NCBI GenBank assembly: GCA_023475265.1
Contig: JAMCWE010000095.1
Coordinates: 1 to 64,000 of the forward strand
DNA from: Bacteroidota bacterium
Lineage (GTDB): Bacteria > Bacteroidota > Ignavibacteria > Ignavibacteriales > Ignavibacteriaceae
DNA length: 64,000 nt
Direction of reading: 5' to 3'
Below the pieces are notes generated by a model. That model saw only the letters and a list, made by a program, of their open reading frames with translations, searched no databases and was not told the origin of the DNA. Positions 1 through 64,000 of the stretch are shown in pieces (within the stretch, counting starts at the first letter, position 1; each line of letters begins with the position of its first letter). The translations under genes were made by a program, and so were the position numbers.

Positions 1-747
1 TATCATTTACTAATTAGAAATTCACGGAAACAAGATACAACTCCGGATCAAAATTTAACTACTAGAAATATAAAGCTATCCACAGCCTTCATACCAATTT
101 TTGCTTTTACAATATCGATTATTTCTTTTGACTGGTTAATGAGCATGACGCCAAAATGGTATTCAACTATTTTTGGAGTTTATCTTTTTGCTGACGCCGC
201 CTGGGTAGGCTTTGCTGTTCTTACACTTGCCTCAGTATTGTTAACTGAAAATGGTTATCTCTCATCAAAGATAAATAAAGATCATTATTACAGCCTTGGA
301 ACATGGATGTTTGCATTTACAGTGTTCTGGGCTTATATAGCTTTTGCGCAATATATGCTTCAATGGTACGGCAACTTGCCAGAAGAAATAATATATTTTT
401 CACACCGTTGGTACGGCGGATGGAAAGCAGTCTCTTTATTGTTGGTAATAGCACATTTTATTGTACCGTTCTTGCTTTTGATTTCTAGAAGGTCAAAAAC
501 TAGTCCTAAAATTTTAATTTTTGCTTCAGTGTGGATAATTGCCGTTCAGTATTTAGATTCTTATTGGCTGGTAATGCCGGATATGGTAAACAATGGATTT
601 ACTTATTCGTTCAACTGGTTGGATTTTGCTTTCCCGATTGCTGCTGTTGGATTGATTATTGTGTTGTTTAATATGTTAGCTAAGAAACACAACTTGCTTG
701 CTATTGGTGATCCAAAGCTGAAACGAAGCTGGGAATTTCATCTCTAA
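1..747 (+). CDS. actF: Alternative complex III quinol oxidoreductase subunit, ActF-like (partial, 5' end missing)
   Basis: The frame is open from base 1, so the gene begins upstream. ActF is an integral membrane subunit of alternative complex III, which oxidises menaquinol and passes electrons to cytochrome c or directly to an oxidase. The visible part has about six hydrophobic segments. It includes the family-typical stretch FDWLMSMTPKWYSTIFGVY near the start, then YMLQWYGNLPEE and FSHRWYGGWK, which resemble conserved ActF loops. An internal ATG at 139 is not the real start, because the conserved FDWLMSM motif straddles it. A cytochrome c gene and SCO/oxidase genes follow in the same direction, which fits an ACIII-oxidase supercluster. 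Family assignment is from recognised motifs. Confidence 0.85.
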   Translation, partial: YHLLIRNSRKQDTTPDQNLTTRNIKLSTAFIPIFAFTISIISFDWLMSMTPKWYSTIFGVYLFADAAWVGFAVLTLASVLLTENGYLSSKINKDHYYSLGTWMFAFTVFWAYIAFAQYMLQWYGNLPEEIIYFSHRWYGGWKAVSLLLVIAHFIVPFLLLISRRSKTSPKILIFASVWIIAVQYLDSYWLVMPDMVNNGFTYSFNWLDFAFPIAAVGLIIVLFNMLAKKHNLLAIGDPKLKRSWEFHL

Positions 748-772
748 TTATTAAGGATAAAAAAGGAAAATT

Positions 773-1729
773 ATGAGTACTAATGATAATGGTAAGAAAA
801 GTTTTTTAACCGATCTAAAAGAACATCCGGTTAAAATACTTGCTTTAATTTATCCTTACATATTGATTATCGGAATTGGTATTGGATTATTTTATCTAAG
901 TAAAACGAATCAAGTTGGTAATAATCTTATTTCTCCTGCATTGATTGACACAACTACAGTTCAAGATCTTCCGTTAATTAAACCAAGCACTGCGCCTGCT
1001 GCAGATATTATGTCATTAAGCCAACCTAACGATGCTTTAGTTGCAAAGGGAAAAATAATTTATACAACAAATTGCGTTTCCTGCCACGGTGCTGATGGTA
1101 AAGGCGATGGTGTTGCAGCCGGCGCTTTAGTTCCGAAGCCAAGAAATTTTACAAGTTTGGATAGTTGGATAAATGGACCTAAAATTTCAGGAATATTTAA
1201 AACACTTTCGGAAGGTATTAAGGGAAGTGCAATGGTTGCGTTTGATGTAATTTCATCGAAAGATAAATTAGCGCTCGCTCAATATATTCGTAAAACTTTT
1301 GTCCCAAATCCTCCGGAGGATTCAAAAGATGATTTAACAGATCTTGCGAAAAAATATAAACTATCAGTTGGCGGACAAAGCTCAGGGCAAACAGCGCAAG
1401 GTCAAACAAATCCTGGTCAAATACCGATTAAAGATGCAATGGTTCTTGTTGAGCAAGACAGCCAGGAAAAATATCAAAAAATTATTGATGTGTTAAAGCA
1501 AATCTCTAGCGATCCGGGAAGCGGTGCAGATATTTTTAATAAAGTTGTAGATGATAAAATAAAAGCTTTAACGATGCTTAGTTCAACTGATGAGTGGCAC
1601 AATAATGAAAAAGTTTTTGTTGACTTAATTGTTAATGAACTTGGTCAAGATGGATTTAATGATAAAGTACATTTCCTCTCAGATTCAGATTGGGATACTT
1701 TTTATAATTACATGAGTAAGTTATTATAG
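773..1729 (+). CDS. Membrane-anchored monoheme cytochrome c (ActE-like)
   Basis: A 318-residue protein with one N-terminal membrane segment (about residues 22-42) and a class I cytochrome c domain. The heme motif CVSCH is at residues 101-105, followed by GADGKGDG. A likely axial Met is near residue 153, in GSAMVAFD. The roughly 140 residues after the heme domain are helical and charged, an extension that short ActE proteins lack. It lies 25 bases downstream of the actF-like gene and just before two SCO genes, so it probably carries electrons between complex III and the oxidase. The role of the extension is unknown. Confidence 0.85.
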   Translation: MSTNDNGKKSFLTDLKEHPVKILALIYPYILIIGIGIGLFYLSKTNQVGNNLISPALIDTTTVQDLPLIKPSTAPAADIMSLSQPNDALVAKGKIIYTTNCVSCHGADGKGDGVAAGALVPKPRNFTSLDSWINGPKISGIFKTLSEGIKGSAMVAFDVISSKDKLALAQYIRKTFVPNPPEDSKDDLTDLAKKYKLSVGGQSSGQTAQGQTNPGQIPIKDAMVLVEQDSQEKYQKIIDVLKQISSDPGSGADIFNKVVDDKIKALTMLSSTDEWHNNEKVFVDLIVNELGQDGFNDKVHFLSDSDWDTFYNYMSKLL

Positions 1730-1745
1730 GTTTGATGAGATAAAA

Positions 1746-2540
1746 ATGAAAAAGTTAATCGGGGTATTTGTTTTTATTTTTTTTATAAGCAATCTTAATT
1801 CGGTTTTAGCATCGGAATTAAGAGATAAAGTTGGCGTGGATGAAAAGCTTGGAAACAAAATTCCACTTAACACAATGTTCTTTGATTCCGATGGAAAAGA
1901 AGTAATTCTTAAAGATCTAATTAACAAACCGACTGTTATTGATTTCGCTTATTATAAGTGCACCGGCATTTGTACACCGTTGATGACTGAAGTTGCGGAC
2001 GTCGTAAACAAGATTGATCTTATTGCCGGAAAAGATTATAACATAATTACGGTAAGCATCAATCCGGATGAGCTTCCTAAAGATGCAGCAAATAAAAAAG
2101 CGGAGATGATGAATTTGGTTAAAACAGAAATTCCAGATTCTGCTTGGAGATTTTTAACTGGTGATAGTCTATCAATAAATGAATTAACCAAAGCTGTTGG
2201 TTTTAATTATGAACGGCAAGGTGACACTTTTCTTCATACTGGTTTGTTAGTTTTTGTTTCCTCTGATGGAAAAATCTGTCGATATCTAAAACCTGGTTTT
2301 ACAGATCGAGGAGATTTTAGAATTCTCCCGTTCATATTTAAGATGGCGATTGTTGAAGCATCAAAAGGCGAAGCAATCCCCGTGATAGATGAGCTTTCAA
2401 GATATTGTTTTAGCTATGAACCCAAAAACGAATCTTATGTTTTTAATTGGTTCAAGATCTCAGGTGCCGGAATTCTTCTTGCTGTTGCAGCGGTGTTTAT
2501 TTTCGTTGTTCTTAAACCGAAGAAAAAAATAAACAGTTAG
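1746..2540 (+). CDS. SCO1/SenC family copper chaperone, copy 1
   Basis: SCO proteins deliver copper to the CuA centre of cytochrome oxidase subunit II and have a thioredoxin-like fold. This 264-residue protein has a signal peptide (residues 1-22, ending near VLAS). The copper-binding CTGIC (CxxxC) motif sits in YYKCTGICTPLMTE, and the distal histidine is in FLHTGLLVF. A C-terminal membrane segment (about residues 236-257) precedes a lysine-rich tail, so the protein is probably anchored with the chaperone domain outside. It lies between the cytochrome c gene and a second SCO gene, immediately upstream of the oxidase genes. Confidence 0.92.
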   Translation: MKKLIGVFVFIFFISNLNSVLASELRDKVGVDEKLGNKIPLNTMFFDSDGKEVILKDLINKPTVIDFAYYKCTGICTPLMTEVADVVNKIDLIAGKDYNIITVSINPDELPKDAANKKAEMMNLVKTEIPDSAWRFLTGDSLSINELTKAVGFNYERQGDTFLHTGLLVFVSSDGKICRYLKPGFTDRGDFRILPFIFKMAIVEASKGEAIPVIDELSRYCFSYEPKNESYVFNWFKISGAGILLAVAAVFIFVVLKPKKKINS

Positions 2541-2653
2541 TATTTAAATTTTGTGTTTAGTTTGTTCGATTCAGTTTTATTTGCGGATATTTCTCTCTCG
2601 ATATTTTTTGTTTAAGTGATTCGTTGTTTAGTTAACAATGAATTGAATTTGTG

Positions 2654-3436
2654 ATGAAGATTTCAATAAAAATACTTTTAGTTCTTTTTATTTGTGTCAG
2701 CAGCAGTTTAACTATTGCAAATGAAAATAAATCAACTGATGTTGTTGCTCATACAGGCAAACTGATTCCGCTCAATTTATTTTTTACCGACTCAAACGGT
2801 AATAAAATATTATTGAAGAACATTATAAATAAGCCGACAGTTATTGATTTCGCTTATTATAGGTGTACCGGAATTTGTATTCCTCTGATGACTGAAATTT
2901 CTGATGTAATTGGAAAAGTAGATTTAATTCCAGGTAAAGATTACGATGTAATAAGCATTAGTGTTGATGAAAAGGAAACACCAAAAATTGCTGCACAGAA
3001 GAAAAATGAGTTGCTCGGCTTGATAAACAAAAAGATTGATCCATCTGCATGGAAATTTTTAACCGGCGATAGTTTGTCGATAAAACAAATAACTGATGCA
3101 GCTGGTTTTCATTTTTATCGAGAAGGAAATACAATAATTCACAAAGGTGTTCTAATATTTGTTGACAAGGAAGGAAAGATTTGCAGATATCTTCAACCTG
3201 GCTATAATATTCATGGAGATTTTTCAATTCTTCCATCTGATTTTCAATTGGCAGTATTGGATGCAGAAAGCGGAAGACCAACTCCAACAGTTTTAAATAT
3301 TCTTCAAACTTGTACCGGGCTGAAGAAAGGAAATATAATTGTTTTTTTCACTCTCTTTGTTACCGGAATTTTTACAATTGTAATTACATTATTTATTATT
3401 AAAAAAGCTAATCCTAAGAAAAGCAATAGAAAATAA
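2654..3436 (+). CDS. SCO1/SenC family copper chaperone, copy 2
   Basis: A tandem paralogue of the preceding gene, with the same layout: signal peptide, CTGIC motif in YYRCTGICIPLMTE, distal histidine in IIHKGVLIF, and a C-terminal membrane helix with a basic tail. The ATG at 2654 is directly preceded by a GTG at 2651. Neither has an obvious ribosome binding site, so the start could be either. Two SCO proteins may serve different steps, for example copper loading and thiol reduction of CuA, but that is inference. The gene ends 11 bases before subunit I. Confidence 0.9.
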   Translation: MKISIKILLVLFICVSSSLTIANENKSTDVVAHTGKLIPLNLFFTDSNGNKILLKNIINKPTVIDFAYYRCTGICIPLMTEISDVIGKVDLIPGKDYDVISISVDEKETPKIAAQKKNELLGLINKKIDPSAWKFLTGDSLSIKQITDAAGFHFYREGNTIIHKGVLIFVDKEGKICRYLQPGYNIHGDFSILPSDFQLAVLDAESGRPTPTVLNILQTCTGLKKGNIIVFFTLFVTGIFTIVITLFIIKKANPKKSNRK

Positions 3437-3447
3437 AGGCAGACTTT

Positions 3448-5109
3448 ATGGCAAGTGAGACATTAACATTACATAATAACGGACATGAGGTTAGCTACCT
3501 TGATTATCAAGGCAAGCACAAAGGATTGTTAGGCTGGCTGTTATCTACCGATCATAAACGGATCGGTATACTATACATGATTGGCGTGCTTAGCTTCTTT
3601 GCCGTTGGTGTTACGTTAGGTTTTTTGATCAGGCTTGAATTGTTAACTCCGCAAGGAACAATTGTCGGTCCCCAAGCATACAATGAATTTTTTACCGTAC
3701 ATGGTATTATAATGATATTCATTGTAGTTATTCCTGTTATACCGGCAGTGTTCGGAAATTTCTTTCTTCCAATAATGCTTGGAGCGAAAGACGTTGCGTT
3801 TCCAAGGATAAATCTTTTAACCTGGTATCTTTATATAATCGGCGGAGTTTTAATTCTTCTTTCTCTTGTATTGCCTGGTGGCGCTGCAGATACCGGCTGG
3901 ACGTTTTACGTTCCTTACAGCGTTCGCACCGGAACAAATATGATTTTTACTTTGACGGCAGTTTTTATAATTGGATTTTCATCCATTCTAACTGGCTTAA
4001 ACTTTTTAACAACCATCCATCGCATGAGAGCGCCTGGAATGGATTGGTTCAAGATGCCGCTTTTCGCATGGTCACTTTATGCAACTTCCTGGATTCAAGT
4101 AATAGTTACTCCGATTGTTGGAATAACTTTGCTGATGGTTATAGTTGAAAGAGTATTTCATGTTGGAATATTTGATCCAACACTTGGCGGCGATCCGTTA
4201 TTATTTCAGCACATGTTCTGGATGTATTCGCATCCGGCAGTTTATATAATCATTGTACCGGCCATGGGAGTTATCTCGGAAATAATTCCAGTCTTTTCAC
4301 AACGGACAATTTTTGGTTATAAGTTTATTGCTTATTCCAGCCTAGGAATTGCGGTATTCGGTTCATTGGTTTGGGCGCACCACATGTTTGCAACCGGTAT
4401 GAGCGATACAGCGGAATTTGTTTTTTCTCTTTTAACTTTTCTTGTTGCTATACCGAGCGCGATAAAAGTATTTAACTGGACGGCAACACTATACAAAGGT
4501 TCTATAAAACTTGAAGCGCCGATGTTATACGCACTTGCGTTTATATTCCTTTTTTCAATCGGCGGATTAACCGGAATTATTCAAGGCGCATTAAATGTTG
4601 ATTTATATTTAACCGATACATATTTCATCGTCGGACATATTCATTATGTAGTCTTCGGCGGAACAGGATTCGGTTTATTTGCAGCGCTTCATTACTGGCT
4701 GCCTAAGATGTTCGGAAGGATGTACAATAAGAAAGTTGCGAAAGTTGCTTTCTGGATTGTGTTCATCGGCTTTAATGTTCTTTACTTTCCATTCTTTATT
4801 CTCGGCTGGATGGGAATGCCAAGAAGATCTTATCATTATCTTCCTCAGTTCCAGCTTTATCATGTAATCGCAACAGTTGGTTCATGGATTTTAGTTTTAG
4901 GATTACTAATTATGATGGTTAACCTTTTAGTTTCTTTAATTAAAGGCAAGAAGATTACAGAAAATAATATTTGGGGCGGCGAAACTTTAGAATGGAAAGT
5001 TTCTACTCCGCCGACTGTAGAAAATTTTGAAGAGATTCCGGAAGTATTTGACGGACCTTATGAATACAAACAAAATGAATACGCTTCTATGGAAGAGGAG
5101 GTAAAGTGA
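3448..5109 (+). CDS. ctaD: Cytochrome c oxidase subunit I, A2-type heme-copper oxidase
   Basis: The 553-residue catalytic subunit reduces oxygen at the heme a3-CuB site and pumps protons. Visible ligands are His85 (heme a), His262 and Tyr266 in SHPAVYI (the CuB His and the cross-linked Tyr), His311-His312 in HHMFATG (CuB), and His397 and His399 in GHIHYVVFGG (hemes a3 and a). The loop reads MYSHPAVYI, so the Glu found in A1 enzymes (GHPEV) is replaced by the YS pair that marks type A2 oxidases. Twelve or more hydrophobic segments are present. The stop overlaps the GTG start of subunit III. Confidence 0.97.
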   Translation: MASETLTLHNNGHEVSYLDYQGKHKGLLGWLLSTDHKRIGILYMIGVLSFFAVGVTLGFLIRLELLTPQGTIVGPQAYNEFFTVHGIIMIFIVVIPVIPAVFGNFFLPIMLGAKDVAFPRINLLTWYLYIIGGVLILLSLVLPGGAADTGWTFYVPYSVRTGTNMIFTLTAVFIIGFSSILTGLNFLTTIHRMRAPGMDWFKMPLFAWSLYATSWIQVIVTPIVGITLLMVIVERVFHVGIFDPTLGGDPLLFQHMFWMYSHPAVYIIIVPAMGVISEIIPVFSQRTIFGYKFIAYSSLGIAVFGSLVWAHHMFATGMSDTAEFVFSLLTFLVAIPSAIKVFNWTATLYKGSIKLEAPMLYALAFIFLFSIGGLTGIIQGALNVDLYLTDTYFIVGHIHYVVFGGTGFGLFAALHYWLPKMFGRMYNKKVAKVAFWIVFIGFNVLYFPFFILGWMGMPRRSYHYLPQFQLYHVIATVGSWILVLGLLIMMVNLLVSLIKGKKITENNIWGGETLEWKVSTPPTVENFEEIPEVFDGPYEYKQNEYASMEEEVK

Positions 5110-5726
5110 CCACTCAAGAACACGCAGTAGAACAGGTACATCGAGACGACATCCGCAGCAAGATGGGGATGTGGCTGTTTCTTTTTTCCGAACTTTTGTT
5201 GTTCGGAGGTTTATTCTTCATGTACTCAGTTTATAGATTTATGCACCAGCAGGATTTTAGTATTGCATCCAAAGAGATGAATACATTCCTGGGTACATTA
5301 AATACTGTTATTCTTCTTACAAGCAGCTTGACAATGGCGCTTTCTATTGCTGCAATTCAAAGAGGTAAGAAAGCACTTTCAATTTTTTTACAGATCGTAA
5401 CAATTTTGTTCGGCTTAGCTTTTATGGTGAACAAAGTAATTGAATGGAGTCACGAATTTGCTGAAGGCAACTTTCCGGGCTCTGCAAGTTTAGCTAATAG
5501 ACCTCCGGGACAAATTCTATATTTCGGTTTGTACTATTCAATGGTTGGATTGCACGGCTTGCACGTACTTGTGGGAATGACTGTGATTGGATTTATGACT
5601 GTCTTTACTATCAGAGGAAAAATTACTCAAGATAATTATGTTAAGCTTGAAGCAGCCGGTTTGTATTGGCACCTTGTAGACATTATCTGGATTTTCTTAT
5701 TCCCATTATTTTATCTTATAACTTGA
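5106..5726 (+). CDS. ctaE: Cytochrome c oxidase subunit III
   Basis: A 206-residue integral membrane subunit of the same oxidase. It has about five to six membrane helices and the family features KMGMWLFLFSELLLFGGLF near the start and YYSMVGLHGLHVLVGM plus LYWHLVDIIWIFLFPL near the end. The GTG start overlaps the upstream stop as GTGA, indicating translational coupling with subunit I. Its length matches the short bacterial form rather than the longer mitochondrial form. Confidence 0.95.
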   Translation: MTTQEHAVEQVHRDDIRSKMGMWLFLFSELLLFGGLFFMYSVYRFMHQQDFSIASKEMNTFLGTLNTVILLTSSLTMALSIAAIQRGKKALSIFLQIVTILFGLAFMVNKVIEWSHEFAEGNFPGSASLANRPPGQILYFGLYYSMVGLHGLHVLVGMTVIGFMTVFTIRGKITQDNYVKLEAAGLYWHLVDIIWIFLFPLFYLIT

Positions 5727-5736
5727 GGTTTTAAAA

Positions 5737-6036
5737 ATGGAAGAAGCTAAAGAGCATTCAAAACATGCACATGGTTACGGCATATATGTTTTAGTCTGGC
5801 TGGCATTAGTTACGCTAACCGGATTGACCGCAGCAGTTGCCGGTATAAACTTTGGAAAGCTAAGCATTGTTGTAGCAATAATTATTGCTGTAATTAAATC
5901 TTATTTAGTTCTTACTGAGTTTATGCATTTGAAAACTGAGCAGAGAACTTTTAAGGCTTTTATTTTCGTAGCGTTATTCTTTATAATAATTTCTTTAGCG
6001 CTGTTATTTTCCGATTATTCTTTTTATGTAAGGTGA
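5737..6036 (+). CDS. Cytochrome c oxidase subunit IV (prokaryotic, CtaF-type)
   Basis: A 99-residue protein with a His-rich N-terminus (HSKHAHGYGIY) and three membrane helices. This is the usual layout of the small fourth subunit of caa3/aa3 oxidases, which is needed for stability but has no cofactor. The motif LVLTEFMHLKTEQ between helices two and three is typical. It lies 10 bases after subunit III and 6 bases before subunit II, within one operon. Confidence 0.88.
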   Translation: MEEAKEHSKHAHGYGIYVLVWLALVTLTGLTAAVAGINFGKLSIVVAIIIAVIKSYLVLTEFMHLKTEQRTFKAFIFVALFFIIISLALLFSDYSFYVR

Positions 6037-6042
6037 AAAAAA

Positions 6043-6675
6043 ATGTTTGCTGATGCATCAAATTTTGTTCTACCGGTTGATAATACTTTTATATTCATTG
6101 TTATTATCTGCGTTTTCTTCCTCGTGCTGATTACAGGCATGATGATTACTTTTGTTATAAAGTATAATAGCAAGAAAAATAAGAAAGCAAAAAATATTCA
6201 TGGCAGCGTTCCATTGGAAATTACCTGGACGGTAATCCCGACTATTTTAGTAATGGTGATGTTCTATTTCGGCTGGACAGGTTATAAAAGTATGACCGAT
6301 GCACCAAAAGATTCGATGGCTGTTGATGTTTATGCACAAATGTGGAGCTGGTCTTACAAATATGCAAATGGAGTTGAATCGGATACTCTATTTGTACCTT
6401 TAAATAAACCTGTAAAAGTCCTTTTGCATTCCAGAGATGTTGATCATTCATTTTATGTTCCGGCTTTCAGAATTAAGAAAGATGTAATTCCGAATAGAAC
6501 AAATACGGAATGGTTTTTGCCAACACGTGTCGGTTCTTACGATGTATTATGCGCTGAATATTGCGGGCTAAGACATTCGTACATGTACAGCACTGTAGTT
6601 GTTTTACCGGAAGATCAATACAATAAATGGATAGCTGATAAGCAAGCTCAGGATAATGACGCAGCCACTCCGTAG
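6043..6675 (+). CDS. ctaC: Cytochrome c oxidase subunit II with CuA site
   Basis: A 210-residue subunit that accepts electrons from cytochrome c at the binuclear CuA centre. Two N-terminal membrane helices (about residues 15-40 and 61-80) precede a cupredoxin domain. The CuA ligands are visible: His135 in DVDHSFYVP, Cys170 and Cys174 in CAEYCG, His178 and Met181. The aromatic electron-entry motif is AQMWSWSYKY. Unlike caa3 enzymes there is no fused cytochrome c domain. The nearby separate cytochromes may therefore be the electron donors. The gene comes last of the oxidase subunits, whereas subunit II is often first. Confidence 0.95.
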   Translation: MFADASNFVLPVDNTFIFIVIICVFFLVLITGMMITFVIKYNSKKNKKAKNIHGSVPLEITWTVIPTILVMVMFYFGWTGYKSMTDAPKDSMAVDVYAQMWSWSYKYANGVESDTLFVPLNKPVKVLLHSRDVDHSFYVPAFRIKKDVIPNRTNTEWFLPTRVGSYDVLCAEYCGLRHSYMYSTVVVLPEDQYNKWIADKQAQDNDAATP

Positions 6676-6692
6676 TTTAAAATTTCTTAATG

Positions 6693-6736
6693 ACTTTGTG
6701 ACTTACAAGATTTCTTTTGCCACTAAGTCACTAAGT
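6693..6736. repeat. Imperfect inverted repeat, possible dispersed intergenic repeat
   Basis: Two 13-base arms, ACTTTGTGACTTA (6693-6705) and TAAGTCACTAAGT (6724-6736), are complementary except at one position. They are separated by 18 bases, in the gap between subunit II and ctaB. The bottom strand reads as staggered copies of CTTAGTGACTTAGTGGC, which resembles degenerate repeats seen between genes in many genomes of this lineage. No strong T-run follows, so it is not a clear terminator. Confidence 0.45.
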
Positions 6737-6753
6737 AAAATAATTTTTAAAAA

Positions 6754-7668
6754 ATGGAAACATTAGCAGTTAGAACAATAGAAGAAAATAAAACAAGCTT
6801 AAGCATACGAGAAAAGCTTTCTGTAGTTATTGAATTAACGAAGCTGCGTATTACGACTTTTGTAACTCTAACAACAATGTTTGGTTTTATTTGTTTCGCT
6901 GGTAAAATTACACTTGATATAATTGCGCCGACTTTAGGCATCTTATTGCTTTCTTCCGGATCTGCTGTAATAAATCATTACCAAGAAAGACAAACAGATG
7001 CTTTGATGAAGAGGACAAAGAATCGACCACTTCCTTCCAGAAAGATTTCTCCTCAAAGTGCATTAATACTTTCATTAATTTTAGTTTTTTCCGGATCGAT
7101 TATTTTATACTTTGGTTCAGGTCTGTTGGCGCTTGGTTTGGGTATATTAAATCTTATTTGGTACAATGGAATTTATACTCCGTTGAAAAAAGTAAATCCT
7201 TTAGCAATAATTCCCGGGTCAATTGTTGGTGCTTTGCCGCCGATGGTAGGATGGGTTGCAGCTGGCGGAAGTATTTGGGATCCGCAAATATTAATTCTCG
7301 GATTTTTCTTTTTCATCTGGCAGATACCGCACTTCTGGCTTCTGCTGATGATCTTCGGAAAAGATTATGAACAAGCAGGGTTTCCAACTCTTACGCAATT
7401 ATTCAGGGTTGAACAGCTTGCAAGAATAACTTTTATCTGGATAGCCGCAACTTTTGTAACAAGCATGTTAATTCCTTTATTTGGAATTCTGAAAAATAAT
7501 TTTATTGAATTCGGTTTGCTTGCAGCTGGTATCTGGTTAACATGGAATTCTCTTAAGCTGTTGAAATCGGAAAAAGAAAATGTTTGGTTCCGTTTTGCGT
7601 TTAGAGAAATAAACATATTCGCAATTATTGTTGTTCTACTTTTGACTATTGATAAGCTTTTCATCTGA
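6754..7668 (+). CDS. ctaB: Heme O synthase (protoheme IX farnesyltransferase)
   Basis: A UbiA-family membrane prenyltransferase, 304 residues, that adds a farnesyl group to heme b to make heme O, the precursor of the oxidase's heme A. The first prenyl-diphosphate-binding motif is visible as NHYQERQTDALMKRTKNRP near residues 74-92, and a conserved YTPLKK sequence follows. About eight to nine membrane helices are present. It follows oxidase subunit II in the same orientation. No heme A synthase gene is visible in the window; it may lie upstream. Confidence 0.94.
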   Translation: METLAVRTIEENKTSLSIREKLSVVIELTKLRITTFVTLTTMFGFICFAGKITLDIIAPTLGILLLSSGSAVINHYQERQTDALMKRTKNRPLPSRKISPQSALILSLILVFSGSIILYFGSGLLALGLGILNLIWYNGIYTPLKKVNPLAIIPGSIVGALPPMVGWVAAGGSIWDPQILILGFFFFIWQIPHFWLLLMIFGKDYEQAGFPTLTQLFRVEQLARITFIWIAATFVTSMLIPLFGILKNNFIEFGLLAAGIWLTWNSLKLLKSEKENVWFRFAFREINIFAIIVVLLLTIDKLFI

Positions 7669-7719
7669 ACAAGATATTTTATTGAATTAATTTTATAAAA
7701 AGAAAAACGTGAGCTTTAA

Positions 7720-9063
7720 ATGAATCTCTTAGACAAATTAGTAATTCCACTTTCTCCTGAACACATTACTTTACTTCATTACATTTCAATGCTGATATTC
7801 TTCTTGTTTGTTCCGTTTATCAGTATTGTGCTCGGAGGAAATATCCTTTCACTTTACTATAAATCCAAAGGATTAAAGGAAAGCAATAATCTTTATCTCC
7901 GCTTTTCAAGAGATATTATTGAAATTGTTACAATCAATAAAAGCATCGGCATTATGCTGGGAATTATGACTCTCGTAACATCAATTCTTATTTACGTTCA
8001 GCTTTTTCACGATGCAAATTTAATATCTGTCAATTATCTAACTTGGGCTTTTGTTTTTGTTACAATCGGCTTAATACTGATTTATACTTTCAGATATTCT
8101 TCTGCTTTCAGTGATTTGTTTAATAGTATTCAAGATTATAAAACTGATGATCAATCTATCAAAGAAGAATTAGAAAATTATAGAACCAGCAGCAGAAAAC
8201 TAAGTTTCAAAGCTGGAAGATTCGGATTAGCATTTTTGCTTATAGGACTTTGGCTTTTTGTTGCCGGTGTTACGCTCGCATTCTTTACAAAAGATTGGAG
8301 TGATAAAAATATTTTAACTATTTTATTCTCTTGGTCAGTTATTTCAAGATTTATTCCTTTTATTATTACTGCAATAGCTTTTACCGGCGCTACAATTTTA
8401 TTCAGCTTTTTTTATTGGGAAGGAGGGATAAAAAATTTACCTGAAGATTATAAAGCTTTCGTTAGAAAAACCGGAATTAATTTAACTGCCTTTTCTTCTA
8501 TTGTTCTTCCAATTTTTATTTTGATTGATATAACAAATTTACCTGATAATGCTATTTCAAGCGGAGTATTTTTCTTTTTAACTATTGGACTTTTACTTCT
8601 TTTCCTTGGGTATCATTACCTTTATGTAATGTATAAGAATTCTGATGCGAAATATAGCTTACATATTTTCCTTGTTATCTTGCTGACGATTTTTACCGTT
8701 ATAATTGCAGATCAAACAGCGATGGGCAATGCGAATCAAACACAAACTTTTTTATTAGCTCAGAATTTTGAAACTGAGATGGCAAAGCTTACAGAAGGCA
8801 ACAAACCAAAGGTAATCAGCGGGGAAGATATTTATAAAAATATTTGCTCTGCTTGTCACAGTTTTGATCATAAGGTTGTGGGACCTCCTTACAAACAGAC
8901 ACTTCCCAAATATCATGATGATGTAGACAAACTTGTTAAATTCATTTTGAATCCAACACAGAACAATCCTGGCTATCCGCCAATGCCTAATCCGGGATTA
9001 AAGCCGGATGAAGCGAAAGCCGTTGCTACTTACATTCTTAAAGAAGTAAGAAAGTACGAATAA
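7720..9063 (+). CDS. Polytopic membrane protein with C-terminal cytochrome c domain
   Basis: A 447-residue protein with about nine hydrophobic segments in the first 340 residues, then a class I cytochrome c domain. The heme motif CSACH is at residues 376-380, a GPPY motif follows, and the likely axial Met lies in MPNPGLKPDEAKA near the end. I do not recognise the membrane part; its overall helix count recalls quinol-oxidase-type membrane subunits, but I see no diagnostic motif. It ends the oxidase cluster and is followed by a strong terminator. It is probably an electron carrier or a quinol-linked redox protein feeding the oxidase, which is inference. Confidence 0.8.
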   Translation: MNLLDKLVIPLSPEHITLLHYISMLIFFLFVPFISIVLGGNILSLYYKSKGLKESNNLYLRFSRDIIEIVTINKSIGIMLGIMTLVTSILIYVQLFHDANLISVNYLTWAFVFVTIGLILIYTFRYSSAFSDLFNSIQDYKTDDQSIKEELENYRTSSRKLSFKAGRFGLAFLLIGLWLFVAGVTLAFFTKDWSDKNILTILFSWSVISRFIPFIITAIAFTGATILFSFFYWEGGIKNLPEDYKAFVRKTGINLTAFSSIVLPIFILIDITNLPDNAISSGVFFFLTIGLLLLFLGYHYLYVMYKNSDAKYSLHIFLVILLTIFTVIIADQTAMGNANQTQTFLLAQNFETEMAKLTEGNKPKVISGEDIYKNICSACHSFDHKVVGPPYKQTLPKYHDDVDKLVKFILNPTQNNPGYPPMPNPGLKPDEAKAVATYILKEVRKYE

Positions 9064-9106
9064 ATATTAAATGAAATTTATTCTGCCAAAGGTTTAACTT
9101 AGGTGG

Positions 9107-9154
9107 AAAAAGAATGGCAGATGGAAAAATGTTTTTCTATCTGCCATTCTTTTT
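9107..9154 (+). terminator. Rho-independent terminator of the respiration cluster
   Basis: Two 23-base arms (9107-9129 and 9132-9154) pair throughout with a single G-T wobble and leave only a 2-base TG between them. The core is GAATGGCAGAT / ATCTGCCATTC, flanked by A- and T-runs on both sides, so it can end transcription in either direction. It lies 44 bases after the membrane-cytochrome gene. Confidence 0.9.
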
Positions 9155-9255
9155 AACATTCCTTTCTTTGTCTCTTTCATATTCCTATATGTAATAATTA
9201 TAGCAGAATTAAATTTTATTTATTAAGTTGCTAAAAACGTTTAGGGAGGTTGGGA

Positions 9256-9696
9256 ATGTCAATTAAATATTTTTCTCTTTTTATATCTGTAATTTTTATT
9301 TTTTCTATTAACGTGAATGCTCAACAGAACAATAAAAAAGGTAAAACATATTCTTATGAAAGTTTAGATTTTTTATCTAAACTTCCCAATTCACACGTCA
9401 GAAGAGTTTATGATATTAAAGAAGATAAGCTGCCAGGCAATGTTTCATTAGGTGTAAAAACAATTTCCTTTAAAGATATACTCGGATATGCAGAAAGGGC
9501 AAAATTTATTTCACAAAAGCAGGAAAAGGAATACGCTACCGGATCTAATTCATCATGTTCAGCTTGTAAAAAGCCAATTACTTTTTGTGTAAAAGATTTA
9601 CCAGATAACTGTAAATGCGCCCCGGTTTCAAATGTCGGCTTACTTTTGAAATTTAAATCTTTGCCGGATTCTTCTGTAACCTGTAACAGGAAATAA
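9256..9696 (+). CDS. Small exported cysteine-rich protein, function unknown
   Basis: The protein is 146 residues from ATG 9256, chosen over TTG 9250 because GGGAGG at 9244-9249 is well spaced from the ATG. A clear signal peptide (MSIKYFSLFISVIFIFSINV, cleaved near NAQ) predicts export. The mature part is charged and soluble. Its last 50 residues hold six cysteines, as CSAC, FC, DNCKC and TC. The CxxC pairs could bind a metal or form disulfides. There is no His next to the CSAC motif, so it is not a c-type heme site. I do not recognise the family. Confidence 0.65.
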   Translation: MSIKYFSLFISVIFIFSINVNAQQNNKKGKTYSYESLDFLSKLPNSHVRRVYDIKEDKLPGNVSLGVKTISFKDILGYAERAKFISQKQEKEYATGSNSSCSACKKPITFCVKDLPDNCKCAPVSNVGLLLKFKSLPDSSVTCNRK

Positions 9697-9837
9697 GAAA
9701 TGATATATAAAAAAATTGACAGCGTAAGCAACGCAATACAAGAAAAAGATATTGTAAAATAATAAGATTTGTTAATTAAATTATCAAAACTATAATAGAC
9801 ATAAATAAAAATTCCTCAACATTATAAAGGGTGAAAT

Positions 9838-10167
9838 ATGAAAGAGCCCAATAAAAACAATTCGAGTAAATTGTTAATTGTTATAGTAGCAATTCTTTCG
9901 CTTGTACTTTTAAGCGGATGTGCAGACGCAATTCAGATTCAGTACGATAAAAGTATCGCGGCAGTCGGATTTTGGTACGGTCTATGGCACGGAATTATCG
10001 CTCCAATAAGTTTTATAATTTCTCTTTTTAATGATAAAGTTGCGATTTATGCCGTTTATAATAACGGCGGTTGGTACAACTTAGGATTTCTGCTTGGTGC
10101 AAGCATATCAATAGGAAGCGGCGGCAGAGCGTCCAAGATAAAATCGAAAACGAAACTGATTTGTTGA
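9838..10167 (+). CDS. Small membrane lipoprotein, conserved GLWHG family, possibly frameshifted
   Basis: A 109-residue protein with a lipoprotein signal ending in the lipobox LLSGC, then GFWYGLWHGIIAPISFIISL, FNDKVAIYAVYNNGGWYN and LGFLLGASISIGSGG. This pattern recurs in small uncharacterised bacterial membrane proteins. The reading frame ends abruptly in a basic tail. The -1 frame stays open from the same point to 10214 and encodes a plausible charged helix (QDKIENETDLLKLKLEKQF), the type of C-terminus expected for this family. A single-base indel near 10111-10135 would explain this. Function unknown. Confidence 0.7.
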   Translation: MKEPNKNNSSKLLIVIVAILSLVLLSGCADAIQIQYDKSIAAVGFWYGLWHGIIAPISFIISLFNDKVAIYAVYNNGGWYNLGFLLGASISIGSGGRASKIKSKTKLIC

Positions 10168-10220
10168 AATTAAAATTGGAAAAGCAATTTGGAATTGTCG
10201 CTGATAAATTTTAGACTTTT

Positions 10221-10245
10221 AAAAAAATCCCGCTAAAAGCGGGAT
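10221..10245 (-). terminator. Rho-independent terminator after the M24 peptidase gene
   Basis: The stem ATCCCGCT (10227-10234) pairs perfectly with AGCGGGAT (10238-10245) around an AAA loop. On the bottom strand a T-run follows, so it ends the leftward gene at 10267. On the top strand the tail is A-rich, so it is weaker for the rightward lipoprotein gene that converges on it. Confidence 0.88.
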
Positions 10246-10266
10246 TAAAAAAAATATTAACAAATT

Positions 10267-11457
10267 TTATTTTAAGATTGCAACAACTTCGGTTTGCATT
10301 TTACCGCCGGTTGCAATTACTTCTCCGTTTGGTTTTATATATACATCAATTTCAGAACGGACACCAAACTCCGGTAAATAAATTCCTGGTTCGATGGAAA
10401 AGGAAGTTGATGGAAGAAGTAATCTTTCATCTTTGGTTTCGTAATCATCCATGTGAGCGCCGCTTCCGTGAAGATCTGTAGTAATTGAGTGCCCGGTTCT
10501 ATGGAAAAAATATTCGCCGTATCCGGCTTTTGAAATAACGTTTCTTGCAGCATCATCAACTTCGTAACCTCTAATTTCATTACCTTCTTTAAATCTTGTT
10601 TTAACAAGGTTCAAAGCTGCATCTCGTGCACCAGCAACTATATCGAAAACTTTAGAATATTTATCTGGTACAGATTCACCGACAAAGCCTGTCCAGGTAA
10701 TATCTGCCCAAACACCATTGGCTTTTTTAACTTTCGCCCACAAATCAATAAGAACAAAGTCACCGGTTTTTATTTCTTTATGAGTATCCTTGTCAGGTCC
10801 ATAATGTGGATTGCCGCTGTTTTCATTTACTCCAACAATAATCGGAGGTTCTGTCTCATAATTTCTTTTTGCTATTTCATTATCGATAAATTGTTGAACA
10901 ATATATTCATTCAACTTATTTCCGGATGTAATTTCTTTCTTAATAAATTTGAATGTGTCTGCAGCAATATCTGTTAATGCATTGGCAACAGGAATATTAT
11001 CTTGATATTGTTCTTCAGTCCAAACTGCGTCGAATAAAGAAATAAGATTTCCGCTTGTAACAACATTGACTCCGTATGATTTTATTTGTTCAATCGTGCC
11101 CGCATCAACTTTTGAAACATATGGAATTGCATTAAGCGGCGAATATTCCATCGCAATAGTCTTAGAGTTCTTCAAAGTACTTTTTAAATATTCTGAAAGA
11201 GAAATGTGGCTTGAATATTTTAACTGAGTTCCGGGTAAATGATTTAAATGAAAAGCTTCAATTGCATTTACTATTTTTGTTGGAATTCCTTCCTTAGGAA
11301 TGAAATAATAAAACCTTCTAGTAAGATGGCTATCCTTCGGGATATCCAAAATATTTAAAGCGAATTCATTTGACTTCCTGAAATCATATAACAACCAGCC
11401 GTCCAAATTCATTTGTTTAATGATAGATTGAATTTTTTGCAAATTAAAATTAGCCAT
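10267..11457 (-). CDS. M24 family metallopeptidase (Xaa-Pro aminopeptidase/dipeptidase-like)
   Basis: A 396-residue cytosolic enzyme with a creatinase-like N-terminal domain (about residues 1-150) and a pita-bread catalytic domain that binds two metal ions. Metal ligands are visible: the two Asp residues in DFVLIDLWAKVK and GVWADITWTG, the His in FHRTGHSITTDLHG, and the Glu residues in SFSIEPGIYLPEFGVRSEID. It is expected to cleave after the N-terminal residue of Xaa-Pro peptides or related substrates; the exact specificity cannot be read from sequence. It stands alone on this strand before the terminator. Confidence 0.9.
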   Translation of the reverse strand: MANFNLQKIQSIIKQMNLDGWLLYDFRKSNEFALNILDIPKDSHLTRRFYYFIPKEGIPTKIVNAIEAFHLNHLPGTQLKYSSHISLSEYLKSTLKNSKTIAMEYSPLNAIPYVSKVDAGTIEQIKSYGVNVVTSGNLISLFDAVWTEEQYQDNIPVANALTDIAADTFKFIKKEITSGNKLNEYIVQQFIDNEIAKRNYETEPPIIVGVNENSGNPHYGPDKDTHKEIKTGDFVLIDLWAKVKKANGVWADITWTGFVGESVPDKYSKVFDIVAGARDAALNLVKTRFKEGNEIRGYEVDDAARNVISKAGYGEYFFHRTGHSITTDLHGSGAHMDDYETKDERLLLPSTSFSIEPGIYLPEFGVRSEIDVYIKPNGEVIATGGKMQTEVVAILK

Positions 11458-11493
11458 AAAAACTCCTAATTATTTTTTGTTCCAAGTTAAAGA

Positions 11494-12582
11494 TTAAATA
11501 TCAAAAATTACATTTACTTTAGTGCCTTCGCCTGTATTGCTTTCAATATTAAATTGACCGCCATGAATCTCAGTAATTTTTTTTGCAATTACCAAACCTA
11601 AGCCGGAGCCTTGCTGTTCATACAACTTTCTATTAAACTGCATATATGCGCCGATTGATGCTATCTGATCTCGATTCATGCCTCTTCCTGAATCTATAAC
11701 AGATATCATTACACTCGAATCATTGGATAGTAAGTTTATTATTACCTGAGTTCCTTTTTCAGAAAATTTAAAAGCATTATCAATAATTTCCGAAACTAAT
11801 TTTTTCAAGTAGCCATCGGTCATTCTAAGAACACAATCATTTAGTTCTAAAATTAAATCATCTTCTCTTGAATATTCTTTTGCTATTAATTTTGAAACGG
11901 AAATGACAATGTCTTTTAGATTTATAAAATAAGATTTTCGTAATGCTGATAAAGCGGCTTGATCTTTTGTTATCATATCAAGCTGGGCAAATAAAAGAAA
12001 ATTCTCGGTAATTTTTTTTAGCCTAATCGCATTAGAATTAATATAACCGAGCATTTGTGTTATTTCATTTTTTTCTAGCTGATTAAAATCATTAATTAAT
12101 ATTTCTGTAAAACCAAGAATGCTGTTTAGCGGTGTAAAGAATTCATGAGGCAATGAGAAAGACAAGCTTCCTCTTAATTCGTTCAATCTTTGCTCGGTTT
12201 TTTCTGCAACAATTGAATATCTTTCGATGGCAAGGTTAGCAATTTTTATTAATTCTTTATCAGCAAACGGCTGCGAAATAAAGAAATCGAACGGCAAAGA
12301 TTTATCTAACTTAGGTTTTAAATTTGATTCTTTGCTGATTAAAAAAATAAATGGAACAGTTGATAGAAAAGTTTCGTTTCGCAGTTTGAACAAAGATTCC
12401 TCACCTTCGGATTCATTAAGATTAGAACTGCAAATTATAAGGTTAGGGTAATTTTTGATTGCCATTTGATAGGCTTTAGAACATGATTCGGCGACGTCTA
12501 ATAAAAAATTTTCTTGATTAAAAGCCTTAACAATTCGGCCGATTACTATGTCGTCATTTTCAATTAAAAGTATGTTCTTCAT
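11494..12582 (-). CDS. Hybrid sensor protein: degenerate receiver plus histidine kinase
   Basis: An N-terminal receiver-like domain (residues 1-120) precedes HisKA (about 135-205) and HATPase domains. The phosphoacceptor His146 lies in LPHEFFTPLNSILGF. N, G1 and G2 boxes are present as EIIDNAFKFSEKG, DSGRGMN and GSGLGLVIAKK. The receiver keeps the acidic pair (ENDD), but the phosphoacceptor Asp is replaced (NLIICSSNLNE, Ser52) and the conserved Lys is Gln (FISQPF). It is therefore probably a binding or sensing pseudo-receiver. The start at 12582 begins the receiver fold; the frame extends to 12660, adding a hydrophobic 26-residue leader that may not be translated. No partner regulator is adjacent. 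Confidence 0.82.
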   Translation of the reverse strand: MKNILLIENDDIVIGRIVKAFNQENFLLDVAESCSKAYQMAIKNYPNLIICSSNLNESEGEESLFKLRNETFLSTVPFIFLISKESNLKPKLDKSLPFDFFISQPFADKELIKIANLAIERYSIVAEKTEQRLNELRGSLSFSLPHEFFTPLNSILGFTEILINDFNQLEKNEITQMLGYINSNAIRLKKITENFLLFAQLDMITKDQAALSALRKSYFINLKDIVISVSKLIAKEYSREDDLILELNDCVLRMTDGYLKKLVSEIIDNAFKFSEKGTQVIINLLSNDSSVMISVIDSGRGMNRDQIASIGAYMQFNRKLYEQQGSGLGLVIAKKITEIHGGQFNIESNTGEGTKVNVIFDI

Positions 12583-12907
12583 AAAATCAAACGGTAAAAA
12601 TTTAATCTGTCTAAAAATGCTAAATGAAATTAAAGATAAAACTAAAATATTCAAAAGCATTTATGATAATACTTAAATGAAAATATTGTAAAGATTTTTT
12701 TAGACAAATTATTCTCAAGCAATTGTTAGAAAACAATTTTATAAATATTTAGGTAAATTTATAAAAAATATGAAGCTGATAATAAATAATACTAAAGTTA
12801 TTGTACGCTATTTATTTTCTGATAAAAAATTCTTTCACTATATTGTAATTCCAAAAATTTTCCAAAATTATAATTAATAGAAATTTTATCAATATTTTGG
12901 AGTGTGC

Positions 12908-15481
12908 ATGTACAAATTCTTAGGTACTTATAATGTAATACCATCGATTCCAGAAAATTTAGAACAGATAAGAGATATAGCATATAATTTACATTGGACA
13001 TGGAATCAGGACGCTCGTGAATTGTTCAGAAGATTGAATATGGAATTATGGGAAGATACTAATCATAACCCGGTAATGATGCTTGGGAAGATTAGTCAAG
13101 AACGACTTTATGAAGTATCGCACGATGAAGGTTTTTTAGCACATCTGGACCGAGCTTATCATAGGCTTCAAAATTATTTAAAAGAAAATGCATGGTATCA
13201 GAAGAACCATGAGGTAAAAGAAAATTTTAATGTGGTTTATTTCTCAGCTGAATTTGGATTGACAGAATGTTTGCAGACTTATTCCGGCGGTTTGGGAGTT
13301 CTTGCCGGCGATCATCTAAAAGCTTCAAGCGATCTTGGTATTCCGCTGATTGGCTTGGGATTGCTTTATAAGGAAGGATACTTTCAGCAATATTTAAATT
13401 CGGACGGTTGGCAGCATGAAAGATATGAAATAAATGATTTTGATAATCTTCCTATGAAGCTTGTCCGGACGAAAGAAAATTCTCCTTTAATTTTATCTGT
13501 TAATCTTGCCGGCAGAGAAGTGTTTTTCCAGGTTTGGAAAATAGAGGTGGGAAGAGTACCGCTTTATCTATTGGATACAAATTTACCTTCAAACAATGAA
13601 ATTGACAGACGAATAACCGAGACCTTGTATGGCGGAAATGTTGAAACAAGAATTCAACAGGAAATTATTCTGGGCATCGGCGGAATTAAAACAATTCATG
13701 CGCTAGGAATTAGGCCGATGGTTTGCCACATGAATGAAGGCCACTCTGCATTTATGGCTCTTGAAAGAACAAGATTTCTTATTCAACACGAAGGACTAAC
13801 TTTTAGAGAAGCAAAGGAAGTTGGATATTGTTCAAATATTTTTACAACACACACACCGGTTCCGGCCGGTATAGATGTATTTTCAAATGATCTTATCGAA
13901 AAATATTTCGGAAATTATTATAGAAAAGAATTACAGATTTCCGATAAAGATTTTTATTCTTTAGGAAATATTTATAAAAATAATGAGTCGAATGTTTTTA
14001 ATATGGCACATCTGGCAATGAACACTGCAGGATTCATTAACGGAGTAAGCAAACTGCATGGAGAGGTTTCGAAAAAAATGTGGGTTTCAGGATACAAAGA
14101 TGTTCCATTCAATGAAATTCCAATTGGGTATGTCACAAACGGCGTTCATATTCGCTCTCATATCTCACATGAAATGGAAGAACTTTTCAGACAGTATATT
14201 GGTGAAAAATGGATTGATAATCCTGCATCCACTAATTTGTGGGAAAGAATAGATAAAATACCGGATGAAGAATTATGGCGGACTCATGAAAGAAGAAGAG
14301 AAAGATTAGTTGCATTTGCACGCCGTCGTTTGAATAAGCAAATAAGAAACCGCGGTGGAAGTCATGAAGAATTGGAGGCTGCCTCGGAAGTATTAGATCC
14401 AAGCGTTCTAACAATTGGTTTTGCAAGAAGGTTTGCAACTTACAAAAGAGCAACATTAATTTTTCAAGATATAGATAGAATTGCCAACATTGTAAATAAT
14501 AAAGAAAAACCGGTTCAATTTATTATTGCCGGTAAAGCTCATCCAAGAGATGAAGAGGGAAAAAGATTTATTCAGGAAATTTTCCAGTTTACAAAAGAAG
14601 CTAGATTTAGAAGAAAAATAGTTTTTATAGAAAATTACGATATGAATGTAGCGCATTATTTGGTAGAGGGATGCGACATCTGGTTGAATAATCCGCGGCG
14701 TCCTCTTGAAGCAAGCGGAACATCCGGAATGAAAGTTATTGCAAACGGCGGTTTAAATTTCAGCGTACTCGATGGCTGGTGGGATGAAGGTTTTGATCCC
14801 GAAGTAGGATGGAAGATTGGAAACGGTGAAGAATATTCTGATCCTGATTATCAAGATGAAGTAGAATCGCGGCAGCTTTATAATTCACTTGAGTCACAAA
14901 TTGTTCCGCTGTTTTATTCACGCGGTGAAGATAAATTACCGAGGAAATGGATAGCTAAAGTTAAAAACTCCATGAAGAAGCTTGGGCCGTTTTTCAACAC
15001 ACACAGAATGGTAGAAGAATATTTTGATCAGTTTTATAGTAAATCATTTGACAAAAGAATTGCTTTAATGGAAGGCAAGTGGGAAAAGGGAAAAGAACTT
15101 ACTCAGTGGAAAGAAAATGTTAAGTCGAATTGGAATAAAATTAAAGTTCTAAGCTTTGAAACAAACGGTGCACCAGAGAAACAATTATTAGTTGGAGAGG
15201 AATTCCCTATAAAAGCAGAAATAGACCTTGGTAACTTAACACCCGGTGATGTTGAAGTTCAAATATATTATGGCCCTCTGGAAGAGAACGGAAATCCGCA
15301 AAACAATTCAACTGTAAGTATGAATATAGATACAAAGAAATCAAAGAATGGATTTTATAAATATGTTGGAAATGTTCCTTGCAGCAGAAGCGGGCAGCAG
15401 GGATACACAATAAGGATTTTACCTAAAAATTCTTTGTTGATTCATCCTTTTGAACTTGATGTGGTTTATTGGGCAAGTTGA
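12908..15481 (+). CDS. glgP: Alpha-glucan (glycogen) phosphorylase, GT35
   Basis: Phosphorolyses alpha-1,4-glucans to glucose-1-phosphate using pyridoxal phosphate. The 857-residue protein begins with a DUF3417-like region (NLEQIRDIAYNLHWTWNQDA) and then the phosphorylase core. The core includes YSGGLGVLAGDHLKASSDLG, HMNEGHSAF and the cofactor Lys609 in EASGTSGMKVIANGG. The last ~100 residues form a beta-rich extension. ATG 12908 is preferred over GTG 12902 because GGAG at 12899-12902 is correctly spaced for it. This is the AglP/MalP-like form found in many non-enteric bacteria. No glycogen synthase or debranching gene is nearby. Confidence 0.95.
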   Translation: MYKFLGTYNVIPSIPENLEQIRDIAYNLHWTWNQDARELFRRLNMELWEDTNHNPVMMLGKISQERLYEVSHDEGFLAHLDRAYHRLQNYLKENAWYQKNHEVKENFNVVYFSAEFGLTECLQTYSGGLGVLAGDHLKASSDLGIPLIGLGLLYKEGYFQQYLNSDGWQHERYEINDFDNLPMKLVRTKENSPLILSVNLAGREVFFQVWKIEVGRVPLYLLDTNLPSNNEIDRRITETLYGGNVETRIQQEIILGIGGIKTIHALGIRPMVCHMNEGHSAFMALERTRFLIQHEGLTFREAKEVGYCSNIFTTHTPVPAGIDVFSNDLIEKYFGNYYRKELQISDKDFYSLGNIYKNNESNVFNMAHLAMNTAGFINGVSKLHGEVSKKMWVSGYKDVPFNEIPIGYVTNGVHIRSHISHEMEELFRQYIGEKWIDNPASTNLWERIDKIPDEELWRTHERRRERLVAFARRRLNKQIRNRGGSHEELEAASEVLDPSVLTIGFARRFATYKRATLIFQDIDRIANIVNNKEKPVQFIIAGKAHPRDEEGKRFIQEIFQFTKEARFRRKIVFIENYDMNVAHYLVEGCDIWLNNPRRPLEASGTSGMKVIANGGLNFSVLDGWWDEGFDPEVGWKIGNGEEYSDPDYQDEVESRQLYNSLESQIVPLFYSRGEDKLPRKWIAKVKNSMKKLGPFFNTHRMVEEYFDQFYSKSFDKRIALMEGKWEKGKELTQWKENVKSNWNKIKVLSFETNGAPEKQLLVGEEFPIKAEIDLGNLTPGDVEVQIYYGPLEENGNPQNNSTVSMNIDTKKSKNGFYKYVGNVPCSRSGQQGYTIRILPKNSLLIHPFELDVVYWAS

Positions 15482-15550
15482 TAATTCTAAACAAAGATTG
15501 ATAATATTGTATAATTATTATTTATGTTTGGTAAATGAAAATTTGATAAA

Positions 15551-16642
15551 ATGCTGTTAGAAACTTTAGATATTAAACATAATGATGTTATAATCTATTC
15601 TCAGAATCTTTTTGACCTTGAAAAGAATTTTAAGATTATTAATAAAGATGACCCCAATAAAGAGCACCGAAAAATAAGCTACAGCGAAGTCTGCCGCATC
15701 GCTAATGAATTCACACCTAAAAACTTAATTGTCTACCGATTGCTTACAAACATTAAAGATTTTGAAATAAGTCTTTCAAAATATGGCTTTATGCTGAACA
15801 TAAATGGAGTGAATGAATTAATTTATTTCGATCCGATATACGCAGTAAAAGATTTAGAAGATTATCCATATAAGATTAACTTCAATGAATTACGTTTTAG
15901 AATTCAGCAAGTAGGATTAACAACATTGAACCGGAAAGGTAACTTGCCTAATTATGCAGAAATTTATAATATCGATTTAGAAGCAATCGAAGCAAAATTT
16001 CAGAACGATAAAGTTTTTGCAGACGCAATTTTTTCTGTGAGTGCTAAAACAAAACATGATAAAATGGAAATTATTTCTAAAGTTCCGGATAGAAAAAAAA
16101 TAATTCAAGAAAAGCCTATTGCAAGAAAAGAGAAATTTATTGAGAAAATATCAGAGCAGCCTGCTGAAAAAGAAAAGACTAAAAGTGATAAAATTTCTGA
16201 GATTCCAAAGATGGTTTCTAACCAGATTGTTGATCAGAAAAACAAAACTAAAAATGAACAGCAGCATATTGACGGCATAAAGATTATCAAACATGAAATT
16301 TCTGAGGATAAAGATTTCGATTACAAACAAATAATGAAAATAAATTTCAAAGGTGCATCCGGGATAAATGGGAAGAAATTAATTTCGAATGTACAAACTA
16401 AAGGACAACCTGAACCTAATGTATTACCAAAATTGGTGAAGACTGAAGAAAGAACAAAAAGCTCCTTCGGCAAATTTTTAGAAGAGAAACATGCGGATTC
16501 AAAAGAAAAGAAAAAAGATCATTCAACAGGAGAAATAAAAGTATCTCCGCTTATAGATATTTTCAAATCGCCAACATCACTTGCTAACTTTGTTAAGGAA
16601 AGAGAAAACAAACAAGTAATTCTTAAGCTTGATAGAAAATAA
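15551..16642 (+). CDS. Protein of unknown function with a long basic disordered tail
   Basis: A 363-residue protein with no signal peptide or membrane segment. The first ~165 residues look folded, with mixed alpha/beta hydrophobic patterning and two FDP/NFNEL-type acidic turns. Residues 170-340 are dominated by Lys, Glu, Ser and Pro with almost no large hydrophobics, which suggests intrinsic disorder. A short conserved-looking patch (SPLIDIFKSPTSLANFVKER) lies near the C-terminus and could be a binding motif. It follows glgP by 70 bases and converges on the AAA ATPase gene. I recognise no family. Confidence 0.7.
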   Translation: MLLETLDIKHNDVIIYSQNLFDLEKNFKIINKDDPNKEHRKISYSEVCRIANEFTPKNLIVYRLLTNIKDFEISLSKYGFMLNINGVNELIYFDPIYAVKDLEDYPYKINFNELRFRIQQVGLTTLNRKGNLPNYAEIYNIDLEAIEAKFQNDKVFADAIFSVSAKTKHDKMEIISKVPDRKKIIQEKPIARKEKFIEKISEQPAEKEKTKSDKISEIPKMVSNQIVDQKNKTKNEQQHIDGIKIIKHEISEDKDFDYKQIMKINFKGASGINGKKLISNVQTKGQPEPNVLPKLVKTEERTKSSFGKFLEEKHADSKEKKKDHSTGEIKVSPLIDIFKSPTSLANFVKERENKQVILKLDRK

Positions 16643-16669
16643 ATTTTACAAATTCTAAATCAATCCTAA

Positions 16670-18181
16670 TCATCTATAAAAGTCATCAGTCCCGGTAACA
16701 TTTTGATCGTCCTCTTCATCATTCATGGAAAACATTGAACTAAGCATGTCTTTGAATTGAATACCAGACTCAAGTTTGAATTTGCTCAGCATTGAATGTT
16801 CTGCTAATCCGTGAAGAACGAACTCCATCAGCAACAGCTGTGTTTTTTCATCAACTTTAGGATGATATTTTTTTACCAACTCTTTTAATCCGGGAACAGA
16901 CATTAAAGCATTTTCATAATCTTGATCAGAAACAGAATTCAAAATATCAACTGAATTACCTTTGCTAAACCAATTTGTAATTGTTTGATATGGATTAATA
17001 TTTTGGTTCTTCTTTAATTTTTCCGGTGAAGGAAAATAATTTTGAAATATTGTTTTAATCGCCTTGCCGATTAAAATGAATGCGACTTTAGATGGGCCTT
17101 CCTGTTCGCCTTCATAAACAAGTTCTATCTTGCCAGTAATTGAAGTGACAATTCCGTAGACGTCCGAAATTCTTGCAAAAGTACAAGGGTCGCCGTTCAA
17201 TAACATTCTTCTTTCGGCAGTGCTTATTAAATTTTCATTAGCTGAAATAGTTAGTCTTGCTGAAACTCCGCTCTTTGAATCAACATATTCACTTTGCCTT
17301 GCCTCGAAAGCAATTTGTTCGATTAAGTTTTCAAGTAGCTCATTGCTTTTAATTTTTTCAGTTTGTTCAACCGCTAAATCAGATTCCTGTTTTGTTATTT
17401 CTTTTGATACGTCAATCGTCTTGGGATAATGTGTTAGTATTTGACTTCCGATTCTATCTTTAAGCGGAGTTACAATTGAGCCGCGGTTTGTATAGTCTTC
17501 AGGATTAGCTGTAAAAACAAATTGAATATCTAACGGAAGCCTAACTTTAAATCCTCTAATCTGAATATCATTTTCCTGAAGTATATTAAAAAGCGCAACC
17601 TGAATGCGAGCTTGAAGATCTGGTAATTCATTTATTACAAAAATAGAACGATGCGATCTTGGAATTAATCCAAAGTGAATAACTCTTTCATCTGAATAGG
17701 GAAGTTTTAAAGAAGCAGCTTTAATCGGATCAACATCGCCAATCAAATCAGCAATAGAAACATCAGGGGTTGCTAATTTTTCTGTATATCTTTCCGATCT
17801 GTGAATCCATTTTATTTTTGTATCGTTACCATGTTCAGCAATTAAATCGATGGCTGTTCGAGAAAGAGGATTTAACGGATCGTCATTTAATTCCGAGCCG
17901 TCAATTGCCGGGATATATTCATCAAGAAGATTAATTAACAATCTGGCAATTTTAGTTTTTGCTTGTCCTCTTAATCCGAGTAAAATAATATTATGTCTTG
18001 ATAAAATTGCTGTTTGAATATCCGGAATAACCGTATCTTCATAGCCTAAAATACCTTCAAAAAGATTGTGATTATTTTTTAACGCAGTAATTAAATTCTT
18101 TCTTAATTCGTCTTTAATTGAAGCCGGTTTATATCCGCTCTTCTTTAAGTCTCCAAGTGTTTTTATAGCTGTCGCTTTCAT
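16670..18181 (-). CDS. MoxR/magnesium-chelatase-type AAA+ ATPase
   Basis: A 503-residue cytosolic AAA+ protein of the ChlI/MoxR clade. Walker A is GLRGQAKT at residues 69-76, Walker B is IFVINELPD, and sensor-type motifs follow in FVFTANPEDYTNRG and TPLKDRIGS. No Mg-protoporphyrin pathway genes are nearby, so the role is unlikely to be chlorophyll synthesis. It lies 51 bases downstream of a VWA-domain gene on the same strand. MoxR-VWA pairs usually act as chaperones that insert metals or remodel protein complexes. The target is not visible here. The last ~130 residues form a lid-type helical domain. Confidence 0.85.
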   Translation of the reverse strand: MKATAIKTLGDLKKSGYKPASIKDELRKNLITALKNNHNLFEGILGYEDTVIPDIQTAILSRHNIILLGLRGQAKTKIARLLINLLDEYIPAIDGSELNDDPLNPLSRTAIDLIAEHGNDTKIKWIHRSERYTEKLATPDVSIADLIGDVDPIKAASLKLPYSDERVIHFGLIPRSHRSIFVINELPDLQARIQVALFNILQENDIQIRGFKVRLPLDIQFVFTANPEDYTNRGSIVTPLKDRIGSQILTHYPKTIDVSKEITKQESDLAVEQTEKIKSNELLENLIEQIAFEARQSEYVDSKSGVSARLTISANENLISTAERRMLLNGDPCTFARISDVYGIVTSITGKIELVYEGEQEGPSKVAFILIGKAIKTIFQNYFPSPEKLKKNQNINPYQTITNWFSKGNSVDILNSVSDQDYENALMSVPGLKELVKKYHPKVDEKTQLLLMEFVLHGLAEHSMLSKFKLESGIQFKDMLSSMFSMNDEEDDQNVTGTDDFYR

Positions 18182-18232
18182 TTGAGAATAATCTCCTCTT
18201 CAGAATAAAATTAATTTAATTGATGAAAAAAA

Positions 18233-19330
18233 TTATCTAACTTTCCGTCTTCTGTTACGAATGTAATCTTCAAAAATATAATCGCCCAAACCTGTAAGGC
18301 TGCTGTAAAATGCTCGGCCATTATTTGTCTTAGTAAACTCTCTAACAAATTGTTGTAGATAAGAATCTCTTGCAATCATAAATGTAGTAACTGGAATTCC
18401 TAATTTTCTACACTTTGCTGCTTGGTCTAAAGTGCGGTTAACAATTTTTCTATCAAGTCCAAAACTATTTTTATAATATTTTATACCTTCCTTAAGACAG
18501 GTTGGCTTTCCATCAGTGATCATAAAAATTTGTTTGTTGGATGTTTTTCTTCGCCTCAGAATATCAGTTGCAAGTTCTAGTCCGGCAACAGTATTTGTAT
18601 GATATGGACCAACTTGCAAATATGGAAGATCTTTTATTTCAATTGGCCAGGCATCATTGCCAAATACTATAATATCCAAAGTGTCTTTAGGATATTTTGT
18701 TGTTATCAATTCTGAAAGCGCCATCGCAACTTTTTTGGCGGGAGTTATCCGATCTTCACCATACAAAATCATTGAATGAGAAATATCGATCATGAGAACA
18801 GTTGATGTTAATGATTTATAATCTCTTTCTTCAACTTCAAGATCATCTTCAGTTAATTGAAATTCTTCAATTCCATGATTAATCTGTGCATTTTTAATTG
18901 AGTCGGTAACATCGATTTGCTCGATTGCATCGCCAAAAAGATATTCTCTTCTATCGGATGTGGTTTCATCGCCAGGGCCGGTGTGCGGTGTTACGTGATT
19001 TCCGCGAGTTGATTTTTTTAGCTTTCCAAATATTTCTTCCAATGACTGCCGTCTAATTGATTGCTCGCCTTTAGGAGTTAAATTCAGAACAGTTCCATTC
19101 TCGTTTTCTTCAATATAATTTTTATCTTTTAAATCCTGGATGAAATCACCCATACCATAATTATTATTTGTCAAACCGTATTTTTTATCAAGCTGATTCA
19201 TCCAATTTAAAGCTTCCGAAACATCTCCGGAATTAATTGTAAGAAGCTGCAAAAAAATTTTCAAGAGATTTTCAAATTTTCCCTTTATATTTATTTCGGG
19301 TATGTATTCTGTGAATCTAATGCCAATCAT
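18233..19330 (-). CDS. VWA-domain protein, partner of the AAA+ ATPase
   Basis: A 365-residue soluble protein. The first ~165 residues contain a helical, charged region, part of which resembles a winged-helix repeat (DFIQDLKDKNYIEENENG). A von Willebrand A domain follows, with the MIDAS motif starting at Asp182 in MIDISHSM and a later MITDGKPT motif supplying the final Asp. MIDAS domains bind Mg2+ and mediate protein contacts. The downstream AAA+ gene is in the same orientation, matching the MoxR-VWA arrangement in which the VWA protein recruits substrates to the ATPase. Confidence 0.85.
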   Translation of the reverse strand: MIGIRFTEYIPEINIKGKFENLLKIFLQLLTINSGDVSEALNWMNQLDKKYGLTNNNYGMGDFIQDLKDKNYIEENENGTVLNLTPKGEQSIRRQSLEEIFGKLKKSTRGNHVTPHTGPGDETTSDRREYLFGDAIEQIDVTDSIKNAQINHGIEEFQLTEDDLEVEERDYKSLTSTVLMIDISHSMILYGEDRITPAKKVAMALSELITTKYPKDTLDIIVFGNDAWPIEIKDLPYLQVGPYHTNTVAGLELATDILRRRKTSNKQIFMITDGKPTCLKEGIKYYKNSFGLDRKIVNRTLDQAAKCRKLGIPVTTFMIARDSYLQQFVREFTKTNNGRAFYSSLTGLGDYIFEDYIRNRRRKVR

Positions 19331-19579
19331 TTTTTTATTTCTTGTTAAACTGATTTCTAATTTATTATTTACGTTTTATAATTCAAGGAAGAAATTATTT
19401 CCAGTTGCTGTTGAATACGATATTAAGTTTTGCATTTAATATAATTTAAGAATTTGAATTATCAATATTAGAATTGTGTTACTTATCAAATAAAACTATT
19501 TGGGTAATCTAAATCATAATGACGAAAGATTTGCTGTAAAGTCCGCAATCTTTTTATGAGGAAATTAAATCTCTGCTAT

Positions 19580-21064
19580 TTAATTATCTGTCTGAATTTT
19601 CTTTATCATTTTCAAAGCATAATTATTGGATGAATTTATTTCCAAAGCTTTGTGATAAAATTTGAGCGCTAAACCTTTATTGTTATCGTGATAATATGAA
19701 TCACCAAGGCCAAGATAACCGGAAATATTTGAAGGGAATTCAGTTGTAAAAAATTTAAACCATTTTATTGCAAATGAATAATGTGCAATTCTTAAAAGAT
19801 CATATCCAAATAAATCGAATTCACTTGAAGATATATTGTAGAGATTTGAAGAATCAACTTTTATGAGCTTATAATAAGTGATGGCGCTATCTAAATTTCT
19901 ATTGATAGTTATTTCCATCATCTTATCCGCAAGAGATTTTTTAGGAAATTCAAAATTTTCCTTTTGCACAATTGCAGCCAAATTTAAAGCCGGGCTGCCG
20001 ATATTTCTATCCACCGTATTTATTAAATGGACAACAGCAATTGAATCTTTAGGATAAATTGCAAGCAAGGAACTGAAACCTGTGCCAAATCCATAATGAC
20101 CGAAAAATAAATTCCCATTTTTATCTGTCTTTATTTCAACACCCAATCCGCTTTCTAATGTTTTTCCGTTTGGTAATTTTGTTGGAACCAACATTGAATC
20201 AAGTGTTGAATGCTTTATTAATTTATTACTCAATAAAGCATGTGCAAAATTTAAAATATCTTCAGAAGTAGAAACAATTCCGCCGCCGGCAAATTTAATA
20301 CTCAAATCAGCAAGCGGCGCGTTTTCAATTCTTCTATAATTATCTTTATCATATCCTCGTGCTTTATTTAAAATAATATTTTGGTGAAATTCTAAAAAAG
20401 TTGAATTCATTTCTGCAGGCAGAAAAATATATTTTTTTAAGTAATCATTAAATTTCATCCCGCTTACATCTTCAATGATAGCGGCAAGTAAATTGTATCC
20501 GAGCGTTGTATAAAGAAATTTTGTCCCTGGCTTATAAACTAAAGGATCATTACCTAGTACTTCAACGGCTTCCTTTGTTGATGGATAATAAACTGTGCTG
20601 TTAAATTCTCCTGGCTTATAATCCCTCAGTCCGGCAGTATGCTGAAGTATTTGGCGTGTTGTGAATTTCCATTTTTTCCTTGGGAAATAAGGGATGTAAT
20701 TTAACGCATCGGCGTCAAGATTTATTTTACCTTTTTCTACAAGCTGCATAATGGCAACAGCGGTTATAACTTTCGAAATAGAAGCAATCCTGTAGATTGT
20801 ATTAGGTGCTGCGTGAACTTGATGGCTTAAATCAGAATAACCGTGAGCACCAAGCCAAATGACCTTACCATTTCTTAAAACTCCCGCTGAGATTGACGCA
20901 ATATTTTTATTCACTTGATATTCAGAAATATATTGATCAAGCTTTTGGGATAAAGATTGAGCATCGGTTTCGTATAGTTGGAAAAAGATGATGAATAAAA
21001 TGAATGATATCTTTTTAGCTCGCAGCAACTTTAAAGATTTTAGAAGGCTACAAAATTTTTTCAT
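19580..21064 (-). CDS. Exported serine hydrolase (beta-lactamase/class C-like) with TPR tail
   Basis: A 494-residue protein with a signal sequence (hydrophobic ISFILFIIFFQL) and a penicillin-binding-type catalytic domain. SISK at residues 95-98 gives the nucleophile Ser95 and Lys98, YTTLGYN supplies the second motif, and HYGFGTGF supplies a third HxG-type motif in place of KTG. These are features of the Beta-lactamase/esterase family (EstB and related D-aminopeptidases). The last ~80 residues contain a TPR-like pair (GYLGLGDSYYHDNNKGLA). It is transcribed leftward. Substrate is unknown; true beta-lactamase activity is not implied. Confidence 0.85.
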   Translation of the reverse strand: MKKFCSLLKSLKLLRAKKISFILFIIFFQLYETDAQSLSQKLDQYISEYQVNKNIASISAGVLRNGKVIWLGAHGYSDLSHQVHAAPNTIYRIASISKVITAVAIMQLVEKGKINLDADALNYIPYFPRKKWKFTTRQILQHTAGLRDYKPGEFNSTVYYPSTKEAVEVLGNDPLVYKPGTKFLYTTLGYNLLAAIIEDVSGMKFNDYLKKYIFLPAEMNSTFLEFHQNIILNKARGYDKDNYRRIENAPLADLSIKFAGGGIVSTSEDILNFAHALLSNKLIKHSTLDSMLVPTKLPNGKTLESGLGVEIKTDKNGNLFFGHYGFGTGFSSLLAIYPKDSIAVVHLINTVDRNIGSPALNLAAIVQKENFEFPKKSLADKMMEITINRNLDSAITYYKLIKVDSSNLYNISSSEFDLFGYDLLRIAHYSFAIKWFKFFTTEFPSNISGYLGLGDSYYHDNNKGLALKFYHKALEINSSNNYALKMIKKIQTDN

Positions 21065-21161
21065 ATAGAATTAAGATTAAACTATTATTGTTACAATTTA
21101 AATAAAATTTAAGTTTGGAATAATAATTTAAAGTGGAAATAGTTTTAAGAGTAGTTAATTG

Positions 21162-21188
21162 AAAAAATGGGATTGATTTCTCAATCCC
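21162..21188 (-). terminator. Rho-independent terminator after tig-clpP
   Basis: GGGATTGA (21169-21176) pairs perfectly with TCAATCCC (21181-21188) around a TTTC loop. Read leftward, it is followed by a run of six T (21167-21162). It lies 9 bases downstream of the clpP stop. Confidence 0.9.
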
Positions 21189-21196
21189 AGGCAAAA

Positions 21197-21823
21197 TTAT
21201 TTTTTTGTAGTAGGAATTCGTTTCTCTAAAATGTTGTCTATTAGTCTATAAGTTTTAGCTTCTTCTGCAGAAAGGAAATAATCTCTATCGCAATCTTTTG
21301 TAATTTGTTCAATTGTTTTACCTGTATGATCAGCTAAGATTTGGTACAACACATCTCTTGTTTTAATCATTTCTTTCGCATGAATTTCTATGTCGGTAGT
21401 TTGTCCTTGTAATCCGCCGACCCAAGGTTGATGAATCATAATTCTTGAATGGGGAAGAGTAGTTCGTTTGCCGGCAGCGCCGCCAGCAAGTAAAATTGCG
21501 CCCATACTAGCAGCCATACCGACACATATAGTTGCTACATCTGGTTTAATGTATTTCATAGTATCATAAATCGCTAATCCTGCTGAAACGCTTCCGCCAG
21601 GAGAATTAATATATAAATTAATATCTTTTTCGGAATCTTCGGCTTCAAGAAAAATTAGCTGAGCAATGGTAAGACTAGCAATATGATCGTCAATTGCAGT
21701 GCCGATGAAAATTATTCTTTCTCTCAGCAGACGTGAGTAAATGTCCATGCCCCTTTCACCGCGTCCCGTCTGTTCAATGACGTAAGGTACCAACTGGTTA
21801 TAAATTTCAATATTTTTATTCAT
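21197..21823 (-). CDS. clpP: ATP-dependent Clp protease proteolytic subunit
   Basis: A 208-residue serine peptidase that forms the two-ring barrel used with ClpX or ClpA to degrade unfolded proteins. The catalytic triad is visible: Ser106 in [10 protein letters not shown], His131 in RIMIHQPW, and Asp181 in [11 protein letters not shown]. The [14 protein letters not shown] motif is typical. It starts 2 bases after the tig stop, so the two are probably co-transcribed. The usual downstream partner clpX is absent here; a terminator follows. Confidence 0.97.
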
Positions 21824-21825
21824 TA

Positions 21826-23139
21826 TTATTCCTTTGTTTCTTTTTGTAAAAGACTTTCGGGGTCAACTCTTTTAATTGTGTTTTTTTCTTTTAGATAATC
21901 AAATACTTTTTTATCAAGAAGTTTTTCACCGTAATTAGATGATTTATAATAATTAACTAATTTATCGACGGCAATTCCGGTTTTCTCCGCATCTTTCGTT
22001 GCTAATTCAGTTAATTCATCATCTGTAATCGAAATATTTTCTTTCTTTTCAATTGCGTTTTTAATTAAGAACCATTTAACATTAAACTCTGCAGATTTTT
22101 TTAATCTATTAGAAGCTTCATTTCTATCAAACTTTTTATAACCTTGTTTTTTAGAAGATTCTTCTTCGTTCTTTACAAATTCTTCAAGAATATTTGAGAC
22201 TAAAGTATTAGGTGGTGTAAATTCATTATTCTTTACAATTAAACCTATTAGCTTGTCTTGAATTAAATCTTCTACTCTTTGATCATAATAATTTTGAAGA
22301 TCCTTTCTAATATCTTCGCGAAGATCAGTTTCATTAGAAACTTTATCTTTAGTTATTTTTTTTATTAACTCTTCATTTAATTCGGGGGAGATAATTTTTT
22401 TTATCTCTTTTATTAGCGCTGTATAAAAAATTGGTTCTGTAATTACTTTATCATTTCCGTTTTCATCTTTTTCAATATGATCATTATTAAATGAGAAGTT
22501 AAATGATTCACCGACTTTTTTTCCTTTTGAATTATCCACAATTTCTTTTTGAGTTCTATCGTCACTCAAATCAATTTGAATATTTTCCGGTTTGGTTCCC
22601 TCAAAAAGCTCACCCTTTCCATCGATTCTTTTTATTTCAACATCAAGTAAGTAGTTTCTATCTTCGCCAACTATATCCGCAACTTCATTAGTGCTATTTG
22701 TTTTCAAAATATATTTAATTTCTGCTTCTACTTCTTCATCTTTAACTTTGAAATCCGGAATTTCAATTTCATTTCCGGTATAATCTTTTACTTCAAGTTG
22801 TGGATAAACTTCATATTTAACTTTAAAATATAGATCTTCGCCAGGTTTAAATTTTATATCAGTTAATGAAGGCTGGCCGATTGGGTGAAGGTGTTTTTCT
22901 TTTGCAATTTCCCAAAATTGGTTGTTAGCCACTTTTTCTGAAGCCTCATGTTCGAGTGCATCTCCATACATCTTTTTTAAAAGATGCATCGGAACTTTTC
23001 CTTTTCTAAAGCCGGAAATCTGAATATTTTTTGTTTGTTTCTTTACTTCTGTTTCTACTTCATTTTTAATCTCATCATAAGCCAAAGTAATTTCAACTTC
23101 TTTTTCACTTAGTGATAGATCATTTACCTTATATTCCAA
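21826..23139 (-). CDS. tig: Trigger factor (ribosome-associated chaperone)
   Basis: A 437-residue chaperone and peptidyl-prolyl isomerase that binds nascent chains at the ribosome. The ribosome-binding loop has the signature GFRKGKVP (full form [13 protein letters not shown]). The middle PPIase region is present, and the C-terminal helical cradle is Lys/Glu-rich. Its closing tail is short. It leads the tig-clpP operon, the arrangement found in many bacteria. A tRNA-Leu gene lies upstream on the same strand. Confidence 0.95.
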
Positions 23140-23181
23140 ACCAACCTCTATTTCTTTAATTATTTAAAACGAAAATGTAAG

Positions 23182-23265
23182 TGCGAGAACGGGGACTCGA
23201 ACCCCGACACCGGTTAGGTACTAGATCCTAAGTCTAGCGCGTCTACCAAATTCCGCCATTCTCGC
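23182..23265 (-). tRNA. tRNA-Leu, anticodon UAG
   Basis: Read leftward, a complete cloverleaf with an extra (long variable) arm is present. The acceptor stem GCGAGAA pairs with TTCTCGC, and the discriminator base A is at 23182. The D-arm is GGCGGAATTTGGTAGACGC, and the anticodon stem CTAGA/TCTAG encloses CTTAGGA, giving anticodon UAG. The variable arm contains TACCTAACCGGT, and the T-arm is CGGGGTTCGAGTCCCCG. The 3' CCA is not encoded, so it must be added enzymatically. A CCA-adding-type enzyme gene is in this window at 31252. Long variable arm and anticodon identify leucine. Confidence 0.95.
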
Positions 23266-23414
23266 GATTTTTTAAGCAAACTTTTACAAAAAAATGCAAA
23301 ATTGAAGGCTAAAATTAAAAGTTTTTTCAGTTAAAACAAAAAGAGAGTGATTTGTTGTATTATAGATTAAAATTGAATTAGAGAGAAATAAAAATCGAGA
23401 AAATAAAATTAAAT

Positions 23415-23437
23415 AAAAAGGGAAGCGATGCTTCCCT
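23415..23437 (-). terminator. Rho-independent terminator of the radical SAM gene
   Basis: GGGAAGC (23420-23426) pairs perfectly with GCTTCCC (23430-23436) around a GAT loop. Read leftward, five T follow (23419-23415). It lies 20 bases after the radical SAM stop. Confidence 0.88.
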
Positions 23438-23456
23438 ATAAAATAAATCGATTAAA

Positions 23457-24668
23457 TTAATTTTGTCCAGTGAATCCTTTGGGATAACTTCTAACATTAT
23501 GCCCAAAATTAAGTTGTTCTTCCATTCTGCATGACCAAACTAATTTACCGTTCCAAACAGTGATATCCGGGCAGCCATCGCACATATTTTGACGACCATC
23601 TTCCAAAAAGTCAACCGGTTGAATAATCATTACTGATTGATAATGTAATCGTTTAAAAATATTTAACGGATTCTTTAGAAAATTTTTTGCTGTATTCCGA
23701 ATTTTTTTATCGAAAGCCCCCAGCAACAACATTGATTTTCCTTTTCGTGTTAACCGTGGTTCGGAATAAGCAAGGTATTTATCAAACAACATGTGGTGTC
23801 CGGCTTGAATAATTTCCATTGCCTTCTTACCCATGTAGCCATAAATTTTTCCTTTAACACCTAAACGCCCGGTTAAAAGCCACTTAAATGAATCCGGCTG
23901 TTCTGAACCATTTAGATAAGCGCATGGATCAAAGTTTGGATCGGAGCTTCTTAATAATTCAACTATTTCATCTGCTTTTATATCAGTTCGTTCTTCCACT
24001 TCTTCGTTGTACACAAGTTCGCCCATGTTAATTTTTGTAGGTCCGAGGTAAAAATCCATTAGATTATTATTTACTGCACGATAAAGAATAAAAACCATTA
24101 CCTGAACAATATCTATATTTTGTGCAGCCCATTTTGCCATTTCGGGAATATATTTCATTGTATCTTCATAGACAGTCGAGTTAAAAGCACAAGAAATATT
24201 TCCAACATCGGCAAGCATTCTTGCATATTTATAACGAAGTTCATTTAATTGAATTTCATTTGCATCTTTCCAGCTTGGTCTGCCTTGTTTGCTATCGATA
24301 TGGAAAGTAAATCCATAGACACCGGCTTTTTTTAATTCAACTAATAGTTCTTTTGTTAATGCCAAGCCATTTGTATTTAATATTGGTTTTAAATTTCTTT
24401 TCTTTACTTCCTGAACAATTGAAATAACATCAGGGTGAGTCAGCGGGTCGCCGCCAGCTATAGAAATTCCATCAACTTTTCTAAATTTTGTAAAAACATC
24501 TAATTCCTCTTTTATAACTTCAATTGATTTATGGCTGTTATTTTCATTTTGTCTATAACATCCATCGCAGCTAAGATTGCATTTTGCGGTAGGTTCTAAC
24601 CAAGAGATTGAATTGTCGGTAAGATTCCAGGGCAAGCGGTAATAATCTAAATGATTGAGCTTTAACAT
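23457..24668 (-). CDS. Radical SAM protein
   Basis: A 403-residue enzyme with the radical SAM cluster motif CxxxCxxC, Cys30, Cys34 and Cys37 in KCNLSCDGCYRQ. The GGDPLTHPDV motif (SAM binding) and LNTNGLALT follow. The last ~60 residues hold CDGCPD and SCRMEEQ, a Cys-rich patch that could bind an auxiliary iron-sulfur cluster. It generates a 5'-deoxyadenosyl radical, but the substrate is unknown. Neither flanking gene suggests one: tRNA-Leu and tig lie downstream, and a divergent signalling pair lies upstream. It resembles unassigned SPASM-like radical SAM proteins. Confidence 0.85.
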   Translation of the reverse strand: MLKLNHLDYYRLPWNLTDNSISWLEPTAKCNLSCDGCYRQNENNSHKSIEVIKEELDVFTKFRKVDGISIAGGDPLTHPDVISIVQEVKKRNLKPILNTNGLALTKELLVELKKAGVYGFTFHIDSKQGRPSWKDANEIQLNELRYKYARMLADVGNISCAFNSTVYEDTMKYIPEMAKWAAQNIDIVQVMVFILYRAVNNNLMDFYLGPTKINMGELVYNEEVEERTDIKADEIVELLRSSDPNFDPCAYLNGSEQPDSFKWLLTGRLGVKGKIYGYMGKKAMEIIQAGHHMLFDKYLAYSEPRLTRKGKSMLLLGAFDKKIRNTAKNFLKNPLNIFKRLHYQSVMIIQPVDFLEDGRQNMCDGCPDITVWNGKLVWSCRMEEQLNFGHNVRSYPKGFTGQN

Positions 24669-25016
24669 AACAATCCCTCTAATTTAAATGTTTAAGTAAA
24701 TTTATTAAATGTTTTATAATCTACTAAATATTAAAAATCCCGAAGTGACAATGTTTAACAGTATTTAAGCCAATTCGGGGTACTTCAAATTTCAATTTGA
24801 ATTAATAAATTTTCATTTAATTAAAAGTAAAATATTCTTTTTATTATCGCAATACCATTTTACACTTTTATATTAGTTTTTAAATTTATGATGCGTGAAA
24901 ACATTTAAATAAATAATTTCAAAACTGTAAGATTTTAAAAGGAAATGTATTTATTTTTAATGTCAATTAAGTGAGAAATAATTTCTATTTTACAAAAGCA
25001 ATTTATTTGAGGATAA
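24669..25016. other. Divergent intergenic region with an 8-bp hairpin
   Basis: This 348-base AT-rich stretch separates the leftward radical SAM gene from the rightward PP2C gene and must hold promoters for both. I see no clear promoter boxes and no coding frame. The one structure is ATCCCGAA (24737-24744) pairing with TTCGGGGT (24774-24781), with one G-T wobble and a 29-base loop. GAAGT (24742-24746) could instead pair with ACTTC (24782-24786), giving two mutually exclusive folds. It would lie in the 5' leader of the radical SAM gene if transcription starts upstream of it. Confidence 0.35.
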
Positions 25017-25745
25017 ATGCAGTATATACATATTTCATTATCTAAGATTGGCTTGAAAAGATTAGATAATGAAGATGCGTTTGGAATTTTTAATATTGAA
25101 GATGGGCTTCTTGCCATAGTTTGCGATGGTTTAGGCGGTAATAAAGCTGGTGAAGTTGCTTCACAACTGACCGTTAAAACAATTGCAGATGTCTTTATGC
25201 AATTTCAAAATATTGATTTCTTAGAACGAATCAAGCAAGCAATAGTAGAAGCAAATCGAACAGTTCACGAAAAATCTTCTAATGAAATAGAATTCAATGG
25301 AATGGCTACTACCGTTGAAGTATTATTTTTAAAAGATGATACTGCTTATTGGGGACACGTTGGCGATTCAAGAATCTATAATTTAAAAAATGGAAAACTT
25401 AAACAGCTTACCAAAGATCATTCGCTTGTACAAAAACTTATTGACGAAGGATATTTAACGCTTAAAGAAGCTGAAAATCATCCTAATAAAAATATAATTA
25501 TGAGAGCGCTTGGTGACAGTCATACAATCGATATAGACTTAAGCAAACAAAAATTAAACTCGAAGGATGAAGTAAAGTTTTTTATTTGTACTGACGGTGT
25601 TACCTCGGTTCTTTCCGATTCTGATATTCAAGAAATTTTACGGAATAAAGATCCGGAATTAATTTCAAATAAATTATCAGAACTTATTGAGGAGAGAGGA
25701 GCTCCAGATAATTACACTTTTGTTTTAATTACAAAGACAGATTAA
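25017..25745 (+). CDS. PP2C-type Ser/Thr protein phosphatase
   Basis: A 242-residue metal-dependent phosphatase (PPM family). The metal-binding Asp residues appear in LDNEDAFG near the N-terminus, CDGLGGNKAGE, CTDGVTSVLSD, and APDNYTFVLI at the end. The motif GHVGDSRIY is also present. It has no membrane segment, so it is cytosolic. The kinase gene starts on the base after its stop codon. Such adjacent phosphatase-kinase pairs (PrpC/PrkC, Stp/Stk) act on the same substrates, so it probably reverses the kinase's phosphorylation. The start ATG is preceded by GAGG. Confidence 0.95.
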   Translation: MQYIHISLSKIGLKRLDNEDAFGIFNIEDGLLAIVCDGLGGNKAGEVASQLTVKTIADVFMQFQNIDFLERIKQAIVEANRTVHEKSSNEIEFNGMATTVEVLFLKDDTAYWGHVGDSRIYNLKNGKLKQLTKDHSLVQKLIDEGYLTLKEAENHPNKNIIMRALGDSHTIDIDLSKQKLNSKDEVKFFICTDGVTSVLSDSDIQEILRNKDPELISNKLSELIEERGAPDNYTFVLITKTD

Positions 25746-27650
25746 ATGATCGGTAGTATAATTGAAAATTATAAATTAGTTTCTGTCCTTGGTGAAGGTG
25801 GAATGGGGATTGTATATAAAGCCTTCGATCTTAAACTTGAAAGATATGTTGCGTTAAAAATCTTAAGCCCTCATGCGTTACTCAATCCGCAATTTATTGC
25901 GAGATTCAAAAGAGAAGCAAAGAATCAAGCTAAACTTACTCACCCGAATATAGTCCCGGTTTACGGTTTCACAGAAGATAATCATACTTTCGGAATTGTA
26001 ATGGAATATGTTGAAGGTGAAACTCTTGAACATTTAATTAAAAGGAAAGGGCATTTATCTTCAAACGAATCTTTATTAATTTTAAAACAAATTCTTTTGG
26101 GCATTGGTTATGCACATACAAAAGGTTTTGTGCATCGCGATATTAAACCTTCTAATGTTATAATTAATAACGAAGGTTCTGTCAAAATAATGGATTTTGG
26201 AATTTCAAAATCTATTCATGAATCGAAAGGAATTACTAAAACCGGAACTAAGCTTGGTACAGTTTTGTACATGAGTCCTGAACAGATCAAAGCACTAGAA
26301 CCAACAAATCAAAGCGATATTTATTCTATCGGAATTACATTTTATGAAATGTTGAGCGGTAAAACTCCTTTTGAAGATGGAACAGAATTTGAAATTATGG
26401 AGGCACATCTTAAAAAAAATCCGGACAAAATTTCTTCAGTTTTAGATAATATCCCTACACAAATAGATAATATAATTTCCAAAGCATTAAATAAATCATT
26501 AGTAAAAAGATACCAGACTTGTGACGATCTTCTAAATGATGTTGATGAATTATTAGTTGGAATTAATAATCCTTCTCCCAACCGCAAAACAAAAAGAAAA
26601 GAGACCACAACTGAGACTACAAACGGAAGGCCTTCACTTGGAGCGAAAATTAGATTTTATTCGATGGCATTCTTGTTCATTTGTTTATTTGGGCTTCTTT
26701 TTTATTTCGTATATATAACCGTATCTCAGTTTTGGAAAAGCTCAAATGAAAATAGAGGAATGAATCTTGCGACTAATTCAAATGAAATTTCAAATTATAA
26801 ATGGAAAGTAATCGCTTCTCCAACTTCTAAAAGCCTCAATTCAATTTGCTTTATTAATGATTCAGTAGGTTACTCATGTGGTGATCAAGGAATAGTTATT
26901 AAAACTAATGATAGAGGCAATTCATGGATTATTTTAAATGATTCTTCTTCGATAAATCTTTATGATATTAAATTTTTATCAACTGAAACTGGATTTATTG
27001 TTGGTGAAAAAGGAACAATCTTAAAGACAAACAATAGTGGTCAAACTTGGCAAAAAATTAATGCAGATACTTCTAATACCTTTTTCAAAATATATCTTTT
27101 AAGAAACACTTCAGTTGGATTTATTGTCGGTTCGAATGGTACAATTTTAAAATCAATCGATGAAGGTAATTCGTGGTTCAATGAATCCTCTCCAACCAAC
27201 GAAATTTTATTTGGCATTTCTTTTTCTGATTCAAATAACGGAGTGATTGTTGGATGGGATGGAACAATTCTTAAGTCAACCAATCAAGGGCAAACATGGA
27301 ATAAAGAGAATAAGTTTACTGATAAATATCTGCGTGATATTTATTTTGCTGATGACAAAACAGGAATCATTGTCGGTGGTTCTGGTGAAATCCTAAGAAC
27401 GGAGAACGGAGGAAATGATTGGGAAAAAATTAACTCAAATTCTTATTCTGGTTTATATTCGGTAATATTCATTAATAATAAGCGAGGTTTTGTTTTAGGA
27501 AGTAAAGGAGAAATATTAGTTTCTTCCAATGGAGGAAAGAATTGGAAATCATCTAGCAGTGGAAGTTACGCGTCATTAATTTCCATTTCGGAATCAACTG
27601 CAGGAAAAATTTATATTGTTTCAAATAATGGATCTATTATAACTAACTGA
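25746..27650 (+). CDS. Transmembrane Ser/Thr kinase with seven-bladed Ycf48-like extracellular domain
   Basis: A 634-residue protein with three parts. Residues 1-270 are a Hanks-type kinase with GEGGMGIVYKAFD, catalytic Lys38, HRDIKPSNV (Asp132) and DFG at 150-152, followed by GTVLYMSPEQ. A membrane helix covers about residues 302-327. The rest, outside the cell, carries seven repeats of about 42 residues with the pattern GxIVGxxGTILKTxxxGxxW, as in Ycf48/Asp-box beta-propellers. It is translated directly after the PP2C gene. The propeller probably senses a ligand or partner in the periplasm and signals through the kinase. Confidence 0.92.
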   Translation: MIGSIIENYKLVSVLGEGGMGIVYKAFDLKLERYVALKILSPHALLNPQFIARFKREAKNQAKLTHPNIVPVYGFTEDNHTFGIVMEYVEGETLEHLIKRKGHLSSNESLLILKQILLGIGYAHTKGFVHRDIKPSNVIINNEGSVKIMDFGISKSIHESKGITKTGTKLGTVLYMSPEQIKALEPTNQSDIYSIGITFYEMLSGKTPFEDGTEFEIMEAHLKKNPDKISSVLDNIPTQIDNIISKALNKSLVKRYQTCDDLLNDVDELLVGINNPSPNRKTKRKETTTETTNGRPSLGAKIRFYSMAFLFICLFGLLFYFVYITVSQFWKSSNENRGMNLATNSNEISNYKWKVIASPTSKSLNSICFINDSVGYSCGDQGIVIKTNDRGNSWIILNDSSSINLYDIKFLSTETGFIVGEKGTILKTNNSGQTWQKINADTSNTFFKIYLLRNTSVGFIVGSNGTILKSIDEGNSWFNESSPTNEILFGISFSDSNNGVIVGWDGTILKSTNQGQTWNKENKFTDKYLRDIYFADDKTGIIVGGSGEILRTENGGNDWEKINSNSYSGLYSVIFINNKRGFVLGSKGEILVSSNGGKNWKSSSSGSYASLISISESTAGKIYIVSNNGSIITN

Positions 27651-27735
27651 AAATCATTAAATTGATTTTGCCATTCTTAATTTTTAACTTTCTTTTAATT
27701 GATCATCAAAATATTTTAAAAAATTCGAGGACATT

Positions 27736-29001
27736 TTGGACAAGTTTGTAATTCGCGGCGGTAAAAAATTATTAGGAGAAATCGAAATAAGTGGCGCTAA
27801 AAATGCTTCTTTAGCGCTAATGCCGGCATCATTATTAGCAACCGGTACTTCAATTTTGGAAAACACGCCAGAATTGAATGACGTATATACAATGATGAAA
27901 TTATTAAACCATCTTGGAGTAGAATCTACATTTCAAAATCATCAACTTAAATTAAACACCGAAAAAATTATAAGTAAAGAAGCGCCTTATGAACATGTAA
28001 AAAAAATGCGTGCTTCAGTTTATGTTTTGGGTCCATTATTGACAAAATTTGGTTTTGCAAAAGTTTCTCTTCCTGGTGGATGCGCTTGGGGTCCGAGACC
28101 TATAAACCTTCATATAGAAGGATTTAAAAAAATGGGCGCTCAAATTGATTTAAATGAAGGTTATATAATTGCAAAAGCTAAAAGATTATCAGGTGCTAAA
28201 ATCACATTTGATGTTTCGTCAGTTGGCGCAACTGGTAATATAATAATGGCTGCTGTATTAGCAAAAGGAATGACAGTAATAAATAATGCGGCAATGGAAC
28301 CTGAGATATCTAATTTGATAGAATTTCTTATTGGAATGGGAGCAAAAATTCATGGAATTACTACATCCAAGCTTGAGATCGAAGGAGTAGACGAATTAAA
28401 ACCTACAAAAATTAGGACCATTCCCGATAGAATTGAAGCTGGTACAATTCTAATTGCTGCAGCAATTACAAAAGGCAAAGTAACATTAAAAAATATGCCT
28501 AATAGGTATATAGAATCAGTATTGGCGAAACTTGAAGATAGTGGATGTAAGATATTAGTTTCTAATGATATTCTCCAAATAGATGGAGTAAATAATGGCA
28601 TAAATTCATCTAATGTAACAACTGCCATTTATCCAGGCTTTCCGACTGATATGCAAGCGCAATGGACCGCTTATATGTCGGTTGCTGAAGGAGTATCAAC
28701 TGTTACTGATACAATTTATCTCGATCGTTTTAAACATGTTCCCGAATTAGTAAGACTTGGAGCAGATATAATAGTAAATGAAAACAGTGCAGTTATTCGA
28801 GGAGTAAAAAAATTAACTGGTGCAAAAGTAATGTCAACAGATCTTCGAGCAAGTGCAAGTTTAGTTTTAGCTGGTTTAGCTGCGGAAGGTATAACTGAAG
28901 TTCTAAGAGTTTATCATTTAGATCGTGGATATCAAAGAATTGAGGAAAAATTACGGAAACTAGGTGCAGATATTGAGCGAGTAGAAGGCAAAGAATATTG
29001 A
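27736..29001 (+). CDS. murA: UDP-N-acetylglucosamine 1-carboxyvinyltransferase
   Basis: The first committed enzyme of peptidoglycan precursor synthesis, 421 residues, transferring enolpyruvate to UDP-GlcNAc. The fosfomycin-binding catalytic Cys116 is in GGCAWGPRPI, and conserved SGAKNASLALM, DMQAQWTAYMS and DLRASASLVLAGL are present. The TTG at 27736 is the start; GAGG at 27727-27730 is properly spaced and no ATG lies upstream. It begins a run of closely spaced genes (murA, a membrane peptidase, a CCA-type nucleotidyltransferase). The 744-residue membrane protein overlaps its stop. Confidence 0.96.
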   Translation: MDKFVIRGGKKLLGEIEISGAKNASLALMPASLLATGTSILENTPELNDVYTMMKLLNHLGVESTFQNHQLKLNTEKIISKEAPYEHVKKMRASVYVLGPLLTKFGFAKVSLPGGCAWGPRPINLHIEGFKKMGAQIDLNEGYIIAKAKRLSGAKITFDVSSVGATGNIIMAAVLAKGMTVINNAAMEPEISNLIEFLIGMGAKIHGITTSKLEIEGVDELKPTKIRTIPDRIEAGTILIAAAITKGKVTLKNMPNRYIESVLAKLEDSGCKILVSNDILQIDGVNNGINSSNVTTAIYPGFPTDMQAQWTAYMSVAEGVSTVTDTIYLDRFKHVPELVRLGADIIVNENSAVIRGVKKLTGAKVMSTDLRASASLVLAGLAAEGITEVLRVYHLDRGYQRIEEKLRKLGADIERVEGKEY

Positions 29002-31232
29002 TTGTGTCTTTTCTAAAAAAAATATTATTTCATTTTAATTCTCTCCTGATTTATTTAATCATTTTAGTTTTATTTAATTTTGTTTTACTACAACTTCCTT
29101 TAACCCGTGTTTTAGGATATGAGTTTTCTTCATTGAATTCAATTTTAATTACTTTTATATCAGGCCTCTATTTTAGTTCATTACTAAAGAAGTTCAAAAC
29201 TAACATAATTGATCGCAATAAATTTAAAAATATTGGAATAACTGCAATAGTTTCTTTTTTATTAATTCCACTTTTAATTTCATTAACTCATTCACTTTTA
29301 ACAATGAGTTGTTCGATTATTGATGGATTGCTTTTTTATTTAGTTATTACATTTCCATCTGTTTTAATTGGGTATGCATTAGCCTCTTTAAGTATTATTG
29401 CCATAAATAGATTTAATAAAATATTCTTCATTATACTTTTTCTACTAATATTATGTATTCCTTTATTAGAATTTTATTTCTATCCACAAATTTATTTTTT
29501 CAATCCGATATTTGGCTACTATCCTGGTACTATTTATGATGAAGCAATGAGTGTAACTCTGAAACTTGTTGAGTACAGAGTTTTGAATATCATTTATTTT
29601 GGTTTGATAGCTTTTTCAATTACAAAGATTTTATCCACAATTAAAAAAAATCAAAGAACGATAATTTTATCATTATCATTAATTATATCAGTTTTATTTT
29701 TCTTCGCCTCTCCTTATTTTGGATTTTCAACAACGTTTAATAAATTAAATTCAGAACTAAAAGGAACCGCGATATCCAAACATTTTATTATTCACTATCC
29801 CGTTGAACTTGATAAAAATTTAGTCAAAGCTTTAGTTATATATCATGAATATTATTATTCTGAATTAAAAAATTTTTTTAAGTACGATTACCCAAGAAAA
29901 ATCGATTCATATTTATTCGAAAGTAATGGCCAAAAGAAAAAATTATTCGGTACTGCAAATGCTGACGTTGCAAAACCTTGGTTAAATTGTGCTTTTATTA
30001 CTTATTCAGATTTTAACACAACTTTAAAACACGAACTTGCACATTGTTATTCTTCTGTGTTTGGTTCCGGTATTTTTAAGGTTGCGGCAGGATTAAATCC
30101 ATATTTAATTGAAGGTATTGCAGTTGCGGCCGATCCGGTTTATGATAATAATGATATAAATTATATTGCTTCGATTGCATATAATAATGGATTTAAACCT
30201 GAATTAAATAATCTATTCAATTATTTTAGTTTTTTTTCACAATCATCTTCCATTTCTTATGTCTATGCCGGTTCATTAACTAAATACTTAATTAATAAAT
30301 TTGGAATAGATAAATTTAAGTTACTTTATCAAGTTGGTGATTTTCAAAAAGTTTATAACGAATCTCTTAATAAAATTTTACATAATTATTATCCAACTTT
30401 GATTGACTCAAGCCTTACTTCTAAAAAAGATGAAGCAAATTTTTATTTCGGAAGGAAATCTATTTTCTACAAAGTTTGTCCACGGTATGTTGCCGATCGA
30501 ATTCAAAAAGCAAAAGAATATTTAATTGGAAATAATTATTACGACGCTATTAAAATTTTTAAGGATGTTTTAAAAATTACAAATGACTATTCGGCAATTA
30601 TTGGTTATGCTGACTGCCTAATCAAATCGAATCAAATAGATGAGGCAAAGAAAATTATAATTAAATATTTCGGCCAATTTAAAAATTCAGCTTATCAATA
30701 TAGTTTAGAATTAAAATTAGGTGATTTGTATACTCTAGAAAATAATTTCACTAAAGCCGATTCATTATATAAACTTTTAAGTCTTCAAAATCCAAATCAA
30801 ACTTATTACTATTTATCAAATTTAAGACATGAGTTGGTGTTATCTGGCAGCTTGCTTCTACCTTATCTAAAAGGAAATGATTTCGACAAGTATAATATTT
30901 TAGTAGAACTTAATTCTAAAAAATATAATTATTACTCTATCCCAGTTTTGATTACTCTTGCAGATTCGTTTAATGAAGATTATAACCTTTTTATGAAAAA
31001 TTTTCAATTCAAGATTGAAGTTAATGACTTTGCAAGCGCGTTTGCCATGTATAAACTTTCTGAATATATGATTTTGCATTTAGATTTTCAAAGAGCAAGA
31101 AAAATGGCAGCGCTGGCCACGAGATTTGATGATGACAAAAATTTTAGCATTATTGCTAACGAAAATTATGACAAAGCGAATTGGATGTACAAAAACTCTG
31201 CTCGAATTTTAAGTAATTTAAAAATTTTCTGA
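28998..31232 (+). CDS. Polytopic membrane protein with gluzincin (HExxH) domain and TPR tail
   Basis: A 744-residue protein in three parts. About seven membrane helices fill residues 1-245. A soluble domain has the zinc motif HELAH (345-349) and a downstream Glu372 in LIEGIAVAAD, as in M1/Peptidase_MA-type enzymes. The last ~230 residues, rich in Tyr and Asn, look like TPR repeats (NNYYDAIKIFKDVLKITNDY; ENNFTKADSLYKLLSLQNPN). The spacing between HExxH and Glu is 22 residues, longer than in M1 enzymes. Its start overlaps the murA stop; TTG 28998 or GTG 29004 could be used. Substrate unknown; the domain assignment is from motif recognition. Confidence 0.75.
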   Translation: MIVSFLKKILFHFNSLLIYLIILVLFNFVLLQLPLTRVLGYEFSSLNSILITFISGLYFSSLLKKFKTNIIDRNKFKNIGITAIVSFLLIPLLISLTHSLLTMSCSIIDGLLFYLVITFPSVLIGYALASLSIIAINRFNKIFFIILFLLILCIPLLEFYFYPQIYFFNPIFGYYPGTIYDEAMSVTLKLVEYRVLNIIYFGLIAFSITKILSTIKKNQRTIILSLSLIISVLFFFASPYFGFSTTFNKLNSELKGTAISKHFIIHYPVELDKNLVKALVIYHEYYYSELKNFFKYDYPRKIDSYLFESNGQKKKLFGTANADVAKPWLNCAFITYSDFNTTLKHELAHCYSSVFGSGIFKVAAGLNPYLIEGIAVAADPVYDNNDINYIASIAYNNGFKPELNNLFNYFSFFSQSSSISYVYAGSLTKYLINKFGIDKFKLLYQVGDFQKVYNESLNKILHNYYPTLIDSSLTSKKDEANFYFGRKSIFYKVCPRYVADRIQKAKEYLIGNNYYDAIKIFKDVLKITNDYSAIIGYADCLIKSNQIDEAKKIIIKYFGQFKNSAYQYSLELKLGDLYTLENNFTKADSLYKLLSLQNPNQTYYYLSNLRHELVLSGSLLLPYLKGNDFDKYNILVELNSKKYNYYSIPVLITLADSFNEDYNLFMKNFQFKIEVNDFASAFAMYKLSEYMILHLDFQRARKMAALATRFDDDKNFSIIANENYDKANWMYKNSARILSNLKIF

Positions 31233-31251
31233 ATTGGAAAAGTTTATTTCT

Positions 31252-32661
31252 ATGGATTTTAAAAAAGAATTGGAAAAGTATTTTTTTATTTCAACAGCTT
31301 CTAAAGTAGCAAAGGAATTGAATGTTGAAGTATTTATTGTTGGCGGATTCGTTCGTGATTTAATTTTAAATCGTAATAGAAATGAAGTTGACTTTTTAGT
31401 AATTGGAAATGGCCCGGACTTTGCCTCTAAACTTGCCGAGAAATTAGAAATAGAAAAAATTTCAATATTCAAAAATTTTGGTACCGCTCATTTTAGAGCT
31501 CAGGATTTTGATCTTGAATTTGTAGGCGCACGTAAAGAATCTTACAATAAAAATAGTCGAAACCCGGATATTGAGGAAGGCAATTTTGAAGATGATATTT
31601 CGCGCAGAGATTTTACAATCAATACACTTGCGATTTCAATTACTGAAAACAATTTTGGAAATCTCATCGATAATTATAACGGCTTAAAAGACATTGAAAA
31701 TAGACTGATAAGAACTCCAATTAATCCTGAACTAACTTTTGATGACGATCCTTTAAGAATAATGAGAGCGTACCGGTTTGCTTCACAATTAAATTTTCAA
31801 GTAGATCCTTCAATTAATATAGCGGCGAATAAGCTTCGAGATAGATTAAAAATAATTTCCCAAGAAAGAATTACAGATGAATTTCTAAAAATTCTTTTAT
31901 CACCGGTGCCATCAATTGGACTGAAATTATTGTTCAACTCCGGTGTTATGGAAATAATATTCCCGGAAATTGCAATGCTTTCAGGAGTTGATCAGCGGCA
32001 AGATTTTCATCATAAAGATGTTTTCCTTCATACTTGTCAAGTTGTAGACAACGTTTCAAAGGTATCGAATAATTTATGGCTAAGATTTGCAGCTCTTATG
32101 CATGACATTGCAAAACCACAGACTAAAAAGTTTGTTGAAGGTGTCGGATGGACTTTTCATGGCCATGAAGAATTAGGTGCGAGAATGATGAAATCGATTT
32201 TTAAAAGATTAAAACTTCCATTTACAAAATTGGATTATGTCGAAGAGCTTGTCAGACTTCATTTAAGACCGATTGCATTAGCAAAAGAAGAAGTAACAGA
32301 TTCAGCAATTAGAAGATTAATTGTAGCGGCTGGTGAAGATCTCGAAGACTTAATTACATTGTGCCGTGCCGATATTACTAGCAAAAATTTGGAAAAAGTT
32401 TCTAAATATTTAGATAATTATGAAAAGGTAATGAAAAAAGTTTGGGAAGTGGAGGAAAAAGATAAATTAAGATCATTCCAATCACCAGTTCGAGGCGATG
32501 AAATAATGAAAATCTGTAATCTGCAGCCATCTAAAAAAGTTGGCGAAATAAAATCAGCAATAGAAGATGCGATACTTGACGGAAAAATAGGAAACAATTA
32601 TGAAGAGGCTTATCAATTTCTAATGAAAATAAAAGATAAGTTTTTAGAAAAGAAGTTGTAA
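31252..32661 (+). CDS. CCA-adding/poly(A) polymerase-type nucleotidyltransferase with HD domain
   Basis: A class II nucleotidyltransferase (about 469 residues from ATG 31252). It matches tRNA CCA-adding enzymes, which repair tRNA 3' ends, or poly(A) polymerase. Visible motifs are GGFVRDLILNR, the acidic pair NEVDFLV, GARKESY, RRDFTINTLA and DDPLRIMRAYRF. A C-terminal HD domain (LMHDIAKPQTK) is typical of the bacterial CCA enzymes with phosphohydrolase activity. The first acidic position is Glu where Asp is usual. The window's tRNA-Leu gene lacks CCA, consistent with need for CCA addition. TTG 31234 is an alternative start, but ATG 31252 has GGAAAAG upstream. Confidence 0.9.
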   Translation: MDFKKELEKYFFISTASKVAKELNVEVFIVGGFVRDLILNRNRNEVDFLVIGNGPDFASKLAEKLEIEKISIFKNFGTAHFRAQDFDLEFVGARKESYNKNSRNPDIEEGNFEDDISRRDFTINTLAISITENNFGNLIDNYNGLKDIENRLIRTPINPELTFDDDPLRIMRAYRFASQLNFQVDPSINIAANKLRDRLKIISQERITDEFLKILLSPVPSIGLKLLFNSGVMEIIFPEIAMLSGVDQRQDFHHKDVFLHTCQVVDNVSKVSNNLWLRFAALMHDIAKPQTKKFVEGVGWTFHGHEELGARMMKSIFKRLKLPFTKLDYVEELVRLHLRPIALAKEEVTDSAIRRLIVAAGEDLEDLITLCRADITSKNLEKVSKYLDNYEKVMKKVWEVEEKDKLRSFQSPVRGDEIMKICNLQPSKKVGEIKSAIEDAILDGKIGNNYEEAYQFLMKIKDKFLEKKL

Positions 32662-32950
32662 AGTTTAGTTTATAATTCATAAATTAATTATTTTTGCATC
32701 AGAATTCGGTAAGCGGGGAATATTAAAATCGATTCTTAATTCTTACTTCCCGTTTATATTGCCGTTCATTTAATTTTACAGCCGTCTGTAAATAAATTAG
32801 TCTAAATATTTGAATAATCAATATTTTTGTGTCGGAACTTAAATTAAATGTATAATTTTGCTAACTAATTTTCTTGAATGGTAAGTAACTTTTTAATTTG
32901 ATGATTGTCTAACAATAAATACTATTAAAAATTATTTCCTGGAGTTGATA

Positions 32951-34297
32951 ATGCGTCTTTTCTTTTCACTTTTAATAATACTAACGTTTTCCATTTACTC
33001 ATATGGTCAAAAATTACTATCATTGAATGAAGCAATTAGCATTGCTTTACATAGGAATACTGCGTTACAAAAATCGGTAAATAATATTAGCTCTTCCGAA
33101 TCCAATTTAAAGGCAGCATGGGGCGGCCTTTTACCAACTGTTAGTGCACAAGGAGGGTGGCAATGGAGTTATTCAAAACAACAAGGAACTCCGATAAATA
33201 TTGGAAGCTTTGTTTATACGCCTCCATCAACAACAACTCAAACAAGAAATTATTCGGCTAGTGCAAATGCTTCATGGACATTATTTGATGGGTTGGCAAG
33301 TATTACAAATGTTTCACTTTCGCAAAAGGAATTAGAATCAGCAAAGCTGCAGTTGGAAAATTTAAAACAAAATACAGTATTCCAAACAATCAGTTTATAT
33401 TATGCGGTTATCAATAACCAACAACTTTTAAAAGTTAAAGAAGATAACGTTGCATGGAATAAAAGAAACGTTGAAACGGTAACAGAAAGAAATAAATTAG
33501 GCGCAGTAACATTAGCAGATGTATATTCAGCGCAAGTTCAGGAAGGTAATGCTGAACTCGATTTGATCCAAACTAATAATAATTTAGAAGTTTCCAAGAG
33601 TCAGTTATTATATTTCTTAGGCCTTGATGTTTTACAGAACTACAGTTTTAGTGATTCTCTTACAACTCAGGAAGAAAATATTTTGCAAGCAGATATTTCG
33701 GAACAATATACCGGTTTAGATGAGATGGTTAAAGAAGCATTAGCAAATAGAGCAGATTATAAAAGCGCAATTCTTGATTATGAAAGCGCACAGAATGGTA
33801 TCACTGTAGCTGAAGGAAGTTATTTTCCTAGATTAACAAACAGCTATAGCTACAATACATATGCAAACCAATTGAGAGATTTAAATAAATCAAAAAACTT
33901 TTCTGTTGGTCTTAATTTGAATATTCCAATTTTTGAAGGTTTCAGCATTGATAACAGAGTAGAACTTGCAAAAGTAAATGCAATGAATAAGAAAGTTGAT
34001 CTTGACGATTTATCCAGAAATATCAAACAGAGTTTACAGCAAACATATTTAAATGCTCAAGCAGCTAAAAAAGGTTTGGATGTAAATAAAAGAACAATGC
34101 AATCTGCAGAAGAAAATCTAAAGATAGCACAGGAAAAATATTCTTTAGGTTCGGGTACATTGCTTGATGTTTTAATTGCTAATTCAAATTATACAACTGC
34201 ACGAACAAATTATATTAACTCCGAGTTTCAGTATATCATTCTTAATGAACAATTAAAATATTACCTCGGAATTCTTAGTTACAAGAATTATGAATAA
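32951..34297 (+). CDS. Outer-membrane efflux protein (TolC family)
   Basis: A 449-residue outer-membrane channel that joins an inner-membrane pump and its periplasmic adaptor. It has a signal peptide (MRLFFSLLIILTFSIYSYGQ) and long heptad-rich coiled coils, including the TolC-family duplications around NSYSYNTYANQ and QQTYLNAQAAKKG. ATG 32951 is preferred over TTG 32945 because GGAG at 32941-32944 fits it. It begins an operon followed by adaptor, ATPase and permeases. The ~280 bases upstream hold no coding frame I can support. Confidence 0.92.
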   Translation: MRLFFSLLIILTFSIYSYGQKLLSLNEAISIALHRNTALQKSVNNISSSESNLKAAWGGLLPTVSAQGGWQWSYSKQQGTPINIGSFVYTPPSTTTQTRNYSASANASWTLFDGLASITNVSLSQKELESAKLQLENLKQNTVFQTISLYYAVINNQQLLKVKEDNVAWNKRNVETVTERNKLGAVTLADVYSAQVQEGNAELDLIQTNNNLEVSKSQLLYFLGLDVLQNYSFSDSLTTQEENILQADISEQYTGLDEMVKEALANRADYKSAILDYESAQNGITVAEGSYFPRLTNSYSYNTYANQLRDLNKSKNFSVGLNLNIPIFEGFSIDNRVELAKVNAMNKKVDLDDLSRNIKQSLQQTYLNAQAAKKGLDVNKRTMQSAEENLKIAQEKYSLGSGTLLDVLIANSNYTTARTNYINSEFQYIILNEQLKYYLGILSYKNYE

Positions 34298-34320
34298 TTA
34301 TTTATAGGAGATATTTTCAA

Positions 34321-35604
34321 ATGGCAAACGGAAAGCAAAAGAAAAAGTCTAAAAAGAAAATAATAATATTTTCCGGGCTTGGTGTATTAGTTATAGCTCT
34401 GGTCCTTATTGCTATACTAGGCAGCAGCAGAGAAGAAATAGTTCCGGTTCAAACTGAAAAAGTTGTTAAAAGAACTATAACCCAAAGTGTAACTGCAACT
34501 GGAACTCTTGATCCGGAATTTAAAGTTGTTATTACTCCGGAAGTAACCGGAGAAGTTGTTAAACTTCCGGTAAAGGAAGGACAGATAGTCAAGAAAGGTG
34601 ACTTGCTTGCACAGATTAAATCAGATGCTTATAAAGCTCAAGTTGAGCAATCCGAAGCGGGGCTTCAGAATGCAAAAGCATCTTTAGCTAATAACAAAGC
34701 TCAGCTCGATAAAGTAACATCAGATTATAAAAGAACTACAGAGCTGCATGCGAAAAATTTAGCAAGCGATGCAGATCTTGAAGCTGCTAAAAGTACTTAT
34801 CTTTCGGCGGAAGCTTCTTACCAGGGAGCTGAAGCTCAAATTAGACAGATGCAGGCTGCATTAAAAGTACAGACCGATCAATTAAGTAAAACTACAATTT
34901 ATTCTCCGATGGATGGAGTAGTAAGTCAATTGAATGTTCAGCTTGGCGATAGAGTACTTGGAAGTTTCTACAGTCAAGGTACAAACATGATGACCGTTTC
35001 CGATCTTAAGAGCATGCTTGCAGTTGTTGATGTTGATGAAAATGATGTTGTTCTAGTTTCAAAGGGTGACACTGCAATTGTTAAAATTGACGCTTTCGGA
35101 GATAAAGAATTTAAAGGAATTGTTTATCAAATCGGCAATAGTGCTCAAACTACTGGTACTGGTACTCAAGAACAAGTTGTTAACTTTGAAGTTAAATTAA
35201 AATTCTTAGATTTTGATCCTGGTTTTAGACCTGGAATGTCTTGCAATGCAAAAATTGAAACTAAAACATTGCAAAATGTATTTAGCGTTCCAATCCAAAG
35301 TGTTACGGCAAGAAATACAAATATGCAAATGAATCCTGGCGATGAGGAAAACTCATCTACTACAAAGAAAAAAGATAATGATGCAAATAAGATTAAAGAA
35401 ATAGTATTCATTGTAAAAGATGGTAAAGCAAAATCTGAAGCCGTCACAACAGGAATCAGCGATGATAATTATATTGAGATAAAAAGCGGACTTAAAGGCG
35501 GCGAAAGTGTCGTTACTGGAAGTTATCGTGCAATATCAAGAGATTTGCATGACGGCTCAAATGTGAAAGTTGAAAATCGTAAAACTTTCACAATGAATAA
35601 ATAA
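34321..35604 (+). CDS. Periplasmic adaptor protein, MacA/HlyD family
   Basis: A 427-residue membrane-fusion protein. An N-terminal membrane anchor (about residues 15-35) precedes the biotinyl-lipoyl-like half-domains. Two helical hairpins follow (AQVEQSEAGLQNAKASLANN...), then a beta-barrel domain with GDRVLGSFYSQGTNMMTVSD and a flexible C-terminal region rich in Lys/Asn. It bridges MacB-type permeases to TolC. It lies 24 bases after the TolC gene and 17 before the ABC ATPase gene, in one operon. Confidence 0.93.
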   Translation: MANGKQKKKSKKKIIIFSGLGVLVIALVLIAILGSSREEIVPVQTEKVVKRTITQSVTATGTLDPEFKVVITPEVTGEVVKLPVKEGQIVKKGDLLAQIKSDAYKAQVEQSEAGLQNAKASLANNKAQLDKVTSDYKRTTELHAKNLASDADLEAAKSTYLSAEASYQGAEAQIRQMQAALKVQTDQLSKTTIYSPMDGVVSQLNVQLGDRVLGSFYSQGTNMMTVSDLKSMLAVVDVDENDVVLVSKGDTAIVKIDAFGDKEFKGIVYQIGNSAQTTGTGTQEQVVNFEVKLKFLDFDPGFRPGMSCNAKIETKTLQNVFSVPIQSVTARNTNMQMNPGDEENSSTTKKKDNDANKIKEIVFIVKDGKAKSEAVTTGISDDNYIEIKSGLKGGESVVTGSYRAISRDLHDGSNVKVENRKTFTMNK

Positions 35605-35620
35605 TTAAAGCGGAAATAAA

Positions 35621-36346
35621 ATGAATATTATAAATATCGAACATATTTCTAAAGTTTATCAAGTAGGTACTGAAGAAGTTCATGCATTAAGAGATATTTC
35701 TGTTAAGATTGATAAGAATGAATATGTTGCAATAATGGGCCCTTCAGGTTCCGGCAAATCAACTTTGATGAACATGCTTGGATGCTTGGATACTCCTTCT
35801 TCTGGCAAATATGATTTCAATGGAGTTAGTGTTAGCCAAATGAGTGATAACGATTTGGCAAAGATTAGAAACAAAGAAATCGGATTTGTGTTTCAAACAT
35901 TTAATCTTCTAGCAAGATCTGATGCACTGCATAACGTTGAGCTTCCGCTTATATACGCCGGTGTTCCGGCATCGGAGAGAAAAGAGAGAGCCGAGCTAGC
36001 TTTAGTTGATGTCGGCTTAAAGGAAAGAATGCATCATAAGCCGAATGAACTTTCAGGCGGACAAAGACAAAGAGTTGCTGTGGCTCGTGCTATAGTTACA
36101 AGGCCATCAATTATTTTAGCCGATGAACCGACTGGAAATCTAGATTCCAAAACCGGTGAAGAAATTATGATTCTTTTTAATGAAATTTATGAAAAAGGTA
36201 ATACGATTATTTTAGTTACGCACGAAGAATACATTGCCGAACATGCAGGTAGAATTCTTAGAATTAAAGACGGCTTAATTGAATCAGACGCTTCTGTTTC
36301 AAACAGATATATTCCTAAAGCACGTGTAGCAGCTGAACACGCTTAG
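35621..36346 (+). CDS. ABC transporter ATPase, MacB/LolD type
   Basis: A 241-residue ATPase that drives the export system with the permease genes that follow. All motifs are intact: Walker [11 protein letters not shown]-loop FVFQTFNLL, signature LSGGQRQRV, Walker [13 protein letters not shown] and the switch His in [10 protein letters not shown]. In MacB the ATPase is fused to the permease; here they are separate genes, as in many Bacteroidota-like systems. It is followed by three FtsX-type permeases. Confidence 0.96.
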
Positions 36347-36388
36347 AATTGAAAACATAACTTAATTTGAATAGATTGGAATTTAATC

Positions 36389-37633
36389 ATGTCAAGATTT
36401 GCTCTTTTATCATTTGAGTTCAAAGAAAGTATGATGATTGCTTTAAGAGCTATCAGAGCTAATAAAGTAAGATCTGCATTAACAATGCTCGGAATATTTA
36501 TTGGTATTACTGTTGTCGTTTTAATGACAACTGCAATTAAAGGGATTGATAATTCATTTCAAAAAGGAATAAGCGCATTAGGCTCAGACGATTTGTACAT
36601 AGATAAATGGACATGGTTTACAAATAACGAATGGTGGAAGATGAGAAATCGTCGAAACATTACAATGGAAGATTATGAAAAGTTCAAAGATATGGCTAAG
36701 CTTCCTATTGCTATTGCGCCAGAATTAGATGCACGTCAATCTCTTAAATATCAAGTAAACACCGTAGATAATGTTTTTGTTTTAGGTACAACTGCCGATT
36801 ATGTTCGAACCACTAATTTTACTTTTGATCAAGGCAGGTTCTTTTCTGATGTTGAAAGCAAGAGTGCAAGGAATGTTTGCATAATCGGAAGCGACATCGC
36901 CAAAAAATTATTTCCGCTCGGGAATGCACTAGATAAGGAAATAAAAATAGGTAACGAACCATTTAAAGTTATCGGTGTTTTAACAGAGCAGGGTAGTTTT
37001 ATTCTCGGTGCGTTCAATCCTGATGAAAGGGCATACATACCGATTGGATGTGTCTTTAGGAATTTCATGAACAGAGCTCATGGTTCAATTACGATTGATG
37101 TAAGAGCCGCCAATACAGCAATGATTGAAGATACTAAAGCCGAGGCTGAAGGATTAATGCGGAAGATTCGAGGACTATCTTATAATGAAGAAAATGATTT
37201 TGGAATAAACCAACAGGAAGGATTGATTGATAATTTTAATAAAGTTACCGGAGTAATAAAAATTGCTGGGTTATTTATTACAGGATTATCTTTATTTGTC
37301 GGTGCAATTGGAATTATGAATATAATGTTTGTTTCTGTAAAAGAAAGAACAAAAGAAATAGGATTGAGAAAAGCAATTGGCGCAAAGCGTCGTTCAATAC
37401 TTGCGCAATTTTTAATGGAATCTTCCTTCATTTGTTTAGTTGGAGGAATAGCCGGATTGATTGCCGCAATATTATTGAGCTTTTTGGTAAATCAATTTAT
37501 AGTTACATCGGTGGATTATAGTGCCGTAGTAATTGCAATTGTTGTTTCATTAATTACCGGTTTAGTTTCGGGGTTAGCGCCTGCTTATACGGCTGCTAAA
37601 ATGGATCCGGTAGAAGCATTGAGGTTTGAATAA
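36389..37633 (+). CDS. ABC transporter permease, MacB/FtsX type, first of three
   Basis: A 414-residue FtsX-family permease: one N-terminal membrane helix (about residues 30-50), a periplasmic MacB_PCD domain, then three C-terminal helices. The core sequence includes GIMNIMFVSVKERTKEIGLRKAIGA. It carries a WKMRNRR motif in the periplasmic part and is the most divergent of the three permeases in this operon. The next permease starts 1 base after its stop, suggesting coupled translation. Confidence 0.93.
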   Translation: MSRFALLSFEFKESMMIALRAIRANKVRSALTMLGIFIGITVVVLMTTAIKGIDNSFQKGISALGSDDLYIDKWTWFTNNEWWKMRNRRNITMEDYEKFKDMAKLPIAIAPELDARQSLKYQVNTVDNVFVLGTTADYVRTTNFTFDQGRFFSDVESKSARNVCIIGSDIAKKLFPLGNALDKEIKIGNEPFKVIGVLTEQGSFILGAFNPDERAYIPIGCVFRNFMNRAHGSITIDVRAANTAMIEDTKAEAEGLMRKIRGLSYNEENDFGINQQEGLIDNFNKVTGVIKIAGLFITGLSLFVGAIGIMNIMFVSVKERTKEIGLRKAIGAKRRSILAQFLMESSFICLVGGIAGLIAAILLSFLVNQFIVTSVDYSAVVIAIVVSLITGLVSGLAPAYTAAKMDPVEALRFE

Positions 37634-37634
37634 T

Positions 37635-38870
37635 ATGAGAATCGGTGAAATACTTTCAATATCGCTGCAATCGATTAGAGGGAATAAATTAAGAACCTTG
37701 CTGACTATGCTGGGAATTGTTGTTGGTATATTTTCTATAATCGTGATTATGACAATTATAACTATGCTTCAAAACAGTATCGAGAACGGTTTCTCTCAGC
37801 TTGGACAGGATACTTTTCAGATACAGAAATTTCCCGCAATGATGATGGGAGGTCCAGGCTCCTGGTTAAAATACCGCAATAGAAAAGATATTACGCTGGA
37901 TGATTTTTACAGGTTTAAAGACATGATGGCGCCTCATGCAAAATATATTGGTGCAGAATCCTGGGAACAAGGCATTGTTGTTAAGTTTGCCAAAGAAGAA
38001 ACTAATCCGAATATAGCTGTTGCAGGCATTACCGCTGATGCAATGAAAACAAATAACTGGACTGTAGCCGAAGGTAGAGATATCCGTGACATTGATGTTC
38101 AATATACAAATGATGTTTGCGATATTGGGCAGGATGTGGTCGATAAGCTTTTCCCGAATATTGATCCTGTTGGACAAACAGTAAAAGTAAACGGATTTCC
38201 AGTTATGGTAGTCGGTGTTTTGGATAAGTCTCCGGCTCTTTTCGGTTCAAGCAGGGATAACCGGGTAATCATGCCGATAACTTTATTACAGGAAATTTTT
38301 GGAAGGCTTCATAGAAGTTTAAATATTACTGTAATGGCTCCATCAAAGGCTTCTTATGAATCAACTATTGAAGCAGCAATTGGTTATATGAGAACAATAA
38401 GAAAAGTTGAACCAGGTAGAGATAATGATTTTGATATTTTCAGCAACGAATCTTTGATAGCTCAAATAAACGGTATTACCGCTGGTGTTAAGATCGGTGC
38501 AATGGTTGTTTCAATTATTGCATTGATCGCTGCCGGTGTTGGTATTATGAACATCATGCTTGTTTCTGTTACCGAAAGGACTAGAGAAATTGGAATTAGA
38601 AAAGCCATTGGTGCGCGAAAGATTTCAATACTTTCTCAATTTCTAATTGAAGCAGTTACTCTTTGTTTAATTGGTGGAATAATTGGGATTGTACTTGGAG
38701 TTGGTGTCGGCAATATTGCCGGAAGTTTTCTGAATGCTCAAATGGCAATTCCGGTTGATTGGGTAATTATCGGATTTTCACTTTGTATTTTAGTTGGAGT
38801 AATATTTGGAACTTACCCAGCATATAAGGCATCAAACCTTGATCCGATTGAAGCATTGAGATACGAATAA
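37635..38870 (+). CDS. ABC transporter permease, MacB/FtsX type, second of three
   Basis: A ~411-residue FtsX-type permease with the same fold as its neighbours: N-terminal helix, MacB_PCD domain and three C-terminal helices with GIMNIMLVSVTERTREIGIRKAIGA. ATG 37635 is preferred; the frame could extend to TTG 37626. It is a close paralogue of the third permease: both contain RKDITLDD/RKDITLED, FSNES and NLDPIEALRYE. It differs more from the first. Confidence 0.93.
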   Translation: MRIGEILSISLQSIRGNKLRTLLTMLGIVVGIFSIIVIMTIITMLQNSIENGFSQLGQDTFQIQKFPAMMMGGPGSWLKYRNRKDITLDDFYRFKDMMAPHAKYIGAESWEQGIVVKFAKEETNPNIAVAGITADAMKTNNWTVAEGRDIRDIDVQYTNDVCDIGQDVVDKLFPNIDPVGQTVKVNGFPVMVVGVLDKSPALFGSSRDNRVIMPITLLQEIFGRLHRSLNITVMAPSKASYESTIEAAIGYMRTIRKVEPGRDNDFDIFSNESLIAQINGITAGVKIGAMVVSIIALIAAGVGIMNIMLVSVTERTREIGIRKAIGARKISILSQFLIEAVTLCLIGGIIGIVLGVGVGNIAGSFLNAQMAIPVDWVIIGFSLCILVGVIFGTYPAYKASNLDPIEALRYE

Positions 38871-39011
38871 TGGTTAATGAAAAATATTATGCAGAACTTA
38901 TAAGCTTTAGCTAAAAATAATTTATAAAGGTTCTGTTTTATAATTTATTTTGTAGGCACAATAACATAATTTAGTTTTATCATAAAATAAATTTTTAATT
39001 GGGGATTAAAG

Positions 39012-40238
39012 ATGAACTTCAACCAAATATTTTTTGTTTCTTTTGAATCACTAAGAACAAATAAACTTAGAACACTCCTTACCATACTTGGTGTGGTTGT
39101 CGGAATTTTTTCTATTATAGTTATAATGACTATTATAACTATGCTTCAAAGTACAATTGAAGAAGGGATGCAATTCCTTAGCAAAAATACTTTTGAAATA
39201 AGAAAATATCCGGCGATAATGACACACGGCGCATGGGAAAAATACCGAAATAGAAAAGATATAACACTTGAAGATTATTACCGCTTTGAACAGATGATGA
39301 AAGATGTTGAAGTTATGGGAGCGTACGAAGCAAGCGGCGGTAAGATTGTAAAATTCGGAAGCCGAGAAACTAATCCTAATTCTGCAATAGTAGGTGTTAC
39401 TCAAGGAGTTTATAAAACTCTAAATTTGGAAATTGAAGATGGAAGAGAATTCAGAAATTATGATATTGATTACAGCAACCATGTTTGTGTGCTTGGCAAA
39501 TATATTGTTGAAAAGATTTTTTTCAATTTAGATCCAATAGGTAAAGAAGTTAGAGTTGACGGCAATATTTATACAGTTATCGGCGTACTCAAAAAGAAAC
39601 CGGATATTTTCGGAGAGACTCAAGATAATTATGTAGTTATTCCAATTACAACTTATCAATCTATATACGGGAGAAGAAATTCAGATGTAGATATTACGAT
39701 TATGTCAAATTCAAAAGAAAATTACGATGCCACAATTGAAGCAGCTATCGGGCATATGAGAACTATTAGAAAAGTGAAGCCCGGAGAAGAAAATGATTTT
39801 GAAATATTCAGCAACGAATCTATAATTAACCAGATAAATGATATTACAAGCGGAGTAAAGATTGGTGCGATGATCGTTTCGCTTATAGCATTAATAGCAG
39901 CAGGCGTTGGTATAATGAATATTATGCTGGTTTCAGTAACCGAAAGGACAAGGGAGATCGGAATTCGAAAAGCAGTTGGTGCGAAAAAGAGTAACATACT
40001 GTTTCAATTTTTATTCGAAGCAGTTGTTCTATGTTTAATTGGAGGAGTGCTGGGAATTGTTCTAGGAGTTGGAATAGGAATTTTTGCAGGTTCATTCTTG
40101 AATTCTGCTGCTGTTATTCCGTATGGATGGGTTGCAATTGGATTATCATTGTGTTTAGTAGTTGGAGTAATATTCGGAACATATCCGGCTTATAAAGCGG
40201 CAAACTTGGATCCGATTGAAGCGTTGAGATACGAGTAG
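39012..40238 (+). CDS. ABC transporter permease, MacB/FtsX type, third of three
   Basis: A 408-residue paralogue of the second permease, with long nearly identical blocks, for example VGIMNIMLVSVTERTREIGI, KVGIG-type turns and LDPIEALRYE at the C-terminus. A 141-base gap separates it from the second permease, unlike the tight spacing upstream, so it may have its own promoter. A tandem duplication of permease genes sharing one ATPase is the simplest explanation. It faces the 626-residue gene convergently. Confidence 0.92.
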   Translation: MNFNQIFFVSFESLRTNKLRTLLTILGVVVGIFSIIVIMTIITMLQSTIEEGMQFLSKNTFEIRKYPAIMTHGAWEKYRNRKDITLEDYYRFEQMMKDVEVMGAYEASGGKIVKFGSRETNPNSAIVGVTQGVYKTLNLEIEDGREFRNYDIDYSNHVCVLGKYIVEKIFFNLDPIGKEVRVDGNIYTVIGVLKKKPDIFGETQDNYVVIPITTYQSIYGRRNSDVDITIMSNSKENYDATIEAAIGHMRTIRKVKPGEENDFEIFSNESIINQINDITSGVKIGAMIVSLIALIAAGVGIMNIMLVSVTERTREIGIRKAVGAKKSNILFQFLFEAVVLCLIGGVLGIVLGVGIGIFAGSFLNSAAVIPYGWVAIGLSLCLVVGVIFGTYPAYKAANLDPIEALRYE

Positions 40239-40362
40239 AAATTTTATTGTTTAGATCGTAACAGCCAACCGAAAGTAATTATTCAAAATAGATTTTCTTT
40301 TTCTTAATCTTCTTAATTTGAAAATTGTCCCAGTTTTGAAAAATCTTATTCCTGCTTTCCGG

Positions 40363-42243
40363 TTAATGCGCTATAGCCGTTATCATCAAAAGATTTTCTA
40401 TCTCTAAGCTTAAAAGATGTAATGCTTTTTTGCTTTCTTCCAGATCATTTAGAATTCCGGATTTTGTATCTTCAAATCTGTCTTTCAAGTTGGTAAATAA
40501 ATTAGAATAATAATTAATACCTTCTTTCAGATTCTTTACAAAATTCAACAAGTACTTTTCTTGTTTATCAGGTGTAGAAGTTCTTGTTTCCTCTAATTTA
40601 TTTTTTAGAAAGTCGATGTAAATATTTAATTCTTTTATAAACATATTTGGGCGGTCTGTTCTTTCAATGACATTAGATCTTCCGTAAATATGATCTGTAA
40701 TTTCTTTTAAGCTCATTATTTTTGAAAAGTACGCCATGTTTGGTCCGGGGCAAATAGAAACTCCTTCTCCTTCAATTTTGGTATCTAAGCTATTTGCTAA
40801 CAAAGCAGATGTACCTAGCCCTACACAAATACAAGATTTTTCAACAACCTTTTCATACTTAATTTTATACTCTTCTGGAATTGTGTCTTCCTTATCCAGT
40901 TCCTTTAATTTTAAATATTGATATTGCCGAGAAGCTGTACAGATGCTTCTCTCGGTAAATTCTTTATTATTTAATTCAACATATTTTTTCGGACAAGAAC
41001 TGCCTGGCCTTCCTTTAGCAATTAAAGATAATTTTTCAATGTCCTTTGTGTTGCCTCTAAGATTGTTGAAAGGGACGCCTAATGGAGAAATATCACTTAA
41101 ATATAAATCTTTTTCTTTAGCTTCAATTAATTTATTTAAAGTTGACTCGTCAACATTTGTCGCTTCCGGTACTAATAGAAATGGCGTGCCCCATCCAACC
41201 GAATCAACTTGATAATGATCGATTAGAAATTGATGTTCTTCAGCCGTACCAACACCGCCTTGAGCAGAAATTTTTAGCGGCAATTCTGTTTTTGGAATTG
41301 AACGGTTTTTATCTGTAAGAGCTTTTACAAAAATTTCATGAAGTAACTGAATCAACTCTTTTCGCTTATCTCTAAATTCGGCTAAGATTGGACCAAGAAG
41401 ATATCCATCGGTTGCAAAAGCATGCCCGCCGCAATTCAGTCCAGACTCAACTCTGTATTCGGAAACCCATAATCCTTTTTTCGCAAGAAATTTTCCTTGA
41501 ATCAATGCTGACCTGTAATCACTGACTTTTAAAACAATTTTCTTTTTTATAATTCCATTTTGATCCGGATAGAAATCTTCAAAATGTTCAATATAACTGT
41601 ACAATCTAGGATTCATCCCGGCAGAAAAAATGATCGAAGAATTTAAATCACTATTAGCAAATCCTCTAAGCGCAGCATGAGCATCGTTATATTGGATAGG
41701 TAATTTTACATCTTTAATGTAGTTATCCTTATCGGCCTTGGTCATAATATTTACATCTATGCTGCCCATCGATAAGTTGTCTTTTATCCAATCGCCGATT
41801 TCATTTAGATTAAAATATTTTGAAGTAAAATTGTTGAATTCTTTTTTAACGGTTGAACTATCCGGCAGCATATTAAAATACTTTTTTATCTCATTGCCTT
41901 TTTCAACGGCAGCATTTTTTAATTCTTCGAATTTCTTTTCCGCAAGGCTGTTAATTAAATTTAAATAGGATGTAATTCTTTTAGCTCTGAAATCTTCGGT
42001 TTTATCCGTGATCTCAGAATAAGGGATTTCATATTTCCCGCAGTACATCTTTCTCAACTTTTCAAGAAGAATATCATCAACTAAAGAAATTACCGAATCG
42101 ATTCCGTATTGCGATACTTTTAATGGTGTATCAATTGTAAATCCGATTCCCATAACAGGAATGTGAAATGAATGCGCTTTTATCATAGTTAAATTTATTT
42201 CTATATAATTTCCGATCCGCAGTTTATCGTTTAATATTAACAT
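40363..42243 (-). CDS. Large protein of unknown function, FMN-dependent TIM-barrel-like
   Basis: A 626-residue protein transcribed leftward. The N-terminus reads IPVMGIGFTIDTPLKVSQYG, and near residues 320-345 it has LKISAQGGVGTAEEHQFL and SVGWGTPFLLVPEATNVD, patterns like nitronate monooxygenase/FabK flavin TIM barrels. A later region holds five Cys (about 417, 435, 471, 473, 498, including CIC) that could bind a metal or iron-sulfur cluster. The final ~130 residues form long charged helices. The frame starts at 42243; an ATG at 42183 is an alternative. I do not recognise a characterised family. Neighbours give no clue. Confidence 0.7.
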   Translation of the reverse strand: MLILNDKLRIGNYIEINLTMIKAHSFHIPVMGIGFTIDTPLKVSQYGIDSVISLVDDILLEKLRKMYCGKYEIPYSEITDKTEDFRAKRITSYLNLINSLAEKKFEELKNAAVEKGNEIKKYFNMLPDSSTVKKEFNNFTSKYFNLNEIGDWIKDNLSMGSIDVNIMTKADKDNYIKDVKLPIQYNDAHAALRGFANSDLNSSIIFSAGMNPRLYSYIEHFEDFYPDQNGIIKKKIVLKVSDYRSALIQGKFLAKKGLWVSEYRVESGLNCGGHAFATDGYLLGPILAEFRDKRKELIQLLHEIFVKALTDKNRSIPKTELPLKISAQGGVGTAEEHQFLIDHYQVDSVGWGTPFLLVPEATNVDESTLNKLIEAKEKDLYLSDISPLGVPFNNLRGNTKDIEKLSLIAKGRPGSSCPKKYVELNNKEFTERSICTASRQYQYLKLKELDKEDTIPEEYKIKYEKVVEKSCICVGLGTSALLANSLDTKIEGEGVSICPGPNMAYFSKIMSLKEITDHIYGRSNVIERTDRPNMFIKELNIYIDFLKNKLEETRTSTPDKQEKYLLNFVKNLKEGINYYSNLFTNLKDRFEDTKSGILNDLEESKKALHLLSLEIENLLMITAIAH

Positions 42244-42419
42244 CTAATATACCAGTATAAAAACAATTTCTAACATTATTTTTTTATCTATTTTCAGGAA
42301 TAATTTATCAACTCTTGTTTTACTAATCGTTCCTTTAGACTAATGTAATTTTTTGTCTGTAGTTATCATGATATTTTTATCCCAACAAATTCTATCTTTG
42401 CTTTATAAAATTTCATTAA

Positions 42420-43562
42420 TTGAATATTAAGTTTACTCAAGTGATAATTTTTAATTTCACACAAACGCATAAATTAAAATCGTTATTTGTACTGTTGTTT
42501 GTTAGCTTATTGATTTCAAGCTGCCGAGATAAATCTCCGACCGGACCGGAGATTCCAACTCCATCGGTAATTTCGCAGCTGCATGTTGATGGGAAATATA
42601 TTAAAACATCAAAAGGCACTGCAGTTCGATTAACCGGAGTTAATATTCCAAGTCTCGAATGGTCGAATGAAGGTGAACATCTCACACAATCAATCCAAGT
42701 TGCTATTAAAAATTGGGAAGCGAATGTTATTAGGCTTCCACTTTGTCAGGACCGCTGGTTTGGAAAAGCTGACGGACAAAGCGACAGCGGGAAATCTTAT
42801 CAAACTATAGTTGATATGGCAATTAAACAAACTAATAGTTTGGGTGCATATGCAGTAATTGATCTTCATTGGTCGGATGCCGGAGCTTGGGGAAAATATT
42901 TAGGTCAACATAAGATGCCGGATAATAACAGCATAACTTTTTGGAAAGTTATCGCTAAAAAATATTCTAACAATCCAGGAGTACTTTTTGATCTTTACAA
43001 TGAACCGCATGATGTTGATTGGAATATTTGGAAATTAGGAGGCCAAGTAAATGAAAATATTGATGGAATTAATATTACCTATAATTCTGTTGGGCTTCAG
43101 GAAATTATTGACAGCATTCGTTCGGTGGGTGCTAAAAATATTATTATTGTCAGCGGTTTAGATTGGGGATATGATCTTACCGGAGTTTTAACCGGCTACA
43201 GCTTAAACGATCCGAATGGTAATGGAATAATTTACAGCTCTCACATTTATCCGTGGAAAGGTTCCGATTTTATTACCTGGGATTTACATGTCGGGTTAAT
43301 TTCGAAATATTATCCGGTATTTATTGGTGAAGTTGGTTGCAAACCTGCTCCGACACAAGTAGATCCAAATATTTGGGCACCAGAAATTCTTCAATATATT
43401 AATTTACGCGGATTAAGCTGGGCTGCCTGGTCATTTCATCCCTCGGCTTCTCCATGCTTAATTTCGGATTGGAATTACAATCCAACTTCGTATTGGGGAG
43501 TTTACGTAAAGGATGCTTTGCTGAAAAATAAAACTAATACTGTTGCTTTAAAACTGGAATAG
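42420..43562 (+). CDS. Putative GH5-type cellulase/endoglycanase lipoprotein
   Basis: A ~380-residue secreted glycosidase with a lipoprotein signal (LLISSC lipobox). Its TIM-barrel hallmarks are NEPH (the acid/base Glu) in LFDLYNEPHDVD and a second Glu in IGEVGC (the nucleophile), typical of glycoside hydrolase family 5. Conserved VIDLHWSD and IYPWKGSDF are also present. The start is uncertain: TTG 42420 opens the frame, and GTG 42441 would still give a signal peptide. It is isolated between an unknown gene and a large outer-membrane protein gene. Substrate may be a beta-glucan; specificity cannot be read here. Confidence 0.85.
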   Translation: MNIKFTQVIIFNFTQTHKLKSLFVLLFVSLLISSCRDKSPTGPEIPTPSVISQLHVDGKYIKTSKGTAVRLTGVNIPSLEWSNEGEHLTQSIQVAIKNWEANVIRLPLCQDRWFGKADGQSDSGKSYQTIVDMAIKQTNSLGAYAVIDLHWSDAGAWGKYLGQHKMPDNNSITFWKVIAKKYSNNPGVLFDLYNEPHDVDWNIWKLGGQVNENIDGINITYNSVGLQEIIDSIRSVGAKNIIIVSGLDWGYDLTGVLTGYSLNDPNGNGIIYSSHIYPWKGSDFITWDLHVGLISKYYPVFIGEVGCKPAPTQVDPNIWAPEILQYINLRGLSWAAWSFHPSASPCLISDWNYNPTSYWGVYVKDALLKNKTNTVALKLE

Positions 43563-43705
43563 TGAATACAGGTATATAGGAATAGGGTATAAAGGAATAA
43601 AGTGATGGCTTGTACTAATAAGTTTTTTTAAGAATTATAGTTTATGGACTTGATAAAAGAATCATGTAAAATTAGATTTGGCATACACAAAACTGAATTC
43701 ATCTT

Positions 43706-46700
43706 TTGAGATTAAAGAATATATTCTTCATTATTTTGGTAAGCTTAATTGCTTGGCGGTTTACTTCTGCTCAACAAAAATTTTACACATCAATTGTTAC
43801 TGATACTATTCATGTAAATTTTGAAAATCTATATCAGTTGTCATACCCGGCTATCATTCCGTTAACGGAAACCGTTAGGTTAAATAATAGATTGTTAAGC
43901 AAAAACGATTATCAAATTTCATATCAAGAAGCTTCTTTTAAATTATCCGACTCACTTCACTACTCAATTTTTGATACGATATATATTTCTTATCAAGCAG
44001 TTCGAATTTCTTTTCAAAAAGAATATGAAAAGCACAACCTTGTTTATAAGTTTGAAGAAAAATCCGGTGATACACTTCGAGTAATTAAAAATGAACAAAG
44101 TGCTTTATCATCAGAATCAATATTCGGAAGCGGAATAGAAAAGAGCGGAACTATTGTTAGAGGCTTTTCTGTCGGGACGACCAAAGATTTTTCCTTAACC
44201 AGCGGGTTACGATTGCAGCTTTCCGGAAGGCTCTCGAAAGACATTGAAGTTGTTGCAGCTTTAACTGACGAGAATAATCCCATTCAACCTGAAGGCAACA
44301 CTGCTACTCTTGAAGAGCTAGATAAAGTTTTTATCCAGGTGAAACATCCGAATGTAACCGGAACATTTGGCGATTATGAACTGCAAAAACAAAGCGGCGA
44401 GTTTGGATTTATCAATAGGAAATTGCAAGGGCTTCTTGGCGAATTTAACTACGAAGGTCAGAAAGGTTACATTGCAATTGCAAGCTCAAAAGGAAAATTT
44501 ACAACAAATAAATTTAATGGCAGCGACGGTGTACAAGGCCCTTATCAACTTTATGGTGCAAACAACGAACGAAATATTATAATTATTGCGGGTACCGAAA
44601 AAGTTTATATCGATGGGAATGAAGTTAAAAGAGGAGAAAGGAATGATTATATAATTGATTACGCGAATGCTCAAATAACTTTTACTCCGAATCGTTTAAT
44701 AACCGCTGCCAGCAGAGTTACAATTGATTTTGAATATACGGACAGGCAATATTCTAGGAATTTCTTCGGCGCCGGAATTGAATCAAAAATTTTCAATAAT
44801 AAATTAGGAATTAATTTTCAGTATCTTCGTGAAGGCGATGACGAAACTGCGCCAATTGATTTATCGCTTTCAGATTCCGATAAAACTATTTTGGCTGCTG
44901 CCGGTAATGATCCATTCAAAGCAACCAAAAGCGGAGTTACTTTAGCACCGCCGGATTCTCAAGGTGTAATTCATGGGCTTTATCAAAAAGTTGATACTGT
45001 AATTAACGGGCAGTCGTATTCATATTATCTTTACAATCCCGGAAATGTAAATTCTATTTATAATGTTTCGTTCAATTATGTTGGAACGCAGCAAGGCGAT
45101 TATGTTCGGCAAAGTATTGGCAATTTTAAATTTGTCGGTGTTAAGCAAGGCGATTATTTGCCGATAATCTTTCTGCCATTACCACAGTTAACGCAAGTCG
45201 GCGATCTTAATATAAATTATTCTCCGGATAAAGGAATAAGCTTATCGGTTGAACTTGCCGGAAGCGATTTTAATCAGAATAAATTTTCTACCCTTGATAA
45301 AAATAAAGATTTCGGTTACGCAAGAAATATTTTTTTCAAAGTTGATCCTAGAAAAGTTGAAATTGGCAAGCTTAGTTTGGGGCAAATCGGATTTTCATAT
45401 AAAGATCGTTTTATTCAAGACCGGTTTACTTCACTAGATAGAATAAATCCGATTGAATTTAACCGTGATTTTAATATAACACAAACGCAAACACCTGAAA
45501 GCGAAACTTTACGAGAATTGAATTTGAATTTAATTCCCGTTAGCGAATTGAATTTGAATTCTTCTTATTCATATTTAAAGCGGGGAGAAGATTTTTATTC
45601 AAACAGATTTAATAATACTTTAAATTTCACCGATAATAAAAATTATTCTGTCAGTTATAATTTCGATTACGTCTCGTCGGACAATGCTTCACTTAAAACT
45701 AATTGGCTTAGACAACAGGGAAACGGGTATTACTCATTTTGGAAATTGAAACCCGGAGTAAGTTTTCTTGCGGAAAATAAAAGAGACACGCAATCTGGTA
45801 TAGATTCACTTTTTGTAACAAGCTTAAAATATTACGAGATAGATCCGTTTCTTGATCTGGTTGATTTTTACGGATTTAAGCTGACTACAAAATATTCGCT
45901 TAGAGAAGATTATCTTCCTCTCAATGGTGTAATGACGAAGCAAGCAGAATCAACCGGCGGGACATTTGAACTAAATTATAACGGTGTCAGACAGGTTAAC
46001 TCAACTTTGAATTTGACGGTTGTAAACAAAAGTTATGATGATCCGTTTAAGAAACTTGGGTATTTGAATAATCAAACAATACTTGTCCGAACTCAAAGCA
46101 GATTTAATTTTGGCGCACCGGCTAATGGTGATCTTTATTATGAAGTATCAACACAAAGATCAGCGAAGATGCAAAGAGTATTTGTTCAAGTCTCAAAAGG
46201 CGCAGGCAATTATATTTATCTCGGCGATCTTAATCATAACGGAGTTCAGGATGAAAATGAATTTCAGCCGGCAATTTATGACGGCGACTATGTTTTAGTT
46301 ACTGTTCCAACCGATCAGCTTTATCCGGTAATTGATCTGAAGACGAGTACGAGATGGAAATTTAATTATAAAGATATGTTCGATCAGAATTCTTTAATGG
46401 GTAAAATCTTAAAACCATTTTCATCAGAAACTTTTTTGCGTGTTGAAGAGAACAGTCAAGAACAAGATTACAAGAAAATTTATTTGCTGAAATTTTCTGA
46501 TTTTCTAAACCCGGATAAAACACTTAATGGATCGAATTATATTCAGCAGGATATTTTTCTATTTGAAAATGATCCGGAGTTTTCTGCTAGAATTCGCTAC
46601 ACTCAAAAAAACAGCCTAGATCAATATAGCGAAGGATTTGAACGGGCGTACAGCCGTGAAAGAAGCTTAAGATTAAATTTTAAAATGATTGCTGAAATTA

Positions 46701-47173
46701 ATAATCAAACTGATTTGGTAAACGAAAACGATAATGTTAACGCTCCAATTACTTCAACAAGAAGAAGAGAAATTACCGGCAATAGTATTAATTCAGATTT
46801 TTCTTACCGGCCTCAGCAAAATATAGAAGTAGGATTTAAGATTAATGTTGGTAAAAGAGAAGATGATCTTCCGGCTAATCCGACAATTATAGATATTAAT
46901 TCTCAATTGCTAAGATTTAATTTTTCATTTGCCGGTACCGGAAGATTAAGAATTGAGTTTGAACGCGACGAACTAAATGCAAACACAGCGCAAAATTATA
47001 TTCCGTTTGAAATGACCGAAGGAAATTTAGTCGGGAAGAATTATTTTTGGCGCCTCAATTTTGATTACAGACTTTCTGCTAATTTACAATCAACTGTCAG
47101 CTACGACGGAAGAGCGCAGGGTAATGATAAAACGGTTCACACTTTGCGTGCGGAAGTAAGAGCGTTCTTTTAA
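43706..47173 (+). CDS. Large outer-membrane beta-strand protein, function unknown
   Basis: A 1155-residue protein with a signal peptide (to about residue 23). It has no membrane helix but extensive beta-strand patterning, and it ends in Phe (VRAFF), as outer-membrane barrels do. A segment GSGIEKSGTIVRGFSVGTTK and the following LQLSGRLSKDIEVVAALTDE look conserved in a family of Ignavibacteria/Bacteroidota surface proteins. An EF-hand-like DLNHNGVQDENEF lies near residue 840. It may be a surface or secretion-related barrel, but there is no SprA-type signature I can assign. TTG 43706 is the likely start. Confidence 0.7.
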   Translation: MRLKNIFFIILVSLIAWRFTSAQQKFYTSIVTDTIHVNFENLYQLSYPAIIPLTETVRLNNRLLSKNDYQISYQEASFKLSDSLHYSIFDTIYISYQAVRISFQKEYEKHNLVYKFEEKSGDTLRVIKNEQSALSSESIFGSGIEKSGTIVRGFSVGTTKDFSLTSGLRLQLSGRLSKDIEVVAALTDENNPIQPEGNTATLEELDKVFIQVKHPNVTGTFGDYELQKQSGEFGFINRKLQGLLGEFNYEGQKGYIAIASSKGKFTTNKFNGSDGVQGPYQLYGANNERNIIIIAGTEKVYIDGNEVKRGERNDYIIDYANAQITFTPNRLITAASRVTIDFEYTDRQYSRNFFGAGIESKIFNNKLGINFQYLREGDDETAPIDLSLSDSDKTILAAAGNDPFKATKSGVTLAPPDSQGVIHGLYQKVDTVINGQSYSYYLYNPGNVNSIYNVSFNYVGTQQGDYVRQSIGNFKFVGVKQGDYLPIIFLPLPQLTQVGDLNINYSPDKGISLSVELAGSDFNQNKFSTLDKNKDFGYARNIFFKVDPRKVEIGKLSLGQIGFSYKDRFIQDRFTSLDRINPIEFNRDFNITQTQTPESETLRELNLNLIPVSELNLNSSYSYLKRGEDFYSNRFNNTLNFTDNKNYSVSYNFDYVSSDNASLKTNWLRQQGNGYYSFWKLKPGVSFLAENKRDTQSGIDSLFVTSLKYYEIDPFLDLVDFYGFKLTTKYSLREDYLPLNGVMTKQAESTGGTFELNYNGVRQVNSTLNLTVVNKSYDDPFKKLGYLNNQTILVRTQSRFNFGAPANGDLYYEVSTQRSAKMQRVFVQVSKGAGNYIYLGDLNHNGVQDENEFQPAIYDGDYVLVTVPTDQLYPVIDLKTSTRWKFNYKDMFDQNSLMGKILKPFSSETFLRVEENSQEQDYKKIYLLKFSDFLNPDKTLNGSNYIQQDIFLFENDPEFSARIRYTQKNSLDQYSEGFERAYSRERSLRLNFKMIAEINNQTDLVNENDNVNAPITSTRRREITGNSINSDFSYRPQQNIEVGFKINVGKREDDLPANPTIIDINSQLLRFNFSFAGTGRLRIEFERDELNANTAQNYIPFEMTEGNLVGKNYFWRLNFDYRLSANLQSTVSYDGRAQGNDKTVHTLRAEVRAFF

Positions 47174-47253
47174 ATTAAAAATTCGAAATTAAAAATTAAA
47201 AATTGAATACAAGAATACCGATAACATTATTAGAATCTAAATAAGGTGACTAA

Positions 47254-47736
47254 ATGAAAATTATCTCTGAACTAATTGAAGCTCATATTTTTAGAAAAAC
47301 AAAAAATGGAATAGAATTTTTATTGTTGAAAAGATCGGAAGAGGAAATATATCCCGGGCTTTGGCAAATGGTTTCCGGGAAAATTCATGAAGGAGAAAAA
47401 GCTTTTGAAACTGCTCTTCGAGAATTAAAAGAAGAAACCGGTTTGATACCTAAGAAGTTTTGGACGGCTCCGAATATTAATTCATTTTATTATCAGGAAG
47501 GAGATTATATTTCAATGCTGCCGGTGTTTGCCGCTTTGGTAGATAAGGATTCAAAAGTAGTGATTAGTGATGAGCATACAGAATTTAAATGGGTGAATCC
47601 TTCCAGGGCAAAGAAAATGTTAGCATGGCAAGGGCAAAGAAATTCGGTAGAAATAATTAATGAATATTTTACGAAGGAAATCAGGTTCTTAAATTTTGTT
47701 GAGATAGACATCAAGAATTGCAAACCAATCATGTAA
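47254..47736 (+). CDS. Nudix hydrolase
   Basis: A 160-residue pyrophosphatase with the complete Nudix box GKIHEGEKAFETALRELKEE (residues 42-61), ending ETGL. It hydrolyses a nucleotide diphosphate linked to another group; the exact substrate cannot be inferred. It is followed by a large exported protein and has no clear operon partner. Start ATG is preceded by AAGGTG. Confidence 0.92.
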   Translation: MKIISELIEAHIFRKTKNGIEFLLLKRSEEEIYPGLWQMVSGKIHEGEKAFETALRELKEETGLIPKKFWTAPNINSFYYQEGDYISMLPVFAALVDKDSKVVISDEHTEFKWVNPSRAKKMLAWQGQRNSVEIINEYFTKEIRFLNFVEIDIKNCKPIM

Positions 47737-47894
47737 AAGTAATTTTGATTCATATCAGTTTTTATTATTTTCACACCTCATTTAGCAATTGGACGGATCA
47801 AAAAGTTTATTTAAGCACTTCAAAATTATGATCATATAATTTCTAAGCTCAAATTGGTTTTCTAAAAAAAATAATAACAAGAAAGGAGCACAAA

Positions 47895-50800
47895 ATGTTA
47901 AAGAAAGTACCGGATTATTTTTTGTTACTTTTTTTTGTAGCAATGATTTCCACTTTCGCATTTTCTCAGCAAAAATCAAAACCGGAAAAGCAAAAAGATA
48001 CAACTGATGTGTTTGCCGATTTGAAATTTCGAAATATCGGTCCAGCGGTAGCCGGCGGACGAGTGAGTTCAGTAGTTGGAATTCCGGGCAAACCGAATAT
48101 TTATTATGTCGGAGCGGCTGGTGGAGGAATATTTAAAACTACCGATGAAGGAAGTTCATGGAAAGCAATATTTGAAAAATATCCTTCATCAATCGGTGCA
48201 ATTGCTTTAGCTCCTTCTAATCCAAATCTCGTTTGGGTTGGAACAGGAGAAGCAAACATAAGAAACGATGTTTTAGATGGACACGGAGTTTATTATTCTC
48301 CCGACGGAGGAACAACCTGGAATTTTATGGGATTGAAAGACGTCGGTCAAATTTCAAAAATAATTATTGATCCGGAAAATCCGCAAATAGTTTTTGTTGC
48401 CGCAATCGGTCATGCTTGGGCTCCAAATGAAGATCGCGGATTATTTAAAACTTCAGACGGCGGAAAAACCTGGAAGAAAGTTTTATTTGTAAATGATTCT
48501 ACAGGCGTAAGCGATGTAGTTTTTGAACCTGGAAATACTCAAGTACTTTTAGCCGGTACATGGCAAGTTGTTCGTCATCCCTGGGGACTGATTGACGGCG
48601 GAAAAGGAAGCGGAATTTACCAATCGAAAGATGGTGGCGAAACCTGGCAGAAATTGGAAAAAGGTTTACCTAAAGGATTGATCGGAAGAGTTTCGTTAGC
48701 AACTTCATTAAGTAATCCAAATCATGTTTATGCATTAATTGAATCGAACCACGGAACTCTTTGGGACAGCCATGATTTTGGCGAACATTGGAACATGGTA
48801 AGCAACAATCATACTTTGAATGTGCGTCCGTTTTATTTTTCAAGAATGGAAGTTGCACCTGATAACGATGAAACAGTTTATTTCCTTTCATTCTTAATAA
48901 CCAAATCAACTGACGGCGGCAGAACGACAAAATCAATTAACAATGGCATTCATGTTGATCATCATGCAATATGGATTGATCCGAAAAATCCAGACAGAAT
49001 TATTGAAGGTAATGACGGCGGATCTTATGAGTCATTAAACGGAGGAACCAATTGGAGATATTTTGATAATATGCCAATTGAACAGTTCTACCAATGCGCT
49101 ACTGATTCTTTAATTGCTTATAACATTGGCGGTGGATTACAAGATAACAATGCGTGGTATGGGCCTTCGCATAATCTTAATGGCGGCAGCATAGACGGTT
49201 ATCATTGGTTTCCAGTTGCCGGCGGCGATGGTGAATATGTTGTTCCAGCTCCCAGCGATCCAAACATAATTTATTCAGAATCGCAGGACGGATTTTTGAA
49301 TCGGCTTGATTTGAAAACCGGATTGCGTCATGAAATCCGTCCATATCTTTTTGATGCAAGCGACAAAAAACCTGCTGACCTTAAGTATCGTTTTAATTGG
49401 ACAACACCGATTGCAGTTTCGTATCATGATGCAAATGAAGTTTATCTTGGCGCAAATGTTTTATTCAAAACAACCGACGGCGGAGAAACCTGGAAAGTTA
49501 TAAGTCCGGATTTAACAAGAAACGATAAAACCAAGCAGCAAATAAGCGGTGGTCCAATCAACAATGATATTAGCGGCGCTGAAACTTACGGAACAATTAT
49601 TTCAATCAGCATATCGCCGCAAGATTCAAAAGTAATTTGGATTGGTACTGATGACGGACAAGTTCAATATACAAAAGACGGCGGTGAACATTGGACGAAT
49701 GTAACTAATAATATTCCTCATCTTCCGGAGTGGGGAAAAATTTATCAAATAGACGTATCGCCATTTTCACCGTCCGCTTGTTATATAATCGATGACAGGC
49801 ATATGCTGGATGACAGGAAACCTTACGTGTATAGAACAGAAGATTACGGAAAAACCTGGACACTGATTACAAAAGGTTTACCTGAAGATGAACCGGCTCA
49901 TGTAGTTCGCGAAGATCCAAACAAAAAAGGATTTTTGTTCTTAGGAACTGAAACCAGTTTGTATTTTTCTACAGACAACGGAAGCAACTGGACAAAAATG
50001 AAAAGTAATTTTCCAACAGCTCCGGTTTTTGATCTGAAGTTTGTTAAACAGACTCACGATCTTGTAATTGCAACTCATGGGCGAGGAATATTTGTTTTGG
50101 ATAACATTACTCCTCTTGAAAATTTTGATAAAAAAGTTGAAGAAAATGAATTTACATTTTTTGGTATTCAACCGGTTTATCAATTATATACCTGGTGGAA
50201 AGGCGGATTTAATGAACCCGGAAAATATTCAGCACCAAATCCTCCGGGAGGCGCAGTAATTAATTATTATTTAAAATCAGAAATTAAACCTTCTAAAGAA
50301 AAAATGAAGAGTAATTTTGTTCCGGTTATGATTCAAATCCAAAATATGGATGGAAGTGAAATTGATATGCTGCACGGAACAACTAAAGAAGGATTAAATC
50401 GTTTAGAATGGAATCTTCATTACAAAAGCGGTGTTGCACTTTCTGCAGATACTGCACATGGAAGAAGAGGAGGTTTGCATTATGGTCCGGAAGTATTACC
50501 TGGCACTTATAAAATTTCTATTACTGTAAGTGGAAAAACAGAAACTCAGATAGTTGAAGTTAAAGCCGATCCCCGAATGAATTATAATTTAGATGCGGCT
50601 AAAGCTCAGTTTGCGGCGGTAAAGAAAGTTCAAGATGATATTTCTGATATGAATACAATGCTTAATCGAATTGATGTTATTCATAATCAAATTGAAAATT
50701 TGAATTCATCGATAAGAGGAATAACCGGTAAACAAGTTGACAGCACGAGTGAATATCATCCTGTAATTCTTAAAGGACATCAAATTGATTCAGCATTGAT

Positions 50801-51101
50801 TGCACTGAAAGATACAATGTTGTCAACTAAAGCGCAGAGAGGCGTTGGTGAAGATGACATTCATTATCTTTCACATTTTCATGATTGGTATGGCGGACTT
50901 TACTATTCAATTGCAGGAGAATACGATAAAGCACCGACTCAAATTCAGCTAGACGAGTTAGGTGAACTTGAAGGACAGCTAAAAGTTTATCTCGATAAAT
51001 TTAATGAGATAATCGGAACAACAATTCCTGAATTCAATACGTTAGCATCTACTAAGAGTTTGCCGATTATTTTAGCCGGGGAAAAAATCAGCTTAAAATA
51101 A
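47895..51101 (+). CDS. Large exported VPS10/sortilin-like protein with BNR/Asp-box repeats
   Basis: A 1068-residue exported protein (signal ends near FAFSQQ). At least eight Asp-box motifs of type SxDxGxTW are visible: STDEGSSW-like, SPDGGTTW, TSDGGKTW, SKDGGETW, TTDGGETW, TKDGGEHW, TEDYGKTW and STDNGSNW. They suggest tandem beta-propellers as in sortilin/VPS10 and Ycf48-like proteins. The final ~350 residues form a separate domain with coiled-coil-like sequence (DDISDMNTMLNRIDVIHNQI). This architecture is common among Bacteroidota proteins misannotated as glycosyl hydrolases. The real function is unknown. GGAG is well placed before the ATG. Confidence 0.88.
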   Translation: MLKKVPDYFLLLFFVAMISTFAFSQQKSKPEKQKDTTDVFADLKFRNIGPAVAGGRVSSVVGIPGKPNIYYVGAAGGGIFKTTDEGSSWKAIFEKYPSSIGAIALAPSNPNLVWVGTGEANIRNDVLDGHGVYYSPDGGTTWNFMGLKDVGQISKIIIDPENPQIVFVAAIGHAWAPNEDRGLFKTSDGGKTWKKVLFVNDSTGVSDVVFEPGNTQVLLAGTWQVVRHPWGLIDGGKGSGIYQSKDGGETWQKLEKGLPKGLIGRVSLATSLSNPNHVYALIESNHGTLWDSHDFGEHWNMVSNNHTLNVRPFYFSRMEVAPDNDETVYFLSFLITKSTDGGRTTKSINNGIHVDHHAIWIDPKNPDRIIEGNDGGSYESLNGGTNWRYFDNMPIEQFYQCATDSLIAYNIGGGLQDNNAWYGPSHNLNGGSIDGYHWFPVAGGDGEYVVPAPSDPNIIYSESQDGFLNRLDLKTGLRHEIRPYLFDASDKKPADLKYRFNWTTPIAVSYHDANEVYLGANVLFKTTDGGETWKVISPDLTRNDKTKQQISGGPINNDISGAETYGTIISISISPQDSKVIWIGTDDGQVQYTKDGGEHWTNVTNNIPHLPEWGKIYQIDVSPFSPSACYIIDDRHMLDDRKPYVYRTEDYGKTWTLITKGLPEDEPAHVVREDPNKKGFLFLGTETSLYFSTDNGSNWTKMKSNFPTAPVFDLKFVKQTHDLVIATHGRGIFVLDNITPLENFDKKVEENEFTFFGIQPVYQLYTWWKGGFNEPGKYSAPNPPGGAVINYYLKSEIKPSKEKMKSNFVPVMIQIQNMDGSEIDMLHGTTKEGLNRLEWNLHYKSGVALSADTAHGRRGGLHYGPEVLPGTYKISITVSGKTETQIVEVKADPRMNYNLDAAKAQFAAVKKVQDDISDMNTMLNRIDVIHNQIENLNSSIRGITGKQVDSTSEYHPVILKGHQIDSALIALKDTMLSTKAQRGVGEDDIHYLSHFHDWYGGLYYSIAGEYDKAPTQIQLDELGELEGQLKVYLDKFNEIIGTTIPEFNTLASTKSLPIILAGEKISLK

Positions 51102-51121
51102 TAATCAATGAAACTTATGAA

Positions 51122-51142
51122 CGGGGCGCAAATAGCGTCCCT
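51122..51142 (+). terminator. Possible Rho-independent terminator
   Basis: GGGGCGC (51123-51129) pairs with GCGTCCC (51135-51141), including one G-T wobble, around the loop AAATA, followed by a short T-rich stretch (CATATTTT). It lies after the sortilin-like gene and before the PfkB gene. The T-run is broken, so this is moderate. Confidence 0.5.
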
Positions 51143-51232
51143 CATATTTTAACTTACATTTTATATTATGGTTTAAGCACCGATTTATTTATTTTTATAA
51201 ACAATTTTTCAAGACAAATTAAGGACAACACA

Positions 51233-52147
51233 TTGGGATTACTAGTCGTAGGTTCACTCGGTTTAGATACAGTTGCAACACCTTTTGATAAAGTTGAAAA
51301 CGCATTAGGTGGTTCTGCTGTTTATATTTCGCTTGCTGCAAGTTATTTCAGCGGACCAATTTATTTGGTTGGCATTGTAGGAGAAGATTTTCCAAAGAAA
51401 TACATCCGTCTTTTAGAAGATCATAATGTTGATCTTGAAGGGCTTCAAATAGTTCAAGGCGGAAAAACATTTCGGTGGTCGGGTAAATATCATTATGATT
51501 TAAATGTTAGAGACACATTATTAACTGAGTTGAATGTCTTTGAAGAATTCAATCCAATTATTCCGGATAAATTTAAAAAATCAAAATTTGTTTGTCTTGG
51601 AAATATTGACCCAACTTTACAGATGAAAGTTTTAGACCAAATGGAAAATCCGCAATTTGTTGTTTGCGATACAATGAATTATTGGATTGAAGGGAAAATG
51701 GATACGCTTTCTGTTCTGCTGAAGAGAGTAAACGTTTTAATAATTAATGATTCGGAAGCACGCCTGCTTGCAAAGGAACCAAATCTAATCAAAGCTTCAA
51801 AAAAAATTAGAGATATGGGACCGGAGATTTTGATTATAAAAAAAGGTGAGCATGGTGCTCTTTTGTTTGCTGACGATATAGTTTTTTCTGCGCCGGCATA
51901 TCCGATGGAAATGATTTATGATCCAACCGGTGCGGGCGATTCTTTCGCAGGAGGTTTTACCGGGTATCTTCATAAGACTCAAGATTTAAGCCCCGAAAAT
52001 ATGAAGCGCGCTGTTATTTATGGAAGTGCCATGGCTTCATTTTGCGTAGAGAAATTTAGTACTAAAGGTTTGGAAGAATTAGAATACCTTCGAGTTCATG
52101 ACAGGTATAGAGAGTTCTTAAATCTTTCAAGATTTGATGACAAATAA
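51233..52147 (+). CDS. PfkB-family carbohydrate/nucleoside kinase
   Basis: A 304-residue ribokinase-type kinase. The catalytic motif DPTGAGDSFAGGFTGYL, with the GAGD anion hole and catalytic Asp, is near the C-terminus, and GSLGLDTVA with the GG-type sugar-binding N-terminus is present. It phosphorylates a sugar or nucleoside; the substrate is not determined. TTG 51233 is the likely start. It is followed, at 70 bases, by mtnA, so a salvage role is possible but unproven. Confidence 0.92.
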   Translation: MGLLVVGSLGLDTVATPFDKVENALGGSAVYISLAASYFSGPIYLVGIVGEDFPKKYIRLLEDHNVDLEGLQIVQGGKTFRWSGKYHYDLNVRDTLLTELNVFEEFNPIIPDKFKKSKFVCLGNIDPTLQMKVLDQMENPQFVVCDTMNYWIEGKMDTLSVLLKRVNVLIINDSEARLLAKEPNLIKASKKIRDMGPEILIIKKGEHGALLFADDIVFSAPAYPMEMIYDPTGAGDSFAGGFTGYLHKTQDLSPENMKRAVIYGSAMASFCVEKFSTKGLEELEYLRVHDRYREFLNLSRFDDK

Positions 52148-52217
52148 AAATTAAACTGAAAACATTATTATACTTTTCTAATCGGTCGTCTTAAAATTAA
52201 ATTTGTTTTTACAAAAA

Positions 52218-53231
52218 ATGGGCAATGATTACTTCTCCATAAAATTTGAAAATGATCAACTGATATTTTTAGATCAAACAAAACTTCCTTTGGAAGAAGT
52301 ATATGTAACAACTGATAGATATGAAAGAATTGCAGAAGCAATTGAAAAATTGGAAATAAGAGGCGCACCGTTAATTGGAATCGCCGCTGCTTATGCACTT
52401 GCTTTATCGATTAAGAATTCGTCAGGAAGTGAATCAGCAGAAAATTTTAACTTAGCTTTTAAAAGACTATATCGCACCCGGCCAACCGCTGTAAATCTAT
52501 TTCATGCATTGAACCAAGTAAAAAATATTTTCGAGTCATGCAAAGCTTCCGAAAACGTTTATCAAATGGTTCTTACCGAAGCTAAAGAAATTCACCAAGA
52601 TGATATGGATAAATGCAGTAAAATAGGTGAGAATGGTTTATTGATATTCAAAAAAAAATCTACAATCCTTACGCATTGTAACACCGGCAAATTAGCCACC
52701 GGCGGCGATGGAACTGCTTTTAGTGTAATTAAGAAAGGTTACGAAAACGGACTTGTAGAATTAGTTTATGCCGATGAAACACGGCCTCTGCTTCAAGGAT
52801 TAAGATTGACGACTTTTGAATTGGAGCGAAGCGGAATTCCATTTGCAGTTCAATCAGATTCGATGGCAGCAGTGTTAATGCAGCAATCAAAAATTGATTT
52901 TGTGATTACCGGTGCAGATCGAATTGCTTTAAATGGTGATTCAGCAAATAAAATTGGAACTTATAATCTTGCTGTGCTTTGTAATTATCATAACATCCCT
53001 TTTTATATTGCAGCACCAACAACTACAATTGATACTAAGATAGCTACCGGTTCTGAGATTGAAATTGAATTTAGAAATAAAAATGAATTGCTGGCAATTA
53101 GCGGCGTTCAAGTTGCGCCAAATCATTATAGAACTTTTTCACCTGCATTTGATGTCACTCCTGCTCATCTTATCAGCGGAATAATAACCGAAGAAAAAAT
53201 ATATTATTTCCCATATAATTTTATAAAATGA
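52218..53231 (+). CDS. mtnA: S-methyl-5-thioribose-1-phosphate isomerase
   Basis: Converts methylthioribose-1-phosphate to methylthioribulose-1-phosphate in methionine salvage. The family signatures are RGAPLIGIAAAYALAL, THCNTGKLATGGDGTA with the catalytic Cys, SDSMAAVLM, and GADRIALNGDSANKIGTYNL with the catalytic Asp. The length (about 337 residues) is standard. ATG 52218 is preferred over TTG 52203. Its stop overlaps the recO start (ATGA). Other salvage genes are not adjacent. Confidence 0.95.
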   Translation: MGNDYFSIKFENDQLIFLDQTKLPLEEVYVTTDRYERIAEAIEKLEIRGAPLIGIAAAYALALSIKNSSGSESAENFNLAFKRLYRTRPTAVNLFHALNQVKNIFESCKASENVYQMVLTEAKEIHQDDMDKCSKIGENGLLIFKKKSTILTHCNTGKLATGGDGTAFSVIKKGYENGLVELVYADETRPLLQGLRLTTFELERSGIPFAVQSDSMAAVLMQQSKIDFVITGADRIALNGDSANKIGTYNLAVLCNYHNIPFYIAAPTTTIDTKIATGSEIEIEFRNKNELLAISGVQVAPNHYRTFSPAFDVTPAHLISGIITEEKIYYFPYNFIK

Positions 53232-53968
53232 ACGAGATTGTAAAAACTGAAACCGTAGTTTTAAGTAAATTAAATTACGGCGACACGAGCAAGATTGTAT
53301 CTTTATATACAAAAGATTATGGTAAGCTATCTGCCATCATAAAAGGCGGGAGAAATTCCAAATCAAAAATTGGTTTAATATTAGATGTTATAAATCATAT
53401 TCAAATTGTTATGTATAAAAAGGATACCCGGGAAATTCAAATAATTTCTGACGCAAGTTTAATTTCTCCTTTTTCAAATATTAAAGAAGATCTAGAAAAA
53501 ATAAAATACGCACAAGCAATTATCGAACTTTTACAAAAGTTAACAGTTGAACATGAGGTAAACCACAGGCTATTCAAGGGGGTTACAAGAATCTTGTATT
53601 TATTAAATACATCAAATGAATTGCCGATAATTCTTTTCGGCAGATTTTTCATTTTCTTTTTAGCTGAACTTGGATATGCAATTCAGCTTCATAAATGTTC
53701 TGTATGCGGCAGAACAAATCTGGAAAATATTGAATTGTCATATAACCTAGAATTAGGTATTTTATGTAATGATTGTAAACATAATCATCTTGAATCCTAC
53801 GTCATAAGTCCGGAACTTTTTAACTATTTAAACTGTCTAACGTCTAACAAAAAAATAGAATTAACAAATGTTGCGGCTGCGGAAAAATCTATTTTATTTA
53901 TGGAAAAATATTTAATGTTTCATATTCCTGACTTCAAAGGAATTCAGTCGTTAAAGATGATGAAGTAA
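53228..53968 (+). CDS. recO: DNA repair protein RecO
   Basis: A 246-residue recombination mediator that, with RecR, loads RecA onto SSB-coated DNA. An N-terminal OB fold (EIVKTETVVLSKLNYGDTSK) precedes a helical domain and a zinc-binding site, CSVCGR and CNDCK (two CxxC pairs). It overlaps mtnA by the ATGA junction, implying coupled translation. Confidence 0.95.
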   Translation: MNEIVKTETVVLSKLNYGDTSKIVSLYTKDYGKLSAIIKGGRNSKSKIGLILDVINHIQIVMYKKDTREIQIISDASLISPFSNIKEDLEKIKYAQAIIELLQKLTVEHEVNHRLFKGVTRILYLLNTSNELPIILFGRFFIFFLAELGYAIQLHKCSVCGRTNLENIELSYNLELGILCNDCKHNHLESYVISPELFNYLNCLTSNKKIELTNVAAAEKSILFMEKYLMFHIPDFKGIQSLKMMK

Positions 53969-54046
53969 TTTTGAAAGTTGATACTAATAATTAATTAACA
54001 CAAGATAAAGAATGATATATAATAGAAAAATAAATCGGAGGAAAAA

Positions 54047-55525
54047 ATGAAATCAAAAGGCTTATGGGGTGCAATTGCTTTAGTATTTGTTGGAATAATT
54101 TTCGGGGCTGTGCTTGTATCCGGATTTGGATTAGTAAGGCCAAGTTTAGCTGATATAAAATTAGGCGCGCCAATGCCTCCAGTTAATTTAAATGCCGACG
54201 CATCGGAATTTAGCAAAGCATTTATTGAAGTAGCTAAGAATGTTACTCCCGAAATAGTTCAAATAACAGTTGTAGCAAAAGCAGATAATCCTCATGGAAA
54301 TTTATTCTTCTTCCCGTTCCAGAATATGCCAAAGGAAGAAGAAGGATCCGGGAGTGGAATTATAATTTCACCTGACGGATATATAATTACAAATAATCAT
54401 GTTGTTAAAGATGCAAACTCAGTTAAAGTTAGTTTGTATGACGGCAGATCGTATACAGCGAAAGTTATTGGCACCGATCCGTTAACAGATATAGCTGTAA
54501 TAAAAATAAACGCCAAAGATTTACCGGTTGCTTATTTAGGAGATTCAGACAGCTTGAAAGTTGGCCAATGGGTAATGGCTATTGGTAATCCTTTATCATT
54601 ATCTTCAACTGTTACTGCAGGAATTGTAAGCGCAATGGGAAGAGGTCGTTTAGGATTAATTAATAATAGTTACGGTGTAGAAGATTATATTCAAACAGAT
54701 GCAGTAATAAATCCCGGAAACAGCGGCGGCGCATTAGTTGATTTATCCGGTGCAGTTATTGGAGTTAATGCGGCAATTGCAACAAGCACAGGAAGTTATA
54801 TCGGATATGGTTTTGCAATTCCAATAAATATTGTCAAATCAGTTTCCAAAGAATTAATTGCTTACGGAAAAGTAACCCGTGGTTATATCGGTGTTCAAAT
54901 TGGTGAGGTTGATGATGCGATTGCTAAATCATTAGGAATGGATAAACCAGAAGGAGTTATTGTCCAATCGATTGTTCCTGGCGGCGCAGCTTCTAAAGAA
55001 GATATTAAACCAGGTGACGTAATCTTAAAAGTTGATGGGAAATCTGTTAACAAACCAAATGAACTACAAGCAATGGTTGCAACTAAAACTGCTGGTTCAA
55101 AAGTAGATCTAACAATTTTTAGAAATGGAAAAGAAATCAGCAGATCCGTTACATTGAAGGAACGCGCAGACGATACCAAGAATGAACCGGTGGTGAATAA
55201 GGATAATTCTAATGAAAATAATTCTGAATCAAATACTGTTAATTTGAAAGGCATTGGTTTGAGCATTAGAAACTTAACCTCCCAGGAAAAAACTGATTAT
55301 AAAGTTTCGAACGGAATTATAATTTCTGAAGTTAAACCTTACGGTGAAGCTCAAAACCAAGGGCTTGGACAAGGCATGGTAATTACCGAAGCTAATAAAG
55401 AACCAATTAAAAATGTAACACAGTTGAAAAAGATTGTTGATGAAAAGAAAGGTTCTGCTATCTTGGTAAAAGTGATAGATTCAAAAGGTAATAGCATGTT
55501 TGTAGGACTTGAGATTCCCGAATAA
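54047..55525 (+). CDS. Periplasmic serine protease HtrA/DegQ with two PDZ domains
   Basis: A 492-residue chaperone-protease that degrades misfolded envelope proteins. A signal anchor (about residues 7-28) precedes the trypsin-like domain with triad His118 in NNHVV, Asp148 in DPLTDIAVIKI and Ser226 in PGNSGGALVD. Two PDZ domains follow (about residues 270-370 and 400-490). The Gly/Asn/Glu-rich linker between them is unusually charged. GGAGG at 54037-54041 supports this start. A terminator follows the gene. Confidence 0.95.
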   Translation: MKSKGLWGAIALVFVGIIFGAVLVSGFGLVRPSLADIKLGAPMPPVNLNADASEFSKAFIEVAKNVTPEIVQITVVAKADNPHGNLFFFPFQNMPKEEEGSGSGIIISPDGYIITNNHVVKDANSVKVSLYDGRSYTAKVIGTDPLTDIAVIKINAKDLPVAYLGDSDSLKVGQWVMAIGNPLSLSSTVTAGIVSAMGRGRLGLINNSYGVEDYIQTDAVINPGNSGGALVDLSGAVIGVNAAIATSTGSYIGYGFAIPINIVKSVSKELIAYGKVTRGYIGVQIGEVDDAIAKSLGMDKPEGVIVQSIVPGGAASKEDIKPGDVILKVDGKSVNKPNELQAMVATKTAGSKVDLTIFRNGKEISRSVTLKERADDTKNEPVVNKDNSNENNSESNTVNLKGIGLSIRNLTSQEKTDYKVSNGIIISEVKPYGEAQNQGLGQGMVITEANKEPIKNVTQLKKIVDEKKGSAILVKVIDSKGNSMFVGLEIPE

Positions 55526-55551
55526 AAAGGTTGAATTATAATTTTTTTATT

Positions 55552-55583
55552 AAACGCTCGAAGAACATTCGAGCGTTTTTTTT
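55552..55583 (+). terminator. Rho-independent terminator after the HtrA gene
   Basis: AAACGCTCGAA (55552-55562) pairs perfectly with TTCGAGCGTTT (55568-55578) around the loop GAACA, followed by a run of eight T (55576-55583). Confidence 0.95.
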
Positions 55584-55613
55584 ATATTTACAGCGAAATT
55601 ATTTGGAGAAAAA

Positions 55614-56819
55614 ATGATTAGATTTCTTACTGCGGGGGAATCACATGGAAAAGCTCTCACAACTATTGTTGAAGGTTTTCCATCGAACTTAAGAATTGAA
55701 AATGAATATCTAAATTTTCATTTGAAACGCAGACAAGCCGGCTATGGCAGAGGACTCAGAATGAAAATTGAAACCGATACTGCTGAAATACTTTCCGGAA
55801 TAAGATTTCAAAAAACTCTGGGCTCGCCGATTTCTTTGTTGATTCGAAATAAAGATTGGGAGAATTGGATTGAAAAAATGTCTCCGGAAAATAAAAAATC
55901 AAAAATTGAAAAAATAACTATCCCACGTCCAGGCCATGCTGATCTTGTAGGAATTTCAAAATATAATTTTGATGATATTAGAAATTCAATTGAACGATCC
56001 AGCGCTAGAGAAACAGCTGCAAGAGTAGCAGCTTGTTCAATAGCCAGAAAATTTTTAGAAGAATTTGGAATTTCAATCGGAAGCTTTGTTGAAAGCATTG
56101 GCGGGATCTATTCAAAAAATAATATTGCAAAAAATTTATTTAATAATGAGCTTCCTAAAAATTTTACCGGCTGGAGTTTGTCTGAGCTGGCAGATAAAAG
56201 TGAAGTGCGGGTTTTAGACCAAGATCATGATGAAAAAATTATTAATAAAATAAAAGTGGCGAAGAAGAAAGGCGATACACTCGGCGGAACTTTCTTTGTT
56301 GTCGCAACCGGTGTTCCAACCGGACTTGGAAGTTTTGTACATTATGATACAAAGTTGGATGCCGAAATTGCTCATTCAATTATGTCAATTAATGCTGTTA
56401 AAGCTGTTTCAATTGGAACTGGTTTTGAAGCTGCTGAAAGATTCGGTTCAGAATCTCATGATGAAATTATACTAAAAGAAAAAACACTTTCAAGAAGAAC
56501 AAACCGTGCAGGCGGAATAGAAGGAGGAGTTTCTACAGGTCTTCCGATAATTGTACGAGCAGCGATGAAACCAATTGCAACTTTGATGAGTCCGATTGAA
56601 AGTGTTGATCTGCAAACTATGAGACCTGTAGATGCTCGACGCGAACGCAGCGATTTTGTTGCTGTTCCGGCATGCGGCGTTATTGGTGAATCAATGCTGG
56701 CTTGGAGCTTAGCAAAATATTTTCTGGAAAAATTCGGCGGTGATTCTATGGAAGAAACAAAAGATAATTATAAAGCTTATGTTCAAAAGTTAAATGGTAG
56801 AATAAGAAAAAATTTCTAA
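55614..56819 (+). CDS. aroC: Chorismate synthase
   Basis: The last step of the shikimate pathway, converting EPSP to chorismate with reduced FMN. The 401-residue sequence has TAGESHGKALT at the N-terminus, KRRQAGYGRG, and GGIEGGVSTG, RPVDARRERSDF-type motifs near the C-terminus. The length is slightly above the usual. It follows the HtrA terminator and precedes an MBL-fold gene by 36 bases. Confidence 0.96.
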   Translation: MIRFLTAGESHGKALTTIVEGFPSNLRIENEYLNFHLKRRQAGYGRGLRMKIETDTAEILSGIRFQKTLGSPISLLIRNKDWENWIEKMSPENKKSKIEKITIPRPGHADLVGISKYNFDDIRNSIERSSARETAARVAACSIARKFLEEFGISIGSFVESIGGIYSKNNIAKNLFNNELPKNFTGWSLSELADKSEVRVLDQDHDEKIINKIKVAKKKGDTLGGTFFVVATGVPTGLGSFVHYDTKLDAEIAHSIMSINAVKAVSIGTGFEAAERFGSESHDEIILKEKTLSRRTNRAGGIEGGVSTGLPIIVRAAMKPIATLMSPIESVDLQTMRPVDARRERSDFVAVPACGVIGESMLAWSLAKYFLEKFGGDSMEETKDNYKAYVQKLNGRIRKNF

Positions 56820-56855
56820 AAATAAGTTTTCAATAATTAACAGAAAGTTAATAGA

Positions 56856-57512
56856 ATGCTTGTTGTAAAAAGTTTTACATTTAATTTGTTTTCTGAAAAT
56901 ACGTTTATTGTTTGGGATGAATTGACTAAAGAAAGTGTTATAATTGATCCGGGTTGTTCAAATTCATCAGAAGAAGAAAAATTAACAAATTATATTTCCG
57001 AACATAAACTTGAAGTGAAATACTCGATCAATACGCATTGTCATATCGATCATATTTTAGGATGCAAGTTTGTAAAAGAAAAATTTAACCCGGTTTATTT
57101 TGTACCGGAGAAGGATTTATTTCTTCTTCAAAGAGCTGAAGTTCAAGCTTCGGCATTTGGATTAAATATTGACAAGCTTCCGGAACCCGATAAATTTTTA
57201 TCGGAAAATCTTCATCTTAATTTAGGAAGATCAATTATATCATTCTTGTTTACGCCTGGTCATACTCCGGGAGAATTTTGCATCTACTTTGAACGTGAAG
57301 CATTTTGCATAACGGGAGATGTGCTTTTTAAAAACAGCATCGGCAGAACAGATCTTTGGGGCGGAGATTATGATACTTTGATTCAATCAATTAAAACTAA
57401 ATTATTCTCCTTGCCGGAAAATGTAACCATTTATCCCGGACACGGTGAAAATAGTAAAATTGGTTTGGAAAAAAATGAAAATCCTTTTTTATATGAATTA
57501 AGCAAGAACTAA
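56856..57512 (+). CDS. Metallo-beta-lactamase-fold hydrolase (glyoxalase II-like)
   Basis: A 218-residue enzyme with the zinc motif HxHxDH at residues 61-66 (THCHIDHILG), a later His in FLFTPGHTPGE, an Asp in CITGDVLF and a final His in YPGHGEN. These are the ligands of a two-metal site. The layout matches the glyoxalase-II/persulfide dioxygenase superfamily. The N-terminus is short. Substrate is unknown. Confidence 0.9.
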   Translation: MLVVKSFTFNLFSENTFIVWDELTKESVIIDPGCSNSSEEEKLTNYISEHKLEVKYSINTHCHIDHILGCKFVKEKFNPVYFVPEKDLFLLQRAEVQASAFGLNIDKLPEPDKFLSENLHLNLGRSIISFLFTPGHTPGEFCIYFEREAFCITGDVLFKNSIGRTDLWGGDYDTLIQSIKTKLFSLPENVTIYPGHGENSKIGLEKNENPFLYELSKN

Positions 57513-57618
57513 TTTTAATCAGCATATATTTACATTGTTGATATAAAGTTTCACTTTAGATATATTCGATTAAATATTTTATCTAATTTTGTTCTAATTT
57601 TTTAAGAACCAACATTTT

Positions 57619-58380
57619 ATGAGATTGAAGAAAAACCCAGTTAAAAATCTTCATAAGTTACTCATCCTTTATTTCTTCCTTTGGATTATACTTTTCGAAT
57701 TTATTTTACCAGTTAACAATATCTTACCAAAACCATCGGTAGTTTTATTATCGTTCAGCGCATTATGGAATGATTATAAATTGCCGGTTAATTTTTTATC
57801 AACAGTTGGTGCAATTTATATTTCATTAGCTTTAGCTTACATAATAGTATGGTCGATAAAAATCTATTTGATTAAAAGTAATCACTTTATATCTGATTTT
57901 TTATTATCTCTGCATTGGTTTTCAAATTTCATTCCCTGGATTATTCTGGGAATATTTTTGATCTATTGGCTGCCTTCATCAGAATACATAAAGTATATTT
58001 TCGTTTTTCTTATATCTTTCTTTTTTATCATAGTTCACTTGAAACAAGAATTAAGAAATGTTAAAAAAGAATATATCGAATCGGCAATATCATTAGGTGC
58101 TGATGAAAAAACTATTTCAAAAAAAATTATTTGGAAATCCATACAGCCACAATTATTTAACCATTTAATAACTTTGCATTTTCAACTATGGTCGCTCGCA
58201 ATCATTTTTGAATTTATTAGCGGCGGATATGGCTTGGGCAATATTTATAGGCGTGCTTTAGAATATAAAGATATATCAGCAATTTTTACTATTACGATAA
58301 TAACAGGAATTACAATTTTTCTGGGATCACAGTTAATCAAATATTTGAAGAATAAATTTTATCATTGGAGTTTTGTTTGA
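57619..58380 (+). CDS. ABC transporter permease, NitT/TauT (BPD_transp_1) type
   Basis: A 253-residue inner-membrane permease with six helices. The EAA-type ATPase contact loop is visible as EYIESAISLGADEKTISKKI, followed by GLGNIYRRALEYKDI. This family normally imports nitrate, taurine or aliphatic sulfonates with a periplasmic binding protein. No binding-protein gene is in the window. The downstream ATPase gene starts by overlapping its stop (TGATG). The partner ATPase is degenerate, so the transport function is doubtful. Confidence 0.85.
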   Translation: MRLKKNPVKNLHKLLILYFFLWIILFEFILPVNNILPKPSVVLLSFSALWNDYKLPVNFLSTVGAIYISLALAYIIVWSIKIYLIKSNHFISDFLLSLHWFSNFIPWIILGIFLIYWLPSSEYIKYIFVFLISFFFIIVHLKQELRNVKKEYIESAISLGADEKTISKKIIWKSIQPQLFNHLITLHFQLWSLAIIFEFISGGYGLGNIYRRALEYKDISAIFTITIITGITIFLGSQLIKYLKNKFYHWSFV

Positions 58381-59138
58381 TGCCGGAATATTTATTGGAA
58401 GTAAATAATATTTCCAAATCTTTTCATGGATTAGCTGGCGCTAAGCAATTAATACTTGAAGAGATTAACTTCAAAATAAAATCAATTTCAAAAGATGGAA
58501 ATATAATTTCAATTTTGTCTCCAACTAATTCCAGTAAAACCGAACTTCTTAAAATTATATCGGCAGTTGAAAAACCATCAGGCGGGGAAATAATTTTACT
58601 TGGTAAAAAATTTGAAAAACCAACCGGCGAGATTGTTCTGATTCCGGAAAAACCATCTTCATTTCCGTGGATGAACGTTAAGCAAAACATTGAATTTGCT
58701 TTAGGTCTAAATAACAAAGATCAGGTAAAGCAAGAAAAAATTAATGAAATTATTTCATTAGTCGGATTATCAGGTTATGAAGAACATTTTCCAAATGATA
58801 AAAGTTTAGGATTCAGATTTAGAATTTCTTTTGCCCGCGCTTTAGTAGTTAATCCAAAAATAATTTTGATAGATGAGCCACTAAAAAATATACATGGCGA
58901 AACAAAAAAAGAAATTATTACGCTCATCTGTAGTCTAACAAAACAATTGAATCTGACAATTCTTATTTCAACAGCTAATGTTAATGAAGCAATATCGATT
59001 TCAAATAAAATAATTTTAATGAATTCACATCCAGGTAAAACTATTGGGGAGTTTGAAATTGATAAAACACAAAATTTGCAAGAGCACACCGATTACTTTA
59101 TTTCAGTAAAACATTCTATAGAAAAATCATTTAAATAA
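58380..59138 (+). CDS. Degenerate ABC-type ATPase-like protein paired with the permease
   Basis: A ~252-residue protein of the NitT/TauT ATPase family; ATG 58380 overlaps the permease stop as TGATG. Walker B (IILIDEP, Asp165-Glu166) is kept. The other motifs are broken. Walker A is SPTNSSKT (47-54) instead of GxxGxGK[ST], lacking the glycines. The Q-loop Gln is lost (LIPEKPSSFPW). The signature LSGGQ is KSLGF (141-145), and the switch His is Ala199 in ISTANVNEA. The fold appears intact, but normal hydrolysis is unlikely. It could be a decayed or regulatory subunit. Confidence 0.8.
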   Translation: MPEYLLEVNNISKSFHGLAGAKQLILEEINFKIKSISKDGNIISILSPTNSSKTELLKIISAVEKPSGGEIILLGKKFEKPTGEIVLIPEKPSSFPWMNVKQNIEFALGLNNKDQVKQEKINEIISLVGLSGYEEHFPNDKSLGFRFRISFARALVVNPKIILIDEPLKNIHGETKKEIITLICSLTKQLNLTILISTANVNEAISISNKIILMNSHPGKTIGEFEIDKTQNLQEHTDYFISVKHSIEKSFK

Positions 59139-59252
59139 TGAAAAGTGATTCTGACTAAATTAAGATTTAACAACTAGAAAATTTTAAAGTACGAGACATT
59201 TTATTCGAGCAATAAATTATATCATCTTCAAATAGAATAATTGAGATAAAAA

Positions 59253-60797
59253 ATGCACAACAAACAAGATGAACTTATTAAAAGAAAAGAAAAAGCAAAG
59301 CTTGGCGGCGGTATTGATAAAATTGAAGTCCAACATAAAAAAGGAAAACTAACTGCTCATGAAAGAATTGAACTTCTAGTTGATGAAGGCAGCTTTGAAG
59401 AAATGGATATTTTTGTTAAACATCGCGCAACAGATTTCGGACTGAACAAACAACATTATCCTGGAGATGGCGTAGTTACCGGGTTTGCAAAAATTAACGA
59501 AAAGCCGATTGCATTATACAGTCAGGATTTTACTGTTTTCGGTGGTTCATTATCAGAAGCCCATGCGGAAAAAATTGTAAAAATTATGGAAATGGCAATG
59601 AAGCTTGGCGTTCCGGTTATTGGACTAAATGATTCCGGTGGTGCTAGAATTCAAGAAGGTGTAGTGAGCTTAGGAGGTTATGCTGATATTTTTCTTCTTA
59701 ACACTTTAGCGTCAGGAGTTGTTCCGCAAATTTCTGTAATACTTGGTCCTTGCGCTGGCGGAGCTGTTTATTCACCAGCGATTACAGATTTTATTTTCAT
59801 GGTAAAAAATACAAGTTATATGTTTGTAACAGGACCTAACGTTGTTAAAACTGTAACTCATGAGGAAGTTAGCTTTGAAGATTTAGGCGGCGCTGAAACT
59901 CATGCAGTAAAAAGTGGGATTGCACATTTCATCAATGAAAATGAAATAGAAACTTTATTAAATGTTCGTCGTCTAATGAGCTTTCTGCCTCAAAATTTTA
60001 TGGATAAACCGGTAGATACAGAATTTGATTCTGAAAATATTTTACCGGATGAAAGGTTGAATGAAATAATTCCGGAGAATCCTAATAAACCTTACGATAT
60101 GAAGCAGATTATAAATCTGGTAGTTGACAACAATAATTTTCTTGAAGTTCACACAAATTATGCTGAAAATATCATTGTCGGTTTTGCAAGGATTGGCGGG
60201 ATGTCGGTCGGGATTGTCGCAAATCAACCAGAAGTTCTAGCTGGAGTGTTAGATATTAATGCTTCTGTTAAAGGCGCGAGATTTGTTAGATTTTGTGATG
60301 CGTTTAATATACCTCTTTTGGTATTAGTTGATGTACCAGGATTTCTACCTGGTACAGAACAAGAATGGAATGGTATTATTAGGCACGGTGCTAAACTTTT
60401 ATATGCTTTTTGTGAAGCAACAGTACCCAAAGTAACAGTGATTACACGAAAAGCATACGGCGGTGCGTATGATGTTATGAATTCAAAACATGTTAGAGGC
60501 GATTTTAATTTTGCCTGGCCAACAGCCGAAATTGCAGTTATGGGTCCAAAGGGCGCTGTTGAAATTATATTTAAAAAGGAAATCTCAAATTCTGAAAATC
60601 CGGAAGTAGAATTAGAAAATAAATTATCCGAATTTATAGAGAAATTTGCAAATCCTTATATTGCAGCAGAAAGAGGTTATGTAGATGATATTATTTTACC
60701 TAAAGATACAAAAATCAGATTGATAAATGCGTTTAAAATTTTAAAAACAAAAGTGGATAAAAATCCAAAGAAGAAGCATGGAAATATTCCTTTATGA
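59253..60797 (+). CDS. Acyl-CoA (propionyl/methylmalonyl-type) carboxylase beta subunit
   Basis: A 514-residue carboxyltransferase that moves a carboxyl group from biotin to an acyl-CoA. Characteristic motifs are [63 protein letters not shown] and a GGAYDVMNS region near the C-terminus. The biotin carboxylase/carrier subunit is not adjacent in the window. It could belong to propionyl-CoA carboxylase or the decarboxylase MmdA; sequence alone does not settle this. Confidence 0.93.
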
Positions 60798-60821
60798 CTT
60801 TTTTTTATAATTAACCCCTTG

Positions 60822-60837
60822 ATAATTGATCAATTAT
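60822..60837. promoter_or_regulatory. 16-bp perfect palindrome upstream of the transglycosylase gene
   Basis: ATAATTGATCAATTAT is identical to its reverse complement. It lies about 80 bases upstream of the lytic transglycosylase start and could be an operator. No partner regulator is visible. In AT-rich intergenic sequence short palindromes can arise by chance. Confidence 0.25.
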
Positions 60838-60917
60838 GAAATTTATTTAATTTTTTACTTGATTAAACTATTTACAGGACGTATATTGAAATCGTAAATT
60901 AAAAATATGGAGAATGC

Positions 60918-63779
60918 ATGAGTAAAAGAATTTTACCAGTCATTGCTATCTCTTTATTCGGGCTATTTTTAAATTCATGTGGAACGAATAAAGAAATATC
61001 AAAGGATGAAAATTCCAAAAGTAACCAAACAACAATTCAAAAAGTCGGCATAGTTTCTGAAATGTTAGAACAAGCGCGTCAATATTATGTTGCAGCGCTT
61101 GCAAAAGAAGAACAAAATAGTACTTCTGAAGCTGTTTCCAACTATGAATCTGCTCTTCGAATAATTAACAACTTAAGTTACTATCCTGGAATTGAACAAA
61201 ACGAAGCTTACCTTGAGTTAGAAAAATCAATCATTGATGATTATAAAAAGTATGTAGACGGTCTTCCGGAACTACCTTCTAACGTTTCTTTTGCTGCTCT
61301 AGAAGAATGGATGGGGAAATCCATGCCGGAGTTAAAGGAAAAAGTACCTGAAAAAATTAAAGAACCAACCAAAAGTGTAGTAGCTTCAGAAATACCGTTG
61401 GATGATAATTCATACGTTGATCAATGGGTTAGCTATTTTACTGGAAGAGGACGGGACCATATGCAGCTTTGGCTGGAAAGATCAGGCAGATATTTCCCAA
61501 TGATGACTAAAATCTTTAAACAGGAAAATTTGCCTCCGCAATTGATCTATTTAAGTATGGTTGAGAGCGGCTTGAATCCTACGGCGCGCTCATGGGCTAG
61601 CGCTGTTGGGCTTTGGCAGTTTATTAAATCAACCGGCAGACTTTATGGTTTGCATTCAGATTTTTATTATGATGAAAGACGAGATCCTGAAAAAGCTACT
61701 TTAGCAGCAGCAAAACATTTAAAAGACCTCTATAATGATTTAGGGGATTGGTATCTTGTTCTTGCAGCTTATAATGCCGGCGAAGGTAGAATAATGCGCG
61801 CTGTACAAAGATCAGGCGCAAATGATTTTTGGGCTTCAAGAGAGTATTTACCTAGAGAAACTAGAAGTTACGTTCCCCAATATATTGCTGTAAGTCTTAT
61901 TGCAATGAATCCTGGTAAATATGGATTTAATAATATCAGTTACAAAAAACCTTTTGATTTTACAACTTATCCTGTTAAAGGAGCTATTGATTTAAATTAT
62001 CTAGCAAAATGTGCTGATGTAGATGTCGAAACACTTCAAGAAATGAATCCGGAACTAACGCAAATGAGCACTCCTGCCGGTATTGCTGACGGATATCCAT
62101 TAAAAATACCTAAAGCATCATTACAAACCTTTGCTGCGAATGTTGTCAATATTCCTCAAAGCGCTATGAGAAATTATTTAGTTCATTCTGTTCGCCGTGG
62201 TGAAACTTTGGCAAGAATTGCTGCTCATTATGGCATTTCAAAATTTGACCTAGCGGACGCAAATAATATTTCAGTTCGTTCAAGACTATATAAAGGTGTG
62301 AAGTTAAGAATTCCTGTATCTAACATTTCTGACGATAATTTTGCTTACAATACTAATACTGAAACCGCAGAAGATGATAGTACTAAAGATCAAAATACTA
62401 ATGATACCGAGTTAGCGGTGGATGAAACAGGATCTGAGGATTATGTATCTCCATATCTTACCTTGAACAAAAATATTAAATCTGACAGCACAAAACCTGA
62501 AATTTCAAGTGAGAATATTGCATCGTCGAATGATAATGTGTCACCCGATAATGACAATAATCATGTAATATCCGATAGTGCTTTGATTCCGGAAGGATTG
62601 GTTGCTGTTCATTATAAGGTAAAAAGAAAAGATAATCTTTTAGGTATTGCCGACTTATTCAATTCAAAAGTAATTGATATAAGGAACTGGAATAATATCC
62701 CTTATACTCAAAGTATTTCAGTAGGACAGGAACTTGTAATTTATGTTCCATCTGATAAAAAAGATTTTTATGCCAGCTTGGACAATCAGACTTCGATTGA
62801 AAAATCTTCATCAAAGTCTAATTTGATAAGACAAAATAGTGAAGTCATTTATTATAAAGTTAGAAAAGGAGAAAATCTTAATTTAATTGCCAATCGATTT
62901 GGAGTTGACATAAATTCATTAAAAGAATGGAATAATATTTCCAGCAATAAAATCTTTGCCGGTAAAAGATTAAAGATTTATACAAATCGATCTGAAAAAT
63001 ATATGGCTGCAGTTGAAAAAAGTACAATTCATTCAAGATCGAATATTTATAGATACCGTGTGAAAAGAGGAGACTCAATTTATGAATTATCTACAAAATT
63101 TGGAGTTCCGATTGTAACTTTAAAACGTTGGAATGGAATTAAAAATAATAATTTAAGAATTGGTCAAACTCTAAAAATTTATGAAAATGATAATGAATCT
63201 TCATTAGGAGATAATGCACCAAAGACATCTGCAAATGTAAATTATTATAAGGTAAAATCTGGCGAAGCAATCAGCCAAATTGCTGAACTTTATAAAGTTC
63301 CGGTTTCGAATATAAGAAAATGGAATAATTTGAGAAGTAATAAAATTGAAGCCGGAAGAACTTTAAAAATATATTCCGATGCAGATATAAATGATATTGG
63401 TGATAATTCATCCGATGAAACCGGGCTAGCTTATTATGAAGTAAGACATGGAGATACAATTAGTAAGATTGCTGACAAAAATAATGTTTCCATAAATGAT
63501 ATTAAAAAATGGAACGGACTTTCCGACGATAATATTACTGCTGGCACGAAGTTAAAAGTCAGCGCAGATATAGCAAAAAAAGAAATTAAAGAAAAATTAG
63601 TTAAAAAATCATCTAAGGAAAAAATATCGAAACAAAAAGTAGGGATTCATCGTGTAAGAAGAGGTGAAACATTGTTTTCCATTGCTAAGGATCATAATAT
63701 GTCCCTTAATGAATTAAAGAAACTAAACAGACTATCTAGTACTGAAATTAAGGTCGGTCAAAAAATTAGAATCGAATAG
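60918..63779 (+). CDS. Lipoprotein lytic transglycosylase with seven LysM domains (MltD-like)
   Basis: A 953-residue peptidoglycan-cleaving lipoprotein. The signal ends in the lipobox LNSC. The transglycosylase domain (about residues 175-360) has the catalytic Glu216 in [12 protein letters not shown], then [18 protein letters not shown] and AAYNAGEG. Seven LysM peptidoglycan-binding domains follow, at about residues 421, 565, 645, 711, 775, 839 and 911, joined by Ser/Asp/Asn linkers. E. coli MltD has only two LysM domains, so this is an unusually long wall-binding array. It cleaves glycan strands between MurNAc and GlcNAc, in remodelling or recycling. Confidence 0.93.
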
Positions 63780-63864
63780 AATTAATTTCAATGTTTTATA
63801 ACTTTAACTTGAATTGTTTTCTATACTTTTTGTTCTTATAAAATTATAAATAAAATTTAACACG

Positions 63865-63957
63865 TAGCCGTTAGGGGTGTTGCCCCGTTTGCCCGGGATG
63901 ACTGAGAACAAACCCTAAAACCTGATCTGGATAATGCCAGCGTAGGGAAACGGGCTA
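63865..63957 (+). promoter_or_regulatory. TPP riboswitch (THI element) aptamer
   Basis: The aptamer shows the conserved thi-box blocks in order: the 5' P1 arm TAGCCGTT (63865-63872), AGGGGTG, the CTGAGA core (63902-63907), then ACCTGATCTGGATAATGCCA, GCGTAGGGAA and the 3' P1 arm AACGGGCTA (63949-63957). The P1 arms pair with one bulged base. It would bind thiamine pyrophosphate and control a downstream thiamine biosynthesis or transport gene outside the window. Confidence 0.93.
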
Positions 63958-63972
63958 AAAAAATAATTAAGC

Positions 63973-64000
63973 TTTTAGCCGTTTCTATGAACGGCTTTTT
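63973..64000 (+). terminator. Riboswitch terminator with competing anti-terminator
   Basis: AGCCGTT (63977-63983) pairs perfectly with AACGGCT (63990-63996) around TCTATG, followed by T's to the window end. The segment TTTTAGCCGTTTC (63973-63985) can alternatively pair with GAAACGGGCTAAAA (63947-63960), which contains the 3' P1 arm of the aptamer. TPP binding holds that arm in P1 and frees the terminator, which predicts transcriptional shut-off by TPP. Confidence 0.85.

Follow-up and report, generated by a model that had tools for sequence, protein, structure and literature searches.

A permease-linked ABC nucleotide-binding domain with degenerate ATPase motifs, conserved across one order of Bacteroidota

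The window, by which we mean the whole 64,000-nucleotide stretch analysed here, carries a permease gene followed directly by a gene for an ABC nucleotide-binding-domain (NBD) protein, with a carboxyltransferase gene downstream. The features of the pair and its immediate context are the following.

57619..58380, forward strand: BPD_transp_1-type permease, 253 aa, partner of the degenerate NBD; EAA loop EYIESAISLGADEKTISKKIIWK retained; PF00528, 57 bits
58380..59138, forward strand: NBD protein, 252 aa; Walker A, Q-loop, signature and switch all non-canonical
58518..58541, forward strand: Walker A position, residues 47-54, SPTNSSKT; glycines gone, K53 and T54 retained
58647..58649, forward strand: Q-loop position, E90 replacing Gln, in IPEKPSSFPW
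58800..58823, forward strand: signature position, residues 141-148, KSLGFRFR replacing LSGGMRQR
58872..58877, forward strand: Walker B D165-E166, in ILIDEP, retained in the window
58974..58976, forward strand: switch position, A199 replacing His, in STANVNE
59253..60797, forward strand: biotin-dependent carboxyltransferase (mmdA/PccB type), downstream context gene

The permease TGA and the NBD ATG share one base (TGATG) and the NBD frame (58380-59138) runs without internal stops; the coupling overlap, the intact frame and the retained EAA loop described in an earlier sequence-only reading all hold. The NBD scores 60.2 bits against Pfam ABC_tran (PF00005, cut-off 25), which places it in the ABC ATPase superfamily fold, and the permease scores 57 bits against BPD_transp_1 (cut-off 26.4). 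AlphaFold2 gives a confident fold for the NBD (pLDDT 92.2) and a permease model of pLDDT 87. The top solved-structure matches of the NBD model are the ATPase subunits NrtC/D and CmpC/D of the cyanobacterial NrtBCD and CmpBCD systems (Z about 30, 23% identity), while those of the permease model are NrtB and CmpB (Z about 19). Because both models are nearest to subunits of these nitrate and bicarbonate importers, with which the NBD also shares FPW after the Q-loop, the pair is taken to descend from a NitT/TauT-type importer, and its permease and NBD match that type by sequence and structure; the NitT/TauT-type fold proposed earlier is thus borne out.

The window NBD differs from a competent ABC ATPase in having SPTNSSKT for the Walker A consensus GxxGxGK[ST], no Q-loop Gln, no switch His and no LSGGQ signature, and it agrees with one in its Walker B Asp-Glu (LIDEP). 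The four departures had been read correctly from the window sequence (SPTNSSKT, a replaced Gln, KSLGF, His to Ala), with the refinement that the Lys and Thr of Walker A remain, and of the canonical signature residues the Ser, the second Gly and the following Arg are still there. Sequencing error can be ruled out as the source of the changes, because the sister species has the losses as well, a glycine-less Walker A (AQNSLSKT) included; that the same Q-loop, signature and switch changes recur in 77 orthologues argues against chance as well.

Orthologues of the NBD were found by protein search in 13 of 13 genomes of the window's genus and, at E 1e-30, in 33 of 80 genomes of its family (f1), while an order-wide profile search at E 1e-42 returned 106 of 164 genomes, a tally that includes some canonical paralogues such as L156 and L157. 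Retention of the pair is near-universal in the families f2 and f3. When the search was widened to 391 sampled genomes of the class and 395 of the phylum, matches from beyond the order were all weaker and none was a clade member; the five of them that were read out (L172 to L176) are canonical NitT/TauT proteins. A search of openly accessible literature found no description of this NBD-permease clade. In genome G104, two differing degenerate NBD copies (L178, L179) lie on separate contigs, each cut by a contig end, and could represent a duplication or a mixed assembly.

We read 77 orthologues from three families of the order residue by residue (30 of f1, 9 divergent f1 and 38 of f2/f3) against seven canonical NitT/TauT outgroups, and the reading frame is intact in every one of them. 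The switch His and the first signature Gly are absent from all 77 members and present in all seven outgroups, the Q-loop Gln survives in two members (L037 and L162) versus six outgroups, and the signature Leu is replaced in nearly all of the clade. Other parts of the signature are kept or newly fixed: Ser142 in 69 of 77, the second Gly (Gly144) in 72 and Arg148 in 77, with Phe145, new in the clade, in 73 and the new residues F145 and R146 both nearly fixed. The P-loop Lys is retained in 65 of 77 and most P-loops are near-canonical (APxGSGKS, the first Gly mostly Ala), so the expectation that the window's substitutions would be conserved in homologues holds for the Q-loop, the signature and the switch but fails for Walker A. 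Walker B, reported as kept, is intact in the window; its Asp is found in 74 members, but retention of its catalytic Glu, seen in only 36, is no family property. Within f2/f3, most members have APxGSGKS and 27 of 38 have the catalytic Glu. No clade member, sister species included, has a canonical Q-loop, signature and switch. A canonical ancestor at the same locus can also be set aside, as the most divergent copies (L067, L069, L070, L074, L078, L079, L087 and L088) are all degenerate.

The tree, a quick one built without the Walker A columns, leaves several deep branches unresolved and has some long rows; it unites the 77 members in a single clade against the canonical outgroups (SH-aLRT 100). 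On it, the P-loop Lys changed at least 9 times and the catalytic Glu at least 12 times, the window and L016, also glycine-less in Walker A, are sisters (support 97), and several genera have long branches. Judged from the aligned residues, the departures in Q-loop, signature and switch predate the diversification of the order, whereas the loss of Walker A is late, repeated and lineage-specific; the two are separable because P-loop changes recur on the tree and most orthologues are near-canonical there. The idea that all four motifs were lost together as one selected set is thereby ruled out.

The suggestion that the NBD is selected rather than decaying stands. Pairwise dN/dS (NG86) is 0.06-0.24 for the NBD in 13 pairs and 0.06-0.23 for the permease in the pairs where it is computable, with single values being rough because synonymous distances exceed 1 in several pairs. 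Pairs without Walker A are no exception, at 0.20 for the window and L016, 0.14 for L017 and L018 and 0.24 for L043 and L044. These low ratios, together with the single 77-member clade and the conserved new motif residues, support an NBD under selection, and a lone pseudogene is ruled out by the ratios and the clade-wide conservation. The most conserved NBD columns are W97, L130, Y133, R148, N103, F145 and D165. Within the window's genus, S93-W97, G144-R146 and R148 are invariant, and among the 252 columns ranked by conservation those of the P-loop come 90th to 205th. In importers of the ABC type, the segment following the Q-loop lies opposite the coupling loops of the permease, as does the helical subdomain, and we therefore infer that conservation follows the permease and C-loop face of the domain, not its nucleotide site.

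The pair occupies one conserved chromosomal site, with the order MtnA, RecO, DegP, AroC, a metallo-beta-lactamase-fold hydrolase, permease, NBD, mmdA-type carboxyltransferase and LysM/SLT lipoprotein in nearly all genomes. In every complete locus the permease lies directly 5' of the NBD, the two genes overlapping by a median of 4 bp, and this strict co-occurrence and gene overlap make the NBD-permease partnership well supported. Among the loci counted (66, including the canonical system L157), mmdA directly follows the pair in 58 of 65, and the median gap of 11.5 bp in these 58 suggests co-transcription with the pair; in the window the gap is 114 bp. In many f1 genomes the pair is missing and the hydrolase is followed directly by mmdA (e.g. 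L082, L083, L084, L090 and L097), and the pair is therefore dispensable. In the genus g8, a gene for a DUF6588 protein (PF20230, tested for L070) lies between hydrolase and permease (6014-7087 in L070, 5491-6567 in L074); from its predicted start and its repeats, the product looks like one that is secreted or sits in the outer membrane, and not like a binding protein. That the pair regulates the LysM/SLT lytic transglycosylase next to it, in the manner of FtsEX, was considered for its linkage only and is speculation, since L151, L155, L161 and L164 have no LysM gene and the permease is not FtsX-like.

As first noted for the neighbourhood in the window, no substrate-binding protein gene lies nearby, and none was seen at any locus read. 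With an NMT1-type profile and PF13379 as the search models, the window's genome gave NMT1 matches only to PhnD, beside canonical PhnC and PhnE, and to HisG, and no PF13379 match; both were absent from G126, G107 and G140, and G129 gave one PF13379 match, inside a 654-aa frame. The PhnCDE system is an in-genome contrast, in that it pairs the same two superfamilies (NBD and BPD permease) but has fully canonical motifs and an adjacent binding protein. NrtBCD and CmpBCD likewise combine ATPase subunits with a substrate-binding component, whereas the clade has no binding protein and has replaced its Q-loop, signature and switch residues. SaoA and SaoP (NF040729 and NF040733) are the top NCBIfam profile matches for NBD and permease, but membership is ruled out by scores far under the curated cut-offs (139 versus 360 and 38 versus 295 bits) and by the missing binding protein gene. 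No second NBD gene was found at any locus read. In the single-contig genomes G129 and G140, the only BPD permeases apart from that of the pair are encoded by two neighbouring genes, perhaps pstC and pstA, and a canonical NBD partner encoded elsewhere is therefore unlikely.

Our best explanation, which we hold with somewhat better than even confidence, is that the pair derives from a NitT/TauT importer, is specific to the order, has no binding protein, is probably non-hydrolytic and was ancestrally ATP-binding, its NBD now being kept mainly as a partner of the permease. A permease and NBD importer resembling NrtBCD/CmpBCD would have lost its substrate-binding protein, and the NBD, before the order diversified, would have lost its Q-loop Gln, canonical LSGGQ signature and switch His. 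A symmetrical NBD dimer, as inferred for the pair, would then have no complete ATPase site, and because of this ATP hydrolysis is most likely absent in the clade. With a near-canonical P-loop, the Asp of Walker B and the Ser and Gly of the signature, the ancestor and most present members could nevertheless bind ATP, and their dimer could close. Loss of the P-loop in several lineages, that of the window among them, suggests that nucleotide binding became dispensable too, and the window lineage NBD probably binds ATP weakly or not at all; it would then remain as a cap, structural or allosteric, on the coupling loops of the permease. Since a degenerate NBD has been kept with its permease across the whole order, the domain is probably no longer an engine but has been repurposed, perhaps as a switch or a cap. 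The role of permease-bound regulator or sensor put forward in the earlier reading may also apply, the partnership with the permease being the part of it that is well supported. More tentatively, at a little under even odds in our judgement, an order-wide family gave up ATP hydrolysis, and several of its lineages nucleotide binding, while being selected for a new role, e.g. as a gated facilitator, a sensor or a signalling cap. Heterodimeric exporters with one degenerate site, such as TM287/288, TmrAB and CFTR, where ATP at the degenerate site is thought to act as glue (PMC7756269), likewise have conserved degenerate motifs under selection; however, they keep one canonical hydrolysing site, whereas a homodimer of the clade would have none, and its partner is an importer-type permease.

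Some members may have a weak or atypical ATPase activity, given the retained signature Ser and second Gly and the catalytic Glu in 36 of 77. That the NBD is a still-active, unorthodox ATPase, in a pair importing a solute without a classical binding protein, is unlikely, for although f2/f3 members mostly have APxGSGKS, with the Glu in 27 of 38 and Ser142 and Gly144 kept, the switch His is found in 0 of 77 and the Gln in 2, the window lineage has no P-loop glycines, other members have no P-loop Lys, and no binding protein gene lies nearby. We regard it as quite unlikely that the pair is a relic in slow erosion, left from an importer whose binding protein was lost and now vanishing lineage by lineage. 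The absence of the pair from many f1 genomes, the long branches in several genera and the repeated changes of P-loop Lys (at least 9) and catalytic Glu (at least 12) are readable in that way, but dN/dS of 0.06-0.24 in all 13 pairs, intact frames in 77 of 77, the permease also being kept, a new motif invariant across the order and near-universal retention in f2/f3 tell against it. A mixed dimer with a canonical ATPase encoded elsewhere, on the pattern of NrtC/NrtD, is very unlikely, since the clade NBD would spoil both composite sites (its own Gln and His are gone and its altered signature would serve the partner's), no locus has a second NBD gene and two complete genomes contain only two other BPD permeases, and this in spite of the nearest structures, NrtBCD and CmpBCD, which pair two different ATPase subunits, presumably as a mixed NBD pair, judging by their entry names.

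Few natural ABC systems of bacteria are documented to have both ATP sites disabled and an NBD still selected alongside its permease. The clade, which runs from a near-intact P-loop to none with one conserved permease, offers a natural series for studying what an NBD contributes beyond hydrolysis.

Two genes downstream, the pair is followed by a thiamine uptake operon that consists of a TPP riboswitch, a TonB-dependent receptor, thiamine pyrophosphokinase and an SSF symporter (L049). The riboswitch (RF00059, 65.4 bits; window 63863-63965, forward strand) is directly 5' of the receptor gene, which runs from window position 63987 onward. No TPP riboswitch was found 5' of the permease in 40 loci scanned, about 20 of them with short flanks only, and a ThiXYZ-type importer of thiamine precursors, considered because many loci have this operon nearby, is not supported, as the riboswitch operon is separate from the pair and neither a riboswitch before the permease nor a binding protein gene accompanies it. 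In five loci in which mmdA is missing (L149, L160, L162, L168 and L158), the pair is followed directly by the LysM gene and then by the TonB receptor, and a TPP riboswitch lies between these two in four of the five; L168 carries one too. The operon of riboswitch, TonB receptor, pyrophosphokinase and SSF symporter is conserved in many genomes of the order and is akin to the OMthi-pnuT-tnr3 operon of Bacteroides (PMC5613172), except that it has an SSF-type symporter where Bacteroides has PnuT.
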